Shown one piece after another: positions 1 through 33,322 of a stretch of DNA of 33,322 nt. The notes beneath the pieces are model-generated. The model saw only the letters and a program-made list of their open reading frames with translations, was not told the DNA's origin and searched no databases. This stretch comes from Litoreibacter sp. Lineage in GTDB: Bacteria > Pseudomonadota > Alphaproteobacteria > Rhodobacterales > Rhodobacteraceae. The stretch covers positions 1 to 33,322 of the forward strand of contig JAPORH010000203.1 in the NCBI GenBank assembly GCA_026710325.1, read 5' to 3'. Each line of letters opens with the position of its first letter. The first letter of the stretch is position 1. Made by a program: the position numbers and the translations under genes.

Positions 1-123
1 GTGGCCAAGGTGAGGATTGAGGCACCGGTAAAGGGCGAAAGCCACCGGAAAACAGCAACTCCCCGCACCTACAGCAGGGCGCGCCTCTCCCTGACTCTAC
101 TAGAAAAGAACGGCGTGGATTAA
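1..123 (+). CDS. Possible 3' end of a truncated gene (uncertain)
   Basis: Frame 1 is open from the window edge for 40 codons to a TAA at 121-123. The peptide is short, basic and ends in LLEKNGVD. I do not recognise it. Third-position GC is lower than in the clear genes nearby, so it may be chance. If real, it is the tail of a gene entering from the left, convergent with the response regulator that ends at 132. Confidence 0.2.
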   Translation: MAKVRIEAPVKGESHRKTATPRTYSRARLSLTLLEKNGVD

Positions 124-131
124 GCGACGCG

Positions 132-1496
132 CTAACCATCCCCCCAGACCGAAATCTTTCGATCAATCGTCTTGCGCGATACCCCCAAACGGCGCGCCGC
201 CTCGGCCCGGTTTCCATCGCAAAGATCAAGCACATGCAAGATGTGGCGTTGAGAAACGAGCTCCAGGCTTTCCACTGCCATATCGCCGCTCACCCCACGA
301 CCGAGGCCGGAGAATTCCTCCGGGAACTCACCCAGAATGACCGAGCGTTCGATCATGTTGCGCAACTCCCGCACATTGCCGGGCCAGTCGTAGCGGCGCA
401 GCTTCAAAAATGTCTCTTCGCTCATCTCAAGCGCCGGCATGCCGAGGGATTTCGAGAACTGCGTCATAAAAAACGCAGCCAGTTCAACAATATCTTCCGA
501 ACGCAGCGCAAGCGGCGGCATCTCCAGCTTGATGACGTTGATGCGGTGGAACAAGTCGGCGCGCAGCCGGCCCTCGGCTACAGCCTCCTCCAGATTAGCG
601 TTGGTGGCAAAAAGGAAGCGCACATCGAGCGGGAATTCCCGTTCTGCGCCGACCGCGCGCAGTTTTTTGTCCTCCAGGATACGCAGGAGCGCGGCTTGCA
701 GCCGCTCCGGCATCAACGCGACCTCATCAAGGAACAGTGTGCCGCCATCCGCCAACATCAACAGCCCCGGTTGGATTTGCTCGCCATGCTCAACCCGGCC
801 AAACAGCTCGCTGGCGAAGTGTTCAGGATCAATCGCGGCGCAGTTCACTGCAACAAAGGGGCTTTCTGCGCGTGGCGACAACGCGTGCAACTGGCGGGCC
901 GCTAGCTCCTTGCCGGTACCGCTGGCACCGGTGAAGAGCATAGGTATCGGCAAGGGGGCGACCTTTAACAATGTCTCCCGCACCGCGTTCATAGCTGGCG
1001 AATGCCCCAGCATCGGCCCGCGGCCCTTCTCGGCAATCAGTTCGCGCCGCAAGAGCGTGTTGTCGCGGCGCAAGTATTTACGATCCAGCGTGCGCTCTAT
1101 CGCGCCAACGATCTGGTTGGCGCGGAACGGCTTCAAAACGAAATCGCTCACTCCGGCTCTAAGCGCGGTGATCGCGGTCTTCAGGTCCGCATAAGCCGTG
1201 ATCATGATCACATCGGTGAACAGCCCGCGCTGTCGCTGCTCCGCAATCCAGTCGAGTCCGGTTTTGCCCGGCATTATGTTGTCGAGGATGACGATATCGA
1301 AATGCGCGTCATCCAGTTTGGCCGAGGCCTCCTTGGGCGACGCCGCCTCCTCCACCCGTTTGACCCGTCCGCTGAGCGTTTTGGTCAAAAAGTTTCGGAT
1401 GCCCATCTCGTCATCGACGATAAGGACAGAAGCCCCCGCCAGCAGGCTGGTGGCCTCTTCGACATCATCACGGGTGTCCTGCGCCAGCGCCGACAT
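132..1496 (-). CDS. NtrC-family response regulator lacking GAFTGA
   Basis: The protein has 454 residues counted from the ATG at 1496; a TTG directly before it is an alternative start. Residues about 24-138 are a receiver domain with VDDE, phospho-acceptor Asp72 (in ILDNIMPG) and conserved Lys (LKPF). Residues about 164-395 are an AAA+ domain with Walker A GASGTGKE (about 190-197), Walker B GTLFLDE and DLFHRI. The C-terminus is a Fis-type helix-turn-helix (NRAEAARRLGVSRKTI). The GAFTGA loop that contacts sigma-54 should follow ELFG near residue 235, but the sequence there is RVEHGEQIQPGLL. Rhodobacter capsulatus NtrC also lacks this loop and works with sigma-70 polymerase, so a sigma-54-independent activator is likely. 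It is the last gene of the leftward fdh operon, and its ATG overlaps the stop of the 41-residue peptide gene (TGATG). The kinase at 17836-19803 is a plausible partner. Confidence 0.93.
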   Translation of the reverse strand: MSALAQDTRDDVEEATSLLAGASVLIVDDEMGIRNFLTKTLSGRVKRVEEAASPKEASAKLDDAHFDIVILDNIMPGKTGLDWIAEQRQRGLFTDVIMITAYADLKTAITALRAGVSDFVLKPFRANQIVGAIERTLDRKYLRRDNTLLRRELIAEKGRGPMLGHSPAMNAVRETLLKVAPLPIPMLFTGASGTGKELAARQLHALSPRAESPFVAVNCAAIDPEHFASELFGRVEHGEQIQPGLLMLADGGTLFLDEVALMPERLQAALLRILEDKKLRAVGAEREFPLDVRFLFATNANLEEAVAEGRLRADLFHRINVIKLEMPPLALRSEDIVELAAFFMTQFSKSLGMPALEMSEETFLKLRRYDWPGNVRELRNMIERSVILGEFPEEFSGLGRGVSGDMAVESLELVSQRHILHVLDLCDGNRAEAARRLGVSRKTIDRKISVWGDG

Positions 1497-1621
1497 CAAT
1501 CAATCCGCACATTCGGGCCGGAATGAACATCGCTGGAGGAGAAGCCTGCCTGCCCCAGACCATACCATGCCACGACTGAGATCACGATGATGGCCGCGAA
1601 GCCTGTTAACATTGGTTTCAT
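1496..1621 (-). CDS. 41-residue single-pass membrane peptide
   Basis: A small gene sits exactly in the gap between the WD40-cytochrome and the response regulator. It starts at ATG 1621-1619, five bases after the upstream stop, and its TGA (1498-1496) overlaps the regulator's ATG. A GGGGGGAG purine run upstream can serve as ribosome binding site. The peptide begins MKPMLTGFAAIIVISVVAWY, so residues about 5-20 form one transmembrane segment. The rest (GLGQAGFSSSDVHSGPNVRID) is polar, probably periplasmic. It has no cysteine or heme motif. The tight overlaps on both sides argue that it is translated. A membrane anchor or small subunit for the FDH or the cytochrome is possible; the function is unknown. 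Confidence 0.7.
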   Translation of the reverse strand: MKPMLTGFAAIIVISVVAWYGLGQAGFSSSDVHSGPNVRID

Positions 1622-1626
1622 GTCCC

Positions 1627-2937
1627 TTACTCCCCCCGCGTTGCGTCCCGCAAAAAAGCGATCAGATCGGCGCGGTCCTGCGCTCCCGCGATCACCTGCA
1701 TCGGCATCTTGGAGCCGGGAATGTAGTGGTCCGGCCCCTCGTCGAATAATGCATCAATTGTCTCGCCGCTCCAAATGATCTCTGATCCGTCCAGCGTGTC
1801 GGAATAGAGATAGCCCGGCACGGTGCCCGCGCGGCGCCCGAAAACCTTATGCAATGTCGGACCCGCTTTGCGCGATGGTCCGGCCTCAAGCGTATGGCAA
1901 ATAGAGCATTTGCGCATGAATTGCCGCTCGCCATTGGGCATGGTGGCTGCCTCCCGCAGGAAGCTGCGGTCCCCGCTGATCCCAGGCTCAAACTCCGTAA
2001 GCGACGCCACAGGCCAGGCGTAGATCACATCATCGAGCCCGCCCGCGTAGATCGTCTTTCCATCCGGCGAAAAGGCCAGCGCCCAAACGGGCCCCTGCCG
2101 CGCAGCGCGGAAATCGCGGGTGATGCGCCATTCATTCGTGTCGATCATCATGATGAAGCCATGCCCGTCCCCCACGGCAAGTTGCCCGGTGTCTTCGTGA
2201 TAGGCCATGGCCAGAATGGGCCTGCGGTCGAGGGTGAAATCGGCGATTTCTTCGCCGTCAAGCGTCATGACCCGCGTCCCGCCATCAACGGCGCCATATG
2301 CGATCCAATCGCCGCCCACGATGAGCTTGTTGATGCCAAAGCCGTGGGTCACTAGCACGCGGGAGGACGGGTTGTCCCAAGGCCCCTCCCACGCGCGGAT
2401 CGTCCCGTCCGACGAGGTCGAAAGCAAACCGCCGCCCGGCGCAAACCGCACATCAGTCACGTTGGAGCGGTGACCAAGAAGTTCGCGCGTCAGTACCAGG
2501 CCGGGCGTGGCCAGAGTGCCCAAAAGCTCCATGAGCCGAAGAGACCCGTCCCAGCTGGCCGTCGCAATCCGGCCGCTTTCCGCGTCATAGGCAATACCCG
2601 CAACTTTCCCTTGATGCTTGGTCAGCTCAAATGGTCTATCCAGCGCCGGATGCCACAGCAAAACCCGGAAATCATCGCTGCCAGAAATGAGCGCCGGAGC
2701 TTGGCTATAGTTCAAAGAAATAACGGCGGCGTCATGCCCTTCTAACCACTCCGGCACACCATCCGTCCAAAGCCCAAGGGAATTGTCAAAGCTGGCCGAC
2801 GCCACCTGCCCCTCAGGCGACACGGCGAGCCCCATGATCGGGCCGCCATGTCCCTTCAAGGTCGTAAACTCCTGCGCCTGCGCGCCCACGCTTATGCTTA
2901 GGCTCATGAGCGCAACGCATGCCAAAGCACGCAGCAT
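1627..2937 (-). CDS. Secreted WD40-repeat protein with C-terminal cytochrome c domain
   Basis: This is a 436-residue protein with a Sec signal peptide (MLRALACVALMSLSISVGAQAQ). Residues about 23-325 are WD40-like beta-propeller repeats, visible as recurring GH...V..LA.SP.G...SAS.D.S...W units. The last 93 residues form a class I cytochrome c: heme site CSICH (344-348), GP.L..VFGR and an axial Met candidate in GSKMPM (about 411). It should therefore be a periplasmic electron carrier or heme-binding scaffold. It lies four bases after fdhC in the fdh operon, which suggests that it takes electrons from the FDH cytochrome b or presents a partner to it. Propeller-cytochrome fusions occur in other bacterial oxidoreductases; the role of this one is inference. 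Confidence 0.88.
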   Translation of the reverse strand: MLRALACVALMSLSISVGAQAQEFTTLKGHGGPIMGLAVSPEGQVASASFDNSLGLWTDGVPEWLEGHDAAVISLNYSQAPALISGSDDFRVLLWHPALDRPFELTKHQGKVAGIAYDAESGRIATASWDGSLRLMELLGTLATPGLVLTRELLGHRSNVTDVRFAPGGGLLSTSSDGTIRAWEGPWDNPSSRVLVTHGFGINKLIVGGDWIAYGAVDGGTRVMTLDGEEIADFTLDRRPILAMAYHEDTGQLAVGDGHGFIMMIDTNEWRITRDFRAARQGPVWALAFSPDGKTIYAGGLDDVIYAWPVASLTEFEPGISGDRSFLREAATMPNGERQFMRKCSICHTLEAGPSRKAGPTLHKVFGRRAGTVPGYLYSDTLDGSEIIWSGETIDALFDEGPDHYIPGSKMPMQVIAGAQDRADLIAFLRDATRGE

Positions 2938-2941
2938 CGCC

Positions 2942-4177
2942 CTACTCCGCTGGCGTCGCGCCGCCCGGCGCCTCTTTCTCCTTGGCCTTTACTTCCTCCA
3001 GCCAAAGCGAATGGTGCTGATGCGCCCAAGCCTCGTCCACTTGGCCCGAGCCCATGGCGTCGTAAGCGCCCTCCATGCCGACCGAGCCGATATAGATATG
3101 CGCAATGATAATCGCCATCAGCACGAAGCTGACGATGGCATGCCACGCGGAGGCGAATTGCATCTCCTCCTGCGGCGACAGCTCTGTTGGGAAAGGTGCC
3201 ATACCCAGCCATTCGTTCACGCCGAAGCCGTTCAGGGCGGTAAAGGTCTTGGCAAAGAGCGGCAGCTCAAAGGGAAACAGCAGCGACAGGCCCGATACGC
3301 TGATTGAGCCGCCCAGCAAGATCACAGACCAAAAGATGATCTTCTGCCCGCCGTTAAACTTTTTGGCGGGTGGATGCTTCTTGCCGATGATGCCGCCAAA
3401 TTGCGCGAACCATTTCAGGTCCGTCCGGCTCGGTAAGTTGTGAATGACCCAGAAGACAAACACCATGACCAGCGCCAGCATGAAGGCCCAGGATACATTG
3501 TTGTGAATGAATTTCGAAGCCGTCAGCAGGGTCGAGTTGAACTCCCGCCCGAGGTAAGGCGCGATGAATTGCCGGCCTAAGAGAACAAAGAGCCCAGTGA
3601 ACCCCAGCAGGATGAAGGACCCCGCCAGCAGCCAATGGGCAAAGCGCTCGACCGCGTTGAACCGCTGCACAGTGCGGCCGGTCATCTCCGCATCCACGGC
3701 GATACGGCCGCGTAGAACAAAGAAAATGACCAAAAGCCCGAGCGTTCCCAGCAAGAGGTATGTGCCGTATTTTGTCAGCGGGCCCTCCCGGAACTGATAC
3801 CAGGCCATGCCGCCATCTTGCACCAGCACCTTTGCAACGTCGCCGCCAGCAGAGACGGTGATATTGGCTTCATCGAAACGCAATGCGCGCCACAGATCGG
3901 GGTCCGACGCGCCGCCCAAGGTGCCAAGCTGGTTTGAAATGCCAGCGGCACTATCCGGGTCACCGAATTCGCGTCGGAATGAAGTGTCGACCTCCTCACC
4001 GCGCTGGCGCGCCATGATGTCTTCGCGCGTCTGCGCCCCGCCTGTCGCAGGTCGCGCCTCGATCTTCGCAGGTGCGACCTCGGAGACAGGCTCGTCGTCA
4101 AGCCGCACATTCGGGTTATCCTGGGCTACAGCCGCACTGGCGAAAAGAACAAAAAGAAAGCAGAGAAGAGCGCGCAT
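2942..4177 (-). CDS. fdhC: Formate dehydrogenase cytochrome b subunit (gamma)
   Basis: This 411-residue protein is the membrane subunit that takes electrons from the Fe-S subunit to quinone or cytochrome. It has a signal peptide (MRALLCFLFVLFASAAVAQ), then about 115 soluble residues, then five predicted membrane helices at about 136-156, 181-201, 229-247, 280-301 and 345-365. Candidate heme histidines are H181 (RFAHWLL), H225, H246 (VIHNL), H346 (AWHAIVSF) and H360 (IIAHIYIG), as in the FdoI/FdnI family. The long periplasmic N-terminus is absent from the E. coli subunits (about 215 residues) but is usual for this longer gamma type. It follows fdhB after a 101-base gap containing two hairpins. 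Confidence 0.93.
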   Translation of the reverse strand: MRALLCFLFVLFASAAVAQDNPNVRLDDEPVSEVAPAKIEARPATGGAQTREDIMARQRGEEVDTSFRREFGDPDSAAGISNQLGTLGGASDPDLWRALRFDEANITVSAGGDVAKVLVQDGGMAWYQFREGPLTKYGTYLLLGTLGLLVIFFVLRGRIAVDAEMTGRTVQRFNAVERFAHWLLAGSFILLGFTGLFVLLGRQFIAPYLGREFNSTLLTASKFIHNNVSWAFMLALVMVFVFWVIHNLPSRTDLKWFAQFGGIIGKKHPPAKKFNGGQKIIFWSVILLGGSISVSGLSLLFPFELPLFAKTFTALNGFGVNEWLGMAPFPTELSPQEEMQFASAWHAIVSFVLMAIIIAHIYIGSVGMEGAYDAMGSGQVDEAWAHQHHSLWLEEVKAKEKEAPGGATPAE

Positions 4178-4208
4178 TTGGGTCCTCGATCTGTCAGAAA
4201 ATTCGAAG

Positions 4209-4235
4209 GGCTGGACGGGTGAGCCCCATCCAGCC
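4209..4235 (-). repeat. Stem-loop between fdhB and fdhC
   Basis: Seven-base perfect arms, GGCTGGA (4209-4215) and TCCAGCC (4229-4235), enclose a 13-base loop that can pair further (GGG with CCC). It lies in the transcribed gap upstream of fdhC. No U-run follows, so RNA processing or stability is more likely than termination. Confidence 0.5.
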
Positions 4236-4246
4236 GGAAGTTAAGC

Positions 4247-4269
4247 GGAGGGCGGCGGACCGCCCTTCC
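4247..4269 (-). repeat. GC-rich stem-loop just after fdhB
   Basis: GGAGGGCGG (4247-4255) pairs with CCGCCCTTCC (4260-4269) around a CGGA loop, with one bulged base. It begins ten bases after the fdhB stop codon. It lacks a U-tract, so it is probably a 3'-end stabiliser or partial attenuator that sets fdhAB above fdhC expression. Confidence 0.5.
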
Positions 4270-4278
4270 AAGAAGGTT

Positions 4279-4872
4279 TTAGCCTTCGCGCTGCCCGTAG
4301 GCAGAGCCCCAGCCCCAAGCGCCCGAGCCGAAGCCGCGGGCCACCACACGCTCGCGGTAGATGGCCGACACGACGTCGCCATCGCCCGCCAGCAGGGCCT
4401 TGGTGGAGCACATCTCAGCGCAGATCGGCAGCTTGCCTTCGGCAATCCGGTTCCGCCCGTATTTGGCGAATTCGGCGGTGGAGTGCGTCTCCTCAGGACC
4501 ACCTTCACAGAAGGTACATTTGTCCATCTTGCCGCGAGACCCGAAATTGCCAGCCTGCGGGAACTGCGGCGCGCCAAACGGGCACGCGTAGAAGCAGTAG
4601 CCGCAGCCGATGCACAGGTCCTTGGAGTGCAGAACGACCCCTTCTTCATTTTGATAGAAGCAGTCGACCGGGCACACCGCCATGCAAGGCGCGTCCGAAC
4701 AATGCATGCAGGCCACGGAGATCGACCGCTCGCCCGGGTCACCATCATTGATGGTCACCACGCGGCGCCGGTTGATGCCCCAGGGCACCTCATGCTCGTT
4801 CTTGCACGCGGTCACGCAGGCATTGCACTCAATGCAGCGTTCGGCGTCGCAAAGAAACTTAGCTCTAGCCAT
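4279..4872 (-). CDS. fdhB: Formate dehydrogenase iron-sulfur subunit (beta)
   Basis: This 197-residue electron-transfer subunit carries electrons from FdhA to the cytochrome b. Sixteen cysteines form four [4Fe-4S] sites: CIECNACVTAC (13-23), CMHCSDAPCMAVC (55-67), CIGCGYCFYAC (87-97) and CTFC with CAEMC (119-122, 151-155). It has no signal peptide, consistent with export as a passenger of the Tat-dependent FdhA. Unlike E. coli FdnH/FdoH, it has no C-terminal membrane helix; it ends in a Gly/Trp-rich tail (FGSGAWGWGSAYGQREG). The gene starts 12 bases after the fdhA stop with a strong AAGGAGG site overlapping that stop. Confidence 0.95.
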   Translation of the reverse strand: MARAKFLCDAERCIECNACVTACKNEHEVPWGINRRRVVTINDGDPGERSISVACMHCSDAPCMAVCPVDCFYQNEEGVVLHSKDLCIGCGYCFYACPFGAPQFPQAGNFGSRGKMDKCTFCEGGPEETHSTAEFAKYGRNRIAEGKLPICAEMCSTKALLAGDGDVVSAIYRERVVARGFGSGAWGWGSAYGQREG

Positions 4873-4884
4873 TCTCGTTCCTCC

Positions 4885-7785
4885 TTACGCTGTCCAGATT
4901 TTGCAGAGAGTCGCTTTCGTCTCCTGCATCTGGGTGACTGAGTCATAACCGTAGGTCTGGGCGGTGTTGGTGCTTTCGCCCAACACATAAGGGTCGGCGC
5001 CATCGGGATACTTGTCCCGCTGGTCCTCGCCCTCGAAATGCCCGCCGAAGTGGAATGGCATGAAGGCGACGCCCTCACCCACCCGGTTGGTTACCATGGC
5101 CATAACCTTGACCTTGCCGCCTTCCGGCCCTTCGACCCACACTTGGCTTCCATCCCGCACGCCCAAATTGTTGGCATCGCGCGGGTTGATCTCCACAAAC
5201 ATATCCTGCTGCAGCTCGGCCAGCCACGGGTTGGACCGTGTCTCGTCGCCGCCGCCCTCATATTCGACCAAGCGGCCGGAGGTGAGGATGATCGGATAAT
5301 CCTTGGAGAAGTCGTTCTTCTGGATCGACGCATACAAGGTCGGCAGCCGGTAGGCGTAACGGTCCTCATATGTTGGGTAGTCGGCCACAAGGTCACGACG
5401 GTTGGTGTAAAGCGGCTCACGGTGCAGCGGCACTGGATCCGGGAAGGTCCAAACCACCGCCCGCGCCTTGGCGTTGCCGAAGGGCGCACACTCATGCTTG
5501 ATGGCCACCCGCTGGATGCCGCCCGAGAGGTCGGTTTTCCAGTTGGTCTTTGGACCGGCCACAGCGTCAATCGCCGCGCGCTCCTCAGCAGTCAGATCAC
5601 CATCCCAACCCAAGTCCATCAGCATCTGCATAGTGAATTCGGGATATCCGTCCTGGATTTCCGAGCCCACGCTGTAGACGCCTTCGGCCAACAGGTTGTC
5701 GCCGTCCCGCTCCACGCCGAAACGCGCACGGAAGGTCAAACCACCCTCTGAGACAGGTTTCGACATGTCATAGAGGTTTGGCGTGCCAGGGTGGTTCATC
5801 TCTGCGGTGCCCCAGCACGGCCATGGCAGACCGTAGTAGTCGCCATCTGCCGGGCCACCGATCGCTTGCAGCGTCGTGCGGTCAAACGTGTGCTGGTTCT
5901 CCATATGCAGCTTGATCCGCTCCGGAGATTGGCCCGTGTAGCCCACCGTCCACATGCCGCGGTTGATCTCGCGCAGCGTGTCTTCGATGTTTGGCGTCAC
6001 CCCGTCCTCTTCCATCGCAATGTTGCGGAAGAAGCGGTCGGCAAAACCGAACTTCTGCGCAAACATGCCGATGATCTCGTGATCGGGTTTGGACTCAAAG
6101 AGCGGGTCCACCACCTTTTCGCGCCATTGGATCGACCGGTTAGATGCGGTGACCGAGCCATAGGTCTCGAACTGGGTCGAGGCCGGCAGTAGGTACACCC
6201 CATCCGTGCGGTCATGCAGCACGGCCGAGACGGTTGGATAAGGGTCGATCACCACGAGCATATCGAGCTGCTCCATGGCGGTCTTCATTTCCTTCATCCG
6301 CGTCTGGGAGTTTGGCGCATGGCCCCAAAGCACCATGGCACGAACCTTGTTGGGGTTGTCCATGTTGTCAGGGTCTTCAAGCACGCCGTCGATCCAACGC
6401 GATACCGGGATGCCGGAGAGGTTCTGGAGGGATTTCTCCTTGCCTTCCTTGTCCTTGATCTTGTCGAACCGCGCGTTTAACCACTCGGCATCTTCGCCCC
6501 AAACCCGCGCCCAATGAGCCCAGGACCCTGCAGCCAGGCCGTAGTAGCCAGGCAGCGTGTGGGACAAAACACCAAGGTCGGTTGCACCTTGCACGTTGTC
6601 GTGGCCGCGGAAGATGTTGGTGCCGCCACCAGATGTACCCATGTTGCCAAGGGCCAACTGCAGCACGCAGTAAGCGCGTGTATTGTTGTTGCCGTTGGTG
6701 TGCTGGGTGCCACCCATGCACCAGATCACGGTGCCGGGGCGGTTATTGGCCAGCGTCCGGGCGACCCGCTTGAGCTGGGAGCCGGGAGTGCCGGTCACAC
6801 GCTCGACTTCTTCAGGCGTCCATTTGGCCACTTCTTCCTTGATCTGGTCCATGCCCCACACGCGGGTGCGGATGAACTCCTGATCTTCCCAACCATTGTC
6901 GAAGATATGCCACAGGATGCCCCACACCAGCGCCACGTCGGTGCCGGGACGGAAGCGGACATATTCATCCGCATGCGCGGCCGTACGCGTGAAGCGCGGG
7001 TCGCACACGATCACTGGCGCGTTGTTTTGTTCCTTGGCACGCAGAAGGTGCAAAAGCGAAACAGGGTGCGCCTCGGCAGGGTTGCCGCCGATGATGAAGA
7101 TGGCTTTCGAGTTGTGGATATCGTTGTAGCTGTTGGTCATGGCGCCGTAGCCCCATGTATTCGCAACACCCGCAACGGTGGTGGAGTGACAAATCCGGGC
7201 CTGGTGATCCACGTTATTCGTGCCCCAATAGGCCGCGAACTTTCGGAACAGGTAGGCCTGCTCATTGTTGTGCTTGGCCGAGCCCAGCCAGTAGACGCTA
7301 TCAGGGCCGCTTTCGTCCCGGATATTCATCATACCGTCGCCGATCTCGTTGATCGCCTGCTCCCATGAGATGCGCTTCCACTCACCACCCTCTTTCTTCA
7401 TCGGGTATTTGAGGCGGCGCTCGCCATGGGCGTGCTCGCGCACTGCCGCGCCCTTGGCGCAATGCGCACCGAGGTTGAACGGGCTGTCCCAGCCGGGCTC
7501 CTGGCCCGTCCAGACGCCGTCCTGAACTTCGGCCACAACGGTGCAGCCGACAGAGCAGTGCGTACATACGGATTTCTTCAATTCGACCGCGCCGACAGCG
7601 GCAGCACCTGCCGCATTGGCCTGTTGCACCGTACCGCCTGTCGCGGCAATCGCCGCCAGACCCCCGATGGCCAGGCCCGACCCGCGCAGAAACGCGCGGC
7701 GGTCGACCGAGGTGTTGCTCACCTCAGACAGGATCGAAGTCCGCTGGGGGCGTCTCGCAACCCCATTGGTCTTTTTCCTAAGCAT
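4885..7785 (-). CDS. fdhA: Formate dehydrogenase catalytic subunit (Mo/W-bisMGD, Tat-exported)
   Basis: This 966-residue protein oxidises formate to CO2 at a bis-MGD molybdenum or tungsten centre. The N-terminus carries a Tat signal (VDRRAFLRG, residues 28-35, then a hydrophobic stretch to about 60), so the enzyme is periplasmic. A [4Fe-4S] site is formed by C74, C77, C81 and C109. The catalytic residue is Cys199 followed by His200 (ARICHSTTVAGV), where the E. coli FDH-N enzyme has selenocysteine; no in-frame TGA is needed. The C-terminal region has the molybdopterin-dinucleotide binding fold (about 830-966). The start is fixed by AGGGAGGAAAGC upstream of ATG 7785. The tup tungstate transporter in the same island suggests tungsten as the metal, which is inference. 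Confidence 0.96.
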   Translation of the reverse strand: MLRKKTNGVARRPQRTSILSEVSNTSVDRRAFLRGSGLAIGGLAAIAATGGTVQQANAAGAAAVGAVELKKSVCTHCSVGCTVVAEVQDGVWTGQEPGWDSPFNLGAHCAKGAAVREHAHGERRLKYPMKKEGGEWKRISWEQAINEIGDGMMNIRDESGPDSVYWLGSAKHNNEQAYLFRKFAAYWGTNNVDHQARICHSTTVAGVANTWGYGAMTNSYNDIHNSKAIFIIGGNPAEAHPVSLLHLLRAKEQNNAPVIVCDPRFTRTAAHADEYVRFRPGTDVALVWGILWHIFDNGWEDQEFIRTRVWGMDQIKEEVAKWTPEEVERVTGTPGSQLKRVARTLANNRPGTVIWCMGGTQHTNGNNNTRAYCVLQLALGNMGTSGGGTNIFRGHDNVQGATDLGVLSHTLPGYYGLAAGSWAHWARVWGEDAEWLNARFDKIKDKEGKEKSLQNLSGIPVSRWIDGVLEDPDNMDNPNKVRAMVLWGHAPNSQTRMKEMKTAMEQLDMLVVIDPYPTVSAVLHDRTDGVYLLPASTQFETYGSVTASNRSIQWREKVVDPLFESKPDHEIIGMFAQKFGFADRFFRNIAMEEDGVTPNIEDTLREINRGMWTVGYTGQSPERIKLHMENQHTFDRTTLQAIGGPADGDYYGLPWPCWGTAEMNHPGTPNLYDMSKPVSEGGLTFRARFGVERDGDNLLAEGVYSVGSEIQDGYPEFTMQMLMDLGWDGDLTAEERAAIDAVAGPKTNWKTDLSGGIQRVAIKHECAPFGNAKARAVVWTFPDPVPLHREPLYTNRRDLVADYPTYEDRYAYRLPTLYASIQKNDFSKDYPIILTSGRLVEYEGGGDETRSNPWLAELQQDMFVEINPRDANNLGVRDGSQVWVEGPEGGKVKVMAMVTNRVGEGVAFMPFHFGGHFEGEDQRDKYPDGADPYVLGESTNTAQTYGYDSVTQMQETKATLCKIWTA

Positions 7786-7901
7786 ATTGCTTTCCTCCCT
7801 TGCTCGCTCGGGCCTTTACTTGGCCGTCGCTTGCTTGGTCCCTTAATGACTTTCAGCAGTCGGGCGTCACGCAACCAGTCGCTTCAAGTCGCTCAATACA
7901 T

Positions 7902-7925
7902 CGCGCGGCTGGCTAGAACCGCGCG
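7902..7925 (-). repeat. Stem-loop spanning the Tat-peptide stop codon
   Basis: CGCGCGG (7902-7908) and CCGCGCG (7919-7925) form a perfect seven-base stem. Its ten-base loop contains the TAG stop (7915-7913) of the small Tat gene. The 127-base gap to fdhA holds no other clear feature apart from the fdhA ribosome binding site. The hairpin may mark an mRNA processing point in the operon. Confidence 0.45.
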
Positions 7926-8098
7926 CTGTCGTAATAGGCCCGCGTGTGTGCAGTGTCCTGCATCGTCTCGCGGGTCAGGTCCGGCTCGGCGGCTTCAGCA
8001 GCTGTCGTTCCAGAGGCCATCGCCACCGCGGCGGCAGGCGCTACGGTTCCGGCAAGTTTCAGAAAGTCTCTGCGATTGGTTTGTTCTTTCTTCGACAT
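7913..8098 (-). CDS. Small Tat-signal protein of formate dehydrogenase loci
   Basis: This is a 61-residue protein starting at ATG 8098 with a good AAGGAGAGGG site six bases upstream; the frame is open further upstream but without support. It has a full Tat motif (NRRDFLKLAG, residues 8-17), a hydrophobic Ala-rich h-region and a short mature part of about 25 residues ending YYDSARF. This matches the family described as formate dehydrogenase region TAT target (TIGR02811), always next to fdhA. Its function is not known. A role as exported helper or small FDH subunit is plausible from position, between the chaperone gene and fdhA. Confidence 0.85.
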   Translation of the reverse strand: MSKKEQTNRRDFLKLAGTVAPAAAVAMASGTTAAEAAEPDLTRETMQDTAHTRAYYDSARF

Positions 8099-8171
8099 GT
8101 CCCTCTCCTTATTGGCTACGGCCCGGTCGCCCGAACCCTTGGTGACTGCCCTGCGGCAGCCGGCGAAAATC

Positions 8172-8780
8172 TCAGGTGCCCCCCATGCGGAAGGCTTCTT
8201 GTTCAATCTCCATGAAAATGCGGCCCACGGTCCCGACAGGTGCGAAAAAGACCGAGTTCTTGGCCCCCTCAAGGTCCGCAAAGAAATGGCCCGCCCAAGG
8301 CGCGATATGTCCGTTAAAGAATGTGCGCTGCCTTTCGATATCGGCAGGCGTGCCGAAGCGGCCAATGATCTGCGCGCCCATCATCTCCATCAGTGACGCG
8401 ATATTGTCCTCAGGCTCGAACACGTTTGCGGCGCGCTCCATCCCCCGCGCTGCCATGTCCTGGCGCAACGTGGCCAGCGGCTTTTCGTTCAAGAACCCTG
8501 TCAGATAGTAACTGGCATAGGGCAGAAGCTCGCCCCGGCCCAAACCGATGAACAGCTTGTTGAATTCAGACTCAACTGCGCGTGGCTTAGATAGCTTCGC
8601 AACCGATGCGAGTGAAGCAATGGCACGGCCCAGCTCGCTGTCATCGCCCGAAAGCCCCGCGGTTTGCGCGATCAGCATCTCGTCGGCAGGCTGCGACAGG
8701 ATCACGCCTAGAAAGTTGTAAAGGTCCGCGCGCAGGCGGTCTTCCTCAGAAATCTCGGGGGTCGTGGCAGCCAAGCTCAT
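8172..8780 (-). CDS. TorD-family cytoplasmic chaperone for FdhA
   Basis: This 202-residue, all-helical, soluble protein has the TorD/DmsD look: RADLYNFLGVILSQPADEML at the N-terminus, an EFNKLFIGLGRGELLPYASYY block in the centre (YxxLFxG.G...l.P..S in the family), and E.DNIA.LMEMM. Such chaperones bind the Tat signal of a molybdoenzyme and hold it for cofactor insertion. FdhA and the small Tat protein are both candidate clients. It starts inside the end of the DUF3306 gene (ATGA overlap, 8777-8780), so the two are translationally coupled. Confidence 0.9.
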   Translation of the reverse strand: MSLAATTPEISEEDRLRADLYNFLGVILSQPADEMLIAQTAGLSGDDSELGRAIASLASVAKLSKPRAVESEFNKLFIGLGRGELLPYASYYLTGFLNEKPLATLRQDMAARGMERAANVFEPEDNIASLMEMMGAQIIGRFGTPADIERQRTFFNGHIAPWAGHFFADLEGAKNSVFFAPVGTVGRIFMEIEQEAFRMGGT

Positions 8781-9379
8781 CCGGTCCTCTGTTCGTCAAA
8801 TGTAAATGTCATGCGGCGGCGCGGGGCGGGAGCGAACACCTCCTCCTCCTCCGGTGCCTCGAAAGGCTCATCGGGTGCCTCGACCTGCGCTACGAGCACT
8901 GGCGGTTCTTCAATCTCAGCAGGTGCCTCTTCGACCTCTACCGGCTCTTCTTCTTCCGCCTCTTGCGCCTCAGCAGCCTCGGCCTGTCGTGCCATCTCCT
9001 CGACATGAGCCAGCATGCCTTTGCCAACCTGATAAGTGGTTTGCAGGTTTTCGATCACTGTGGCACTGTCGGTAAAATCCTCGCCGTAGTCCACGAGCCC
9101 GTCGATATTGGCCAAGACCGGGTTCAGCCGCCACAACCGGCGCAGCGCGCGGGTTTTCAAGCGCTGCGGCAGGGCCGAGGTCAGAAACTCGCGCACTTGC
9201 TCGGGACTTTCTAGTGTTTCGGGCGTGGCCAATCCGGCTTCGCTTAGCAGCTCTTCGTCGCTTTTCTCTGCAAGCTCAGCGTCACGTTCTTTTTTCTCGA
9301 CAGCGATCAGCGCGGCTTCTTCCGCCAGCGCCTCCTGGGCGACCGCCTCGCGGCGGCGGGACCAGAAATCGCCGCTCAC
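8777..9379 (-). CDS. DUF3306 family protein
   Basis: This 200-residue protein begins MSGDFWSRRREAV, the signature start of DUF3306 proteins, which accompany DUF3305, TorD and fdh genes in proteobacteria. Residues about 15-60 are charged and helical. The centre (about 75-125) has the conserved LPQRLKTRALRRLWRLNP and NIDGLVDYGEDF blocks. The last third is Glu/Pro-rich low complexity and ends in a basic TRRMTF-like tail. There is no signal peptide, so it is probably cytoplasmic. The function is unknown; FDH assembly or cofactor delivery is inferred from constant neighbourhood. It overlaps both neighbouring genes by four bases. Confidence 0.88.
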   Translation of the reverse strand: MSGDFWSRRREAVAQEALAEEAALIAVEKKERDAELAEKSDEELLSEAGLATPETLESPEQVREFLTSALPQRLKTRALRRLWRLNPVLANIDGLVDYGEDFTDSATVIENLQTTYQVGKGMLAHVEEMARQAEAAEAQEAEEEEPVEVEEAPAEIEEPPVLVAQVEAPDEPFEAPEEEEVFAPAPRRRMTFTFDEQRTG

Positions 9380-9939
9380 TGCACGCGTCTCCGAAGTTGT
9401 GCGGGCGAGGCATAGATGTCGCCCGCTTTGCCAATGCGCGGGTCGCCGATCCCATCTTCGACAAGATCAACACGCCGCTTGTCGCGCTTGCGTTTCACAA
9501 ACGCTTCTTCCTCATAGAACCGGTCGACGAAATCCTTCACCAACTCGCGCAGCAAAGGCGGCATAGCGACCTTCTCGACAATCTCCTCCCCGCTATCGGT
9601 GTAATCCTGCGCCTCGTATGGCGAAGCAGTTACCAACACCACGTCGAGCGGATGCTCGCCCTCACCTTGTCGTATGATCACGTAGACGGATGGCGTCTCG
9701 GATTGCAGCCCGTGCAAATAAGCCTCGGCCTCTGCGCCGTGTAGCTCCAAAGTTTCGGTCGAAGCATGGTATTCGACGGCGTCACCATCGCGGCGCAATT
9801 CATGCCAATGAGCGGGCGCTGCACCCGGCAAAACCGCGCTCGCGCTCCATGCATATTTCTGCCACCGGGTCACGCCCGGAGTGCGCCTTAGGACCACGCC
9901 GATTGGAACGGCGTTATATGCCCTGGGGTTGTGATACAT
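9376..9939 (-). CDS. DUF3305 family protein, first gene of the fdh operon
   Basis: This 187-residue soluble protein contains PIGVVLRRTPGVTRWQKYAW near the start and PYEAQDYTDSGEEIVEKVAMP in the middle, both typical of DUF3305. Its end is basic (KRKRDKRRVDL). DUF3305 has no proven biochemical role; it always sits with DUF3306 and respiratory FDH genes. This is the promoter-proximal gene of the leftward operon, with GGGAGG about ten bases before ATG 9939. It is coupled to DUF3306 by an ATGA overlap. Confidence 0.88.
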   Translation of the reverse strand: MYHNPRAYNAVPIGVVLRRTPGVTRWQKYAWSASAVLPGAAPAHWHELRRDGDAVEYHASTETLELHGAEAEAYLHGLQSETPSVYVIIRQGEGEHPLDVVLVTASPYEAQDYTDSGEEIVEKVAMPPLLRELVKDFVDRFYEEEAFVKRKRDKRRVDLVEDGIGDPRIGKAGDIYASPAQLRRRVQ

Positions 9940-10096
9940 GCCTTGATGGCCTCCCTTACCGTATACCTTTGTATGGAAACCGGGATCCGCAAAGCGTTTT
10001 CTGCCTAATTGCGCGGCAGTTTGTGAAAACCGGTCATTTTGGGCAGGATGACCACCCGCTTGCGCTTGATCTGGTCTAAATGTCTATCCTGAGTGA

Positions 10097-10113
10097 TTCC
10101 GTTGGAAACGGAA
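10097..10113. promoter_or_regulatory. Palindrome TTCCGTT-GGA-AACGGAA, candidate operator
   Basis: Perfect seven-base arms around a three-base centre, 17 bases overall, in the divergent control region. Size and symmetry suit a dimeric Fis-type activator such as the operon's own regulator; this assignment is inference. Confidence 0.45.
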
Positions 10114-10151
10114 CGCCGCGCCTTCGCACGAATCAAGCGCCGCGACGCGCC

Positions 10152-10166
10152 TTTCGGCCCCCGAAA
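10152..10166. promoter_or_regulatory. Palindrome TTTCGG-CCC-CCGAAA
   Basis: Perfect six-base arms around CCC, lying 55 bases right of the first palindrome (start to start). It could be a second binding site. Being short and GC-rich, chance is possible. Confidence 0.35.
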
Positions 10167-10213
10167 TCCCGCACAGAAAAGCGATTGCGAGCGCGCCAGA
10201 ATCATGTGTAGCC

Positions 10214-10219
10214 TATGAT
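10214..10219 (+). promoter_or_regulatory. Possible -10 element (TATGAT) for the polyferredoxin gene
   Basis: TATGAT matches the sigma-70 -10 consensus at five of six positions. No good -35 lies 16-18 bases upstream, so activator dependence is possible. Transcription would start near 10226, at the foot of the leader hairpin. Confidence 0.3.
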
Positions 10220-10223
10220 CTCA

Positions 10224-10252
10224 GCAGCCCTTTGAGGGACGGAAAGGGCTGC
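10224..10252 (+). promoter_or_regulatory. Strong leader stem-loop upstream of the polyferredoxin gene
   Basis: GCAGCCCTTT (10224-10233) and AAAGGGCTGC (10243-10252) are perfect ten-base arms around a nine-base loop. The hairpin ends about seven bases before the GGGGAGGA ribosome binding site of the gene at 10272. It may protect the 5' end or modulate translation. Confidence 0.6.
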
Positions 10253-10271
10253 GGCAAGGGGAGGAAACGCA

Positions 10272-12221
10272 ATGCCTAAGTCATTGATTACATGCGACTG
10301 TTTGGGCAGTCAGCAGGTCGACGCAGATGCACTGTCGGACAGCACCGGCCTTGATGTCCGCCCCCCCTGCACCGCCCTCTGCACAACTCAGATCGACAAG
10401 GCGGCCGAGGCCCTTCAAGCCGGTGATGCAATTTTTTGTTGCACGCAGGAGGCGCGCACCTTCGAAGCCCTTGCCGACGAATTGGGGGTAGAGGCCCCCC
10501 CGACCCTCGACCTGCGCGACCGGGCCGGTTGGACCGATGACACGGCCTCCACCCTACCCAAAATGTCCGCGCTGATAGCAGAGGCGATGCTGCCCGCAGC
10601 CCCCGCCAAGACGCTCGACGTCGTCTCGGAAGGGCTCTGCCTGATCCTTGGCCCTGCTGACACCGCACTCGCGGCGGCGGAACAGCTCTCCGATCACCTT
10701 GGCGTCACCGTGCTACTCGACAACGCCGAAGAGCTGCCTGACACCCGCGATTTCGACGTCATCATCGGCAAGCTGCGCAGCGCCACCGGCGCGCTCGGCC
10801 AATTCGCCTTACGCATCGCCCAGCTGCAAATGATCGAGCCCGGCGGGCGCGGCGGCTTCACCTTGTCCGAGCCACGCGATGGCGGGGCGTCGGAATGCGA
10901 TATCGTGCTCGACCTGCGCGGTACCGATCCGCTTTTCCCCGCGCATGAAAAGCGCGAGGGGTATCTGCGCGCCGATCCCTCCCATGCGCCCTCGGTCGCT
11001 GCAGCGGTCATGGCCGCGTCCCACCTCACAGGAACATTCGAAAAGCCGCTATATGTCAGGGTCGAACCACTCCTTTGCGCCCATTCCCGGGCGGAACAAA
11101 CCGGTTGCACCCGATGCCTTGAACTGTGTCCCACCGGCGCGATCACGCCTGCAGGCGAGCATGTCAGCATTGACCCGATGATCTGCGCGGGCTGCGGGGC
11201 GTGTTCTGCCGCCTGCCCCTCGGGCGCTGTTAGCTATGACGCGCCTGCCGTCGACCTGACGATGCGCCGCGTCCAGACGCTGGCCAAAGCTTACTTGGAC
11301 GCGGGCGGCACCGCGCCCCGCCTGTTGGCCCATGACGCCCATGGGGCTGAGATGATCCGGCTCCTCGCGCGCCACGGCACGGGCCTGCCTGCAGATGTGA
11401 TCCCGCTGGAAATGTCTGCCATAGGTGCCTTCGGCCACGCGGAGGCGATCGCCGCGCTCGCGGCGGGGTTTGCGCATGTGACGATCCTGCCCGGCCCCGG
11501 CGCGGATCGCGATGCATTGAACGCACAGACAGCGCTCGCCACCGCCATCGCAGGGGAAAACCGCATCTCCCTGCTCGACACCTCGGACCCCGACGCACTC
11601 GGCGAAACGCTTCAAAGTGTTCAAGCACCAGCCCCGGTCGAAACCCCGGTCCGCCCCATGGGCACGCGCCGCCAGATCACCCGCCAGGCCGCCCGCGCCC
11701 TGCACCCTGAGACCGAGGCAATCGACCTGCCCGCAGGCGCTCCCTATGGCGCGGTACTCGTCGATACCGACAGCTGCACCCTCTGCCTGTCTTGCGTCTC
11801 GCTCTGCCCGGCGGGGGCGCTTGGCGACAACCCCGACAAGCCGCAGCTACGCTTTCAGGAAGACGCGTGCTTACAATGTGGGCTCTGCGCCTCGGTCTGC
11901 CCGGAGGACGCGATCACCTATGAACCCCGCCTCAACCTGACCGAAGCCGCGCTGCGCCAAGAAGTCCTAAACGAGGAAGAGCCCTTCGCCTGTATCGAAT
12001 GCGGCGTTCTCTTTGGGTCCAAATCCGCGATCGACCGCATCACCGAAAAGCTGACCGGGCATTCCATGTTCTCCGACCCGGAAAAGCTCAAGATGATCCA
12101 GATGTGCGACAATTGCCGCGTAAACGCCCAGTATCATTCGGAAAACAACCCGTTTGCGGCAGGCGAGCGCCCGCGCCCGCGCACCACCGATGACTATTTC
12201 TCAGACCGCAAGGATCACTGA
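10272..12221 (+). CDS. Polyferredoxin-type 4Fe-4S protein of the fdh island
   Basis: This 649-residue cytoplasmic protein has no signal or membrane helix. The N-terminus has cysteines C8, C10, C33, C37, C56 and C57, resembling the Cys-rich start of HdrA/MvhD-like electron-transfer proteins. Two ferredoxin sites follow at about 279-320 (CTRCLELCPTGAI, CAGCGACSAACPSGAV) and two more at about 500-550 (CTLCLSCVSLCPAGAL, CLQCGLCASVCPEDAI). A C-terminal CIECG and CDNC add another possible metal site. It is likely an electron carrier or a redox helper for FDH maturation. Proteins of this layout recur beside fdh in alphaproteobacteria but have no proven function that I know of. The GGGGAGGA site fixes the start. 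The last seven bases overlap the convergent cytochrome gene. Confidence 0.85.
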   Translation: MPKSLITCDCLGSQQVDADALSDSTGLDVRPPCTALCTTQIDKAAEALQAGDAIFCCTQEARTFEALADELGVEAPPTLDLRDRAGWTDDTASTLPKMSALIAEAMLPAAPAKTLDVVSEGLCLILGPADTALAAAEQLSDHLGVTVLLDNAEELPDTRDFDVIIGKLRSATGALGQFALRIAQLQMIEPGGRGGFTLSEPRDGGASECDIVLDLRGTDPLFPAHEKREGYLRADPSHAPSVAAAVMAASHLTGTFEKPLYVRVEPLLCAHSRAEQTGCTRCLELCPTGAITPAGEHVSIDPMICAGCGACSAACPSGAVSYDAPAVDLTMRRVQTLAKAYLDAGGTAPRLLAHDAHGAEMIRLLARHGTGLPADVIPLEMSAIGAFGHAEAIAALAAGFAHVTILPGPGADRDALNAQTALATAIAGENRISLLDTSDPDALGETLQSVQAPAPVETPVRPMGTRRQITRQAARALHPETEAIDLPAGAPYGAVLVDTDSCTLCLSCVSLCPAGALGDNPDKPQLRFQEDACLQCGLCASVCPEDAITYEPRLNLTEAALRQEVLNEEEPFACIECGVLFGSKSAIDRITEKLTGHSMFSDPEKLKMIQMCDNCRVNAQYHSENNPFAAGERPRPRTTDDYFSDRKDH

Positions 12222-12952
12222 TGCTCGAGCGGTTGACCCAAATCGGCGGCGGCCATAGCCGCGACATAGGCCATCAGGGCCTCCAACTCGTCGATATCAA
12301 GCTCAATGGGCGATATCGGAGACGGCCGATTGATTGGAAACGGATCGGTTACGTCGGTGATTTGGGTGAAAGCCGGGTGCGGGTTCAGCACGTAAAAGGC
12401 GGCGAACCGCTCCTCCCAATCTGCCAGCGCGCGCAGCACACTGAAGCTGGGCGTAGAGCCGATGCCCCAACCTGTGGTGGCTTTGTCGACCGCGTGGCAG
12501 CGCGTGCATTTCTCAACCGAAACTTTGTGCCCGAGCGCGGCATCGCCGTCGATGCTCACTTCGACAACTGCGCGTTCTTCGGCGACAGGCGGGCCAAAAG
12601 GTGCCACCCCATCCGGCGCAAAGCTCGCCAAAGTGCGCTGCCCGATATCAGACAGAAGCCAATCGGAGAGTTTTTTGGTACCGGAGTGATCGGCGTTTCG
12701 CAGATCGATGTGCCAGGTCTGCCCCAGCCCCGAAAACGCCGCTCGACCTGTCTCACCAAGCGCCAAATCTGCCGTTTCGGGACTGTCCACTTGTTCAATC
12801 CGCACCTGTGTTTTCAACGAAAACCGCGGCAGAATGAATTTCAGAATGCCGCTGTCTACCAGAGCCTCAGGCGCATGCAGCCGCACCAGCCGATCATCGG
12901 CAAGGGCCGCCCAAGGCAAGCACAACATCAAGATCAAAGCGCGCCACATCAT
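12215..12952 (-). CDS. Periplasmic c-type cytochrome with N-terminal binding-protein-like segment
   Basis: This 245-residue protein has a signal peptide (MMWRALILMLCLPWAALA). Its heme site is CTRCH (149-153) within a cytochrome c domain running to about 235. No Met in a typical axial position follows; H192 (NPHPAF) is a candidate sixth ligand. Residues 22-122 are unusual. RLHAPEALVDSGILKFILPRF resembles the first strand and helix of TupA/ModA-like binding proteins, and KKLSDWLLSDIGQRTLASF with GVAPFGPP resembles their C-terminal helix and tail. The middle of a normal binding protein is missing. It runs opposite to the genes on both sides: it converges with the ferredoxin gene and is divergent from DUF6494. 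Confidence 0.85.
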   Translation of the reverse strand: MMWRALILMLCLPWAALADDRLVRLHAPEALVDSGILKFILPRFSLKTQVRIEQVDSPETADLALGETGRAAFSGLGQTWHIDLRNADHSGTKKLSDWLLSDIGQRTLASFAPDGVAPFGPPVAEERAVVEVSIDGDAALGHKVSVEKCTRCHAVDKATTGWGIGSTPSFSVLRALADWEERFAAFYVLNPHPAFTQITDVTDPFPINRPSPISPIELDIDELEALMAYVAAMAAADLGQPLEHQ

Positions 12953-13011
12953 TGGGCAAGCCTAGGCGCGCGACCCGCATCCCGTCAATCTCAGCAAAAC
13001 GGAGCAGAAAA

Positions 13012-13203
13012 ATGAGCGATGATTTCAACATGTCCATGCGCAAATTCCTCAAGCAGGTGGGCGTCACCTCCCAGCAGGCGATTGAGGAGGCCGTGCGCGC
13101 AGCCGACGGCAGCGGCAAAACCTACGCGGTCAAAGCCGTGGTCACGATCGAGGAGCTCGGCATGAGCCACGAGGTCACCGGCACGATCTCGGGCGGGGAA
13201 TAA
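13012..13203 (+). CDS. DUF6494 family small protein
   Basis: This 63-residue soluble protein starts at ATG 13012 behind GGAGCAGAAA; an upstream in-frame extension lacks a ribosome site and would run into the cytochrome start. MSDDFNMSMRKFLKQVGVTS.QAIEEAVR is the conserved helix block of DUF6494, followed by a small beta sheet (TYAVKAVVTIEEL). The function is unknown. It begins the rightward group with mrp, the ligase-like gene and the DUF6505-like gene, with only five bases to mrp, so it may be a client or partner of the Mrp ATPase. Confidence 0.85.
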   Translation: MSDDFNMSMRKFLKQVGVTSQQAIEEAVRAADGSGKTYAVKAVVTIEELGMSHEVTGTISGGE

Positions 13204-13208
13204 GACGC

Positions 13209-14279
13209 GTGGCGATGACCAGAGATACTGTAACCGCAGCCCTCAAAGGGATTGAAGACCCGGTCGCAGGCGGCGACATCATGGCCTCCGGCGTGGTGCG
13301 CGCTTTGCAAGTGGGCGAGGATGGCGCAGTGCGGTTCGTCATGGAAATCCCGCCCTCCCAGGCGCAGGTCTATGAGGATGTGAAGGCGGCAGCCGAAGCC
13401 GCTTTGGCGAAGCTCGAGGGCATCGGATCGGTCTCCATCGTGATGACCGGCCATTCCCAGCCTGCTCCACCACCCGACCTAAAACCGCAGCGCGCAGCCC
13501 AACCCAAAGGCCCGGAAAAACTGCCGGGCGTGGAGCGGATCGTTGCTGTCGCTTCTGGCAAAGGGGGCGTCGGCAAATCCACCGTTGCGGCAAATTTGGC
13601 CTGCGCGCTGGCCCAACAAGGCCGACGGGTCGGGCTGCTGGACGCGGATGTCTACGGGCCCTCGCAGCCGCGCATGCTGGGTGTCTCCGGCAGGCCCGCC
13701 AGCCCCGACGGCAAGATCATCCTGCCGATGCGCAATCATGGCGTCACGATGATGTCGATTGGCCTGATGACGAACGAGGATCAGGCCGTCGTTTGGCGCG
13801 GGCCCATGCTGATGGGCGCGTTGCAGCAAATGATGACGCAGGTGCAATGGGGCGCATTAGACGTGCTGCTGGTCGACCTGCCGCCTGGCACGGGTGACGT
13901 GCAAATGACGCTGGCGCAAAAGGCGGAGGTGACCGGCGCAGTCATCGTCTCCACCCCGCAAGACGTGGCCCTTTTGGACGCGCGCAAGGGCATCGATATG
14001 TTTCAGCAATTGAACGTCCCGATCCTGGGCATGATCGAAAACATGTCCACGCATATCTGCTCCAATTGCGGGCATGAGGAGCATGTCTTCGGCCATGGCG
14101 GTGTTGCGGCAGAGGCGGACAAGCTGGGTGTGCCGCTTCTGGCCGAGGTGCCTCTCGATCTGCAAATCAGGCTGGCTGCCGATGGCGGCGCGCCGATAGC
14201 CGTCAGCCAGCCCGACAGCGCGCAGGCGCAAGCCTTCCACAATGTCGCTAAGGCGCTCGTCGACGGAGGCCATGCATGA
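13209..14279 (+). CDS. apbC: Mrp/NBP35-type P-loop ATPase, Fe-S carrier
   Basis: The protein has 356 residues from GTG 13209 (ATG 13215 is an alternative). Residues about 5-80 form a DUF59/MIP18-like domain. Residues 109-355 are the Mrp ATPase with deviant Walker A GKGGVGKST (117-125), LDADVYGPSQPRM, and VDLPPGTGDVQMTL. A CSNC motif near 278 is the expected bridging [4Fe-4S] site of the dimer. Mrp/ApbC proteins carry Fe-S clusters to apo-proteins. A copy inside the fdh island probably serves FDH or the polyferredoxin, and may not be the cell's only Mrp. It overlaps the next gene (ATGA). Confidence 0.93.
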   Translation: MAMTRDTVTAALKGIEDPVAGGDIMASGVVRALQVGEDGAVRFVMEIPPSQAQVYEDVKAAAEAALAKLEGIGSVSIVMTGHSQPAPPPDLKPQRAAQPKGPEKLPGVERIVAVASGKGGVGKSTVAANLACALAQQGRRVGLLDADVYGPSQPRMLGVSGRPASPDGKIILPMRNHGVTMMSIGLMTNEDQAVVWRGPMLMGALQQMMTQVQWGALDVLLVDLPPGTGDVQMTLAQKAEVTGAVIVSTPQDVALLDARKGIDMFQQLNVPILGMIENMSTHICSNCGHEEHVFGHGGVAAEADKLGVPLLAEVPLDLQIRLAADGGAPIAVSQPDSAQAQAFHNVAKALVDGGHA

Positions 14280-14977
14280 GCGAGCCGCTCACATTCCCCC
14301 CGCTGATGTGGGGGGAGGAGGCGACTGACGACGCCTTGGACCATGCCGCGAGACGGGCCGCTTTGGGCTGCGACGCCGGGCTTGTCAGCTACATCCTCGC
14401 CACCGACAGGGCGGAGGCCGCTTTGGTCTTCGCCCCGGAAGTCCCGCTGAAAGAGGCCATGACCATGCTGCCGCTGTGCGGCGTTGGTTTTCAAAACGCA
14501 CTCGGCGCGCTGGCCCCGCCGGAGGTCGCGCTGCATCTGGCCTGGGACGGCACGATCCGCATAAACGGCGCGCGCTGCGGAGGGTTTCGCGTCATGAGCG
14601 CGACGAATGATCCGGAGGCCGTGCCCGACTGGCTCGTGATCGGTTGGTCCCTCCCCCTCCTGCCAGTCAACGCCGAGACTGGAAATGACCCTGACCACAC
14701 CGCACTTTTCGTTGAAGGCTGCGCCGATGTCGCCCCTTCCGATCTGGTCGAAGCCTGGGCACGTCACACGCTGAACTGGCTCTCTCGTTGGGAAAATGAG
14801 GGGGCCCGACCCTTGGCGGCCGAGTGGCGCGGGCTGGCCCATGGCGTGGGCGAAGAGGTCACACAAGGCGCGCTGACTGGCACCTTCCTGGGCGTCGATG
14901 AAGCCTTCGGCATGCTGCTCCGTAATGACGCTAAAACCCACCTGATCCCGCTCACCACCTTACTGGAGGACAGCTGA
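14276..14977 (+). CDS. Biotin/lipoate ligase-like protein (DUF4444 type), probably non-ligase
   Basis: The 233 residues have the layout of the biotin/lipoate A/B ligase-like family with a C-terminal DUF4444-type beta domain (GLAHGVGEEVTQGALTGTFLGVDEAFGMLLR). The usual GRGRxGR loop cannot be found. In the block that normally reads DG.KLAGIL the sequence is NGARCGGFRV, so the catalytic lysine appears replaced by Arg or Cys. It may bind a cofactor or a carrier protein without ligating. Overlaps with mrp upstream and with the DUF6505-like gene downstream place it in one translational unit. Confidence 0.75.
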   Translation: MSEPLTFPPLMWGEEATDDALDHAARRAALGCDAGLVSYILATDRAEAALVFAPEVPLKEAMTMLPLCGVGFQNALGALAPPEVALHLAWDGTIRINGARCGGFRVMSATNDPEAVPDWLVIGWSLPLLPVNAETGNDPDHTALFVEGCADVAPSDLVEAWARHTLNWLSRWENEGARPLAAEWRGLAHGVGEEVTQGALTGTFLGVDEAFGMLLRNDAKTHLIPLTTLLEDS

Positions 14978-15450
14978 TGAAACTCGCCCGGGCGATCCAT
15001 TTCGACGAAAGCGACATGCGCATCTTTGCAAGCCCCGCGAGGACGGGCGAGTGGTGCATCTCCGGCGGGTTCGAGTTTTCCGACTGGACCGAGGGGGACC
15101 TGACCGGCAAGGCACGCCAGGCTTTTTCCAATGGCTGGTTCGGATTGGAGACCGGGGGCCGCGTCACCTTCGTCGCCGTCACCGCGCTAGAGCCGGGAGA
15201 GCTGGAGACACTGACCAGCCTTCTCGCCCAGCACTTTGTGACCTATTACGGTGCCCCATCGGTCGAAGCCGCCATACCCGTGGCCGAAGAAGAACTGCGC
15301 CAGATGGTGGCGCTCTGCGACGATCATGACCCCAACACGCTTTTGACTGTCGCCCGCGAGCTGACCGAGGCCGGTGTGCGCGAAGCCTACCGCGTGATCG
15401 AGGCGCAGAGCGCGGGGCTCGATCAGTTTGCGATCCACGTTGACGAGTGA
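14977..15450 (+). CDS. DUF6505-like soluble protein
   Basis: This 157-residue cytoplasmic protein starts ATGAAACTCGC at 14977, overlapping the previous stop by one base (TGATG), with GGAGGA upstream. It begins MKLARAIHFDESDMRIFASP with an early WCISGGFEF block, followed by an acidic helical second half. I recall this type as DUF6505 and as a constant companion of the ligase-like gene and mrp, but the family name is from memory. No catalytic motif is evident. It is the last gene of the rightward accessory unit; the next gene, tupA, converges on it 32 bases later. Confidence 0.65.
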   Translation: MKLARAIHFDESDMRIFASPARTGEWCISGGFEFSDWTEGDLTGKARQAFSNGWFGLETGGRVTFVAVTALEPGELETLTSLLAQHFVTYYGAPSVEAAIPVAEEELRQMVALCDDHDPNTLLTVARELTEAGVREAYRVIEAQSAGLDQFAIHVDE

Positions 15451-15482
15451 AGGGCGAGCCACACCAGCGCTAACGTTAGAAA

Positions 15483-16286
15483 CTACTCTTTAGTGACCGC
15501 GTTAAACACAAACAATGTTTCGCCCGCGAGCTGGTAGCTATCAATCAACTCACCTGCGCGAGTCGAGGCAAGCCACTCCTCAAGCTTCGCGGACAACTCC
15601 GCCTTCACATGTCCATGCACCTCCGGGTTCACCGCCAAATAGGCATATTGGTTGAACAAAACCGGGTCTCCTGCATAAAGCAGCGAAAGATCGCCCTTAT
15701 TGCCAAAATTCAGCCAGCTGGCACGGTCCGACAGGATGTAGCCGCCGAGGCCCACGGCGGTGTTCAGCGCGGCACCCATGCCCGCGCCGACCTCATTGTA
15801 CCAACCTGCCGCCGGCACGCCACCCGCGCTTTCCCAAAGGCTCACCTCTTTCTTATGGGTCCCGCTATCATCGCCCCGGCTGACAAACCGTGCCTCGGCG
15901 GCGGCAATCCGGCTCAAGGCCTCAGCTGCACTGCTCGCGTCCGCAACGCCTGCCGGGTCCGCCGCAGGGCCGATGACCACGAAATCATTATACATGATCT
16001 CCCGCCGATGCGTGGCAAAGCCGTCGGCCACAAATGCCTCCTCCGCCGCGCGGGAATGCACGAGGATCGCGTCGACATCGCCCGCGCGCCCCAATCGCAG
16101 TGCTTGGCCCGTGCCTACGACTAGCAATTGCACCTCCAGATCGAGATCCGCTTCTATCTCCGGCAACAGCACATCCGCCAACCCGGAATTGTGAAAAGAG
16201 GTCGTCACCGCCATGCGCATGCTGTCCGCCGCCTGCGCGCCACTTGCCAAGACAAATCCCAAAACCACCAGCAACCGCATCATCAT
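15483..16286 (-). CDS. tupA: Tungstate ABC transporter, substrate-binding protein
   Basis: This 267-residue periplasmic protein has a signal peptide (to about AQA, residue 19). It shows the TupA signatures: TTS at 28-30 (AVTTSFHNSGL), DAILVHSR, and SRGDDSGTHKKE at 136-147, the residues that coordinate tungstate in characterised TupA proteins. TupA has very high affinity and prefers tungstate to molybdate. It is the last gene of tupB-tupC-tupA, its ATG overlapping the tupC stop. Presence beside fdhA suggests supply of tungsten to the FDH cofactor. Confidence 0.92.
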   Translation of the reverse strand: MMMRLLVVLGFVLASGAQAADSMRMAVTTSFHNSGLADVLLPEIEADLDLEVQLLVVGTGQALRLGRAGDVDAILVHSRAAEEAFVADGFATHRREIMYNDFVVIGPAADPAGVADASSAAEALSRIAAAEARFVSRGDDSGTHKKEVSLWESAGGVPAAGWYNEVGAGMGAALNTAVGLGGYILSDRASWLNFGNKGDLSLLYAGDPVLFNQYAYLAVNPEVHGHVKAELSAKLEEWLASTRAGELIDSYQLAGETLFVFNAVTKE

Positions 16287-16996
16287 TCTACGATATCTCC
16301 TTTCAAAAAGGCCCGCGCTTCCGCCGTCTCGGGCGCGTCAAAAAACCGATGCGCCGGGCCTGTTTCATGCACCCGGCCGTGCAACATGAACACCACGCGG
16401 GAGGCCAGCCTGCGCGCCTGCCCCATGTCATGAGTAGCCAGCACCACGCGCGTGCCGCCTTCGACCGCGTCGCTTAAGATTGCTTCAATTTCCCGCGTCG
16501 CGCGCCCGTCAAGTGACGCGCTCGGCTCGTCCAGAAAGACCAGCTCTGGCTCCACGATCAACGCGCGGGCAATGGCAAGCTTTTGCTGCTCGCCGCCAGA
16601 AAGCACGCTGGCGGGCCGGTCGATCATCTCGGCCAGCCCGACCCGATCCGCCCAACCTTCCGCAAGACCGCGTGCCTCGGCCCGCGCAACCCCGCGCAAG
16701 GTCAAGGGGTAAGCCAGGTTCTCGCCCACGGTTCGGCGTAACATCACAGGTCTTTGGAACACGAAGGCCTGCGCGTTGCGTGCAGCAGCCGTTCCGCAAG
16801 CCCACGAAATCTCACCTTCATGCAGCCGCGCAATGCCGTGAAGCAGCCGCAAGAGCGTTGTTTTGCCCGAGCCGTTGGGACCCAAAACAACCTGCGTGCC
16901 CTGCCCGTCCCAGTCAAAATCCACAGGACCGACCAGCCGTTTGCCGCGCCTGCGCGTTGCAGCACCGGTCACGCTCAAAGGAAACAGACCGCTCAC
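16283..16996 (-). CDS. tupC: Tungstate ABC transporter, ATP-binding protein
   Basis: The protein has 237 residues from GTG 16996. The frame is open further upstream, but that part lies inside tupB and codes a nonsense basic peptide; the GTGA overlap with the tupB stop and GGGAGGGG upstream set the start. Motifs: Walker A GPNGSGKTT, signature LSGGEQQK, Walker B LVFLDEPSASLD and switch His in LATHD. It energises uptake of tungstate bound by TupA. Confidence 0.92.
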   Translation of the reverse strand: MSGLFPLSVTGAATRRRGKRLVGPVDFDWDGQGTQVVLGPNGSGKTTLLRLLHGIARLHEGEISWACGTAAARNAQAFVFQRPVMLRRTVGENLAYPLTLRGVARAEARGLAEGWADRVGLAEMIDRPASVLSGGEQQKLAIARALIVEPELVFLDEPSASLDGRATREIEAILSDAVEGGTRVVLATHDMGQARRLASRVVFMLHGRVHETGPAHRFFDAPETAEARAFLKGDIVE

Positions 16997-17697
16997 CAGC
17001 GCCCCTCCCGTTCGGTCTGGCCAAGCCAGTGAATAAGCAGGTTCACCAAAATGGTCAGCGCGATCAGCACAAAGCCAAGCGCGAGCGCTAGTGCGAACTC
17101 CCCTTTGCCGGTCTCGAGCGCAATCGCGGTAGTGAGCACTCGGGTGACATGGTCGATATTGCCGCCGACGATCATGATCGCGCCGACCTCCCCGATCCCG
17201 CGCCCAAAGCCTGCGAGAGCCGCCGTCAACAGCGCGCGCCGCGCGTCCCAAAGAAGCGTTCTAACCTTCTGACTTTGCGTAACATTCATCGAGATCAGCA
17301 GGTCGTGATACTCCGCCCATAGCTCGCGCAAAGACTGGTGCGCGATCGAGGCCATGAGCGGCACAATGACTATCATCTGGGCGATGATCATGGCGGTCGG
17401 CGTGAAGAGCAGTCCAAACACGCCAAACGGGCCGGAGCGGGACAACATCACATACACCACCAGCCCGACGACGACCGGCGGCAGCCCCATCAAGGCGTTC
17501 AAAACCGCGATCACGCTACGTCGCCAGCGGAACCGCCGCACGGCCAAGAGCGCTGCCAAAGGCATCGCAATCACGCAGCCAAGGGCCAACGCCGTAAGGG
17601 TTACGCTGAGAGAGCGCAGCGCAATCTCCGCAAGCTCTGCGTCAAGCGTCACCACCAGCCAGAATGCCTGGGACAGTCCCTGCCATAGATCGACCAA
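16993..17697 (-). CDS. tupB: Tungstate ABC transporter, permease
   Basis: This 234-residue membrane protein has five or six helices, for example SLSVTLTALALGCVIAMPLA near the start. The family's EAA-like loop reads ELWAEYHDLLISMN and is followed by FGRGIGEVGAIMIVGGN, typical of TupB. I chose TTG 17697 because GGGGAGGAGG lies seven bases upstream; the frame extends to a TTG at 17724 that has no ribosome site. It is the first gene of the tup operon, 138 bases after the kinase stop. The gap carries three hairpins. Confidence 0.9.
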   Translation of the reverse strand: MVDLWQGLSQAFWLVVTLDAELAEIALRSLSVTLTALALGCVIAMPLAALLAVRRFRWRRSVIAVLNALMGLPPVVVGLVVYVMLSRSGPFGVFGLLFTPTAMIIAQMIVIVPLMASIAHQSLRELWAEYHDLLISMNVTQSQKVRTLLWDARRALLTAALAGFGRGIGEVGAIMIVGGNIDHVTRVLTTAIALETGKGEFALALALGFVLIALTILVNLLIHWLGQTEREGRW

Positions 17698-17745
17698 GGC
17701 CGATCCTCCTCCCCTTTGTTTCAAGGAAAACTGGCAGGTTTCAAA

Positions 17746-17759
17746 GGCTGGTGCCAGCC
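17746..17759. repeat. Hairpin GGCTGG-TG-CCAGCC upstream of tupB
   Basis: Perfect six-base arms with a two-base centre, followed on the + strand by CGTTTTT. It resembles a terminator on the + strand, but no gene ends there. On the - strand it sits in the tup leader. Confidence 0.4.
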
Positions 17760-17815
17760 CGTTTTTGGTAGCCCTGCCATTCTGTCCGAAAGAAGTCTAT
17801 CGCCGCGCAGCGATG

Positions 17816-17830
17816 CGGTCAGAATGACCG
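17816..17830 (-). terminator. Stem-loop directly after the kinase gene
   Basis: CGGTCA (17816-17821) and TGACCG (17825-17830) close a GAA/TTC loop five bases after the kinase stop. A second weaker stem (ATCGC/GCGAT) follows. No U-run is present, so it may be a weak or Rho-assisted end, or an attenuator ahead of tupB. Confidence 0.35.
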
Positions 17831-17835
17831 TCGGG

Positions 17836-19803
17836 CTACTCCGCCGCGGCCTCAGCCAGCGCGGAAGGCAACCAAACGGTAAACTCGGCCCCGCCTACGT
17901 CGCGATTGCGCGCCGTAATTTGACCCTCCGCGCGCTGCACCAATGCTTGTGAGATGGACAAACCAAGCCCGGTCCCCTCCGCTTGTTTGGTGGTGAAGAA
18001 CGGGTCAAAGACATGGGCGAGCTTTTCGTCTTCAATGCCCGGGCCGGTATCGGCCACAACCAACGCAACACCTGCAACGCCGTCGCGCGGCTCAGGCGTC
18101 AAGCGCAGTTCGAGTCGCCCCTCATTTTCCATCGAATGAACGGCATTCGTAATCAGATTGACTACCACCTGTTGCAACTCCCCTGCGTCGGCCTTGACAA
18201 AAGGAGTGGAGGAAAGGTCGCACAAAACCTCGATCTGCTTTTTCGAGAGAAGGTGATCAACAAGCACCAACCCGTCCTCTACCACCGGTGCGAGCGATAT
18301 CGTCTTTTCGTATCCCGCAAACTCGCTCGGACGCGCAAATTGCAAGAGTTTACCGACGATGGCCCGGATCCGTGACACCTGACCGTCAACAAGGTCAAGC
18401 TCGGTCTCAACCTCACCAGCCGCATCGCCCAGAGTCTCCCGCACCACATCTACATTGCCCTGGATCACCGCGACCGGGTTGTTGATCTCATGCGCAACAC
18501 CGGCCGTGATCTCCCCGATCGAGGCCAACTTTTCGCGCATTACCAATTGTTTATATGTATCCTCGAGCTTGGCATTGGCATCACGCAATTCGGCGGTGCG
18601 TTGTTCGACCCGCACGTTCAGCTCATCCGCGTAGTCGCGTAGTTTCTGGTCGCGGTCTTCTAGCTGGTCCAACAAATCATCCAGGTGCGTGGCCACCTGC
18701 CCGATCTCATCCTCGCGGCCCACCTCGCCGTGGCGGGCTGAGAACTCACCAGCACCCACGCGTTGCATCGTCTGGGTCATACGTTCCAAAGGTGCAAAAA
18801 CGCCGCGCGCCATCAGGAAAAACACCGGAACCGACAAGGCCAAAACCCCGGCGACCGCAGCGATCATCCACAAAATGGCCTCTTGTTTGGCATTGGCGAA
18901 GGGCGCTTCGAGGAAGCCGACATAGAGCATGCCGACCCGGTCGCCAAAACTGTCGACAATTGGCAAATAGCCCGAAATATACCAGTCATTGACCACGAAA
19001 GCACGGTTCAGCCAGGTTGTGCCCTCCCCCAGAACGGCCTGACGCACCACGGCGGACACCCGGGTGCCAAGCGCGCGCACATCCTCAAAGAGCCGCACAT
19101 TGGTAGACACTCGGACGTCCTCGAGAAACAGCGTCGCCGTGCCCTGTAACTCGCCCCCGGTCACCGCGTTGAGGTAGACCAGCGCGTTGATCGTGTCGAT
19201 AAAATCAAGGTTGCGGTTCAGCAATATGCCGCCCACCAGGACGCCCTCCTGCCCAGACACGCGCACGGGAGAGGCCGCATGCACGACCATACCGCGATCT
19301 TCAACCGTCCTGTCTGTCGGAACGGCAGCTTCGGTCTCCAACAGCGGGATCGCGGCGCGCGCGGCCAACGCTTCGTCAAGCGCCGTCAGATCAGCGGTGC
19401 TGAAAATATCCAGCTCGGTCGCGGGCTCGCCCGCCAGACCACGGCGGATAACGGGCCATTCCGCGGCGGCGGAAGCTGCTGACGACGCCGGAAGATAGTA
19501 TATAAAATCAAGGTTGAGCGCCGCGCGCCTTTCGTCAAAGAAAGCCTCCCGCGCGGCCGCCCCGCTCGACAAAGCCTCCGAAAACGCCAAAGACTCCGCA
19601 ACGCCGTTCAGCTCATCCCCGGTTCCCGCGATGATGCGTGCCAGGTATTGCTCGGCGATGCGCAGATCGGACTCAACTTTCGCGATCAGCAGCGCATCGT
19701 AATCCGCCGTCCAACGCGTCATGCCCAAGAACAACAACGCGGGCAGTAGCAGCACCAAAGGTGCTATCGCCAATACCAGTAGTCGCAGTCGAACCGATCG
19801 CAA
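17836..19803 (-). CDS. Membrane sensor histidine kinase (Cache-HAMP-HisKA-HATPase)
   Basis: The protein has 655 residues from TTG 19803, chosen because GGAGGG precedes it and the first residues then lead into the membrane helix; the open frame reaches 19875. Helices at about 7-28 and 308-333 bracket a 280-residue periplasmic sensor of the double-Cache kind. A HAMP domain and coiled coil follow. The H-box is GVAHEINNP with His438, the N-box NLITNAVHS is near 549, and DTGPG and GTGLGLS lie near 585 and 610. It should sense a periplasmic ligand and phosphorylate a response regulator; the NtrC-type regulator at 132-1496 is the only one in the window. The ligand might be formate or an oxyanion, but the sequence does not say. 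Confidence 0.92.
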   Translation of the reverse strand: MRSVRLRLLVLAIAPLVLLLPALLFLGMTRWTADYDALLIAKVESDLRIAEQYLARIIAGTGDELNGVAESLAFSEALSSGAAAREAFFDERRAALNLDFIYYLPASSAASAAAEWPVIRRGLAGEPATELDIFSTADLTALDEALAARAAIPLLETEAAVPTDRTVEDRGMVVHAASPVRVSGQEGVLVGGILLNRNLDFIDTINALVYLNAVTGGELQGTATLFLEDVRVSTNVRLFEDVRALGTRVSAVVRQAVLGEGTTWLNRAFVVNDWYISGYLPIVDSFGDRVGMLYVGFLEAPFANAKQEAILWMIAAVAGVLALSVPVFFLMARGVFAPLERMTQTMQRVGAGEFSARHGEVGREDEIGQVATHLDDLLDQLEDRDQKLRDYADELNVRVEQRTAELRDANAKLEDTYKQLVMREKLASIGEITAGVAHEINNPVAVIQGNVDVVRETLGDAAGEVETELDLVDGQVSRIRAIVGKLLQFARPSEFAGYEKTISLAPVVEDGLVLVDHLLSKKQIEVLCDLSSTPFVKADAGELQQVVVNLITNAVHSMENEGRLELRLTPEPRDGVAGVALVVADTGPGIEDEKLAHVFDPFFTTKQAEGTGLGLSISQALVQRAEGQITARNRDVGGAEFTVWLPSALAEAAAE

Positions 19804-19928
19804 GTTTCCCTCCACTTGGCATAAGACTATCCGCCTGCGCTGAAATTCCAAAGCGGCGAATCTCACTCTTGCCAAATCCGGTAAGGCGGCATCACATTTG
19901 CCCTAGAACACGGAAGGGCGCATCCCAA

Positions 19929-20453
19929 ATGGACGTACAGATAGAGATTTGCCAATCGCTGCCCGACCGGGATGGCTTGAACAGCCTGTTGTCGAAATAC
20001 TACCAAACCATCGTGACCCGGATGGCTCAGATAGGGTTCGAAGTCCCGCCTGAAGCGCCCGAAAGCGCGCTGTCTGAATTCTGGAGCAACGCGGATGGCT
20101 ATCTACCACCCTCGGGCTGCCTGGTCGTGGCACAGTTGCCGGACGGCGAGCTGGTCGGCTGCGGCATGCTCAAAAAGCTGGACCCGCAGACGGGCGAACT
20201 CAAACGCCTCTTTGTGAAGGACAAAATGCGCGGCACCGGCACAGGCAAAAAACTGGTCGAAGCGCGGGAGCGCGCAGCCAAAGAAATGGGACTGACCCGG
20301 TTGGTTGCCGACACGTTGACCTCAAATATCGAGATGCGCAACCTTTACCCCAAGCTGGGGTTTCGACAGGTCGAGGACCCGATAGAAACGACGACTTACC
20401 AAGACCAACCCATGCTCCGCCCCCATCTACACTACTTTGAAAAAGACATCTGA
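19929..20453 (+). CDS. GNAT-family N-acetyltransferase
   Basis: The protein has 174 residues from ATG 19929, divergent from the kinase (125-base gap). The acetyl-CoA fold is clear: ELVGCGMLKKL (beta 2-3), ELKRLFVKDKMRGTGTGKKLVEA (beta 4 and the Q/RxxGxG/A pyrophosphate loop), and LVADTL...MRNLYPKLGFRQVE. The substrate is unknown. Eight bases separate it from the dioxygenase gene, so the two are probably cotranscribed. An upstream extension of the frame lacks support. Confidence 0.9.
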   Translation: MDVQIEICQSLPDRDGLNSLLSKYYQTIVTRMAQIGFEVPPEAPESALSEFWSNADGYLPPSGCLVVAQLPDGELVGCGMLKKLDPQTGELKRLFVKDKMRGTGTGKKLVEARERAAKEMGLTRLVADTLTSNIEMRNLYPKLGFRQVEDPIETTTYQDQPMLRPHLHYFEKDI

Positions 20454-20461
20454 GACCTGCC

Positions 20462-21259
20462 ATGCCTCACGCCCTACTTACCCAAGCCGACATCGAGACG
20501 TTTCAACGCGATGGCGTTGTTCTGATCAAAGGACTGTTTGCGGATTGGGTTGACCTGATCCGCGACGGGATCGCCCAGAACATGGAGGCCCCCGGCCCCC
20601 ACGCCGCCGAAAACCTCAAAGAAGGGGAGCAAGGCCGCTTCTTTGACGATTACTGCAATTGGCAGCGCATTGCTTCTTTTGAAAAGGTGATCCGGAACAG
20701 CGAGGCTGCGGCTGTTGCGGCTGACTTAATGAGCTCCAAGTCAGTGCAGCTGTTCCATGACCACATTCTGGTCAAGGAGCCCGGCACCTCAAAACCCACG
20801 CCTTGGCATTCCGACGGGCCTTACTATTTCACGGCCGGCCAACAAAATGTCAGCTTCTGGGCCCCTGTCGATCCGGTCCGCGAGGCGTCTTTGCGCTGCG
20901 TTGCAGGCTCCCATCTTTGGCCAAAGCCCGTATTGCCGACCCGGTGGCTTGCGGAGACCTCCTTCTACCCCAACGAGGAGGACTACATGCCGGTGCCGGA
21001 CCCGGATTCCGAAGGTATGGATATTCGGGAGTTTGAGATGGAGCCTGGCGATGCCGTCGCCTTCAATTTCAACATTCTGCACGGCGCGCGCGGCAATGAG
21101 GCGGCGGCGCGCAGGCGGGCGTTCTCGCTCAGGCTGGTCGGCGATGACGCCCTCTATACCGAGCGCCCCGGCCCGACCTCCCCGCCCTTTCCGGGGCACG
21201 GCATGAAAGAAGGAGATCGGCTGCGCGAGGACTGGTTCCCCGTGATCTATCAGCGGTAA
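20462..21259 (+). CDS. Phytanoyl-CoA dioxygenase (PhyH)-family Fe(II)/2-oxoglutarate oxygenase
   Basis: This 265-residue soluble enzyme has the PhyH fold. Iron ligands are H116 and D118 (PWHSDGPYYF) and H207 (NFNILHGARGN), with an Arg-rich stretch after it for 2-oxoglutarate. Such enzymes hydroxylate diverse small substrates, such as ectoine, fatty acyl-CoA or phosphonates; the substrate here cannot be read from the sequence. It follows the GNAT gene, and its 3' end overlaps the convergent CIA30-like gene by ten bases. Confidence 0.9.
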   Translation: MPHALLTQADIETFQRDGVVLIKGLFADWVDLIRDGIAQNMEAPGPHAAENLKEGEQGRFFDDYCNWQRIASFEKVIRNSEAAAVAADLMSSKSVQLFHDHILVKEPGTSKPTPWHSDGPYYFTAGQQNVSFWAPVDPVREASLRCVAGSHLWPKPVLPTRWLAETSFYPNEEDYMPVPDPDSEGMDIREFEMEPGDAVAFNFNILHGARGNEAAARRRAFSLRLVGDDALYTERPGPTSPPFPGHGMKEGDRLREDWFPVIYQR

Positions 21260-21762
21260 AGCGCAATCCCTGCGACAGACACATCGGCCTGAAACTCTCG
21301 ACCAATTGCCACGATCCCGATCCGCGTGACGCGGTCGAGGTTTAACGGAATATCTGTCCGGTGCATCTCGAAACTGGTAAAAGGAAGATCATAACTCTGC
21401 CACCCTGGCCCCACGATAATTTCGGTCCGATAGCTGTGCCACGGCCGCGCAAGGTCGGACGTCCGCAGCCGGATGTCATAGGCCTCGCCATTCCCAGCGA
21501 GCTCCAATCGGACACCGGTCCATTCAGGTGCATCCGGAACGACAATATCGGTCGCCATCTGAACGAAGCCACCGTTGTTCTCCAGCGACACGTCGCCCGT
21601 CAGCCGCGAAGCCTCTTGGCCGTCCAAAAGCAGCGTGCGCACCGCGCCAGTGGACACGCCGCCCATCACCGTGTCGGCTACAAATTCCCACTCCGTTTCC
21701 AGCGCGCGTTCCTCAGCCATCGCAGTCCCGCATGTGATCAAAAGCGCCAAAAGCCATCTCAT
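21250..21762 (-). CDS. CIA30-domain periplasmic protein coupled to puuD
   Basis: The protein has 170 residues from ATG 21762, which overlaps the puuD stop (ATGA). A signal peptide (MRWLLALLITCGTAMA) is followed by one CIA30/NDUFAF1-like beta-sandwich: WEFVADTVMGGVSTG, L.G.VSLENNGGFVQMA, GVRLELAGNGEAYDIRLRTSD and WQSYDLPFTSF. This domain is best known from complex I assembly factor NDUFAF1. Here it is exported and tied to the urate hydroxylase, so it may help assemble PuuD or its heme domain. That role is inference. Confidence 0.82.
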   Translation of the reverse strand: MRWLLALLITCGTAMAEERALETEWEFVADTVMGGVSTGAVRTLLLDGQEASRLTGDVSLENNGGFVQMATDIVVPDAPEWTGVRLELAGNGEAYDIRLRTSDLARPWHSYRTEIIVGPGWQSYDLPFTSFEMHRTDIPLNLDRVTRIGIVAIGREFQADVSVAGIALYR

Positions 21763-22979
21763 CGCGCCGCCCGGTACCAAGCGGCCAACACCGCGCGCTC
21801 ATCGGCCCCAAGCTCGGTAATATTGGCGGGCGGCATAGCGTGGCTCACCGCCGATTGCAGATAAATCTGGCGGGCTTGCCGCGCAATGTCGCCATGGGTT
21901 TCCAGATAAACCCCCTTTGGCGCCCAATGCATACCGTCCCAAGCCGGTTCGCGCGCGTGGCACATAGAACAGCGCCCGATCACAATATCCGCGACATTCT
22001 CGAACCCTTCAGCCTCAACAAACATAAGCTCGGTCTCGGTCAAAGGCCGTGCCTCCGCCTCCTCCCAACTCTCACCGGTTCCAGCGGTTGATAGCCACGC
22101 AACCAGCAAGAACAGTATCACCGTAGCACCGATGGTCCAGCGCGGGCCCGAGCCTGAACTATGCATCGTGTTGAAGTAATGCCGGATCGTGACGCCCATC
22201 AGGAACACCATCGCCGCGATTACCCATGCATATTCCGTGGCAAATGCCAGCGGGTAATGGTTGCTCAGCATCAGGAAGATCACCGGCAAGGTGAGGTAGT
22301 TGTTATGAGTCGAGCGCAGTTTGGCGATCTTGCCGTATTTTGCATCGGGCGTCCGACCTGCCTTCAGGTCGGCAACCACGATCCTTTGGTTTGGCATGAT
22401 GATGAAAAACACGTTGGCCGACATGATCGTCGCCGTGAACGCGCCCAGATGCAGCATCGCGGCGCGGCCCGTGAAGAGCTGGTGGTACCCCCATGACATT
22501 GCGACGAGCATTACAAAAAGAAGCAACATCAATGCGGTAGGTTGCTCCCCTAATGCGGATTTGCACAGGAAATCATAGATAACCCATCCAACGGCAAGCG
22601 ATCCGGCGGAAATCAAAATCGCCTGCCACAAGGCCAAATCCGCCTTTGCTGGGTCGATCAAATACAGCTCAGCACCCGCCCAATAGACCACCATCAACAA
22701 GGCGGCCCCTGACAGCCAGGTAGAATAGCTCTCCCATTTAAACCAGGTCAGATGCTCCGGCATCGCGTCGGGTGCCACCAAGTACTTCTGGATATGGTAG
22801 AACCCCCCGCCGTGTACCTGCCATTCCTCCCCATCCGCGGGGCCCGGGATGTCGCGGTTGAGGCTCAGATCCAGTGCAATGAAATAGAAAGACGACCCGA
22901 TCCAGGCAATCGCCGTGATCACATGCAGCCAGCGGATCGCAAATTCAAACCAATCCCAAAGGATCGCAAGATCATACAT
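21759..22979 (-). CDS. puuD: Membrane urate hydroxylase with C-terminal cytochrome c domain
   Basis: This 406-residue protein of the PuuD family (urate to 5-hydroxyisourate) has an N-terminal integral membrane part with about eight helices (for example WLHVITAIAWIGSSFYFIAL), conserved His residues, and a C-terminal periplasmic cytochrome c domain with CSMCH (337-341) and an axial Met in HAMPPAN (about 382). Electrons from urate oxidation go to the respiratory chain through this heme rather than directly to oxygen. It is immediately followed by the CIA30-like gene and preceded by uraH with no gap. The starting codon abuts the uraH stop. Confidence 0.93.
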   Translation of the reverse strand: MYDLAILWDWFEFAIRWLHVITAIAWIGSSFYFIALDLSLNRDIPGPADGEEWQVHGGGFYHIQKYLVAPDAMPEHLTWFKWESYSTWLSGAALLMVVYWAGAELYLIDPAKADLALWQAILISAGSLAVGWVIYDFLCKSALGEQPTALMLLLFVMLVAMSWGYHQLFTGRAAMLHLGAFTATIMSANVFFIIMPNQRIVVADLKAGRTPDAKYGKIAKLRSTHNNYLTLPVIFLMLSNHYPLAFATEYAWVIAAMVFLMGVTIRHYFNTMHSSGSGPRWTIGATVILFLLVAWLSTAGTGESWEEAEARPLTETELMFVEAEGFENVADIVIGRCSMCHAREPAWDGMHWAPKGVYLETHGDIARQARQIYLQSAVSHAMPPANITELGADERAVLAAWYRAAR

Positions 22980-23333
22980 CTAGCTACCCCGATAGGTGCT
23001 CATCCCATGTGGGCTAAGCAGGAGCGGCACGTGGTAATGATCATCTTCCGACATTCCAAAACGGATCGGAACTTGATCCAGAAACAGGGTATCGCCCTCA
23101 ACTTGACCTGTAGCGCGCAGGTAATCACCCGCTTTGAAGATCAGCTCATAGACACCTGTTTTAAAATCACTTTCAGGCAGTATTGGCGTGTCCGTACGGC
23201 CATCTGCATTGGTCACCGTCTCCGCGATTTTGCGGTGTGAGTTGCCCGTGACGCGGTAGAGCATGATCGTGATGCCCTTCGCCGGGCACCCGCGGGCCGT
23301 ATCCAATACATGCGTTGTCAAAAACCCTGCCAT
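22980..23333 (-). CDS. uraH: 5-hydroxyisourate hydrolase
   Basis: This 117-residue transthyretin-like protein hydrolyses 5-hydroxyisourate to OHCU, the step after PuuD. The signature C-terminal tetrapeptide YRGS is present, along with the N-terminal LTTHVLDTARGCPA and H.HVPLLLSPHGMSTYRGS blocks carrying catalytic His and Arg. There is no signal peptide, so it acts in the cytoplasm. It is the first gene of the uraH-puuD-CIA30 unit and is divergent from allA, 74 bases away. Confidence 0.95.
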   Translation of the reverse strand: MAGFLTTHVLDTARGCPAKGITIMLYRVTGNSHRKIAETVTNADGRTDTPILPESDFKTGVYELIFKAGDYLRATGQVEGDTLFLDQVPIRFGMSEDDHYHVPLLLSPHGMSTYRGS

Positions 23334-23407
23334 TGCGCGCCCCTTTTGTCTTCGCAGCCGTGAGCCTAGAGTGCGCTACGAGCAATGAAAAGAGGAAGCG
23401 CGCGACA

Positions 23408-23896
23408 ATGACGACAGAGATCTTGGCGGTGCCACTCACGGCGGCGGAGTTCGCCCCTTTTGGCGATGTTTTGGACTGTGGCGGCGCGCCGGACAAGCTT
23501 ATCAATGCCGGGATGTGCGGTCGCTACCATGACCGCGCGCAGCTCGACTTCGAAGAGGGGGCCGCGGGGATCAGCTTGTTTAAAGCAACGCCGCGTGAGC
23601 TCCCCTATACGCTTGATCTGATGGAACGGCATCCGCTTGGCAGTCAGGCCTTTATTCCGATGTCAGAACATGGCTTCCTTGTTTGCGTGGCTCCAGATGA
23701 GAATGGCAAACCCGGCACCCCCCGTGCGTTCATGACCGCGCCCGGACAGGCGATAAACTTTCACAAGGGCACATGGCACGGCGTGCTCACACCGCTGCAC
23801 GCCCCTGGGCTATTTGCGGTGGTCGACCGAATTGGGGCCGGAGCAAACCTCGAGGAAGTCACACTCGACACACCCTATCTGATCCTCAGCCCTTAA
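23408..23896 (+). CDS. allA: Ureidoglycolate lyase
   Basis: The protein has 162 residues from ATG 23408 (AGAGGAAGCG upstream); the frame is open to 23315 without a ribosome site. It is AllA-like (cupin fold): PLTAAEFAPFGDVLD at the start, RAFMTAPGQAINFHKGTWHGVLTPL in the middle, and a Phe-Ala-Val-Val-Asp-Arg strand near the end. It splits ureidoglycolate into glyoxylate and urea, the last ureide step. It converges on the FAH-family gene with a four-base overlap. Confidence 0.93.
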   Translation: MTTEILAVPLTAAEFAPFGDVLDCGGAPDKLINAGMCGRYHDRAQLDFEEGAAGISLFKATPRELPYTLDLMERHPLGSQAFIPMSEHGFLVCVAPDENGKPGTPRAFMTAPGQAINFHKGTWHGVLTPLHAPGLFAVVDRIGAGANLEEVTLDTPYLILSP

Positions 23897-24582
23897 GGTG
23901 CAATTCGAAAATCAAGCTCGGGCAAGTTGCCTATTCCGGCACGCACCTGCGCACCCGGCGCCAAGGGCCCGACGCCAGCAGGTGTGCCGGTCATGATCAG
24001 ATCACCCGGTGCAAGTTCCACGAGCGACGAAAGATGCGCGATGCAATCCGCCACCGGCCAGATCATCTCTGATAGATCGGCGTCTTGCTTCATTGCGCCA
24101 TCCACCGACAACCAAATGCGGCCCGCATCTAAAGGTCCGGCGTCGGCCAATGGCACCAAAGCCGCCATCGGTGCAGAGCGGTCGAACCCCTTCGCCATGT
24201 CCCATGGACGGCCCTTTGCCTTCGCATCTGCTTGTAAATCACGCCGCGTCAAATCGACGCCGACGCACGCGCCCCAAATGTGAGACAGCGCCGCCTCGGC
24301 GGCGATACCAGAGCCGCCGCGCCCAATTGCCACGACCAGCTCCACCTCATGGTGCAAATCAGCCGTCGCTTGCGGGTATGGAAGCTCTGCCCCGCTTTCC
24401 ACCACGGCATCTGCGGGCTTGTCGAAAAAGAAGGGGGGCTCACGCAGATCGTTTCCCATCTCCCGCACATGAGCTGCGTAGTTGCGTCCGACGCAGAAGA
24501 CCCGGCGCAGCGGGAACCGCTCAGCGCGCCCGGAAATGGGCAACGAGGGTAATGGTGGCGGGTCGATCACATAATCCGACAT
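23893..24582 (-). CDS. Fumarylacetoacetate hydrolase (FAH)-family protein
   Basis: This 229-residue protein has the FAH fold. FCVGRNYAAHVREMG is the N-terminal signature; HHEVELVVAIG supplies metal-binding glutamates, CVGVDLTRRDLQ an Asp, and KGFDRSAP the Lys. GDLIMTGTPAGVGPL is the classic C-terminal block. Members are metal-dependent hydrolases, isomerases or decarboxylases of 2-oxo acids (fumarylpyruvate, acylpyruvate, oxaloacetate). Placement in the purine cluster could mean handling of an oxo acid from glyoxylate metabolism; the exact substrate is unknown. Confidence 0.9.
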   Translation of the reverse strand: MSDYVIDPPPLPSLPISGRAERFPLRRVFCVGRNYAAHVREMGNDLREPPFFFDKPADAVVESGAELPYPQATADLHHEVELVVAIGRGGSGIAAEAALSHIWGACVGVDLTRRDLQADAKAKGRPWDMAKGFDRSAPMAALVPLADAGPLDAGRIWLSVDGAMKQDADLSEMIWPVADCIAHLSSLVELAPGDLIMTGTPAGVGPLAPGAQVRAGIGNLPELDFRIAP

Positions 24583-24618
24583 GATTTACGTCCTGTTTAC
24601 GAGCATGGTAATTGTGTT

Positions 24619-24624
24619 TTGACA
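24619..24624 (+). promoter_or_regulatory. Possible -35 (TTGACA) before the first DUF4329 gene
   Basis: A perfect TTGACA lies 33 bases before ATG 24658. The -10 at correct spacing is poor (near CTAGAC/TAGACC), so the promoter is only tentative. Confidence 0.3.
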
Positions 24625-24657
24625 GGGGTGGGCCGCGCCGCCTAGACCAAAAGCGAA

Positions 24658-25215
24658 ATGTACACGTCACGCCCATCCTACGCTCAAACGCTTGGCATAG
24701 CCGCCATTTTTGCGCTTGGCAGCACGCCTGTACTGGCCGCGGATGCCGATCTTATCGCGGCGGCGCGCAGCACATTGGCGAGCGTTCAGGACAACTCATT
24801 CGATGCGGATCGCGAATATTGCGGCATGCTTGGGCGCAACCCGCAAGGCAATATCGTGGCGACACGGCCACGCAAGGGGCGCGAAGATAGCTGTCAGCCG
24901 CGATCCTTCTACAGTGATGATATCGAAACGCTGGCCTCGTTTCACACCCATGGCAGCCACCACCTTGAGGCCGATGCGGAGGTGCCATCCTCCGACGACT
25001 TCCTCGCAGATGAGGCGGAAGGCGTTATTGGTTTCGTCTCAACCCCCGGCGGCAGATTCTGGATTATCGAGCCTGAACTGAATCGCGTCCGCCAGATTTG
25101 TGGCCGTGATTGCCTTCCGAAAGACCCGGATTATGAACCCGTTTCCGAAGGCCGGGTGCGTGTCGAATATACACTAGAGCAGCTGCTTGACCGTGAGGCA
25201 GGTATTGACGACTAA
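24658..25215 (+). CDS. Secreted DUF4329 protein with JAMM-like motif, copy 1
   Basis: This 185-residue protein has a signal peptide (cut near PVLAADA, residue 28). The core has REYCGMLG, then SFHTHGSHH...VPSSDDF: a His-x-His followed by Ser...Asp as in JAMM/MPN metallopeptidases, with the Glu of REYCG as possible catalytic acid. GFVSTPGGRFWII and RQICGRDCLPKDP follow, with paired cysteines that suit an oxidising compartment. DUF4329 domains often occur as toxins or processing domains in larger proteins; here the domain stands alone and is exported. It has a paralogue immediately downstream. Confidence 0.75.
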   Translation: MYTSRPSYAQTLGIAAIFALGSTPVLAADADLIAAARSTLASVQDNSFDADREYCGMLGRNPQGNIVATRPRKGREDSCQPRSFYSDDIETLASFHTHGSHHLEADAEVPSSDDFLADEAEGVIGFVSTPGGRFWIIEPELNRVRQICGRDCLPKDPDYEPVSEGRVRVEYTLEQLLDREAGIDD

Positions 25216-25263
25216 GCAGGAATGTTCATCTATAAGGGCGGGGATATTGGGAGCAGCCGTTCT

Positions 25264-25851
25264 ATGAAGACTGCCGCAGCTTGCGCAACACTCGGTTTTT
25301 TTGCCGCTATCGGGCCCTGTCAGGCCGCGAGCGCAGCACTCGTTGAAAAAGCGAAAATGGCTCTGGCATCAATCCAGAATGCATCTTTTGTGGCAGATCG
25401 CGAGTATTGCGGGATGATCGGACTTACAGAGGCCAATGAGTTTATCGTTTCACCGGCACGCCGTGGCCGGACATCGGGCTGTGATCACCGGGGGTTTGCT
25501 GACCCGAGCATAACGCCGGTCGCCTCATACCACACGCATGGCGCTTTCCATCCGCTCTATGACAGTGAAGTGCCTTCCGTCGACGATATCGACATGGATT
25601 ATCACAATAAGGTGTTCGGATTTGTGGCAACGCCGGGCGGCCGCTTTTGGCTCGTCGACTATCGTTACCGCTCCGTGCATCAGCTCTGTGGGGTCGGTTG
25701 CCTGCCGCAAGACCCAACTTTTAAAGAGCATATGGCCGGTGAAATACCAGAGCATATGAGCCGACGCGAAATCGCAGCGCGCAAGAAAACCGGTGGCGCA
25801 AGAGAGCTCCGCGCGCGGATGCTAGCTGAGAACGGTTCGCAAGAAGATTGA
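25264..25851 (+). CDS. Secreted DUF4329 protein with JAMM-like motif, copy 2
   Basis: The protein has 195 residues from ATG 25264, chosen because it begins directly with a signal peptide (MKTAAACATLGFFAAIGPCQA) and GGGAG lies upstream; an ATG at 25222 would put a polar stretch before it. It shares REYCGMIG, SYHTHGAFH..Y.SEVPSVDD, GFVATPGGRFWLV and HQLCGVGCLPQDP with copy 1, so the pair is a tandem duplication. It has a longer basic C-terminal tail (SRREIAARKKTGGARELRARM). Its stop codon overlaps the -35 of the sit promoter. Confidence 0.75.
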   Translation: MKTAAACATLGFFAAIGPCQAASAALVEKAKMALASIQNASFVADREYCGMIGLTEANEFIVSPARRGRTSGCDHRGFADPSITPVASYHTHGAFHPLYDSEVPSVDDIDMDYHNKVFGFVATPGGRFWLVDYRYRSVHQLCGVGCLPQDPTFKEHMAGEIPEHMSRREIAARKKTGGARELRARMLAENGSQED

Positions 25852-25877
25852 CTTATTGAGAATCATTCGCATATAGA
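25848..25877 (+). promoter_or_regulatory. Sigma-70 promoter of the sit operon
   Basis: TTGACT (25848-25853) and TATAGA (25872-25877) are separated by 18 bases. The transcript would start near 25884, 22 bases before the sitA ATG. The -35 overlaps the stop of the upstream DUF4329 gene. Confidence 0.6.
25857..25871. promoter_or_regulatory. Fur-family operator (7-1-7 box) in the sit promoter
   Basis: TGAGAATCATTCGCA is an inverted repeat centred on C25864 with one unpaired position. It matches 12 of 15 positions of the Fur-family 7-1-7 consensus TGATAATnATTATCA, counting the free centre. It lies between the -35 and -10, where a bound repressor would block polymerase. In alphaproteobacteria the Fur homologue Mur represses sitABCD with manganese, so Mur or Fur is the likely protein. 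Confidence 0.65.
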
Positions 25878-25905
25878 AGATCAGGTTTAACTCTGAGGCT
25901 AATCT

Positions 25906-26793
25906 ATGCGTAATTCTGTTTTTGCCATCCTGTTGGCCCCAATCATGGCCCTCACCACCCCGGCTTTAGCCGAGGACAAATTCAAAGCTGTCACCACTTT
26001 CACGGTCATTGCCGATATGGCCCGCAATGTGGCCGGCGATGTCGCTGTGGTTGAAAGCATCACCCGCCCCGGCGCGGAAATTCACAACTACTCCCCCACG
26101 CCCCGCGACATTCTCAAGGCGCAAGACGCGGACCTGATCCTGTGGAACGGGCTCAACCTGGAACTTTGGTTCGAGCAGTTCTTCCGCAACCTTTCAGACG
26201 TGCCATCTGCCGTCGTGACCGATGGGGTAGAGCCGATGAGCATCACCCAAGGCCCCTATAACGGCAAACCCAACCCGCATGCCTGGATGTCGGTCGATGC
26301 GGCGGTGATCTATGTTGACAATATCGTTGCAGCTTTCGTCGAAAATGACCCCGACAATGCTGACACCTACAAGGCAAATGGGGAGGCTTATAAAGCCGAA
26401 ATTCTGAGCGTTATCGGACCTTTGCGCGATCAAATTCAAGCTGTGCCCGAAGCGGATCGCTGGCTGGTAACATCCGAAGGGGCTTTCTCGTACCTCGCCC
26501 GCGATCTGGGCCTGTCTGAGCTCTATATCTGGCCGATCAACGCTGACCAGCAAGGCACGCCCAGCCAAGTGCGCGCGGTGATCGACACGGTGCGAGAGAA
26601 CAATATCCCGGTCGTCTTCTCCGAATCCACCATCTCACCTGAGCCCGCCCAGCAAATCGCGCGCGAAACCGGCGCGAAATACGGCGGTGCGCTCTATGTC
26701 GACAGCTTGAGCGAGGCAGACGGCCCAGTGCCAACTTACCTGGACCTGCTGCGCGAAACGACCTCTATCATCGCAACGGGTTTGACTAAGTGA
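25906..26793 (+). CDS. sitA: Mn/Fe ABC transporter, substrate-binding protein
   Basis: This 295-residue cluster A-I periplasmic metal-binding protein has a signal peptide (to ALA, about 22). Metal ligands are visible as His in [13 protein letters not shown], His in NPHAWMS, Glu in [12 protein letters not shown] and Asp in LYVDSLS. The H-H-E-D set and the lack of a His-rich loop point to Mn/Fe (SitA/MntA/PsaA type) rather than the ZnuA zinc type. It heads sitABCD; the stop overlaps the start of sitB. Confidence 0.92.
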
Positions 26794-27677
26794 TGCTGGA
26801 CGCAACCTCTGGCGGGCTTTCCGCCAAAGGCATAACTGTCACCTATCGCAACGGGCATACCGCACTTACGGATGCCAGTTTCGAACTGCCCACCGGGACC
26901 ATTGCGGCTCTGGTGGGCGTCAACGGCTCTGGCAAATCGACGCTCTTCAAGGCGATCATGGGCTTTGTACCGACCGCATCCGGCGAGATCTCGGTCCTAG
27001 GCGGCACTGTCAAAGATGCGTTGAAAAGCAATGTGGTAGCCTACGTCCCTCAAGCGGAGGAGGTCGACTGGTCCTTCCCCGTCCTCGTTGAAGATGTCGT
27101 GATGATGGGCCGCTACGGCCATATGGGTTTTCTGCGCATCCCTAAGCCCGCCGATCACCGCGCGGTCGAGGACGCGTTGGAGCGTGTCGGCATGTCCGGC
27201 TACCGCAAGCGTCAGATCGGGGAACTGTCGGGCGGGCAAAAGAAACGCGTCTTCCTCGCCCGAGCCCTTGCGCAAGACAGCAAGGTGATCCTGCTTGATG
27301 AGCCTTTCACCGGGGTCGATGTGCAGACAGAGGATGAAATCATCGCCCTTCTTCGTGACATGCGCGACGAGGGGCGGGTCATGCTCGTCTCCACGCACAA
27401 CCTCGGCTCTGTCCCTGAGTTCTGCGACCGCACAATTCTGATCAAGGGCACCGTATTGGATTACGGGCCAACGGAAGAGATCTTCACGTCCAAAAACCTC
27501 GAACGCGCCTTTGGCGGCGTGCTCAGGCATTTCGTCATGCAAGGCGCCGATCTGCATGAGGATGACGAAGACACGCGCCGCCTGACCGTCATCTCCGACG
27601 ATGAACGGCCGTTCGTGATCTACGAAGACCATGACGAGAAAGACGAAAAGGAGCGCGAGGATGGACGCGCTTCTTGA
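26793..27677 (+). CDS. sitB: Mn/Fe ABC transporter, ATP-binding protein
   Basis: The protein has 294 residues from ATG 26793 (GTG 26790 is also possible). Walker [11 protein letters not shown]-loop [14 protein letters not shown], signature LSGGQKKR, Walker [13 protein letters not shown] and switch His in VSTHN are all intact. After about residue 250 there is a charged acidic tail (HEDDEDTRR...[13 protein letters not shown]), longer than in most family members. The end of this tail overlaps the sitC start by 17 bases. Confidence 0.93.
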
Positions 27678-28506
27678 GCCTTTCACCTATAGCTACATGC
27701 TCAACGCCATGTGGGTTTCTGCCCTGGTCGGTGGGGTCTGCGCCTTTCTGTCAGCCTATCTGATGCTCAAAGGCTGGTCGCTTATTGGCGACGCGCTCAG
27801 CCATTCCATCGTGCCGGGCGTCGCAGGTGCCTACCTTCTGGGCCTGCCCTTCGCGCTTGGGGCCTTTCTTGCGGGCGGGCTGGCGGGTGCGACGATGCTT
27901 TTTCTCAATCAGCGCACGGGGCTGAAAGAGGACGCAATTATCGGGCTCATCTTCACCTCTTTCTTCGGGCTCGGGCTGTTCATGGTCTCCCTCTCGCCCG
28001 CCGCAGTCGATGTGCAAACCATCATCCTTGGCAACATCCTTGCCATCTCCCCCACCGATATTCTGCAGCTGGCGATCATCGGCTTCGTCTCCCTCGCCAT
28101 CCTGCTCGCCAAATGGAAGGACTTGATGGTGGTGTTTTTCGATGAAAGCCATGCACGCTCCATAGGGTTGAACCCCGACCGCCTGAAGCTGATGTTTTTC
28201 ATCCTTCTCTCGGCCAGCACCGTGGCTGCCTTGCAAACAGTCGGTGCGTTTCTGGTCATCGCTATGGTCGTCACTCCCGGCGCCACTGCCTATCTGCTCA
28301 CGGACCGCTTCCCGCGCCTGCTGGTCGTGTCTGTCAGCATCGGCGCACTCACCGCATTTTTCGGCGCTTATATCAGCTATTTTCTCGACGGGGCGACGGG
28401 CGGCGTGATCGTCTGTCTGCAAGCGCTGGTCTTTGGATTGGCCTTCTTTTTTGCGCCAAAGCACGGGATGTTGGCCTCCCGCGCCCGCGCGAAGGGGGCC
28501 GTATGA
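27661..28506 (+). CDS. sitC: Mn/Fe ABC transporter, permease 1
   Basis: The protein has 281 residues from ATG 27661, placed inside the sitB end with a GGAGCGCGAGG-type site upstream. It is an ABC-3 family permease with about eight helices: [20 protein letters not shown] (signature near residue 35-55), [21 protein letters not shown], and [27 protein letters not shown]. It partners SitD. The stop overlaps sitD by four bases (ATGA). Confidence 0.93.
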
Positions 28507-29417
28507 TGGACGAGCTGCTGCTGCCCTTCCAATTCCCCTTCCTGCAGAACGCGTTCCTAATCACGGTGATGCTGTCCGTGCCTGCCGCGATCCTATCCTG
28601 CTTTCTGGTGCTCAAAGGCTGGTCGCTCATGGGCGACGCAATCTCCCACGCGGTCTTCCCCGGCATCGTAATCGCCTATGTCATCGGCATTCCCGTCATT
28701 ATCGGGGCTTTCGTCGCCGGCATGACCTGCGCAATCCTGACGGGCTATATCGACGAAAACACCCGGGTTAAGCGCGACACCGTCATGGGCGTGGTTTTCT
28801 CCGCTATGTTTGGCATCGGCCTCGTGCTCTACACCAAGGTCGAGCCGGGTGTGCATCTCGAGCATCTGCTCTTCGGCAATATGCTGGGCGTGAGCCCCTT
28901 TGACATGTGGCAGACCGGAATCATTGCTGTCTGCGTTACGCTTGGGCTGGCCTTCTTCTGGCGCGATCTGCTGCTTCATGCATTTGACGAACAACAGGCC
29001 CGCGCCTTGGGCCTTAACGTTCAAATGCTCCATTTCGGGCTGCTCGCCGTGATCTCGCTCACCGTGGTCGCAGCTCTAAAGGCCGTCGGCATCATCCTCG
29101 CCATCGCGTTCCTCATTTGCCCCGGCGCCGTCGCCTTCCTGGTAACCCGCCGCTTTGGACAGATGATTTTTGTGGCGATCGGCGTGGCGGTCTTCTCCAG
29201 CGTGGCCGGCATCTACGCCTCGGTCTTTATCGACAGCGCCCCCGCTCCAACAATCGTTTTGATCATGAGTGCGCTTTTCGTTGCGGCCTTCGCCAATAGC
29301 ATCAGGCGCAATCGGGCGGCCGAAACCAAACGTCCTTTCGAAACTCTGAAGGCAGCCCCGGACCGCGGGCGTCGGGCTGAAAGCCCCCGCCCAGGGGGGC
29401 GGTCGGGGGCTGCCTGA
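28503..29417 (+). CDS. sitD: Mn/Fe ABC transporter, permease 2
   Basis: This 304-residue ABC-3 family permease is paralogous to SitC (LKGWSLMGDAISHAVFPGIV, TRVKRDTVMGVVFSAMFGIGL, ALKAVGIILAIAFLICPGAVAFL). About 265 residues carry the helices. The last 21 residues (from codon 284: AAPDRGRRAESPRP..., ending SGAA) are encoded by an inverted-repeat element and are hydrophilic, unlike the rest of the protein. They look like a late addition to the C-terminus. Confidence 0.92.
   Translation: MMDELLLPFQFPFLQNAFLITVMLSVPAAILSCFLVLKGWSLMGDAISHAVFPGIVIAYVIGIPVIIGAFVAGMTCAILTGYIDENTRVKRDTVMGVVFSAMFGIGLVLYTKVEPGVHLEHLLFGNMLGVSPFDMWQTGIIAVCVTLGLAFFWRDLLLHAFDEQQARALGLNVQMLHFGLLAVISLTVVAALKAVGIILAIAFLICPGAVAFLVTRRFGQMIFVAIGVAVFSSVAGIYASVFIDSAPAPTIVLIMSALFVAAFANSIRRNRAAETKRPFETLKAAPDRGRRAESPRPGGRSGAA
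29351..29416. repeat. REP-like inverted repeat forming the 3' end of sitD
   Basis: GGCAGCCCCGGACCGC (29351-29366) pairs with GCGGTCGGGGGCTGCC (29399-29414) with one mismatch. Between them a smaller hairpin forms from GGGCGTCGGGCT and AGCCCCCGCCC around GAA. The whole folds into a long GC-rich structure. It resembles mobile REP-type elements found near gene ends in Rhodobacterales; that family match is from memory. Confidence 0.6.
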
Positions 29418-29431
29418 TGGTACCCATCAGG
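29413..29431 (+). terminator. Perfect hairpin over the sitD stop codon
   Basis: CCTGATGG (29413-29420) and CCATCAGG (29424-29431) have a TAC loop, and the TGA stop lies in the left arm. No U-run follows. Together with the preceding repeat it probably protects or ends the sit transcript ahead of the allantoinase gene. Confidence 0.45.
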
Positions 29432-29502
29432 CCGAGCCTTAAAGCCCGGCGAGACGCGACACCCCCTTGGCGCGCGCCGCCCTTTCGCCTATCCCTTCCC
29501 CC

Positions 29503-30912
29503 ATGAACAGATACCCCCGTGATATGCGCGGCTACGGCGCCAATCCTCCCGACCCCGCCTGGCCAAATGGCGCAAAGATCGCCGTCCAGATCGTCCTCAA
29601 CTATGAGGAAGGTGGCGAGAACAATATCCTGCATGGCGACAAAGCGTCAGAGGCTTTCCTGTCTGAGATCGTAGGTGCCAGCGCCTGGGACGCACAGCGC
29701 CACTGGAACATGGAATCAATTTACGAATACGGCGCGCGGGCCGGGTTCTGGCGGCTCCACCGGCTGCTCAAAGACCTGCCGATCACCGTTTACGGCGTCG
29801 CCACCGCCCTCGCCCGATCCCCCGAACAGGTGGCGGCGATGAAAGACGCGGGGTGGGAGATCGCAAGCCATGGGCTCAAATGGATCGAATATAAAGACTT
29901 CTCTGAAGACGAAGAACGCGACCATCTTCGACAAGCCATCAAGCTTCACACCGAAGTGGTCGGCCAACGCCCGCGCGGCTGGTACACAGGTCGATGTTCC
30001 GAAAACACACTGCGCCTTGTCGCGGAAGAAGGCGGGTTCGACTACTGCGCCGACAGCTACGCCGACGACCTGCCCTATTACGCGCGGTTTGACGGGCGCG
30101 ACCAGCTGGTGGTGCCTTACACGCTCGATTGCAACGATATGCGTTTTGCAACGCCGCAGGGTTTCAACTCCGGCGACCAGTTCGAAGCCTACCTGCGCGA
30201 CACGTTCGATGCGCTCTATGCTGAAGGGGAAGATGGAGCCGCCAAGATGATGTCCATCGGGCTTCACTGCCGTCTGGTCGGCCGTCCTGGTCGCGTGCAA
30301 GCCTTGAGACGTTTCATCGAGTACGCGAACTCCCATGACGGGGTCTGGTTCGCGACACGCGAACAAATCGCGCAGCATTGGCTCAAGGAGCATCCTCCCG
30401 CGCCCCAAACCCGGCCCTCGCTGATGGATGAAGAGACCTTCATCCGCACCTATGGCGGCGTCTTTGAGCATTCCCCGTGGGTCGCGGGCGACGCCTGGAA
30501 GCTGGAACTGGGCCCCGCCCATGACAGCGCCAAGGGCTTGCATGGCGCGCTGACCCGCGCCTTCCGCGCAGCCCCCGCGCCGCGTCGCCTAGAGGTGCTA
30601 GACGCGCATCCCGACCTCGCAGGCAGGCTCGCCGCCGCCAAGCGCCTGACAGTTGAAAGCACGTCTGAGCAGGCCTCCGCCGGGCTCGACGCGTTGTCGG
30701 ACGAAGAGCGGGCGGCCTTCACAAAACTCAATGAAGACTACACGCTCAAACACGGATTTCCCTTCATTATTGCGGTGCGTGATCATGACAAGCCGTCCAT
30801 CTTGGCAAGCTTTGAACGCCGCCTGCAAAACACCAGCGAGGCCGAGTTCGAGGAAGCCTGCCGCCAAGTTGAACGCATCGCCGAGCTACGTTTAGAGGAC
30901 ATGTTCAAATGA
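29503..30912 (+). CDS. puuE: Allantoinase (PuuE) fused to OHCU decarboxylase (UraD)
   Basis: The protein has 469 residues from ATG 29503; the frame is open slightly upstream without better support. Residues 1-300 are the polysaccharide-deacetylase-type allantoinase PuuE (NYEEGGE, WEIASHGLKWIEYKDF, GWYTGRCSENTL, GLHCRLVGRPGR), which hydrolyses allantoin to allantoate without the metallo-amidohydrolase fold. Residues about 310-469 are OHCU decarboxylase (ETFIRTYGGVFEHSPW, LDAHPDLAG with catalytic His, LNEDYTLKHGFPFIIAV, RRLQN), which makes S-allantoin. One chain thus does two consecutive steps after UraH. It overlaps allE by four bases. Confidence 0.93.
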   Translation: MNRYPRDMRGYGANPPDPAWPNGAKIAVQIVLNYEEGGENNILHGDKASEAFLSEIVGASAWDAQRHWNMESIYEYGARAGFWRLHRLLKDLPITVYGVATALARSPEQVAAMKDAGWEIASHGLKWIEYKDFSEDEERDHLRQAIKLHTEVVGQRPRGWYTGRCSENTLRLVAEEGGFDYCADSYADDLPYYARFDGRDQLVVPYTLDCNDMRFATPQGFNSGDQFEAYLRDTFDALYAEGEDGAAKMMSIGLHCRLVGRPGRVQALRRFIEYANSHDGVWFATREQIAQHWLKEHPPAPQTRPSLMDEETFIRTYGGVFEHSPWVAGDAWKLELGPAHDSAKGLHGALTRAFRAAPAPRRLEVLDAHPDLAGRLAAAKRLTVESTSEQASAGLDALSDEERAAFTKLNEDYTLKHGFPFIIAVRDHDKPSILASFERRLQNTSEAEFEEACRQVERIAELRLEDMFK

Positions 30913-31751
30913 ACGACCCCGTAGAGGCCACGCGCACCTATTATGCACCACGCGGCGGCATGCCCAACCCGAAGACCCGCGCGCATGATCGTTCGGTCTT
31001 CACCAACGCCTATGCGGTGATCCCGCGCGGAGTGATGTCGAATATCGTGGCCTCTTTCCTGCCTGGCTGGATCGGCTGCCGCGCTTGGATCCTCGCACGC
31101 CCCATGACCGGCTTTGCTGAGACCTTCGCTCAATATCTGATCGAAATGATGCCGGGCGGTCTCTCCGACAAGCCGGAGCCCGACCCGAATGCCGAAGCGG
31201 TACTCTTTGGGTTGCGCGGCGACATGGCGCTGGAAATTGACGATCAAACCTACATTTTCCGCCCCGGTAGCTACGCCTATATCGCGCCAGGCACGGATTG
31301 GCGCATCATCAACCGCCATGAAGGGCGCTCCAACTTCATGTGGGTGCGCAAAAATTATGAATGGCTCGATGGCGTGCCCGCGCCTGAAAGCTTCGTCACC
31401 CATGATGATGACGTCCCGCTCAGCTACATGACGGAGGAGGACCGCAACTGGGCCACCACCCGTTTCGTCGATCCCGGCGACATGCGGCATGACATGCATG
31501 TCAACATTGTCACCTTCCTGCCAGGCGGCAACATCCCCTTTGCCGAAACCCATGTGATGGAGCACGGGCTTTATGTTTTGCAGGGGCGCGGGGTGTATTA
31601 CCTCAACGAAGATTGGGTCGAGGTCGAGGAAGGCGACTTCATGTGGCTGCGCGCTTTCTGCCCACAAGCCTGCTACGCCTCCGGCAAAGAGCCATTCCGC
31701 TATCTCCTCTACAAAGACGTCAATCGGCACCCGAAACTTCGGCTCGACTGA
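30909..31751 (+). CDS. allE: (S)-ureidoglycine aminohydrolase
   Basis: This 280-residue bicupin of the AllE/YlbA family converts S-ureidoglycine to S-ureidoglycolate and ammonia, feeding AllA. The start (YYAPRGGMPNP, NAYAVIPRGVMSNIV) is typical. The C-terminal cupin carries the manganese-binding set in PFAETHVMEHGLYVLQG and the partner His/Gln region at AFCPQACYASG. It is coupled to puuE by an ATGA overlap. Allantoate amidohydrolase (allC), needed between the two, is not present in the window. Confidence 0.93.
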   Translation: MNDPVEATRTYYAPRGGMPNPKTRAHDRSVFTNAYAVIPRGVMSNIVASFLPGWIGCRAWILARPMTGFAETFAQYLIEMMPGGLSDKPEPDPNAEAVLFGLRGDMALEIDDQTYIFRPGSYAYIAPGTDWRIINRHEGRSNFMWVRKNYEWLDGVPAPESFVTHDDDVPLSYMTEEDRNWATTRFVDPGDMRHDMHVNIVTFLPGGNIPFAETHVMEHGLYVLQGRGVYYLNEDWVEVEEGDFMWLRAFCPQACYASGKEPFRYLLYKDVNRHPKLRLD

Positions 31752-31827
31752 CACCAAAACCTATCGCCTTGGAACCTAGGCTGCGACACGGTAGGTATTC
31801 TTCAAAGTAAGAAGGAGGCCTTCATTC

Positions 31828-33189
31828 ATGTTGAGCTGTTTCAAAAGCTACGATGTCCGCGGCAAGCTGGGCGAGGAATTGAACACCGAGATCGCCTATA
31901 AAATCGGGCGTGGTTTTGCCGTGGCGATGACCCCCGGAACCGTGGTTATCGGATACGATGTGCGCCCAACCTCCCCAGAGCTTGCGGAAGCTTTGACCAA
32001 TGGATTGCGCGATGAAGGCGTTGACGTCATCGACATTGGCCTTTGCGGCACAGAAGAGGTGTATTTCGCAACCACCCATCTGGGTGCGGGCGGCGGGCTG
32101 ATGGTCACGGCCTCCCACAACCCAATCGATTACAACGGCATCAAAATGGTGCGTGAGGGCTCGCGGCCTATCTCAGCTGCGGACGGTCTCGGCGAGATTT
32201 CGGACCTTTGCGAAAAAGACCAATTCGGCGCGGCAAAACCGCAGGGCAGCTACGCCAAACAAGACCCGCGCGACGCCTATGCCGACCGCATCGTGTCTTT
32301 CTGTGACCTCTCCGCCCTGAAACCTATGAAAATCGTAGTAAACGCGGGCAACGGCGTTGCAGGTCCTTCTTTCGATGCGATTGCCGCAAAGCTGAAAGCC
32401 GCAGGCGCGCCGTTCGAGTTCATCTTGCACAACCATGCCCCCGATGGCGGCTTCCCGAACGGCATCCCCAACCCACTTCTGCCCGAAAACCGCGCGCAAA
32501 CCGCCGACCGGGTGATCGAGATGGGCGCCGATCTTGGCGTGGCCTGGGACGGCGATTTTGACCGCTGCTTCTTCTTTGACGAAACGGGCGCTTTTGTAGA
32601 CGGCGAATATGTGGTGGGGCTTTTGGCCTCCGCCTTCCTGCCCAAATACCCCGGCGCAAAAATCATCCACGACCCTCGTGTGATTTGGGCCTTGTTGGAC
32701 CTTGTTGCAGATGGCGGCGGCGAAGCCGTGGTCTCCAAATCAGGCCACTCCCATATAAAAGCCAAAATGCGGGAAGTCGACGCCGTCTATGGCGGGGAGA
32801 TGTCGGCACATCACTATTTCCGCGATTTTATGTATTGCGACAGCGGCATGATCCCTTGGCTATTGGTGGCAGAGCATATGTGCCGCACGGGCCAGCCGCT
32901 ATCCGCGCTGGTCGCTGGTATGCAAGCGCGTTTCCCGTCTTCAGGCGAAATCAATTTCAAGCTCGCCGACAAACAACCCGCCATCGACGCGTTTGAGGCC
33001 ACCTATGTCAGCAAAGCCAATGATGTCGACCGGCTCGACGGGGTCTCGCTCGATATGGGCGACTGGCGCGTCAATCTGCGCCAATCCAACACAGAGCCCG
33101 TGCTGCGCCTCAATGTAGAAGCCAAAGGCGATCGCGATCTCCTGGCCCAAAAGGTCGAAGAAATAAGTGCGCTGATCAAAAGCGCGTAA
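31828..33189 (+). CDS. manB: Phosphomannomutase/phosphoglucomutase
   Basis: This 453-residue alpha-D-phosphohexomutase interconverts hexose 1- and 6-phosphates for nucleotide-sugar and polysaccharide synthesis. All four family sites are visible: phosphoserine loop TASHNP (Ser96), metal loop DGDFDRC (about 236-242), sugar loop GGEMSAHHYF, and phosphate loop RQSNTEPVLRLNVEA. The length fits the AlgC/ManB group of about 450-460. AAGGAGG lies ten bases before ATG 31828. It stands alone after a 76-base gap from allE and is unrelated to the ureide genes. Confidence 0.94.
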   Translation: MLSCFKSYDVRGKLGEELNTEIAYKIGRGFAVAMTPGTVVIGYDVRPTSPELAEALTNGLRDEGVDVIDIGLCGTEEVYFATTHLGAGGGLMVTASHNPIDYNGIKMVREGSRPISAADGLGEISDLCEKDQFGAAKPQGSYAKQDPRDAYADRIVSFCDLSALKPMKIVVNAGNGVAGPSFDAIAAKLKAAGAPFEFILHNHAPDGGFPNGIPNPLLPENRAQTADRVIEMGADLGVAWDGDFDRCFFFDETGAFVDGEYVVGLLASAFLPKYPGAKIIHDPRVIWALLDLVADGGGEAVVSKSGHSHIKAKMREVDAVYGGEMSAHHYFRDFMYCDSGMIPWLLVAEHMCRTGQPLSALVAGMQARFPSSGEINFKLADKQPAIDAFEATYVSKANDVDRLDGVSLDMGDWRVNLRQSNTEPVLRLNVEAKGDRDLLAQKVEEISALIKSA

Positions 33190-33252
33190 TTCCTCTTCAT
33201 TGCTTCAAAAATATCCTGGGGAGCGAGCGTAGCTCGCGGGGCAAAGCCCCAG
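33190..33252 (+). repeat. Rhodobacterales-type intergenic hairpin repeat after manB
   Basis: It starts one base after the manB stop. TTGCTTCAAAAATATCC is followed by a nested hairpin: CTGGGG (33216-33221) pairs with CCCCAG (33247-33252), and inside it GCGAGC-GTA-GCTCGC (33223-33237). The same CTTCAAAAATATCC lead plus GC hairpin is, from memory, very common after genes in Rhodobacteraceae. It may act as a transcript end. Bases 33253-33322 show no recognisable gene. Confidence 0.6.
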
Positions 33253-33322
33253 ACATATCGGCGCGGCCACGGTACACGACTCACGGCGAAATAGCCTTCG
33301 ATTTTGGGCTTGAAAGCGCCCG

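Follow-up and report, generated by a model that had tools for sequence, protein, structure and literature searches.

A class I cytochrome c fused to a single TupA-like lobe, encoded in a formate dehydrogenase island of Litoreibacter sp.

Many receptors and regulators contain binding proteins that have been reused as modules of two lobes. A further reuse of a binding-protein fold occurs in a related fdh island, which encodes an HTH_17-PBP_like regulator (L088:14118-14996); this regulator differs from the protein described here in that the PBP_like match covers nearly its whole length, a DNA-binding domain is joined and no heme motif was noted. For TupA of D. alaskensis, PMC5517513 assigns residues 2-76 and 201-251 to lobe A and residues 91-200 to lobe B, with Thr9-11, Ser12, His59, Arg118, Thr124 and Asp170 as conserved residues of the site. 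An fdh operon type that includes DUF3305, DUF3306 and a DmsD-type chaperone has already been described from alphaproteobacteria (PMC4464133). Among the matches listed in a search of open-licence papers for a fusion of a TupA lobe with a cytochrome, none described such a protein. The fusion of a class I cytochrome c to one TupA lobe may thus be new, both kinds of component being known. It was found in the window, i.e. the whole stretch of 33,322 nucleotides of the Litoreibacter sp. contig JAPORH010000203.1 that was analysed, and consists of an exported-type class I cytochrome c of which the N-terminal domain matches lobe A of TupA (Table 1). This architecture is firm, and a function can be inferred for the protein.

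The island around the fusion gene corresponds to that of Sagittula sp. P11, which is annotated with formate dehydrogenase alpha and FDH3 beta and gamma and in which the fusion is annotated as a hypothetical protein. The gamma subunit belongs to the cytochrome b561 type. Beyond the small divergent ORF, genes are present for a Mrp-type ATPase, a biotin/lipoate ligase-like protein and a DUF6505 protein, and further along the island for TupA, an ABC ATPase, a permease and a kinase. The TupA protein of the window scored 183.3 bits with the NCBIfam TupA model, below the cut-off of 400 of that model, and the permease, which had no Pfam match, is one that we take to be TupB-like from the position of its gene. 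A first-pass annotation of this stretch had proposed a shrunken TupA-type protein joined to a cytochrome in an fdh island, which is supported by profiles, predicted fold and homologues; it had also placed a tupA gene at a distance of 3 kb, which is actually 2.5 kb, and the strand of the fusion gene, not given there, is the minus strand. A scan of positions 12100-13100 for promoters and terminators gave nothing above chance.

Table 1. Features of the fusion gene and of the surrounding island (positions in the window; residues of the encoded protein)
Feature	Position	Strand	Remarks
WD40-cytochrome fusion, the island's other cytochrome	1627-2937		
Formate dehydrogenase alpha subunit	4885..7785	-	By annotation of the corresponding Sagittula sp. 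P11 island
4Fe-4S protein gene, convergent	10272..12221	+	3' end overlaps the end of the fusion gene by 7 bases
Fusion protein gene	12215..12952	-	245 aa; signal peptide, TupA lobe-A-like domain and class I cytochrome c; from ORF, translation and homologues
Sec-type signal peptide, residues 1-18	12899..12952	-	Cleavage after ..WAALA; judged by eye from the sequence
Single-lobe TupA-like domain, residues 20-124 (~105 residues)	12581..12895	-	Profile, predicted fold, homologues
First stretch, residues 22-66, like the TupA N-terminus	12755..12889	-	Profile search and homologue alignment
Second stretch, residues 90-122, like the TupA C-terminal helix and tail	12587..12685	-	hhalign, profile search, alignment
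Class I cytochrome c domain, residues 133-245	12218..12556	-	Pfam Cytochrom_C, domain alone above cut-off
Heme attachment motif CTRCH, residues 149-153	12494..12508	-	Cys149, Cys152 and His153 in 82 of 82 homologues
His192, candidate sixth heme ligand	12377..12379	-	Invariant in 82 of 82 homologues; putative ligand role
Small divergent ORF	13012..13203	+	60 bases from the start of the fusion; DUF6494 gene at this place in the Sagittula island
Intact TupA-type substrate-binding protein	15483..16286	-	Pfam PBP_like_2

The resemblance to TupA was assessed with single sequences and with profiles. Searched alone against solved structures, the window protein matched the tungstate-binding protein 3lr1 at residues 20-70 with an E-value of just 0.24, and Pfam returned nothing relevant for the N-terminal domain of the window protein or of 20 homologues; the word weak, used for this resemblance in the first-pass annotation, is therefore fair for one sequence, but it does not hold for a homologue profile. 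Indeed, a profile of the N-terminal domains of 20 homologues, used with hmmsearch against 177,635 distinct PDB sequences, gave 3muq as the top match (E 3.3e-6; profile positions 4-53 to chain residues 5-54 and 72-95 to 213-236) and TupA 5my5 as the second (E 1.3e-4; positions 11-50 to residues 33-72 and 73-106 to 240-273), in addition to 3cvg (E 2.5e-4, C-terminal stretch only) and 3lr1 (E 0.0019). These E-values apply to whole sequences and single stretches are weaker, the best having independent E-values of 0.0025 (3muq) and 0.026 (5my5). The likeness that had been seen by eye at both segments is real, as both ends match in the right order in 3muq and 5my5, where they are separated by 158 and 167 chain residues, respectively, versus 18 and 22 positions in the profile. 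Counted from these alignments, the net loss relative to TupA is about 140-145 residues; the loss itself, including the SRGDDSGT loop, had been recognized before, at a size of roughly 150 residues that proved slightly too large. An HMM-HMM comparison of the N-domain profile (33 rows) with seven TupA sequences by hhalign, a check that had been proposed beforehand, aligned the C-terminal stretch (probability 94, score 50.5; the highest score among 50 shuffles of the columns was 24.5, and the profile scored 16 when reversed) and left the N-terminal stretch unaligned in that run. Outside fusions, the N-domain profile yielded 94 further matches in 60 of 398 genomes of the phylum. Of these matches, 31 were of the N-terminal type, counted as frames and not as named proteins, and 28 of these (24 genomes) were accompanied by a C-terminal-type match in the same frame, 122-166 residues apart.

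The predicted structure points in the same direction. AlphaFold2, run on the N-terminal domain alone with an alignment of four sequences, gave a best model with a pLDDT of 90.8 and a pTM of 0.80, the other four models having pLDDT values from 85.3 to 47.4. With this best model, Foldseek ranked 3muq first (E 3.3e-3) and 5my5 second (E 6.5e-3, TM 0.65 on the query). The matches below these two were mostly LysR-type effector domains, which likewise have the type II binding fold; no match was found at an E-value of 1e-3 or below. The best matches are thus type II binding proteins, as the first-pass annotation had anticipated. A full-length AlphaFold2 model was set aside, with residues 113-245, including the heme domain, below a pLDDT of 50. 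TupA proteins are the nearest known relatives of the domain, so that the earlier label TupA/ModA-like is right in its first half and applies to ModA in a broad sense only. The domain shares the sequence and the predicted fold of lobe A with TupA (5my5 and 3lr1; 3muq is listed as an uncharacterized protein), with an SG-L--LLP-F signature at its start and a WL-S--G helix and a G--LF tail at its end. That chance or convergence produced this likeness could be argued from the lack of a relevant Pfam match for the domain, from Foldseek E-values of just 3e-3 to 7e-3 for the top two matches and from the single stretch, of two, aligned by hhalign. It is extremely improbable, as profile, predicted fold and collinearity agree on TupA, and chance resemblance was rejected by the column shuffles, the PDB-wide profile search and the collinearity.

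Comparison with the boundaries given in PMC5517513 places both matched parts of 5my5 (chain residues 33-72 and 240-273) inside lobe A, the chain numbering being an estimated 22 or so above that of the paper. Hence, lobe B, with Arg118, Thr124, Asp170 and the SRGDDSGT loop, is absent from the fusion, and the two lobes with a hinge that mark type II binding proteins are not found in it. Unlike TupA, the fusion protein lacks lobe B and the ligand motifs, is joined to a heme domain and is anatomically no transporter component. The remaining part of the ligand site was examined in 82 fusions and in 36 TupA-like proteins, the latter being a BLAST collection drawn partly from frames matched by the N-domain profile. 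The TTS motif is invariant in all 36 TupA proteins and present in none of the 82 fusions, where residues 28-30 replace it by mostly Pro, then Pro, Ala or Glu, then Ala or Glu; one fusion keeps two Thr/Ser at the three positions. Similarly, SRGDxSGT is nearly invariant in TupA, with a single deviating residue in one of the 36 proteins; SRGD occurs in no fusion and the letters DSGT occur somewhere in one of the 82. Ligand binding in the manner of TupA is very unlikely. The lobe might still bind some small ligand, either by itself or with the cleft re-formed in a dimer, in keeping with the predicted retention of the lobe fold and with the S/T-G pair kept after the old ligand loop; yet this is improbable, given that neither half of the known ligand site is left and that residues 28-30 vary among homologues. 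The fusion, with its single lobe, its lost ligand site and its added heme domain, is found in many genera of one family and offers a clear test case for what half a clam-shell fold can do.

Several other residues of the lobe are conserved. This is the case for Pro42 (82/82 fusions, 36/36 TupA), Phe44 (81/82 and 27/36), Trp98 (82/82 and 36/36) and Gly104 (81/82 and 30/36), which look as if kept for structure. Arg43 and Lys47 are both invariant in the 82 fusions, versus Arg in two and Lys in nine of the 36 TupA proteins, and are new in the fusion relative to TupA. The dN/dS of the lobe was 0.11-0.40 in nine of ten pairs, the tenth pair being saturated, and several pairs, that of the window included, are near silent-site saturation, which makes the values approximate. 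Purifying selection acts on the lobe; its dN/dS and the invariant Arg43 and Lys47 together speak for a function. Alternatively, the lobe may be a passive scaffold, a relic of the fusion kept just to stabilize or solubilize the cytochrome, the heme domain doing all the work. In line with this, cytochrome-only relatives occur in the same island and the heme domain has a dN/dS below that of the lobe in six of the nine pairs. However, Arg43 and Lys47 are invariant though atypical of TupA, and the lobe persists across the family with a dN/dS of at most 0.40 in nine pairs. A passive scaffold is therefore unlikely, although it keeps an appreciable share of the probability.

The C-terminal domain shares CxxCH, present in 82 of 82 homologues, and a profile match with class I cytochromes c. 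Taken alone, it scored 21.9 bits with Pfam Cytochrom_C (PF00034; cut-off 21.3), the whole protein remaining under the cut-off with 19.3 bits. Unlike class I cytochromes c, it lacks a conserved distal Met and displays the invariant His192 instead. The absence of an obvious Met ligand had been noticed in the first-pass annotation and extends to the homologues, as no distal Met beyond CxxCH is common to the 82. The column richest in Met from residue 154 on is 161 (57 of 80 rows; Gly in the window), followed by 233 (19/81), 218 (17/81) and 173 (14/82). A distant cytochrome (L074) reads PHPQMP where the fusion reads PHPAFT; 78 of the 82 homologues carry Phe at the place of this Met, and His192 lies three residues before it. 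The invariant His192, the lack of a shared Met and the Phe at the place of the L074 Met suggest that the heme is not His/Met-ligated and would be either His/His-ligated or five-coordinate, in which case His192 may be the sixth ligand or stand beside an open site.

The distribution of the fusion ties it to formate dehydrogenase. A match to the fusion protein was found in 76 of the 198 genomes of the window's family; two of these (G004 and G054) carry cytochrome-only genes, leaving 74 with the fusion, some of them cut at contig ends. Among 385 genomes of the class outside the family, the full fusion was present in one further family (G561 and G484) and cytochrome-only matches were present in other families; the seven full-length domain matches obtained from 398 genomes of the phylum all belonged to the window's family. 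Of the 76 genomes with a match, 73 contain FdhA and all contain TupA. The co-occurrence that had been suggested as a check holds well for fdhA, which lies within 10 kb in 68 of the 76 genomes, the other eight comprising the two cytochrome-only copies and six genomes with no fdhA match on the same contig. This physical linkage is the better evidence, since the co-occurrence association test ignores relatedness. For TupA the check turned out less favourably. In the 74 genomes, the distance to TupA is at most 5.5 kb in 26 and 5.5-20 kb in 16, and the remaining 32 have TupA at a larger distance or on a different contig. With TupA within 20 kb in just 42 of the 74, single-locus coupling to Tup is not general.

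Not every genome with formate dehydrogenase contains the fusion. Indeed, 24 of the 97 genomes with FdhA had no match to the fusion protein, which disfavours a general need of the enzyme for it. Twelve neighbourhoods were inspected in FdhA genomes that lack the fusion, and in five of them (L076, L077, L081, L083 and L088) the flanking genes stand side by side with no such gene in between. Furthermore, a minimum of 11 changes between presence and absence of the fusion is needed on an fdhA tree with 61 rows. These rows are a chosen set from the 97 FdhA genomes, with all genomes that have only one cytochrome, all those with neither except G122, and 29 of the 59 with both cytochromes; a further five, whose FdhA identity is 59-63%, were excluded, and G004 and G054 were scored as being without the fusion. 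These changes, together with the five islands without the fusion gene, indicate that formate dehydrogenase does not need the fusion, and the fusion gene is an accessory gene of the FDH3 island. The WD40-cytochrome co-occurs with the fusion in raw counts (Fisher p 8e-5 in 92 genomes and 1e-6 in 97 genomes, G004 and G054 being taken as having the fusion gene). On the fdhA tree, this association was reduced to five and eight supported independent pairs, with no signal; a partnership of the two cytochromes was set aside, as the raw association fails once the tree is allowed for.

The fusion protein may act as an accessory redox protein of the FDH3 island, in which the ligand-dead lobe has become a docking module for a periplasmic partner; this reading is held tentatively, at somewhat short of even likelihood. 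The lobe would dock the cytochrome on a partner at the periplasmic side of the membrane, either FDH3 or a protein beside FDH3, through the new basic surface (Arg43 and Lys47) and not through the old ligand cleft, and the heme would take electrons from the formate dehydrogenase system or report its redox state. The need for a cytochrome c is not obvious, since the gamma subunit, being of the cytochrome b561 type, would serve quinone. The protein may point to a periplasmic branch, so far unstudied, that serves electron transfer or regulation in a formate dehydrogenase with linked tungstate uptake. A link with this uptake would exist if the lobe docked on the TupBC permease in competition with TupA, the redox state of the heme throttling tungstate uptake. 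Such a decoy would be consistent with the resemblance of the lobe to TupA, with the presence of TupA in all 76 genomes with a match and with its position within 5.5 kb in 26 of the 74 genomes and within 20 kb in 16 more; if true, it would mean redox-gated metal import by half a binding protein, tied to a formate dehydrogenase branch. However, 32 of the 74 have TupA at a greater distance or on a separate contig, and its presence says little, as TupA occurs in every one of the 97 FdhA genomes, whether or not they contain the fusion, so that a decoy role is improbable. Lastly, the protein might provide periplasmic input for the sensor kinase and the sigma-54 regulator that the window contains together with the island. 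This is very improbable: the kinase has its own sCache_3_3 sensor domain, which makes a separate sensor less needed, and two of the islands without the fusion (L076 and L077) keep both kinase and regulator.

The origin of the accessory cytochrome was considered from 13 neighbourhoods. Two of them (L072 and L073), from another family, hold the fusion in the island. Six (L063, L064, L065, L068, L070 and L071) have cytochrome-only relatives beside fdh genes, three of which (L063, L064 and L070) also have TupA close by. No such relative was found in the stretch examined in L066, L069, L074 and L075, and in L067 the island genes are present and a cytochrome was not called. The six cytochrome-only relatives, all from other alphaproteobacteria, share with the fusion the CxxCH, ..I-STPSF and PH motifs and the position in the island, but lack the N-terminal lobe. 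An ordinary cytochrome N-terminus was thus rejected as an explanation of the segment, in agreement with the first-pass annotation, as cytochrome-only homologues do not have it. The fusion would be the derived state, and it could plausibly have arisen when part of a tupA gene, either a neighbour or a duplicate, became joined to a cytochrome of the island. In a FastTree phylogeny, three cytochrome-only genes (L065, L086 and L087) fell inside the fused group, and a secondary loss of the lobe in these three had been considered; this claim was dropped, as an AU test (81 fused and 11 cytochrome-only rows) did not reject one fused clade (p 0.53). That three genes without the lobe are no more distant than fused relatives counts against the docking reading. 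In five plasmid records that carry the fusion gene, the product is named hypothetical protein in four and c-type cytochrome in one.

The formate dehydrogenase island of the window contains a second unusual cytochrome, a WD40-cytochrome, matches to which were retrieved in 65 of the 198 genomes of the family (E 1e-60 or better), all 65 of which contained the gene for FdhA as well. The C-terminal cytochrome match of the Urate_ox_N membrane protein was weak (E 0.03). Furthermore, inspection by eye revealed putative signal peptides on both members of a small protein pair, which contain the motifs SFHTHG and SYHTHG.

In the genome of L083, an island without the fusion gene, the large 4Fe-4S protein is split. 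The HTH_17-PBP_like regulator of L088, another such island, represents a further reuse of the binding-protein fold in a formate dehydrogenase island setting; by eye, its start is resembled by proteins in the neighbourhoods L063 and L067.

Additional features of the window and, with L-prefixed coordinates, of related islands
Feature	Coordinates	Strand	Remarks
WD40 propeller + C-terminal c-type cytochrome protein	1627-2937	-	Flanked by FdhC and sigma-54 regulator
Urate_ox_N membrane protein	21759-22979	-	C-terminal cytochrome match around CSMCH
Small protein pair, adjacent, mutually similar	24658-25215 and 25222-25851	+	ORF listing, by eye
Large 4Fe-4S protein, two overlapping ORFs	L083:6772-8789	-	
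HTH_17 + PBP_like regulator	L088:14118-14996	-	Adjoins Tup genes; related fdh island
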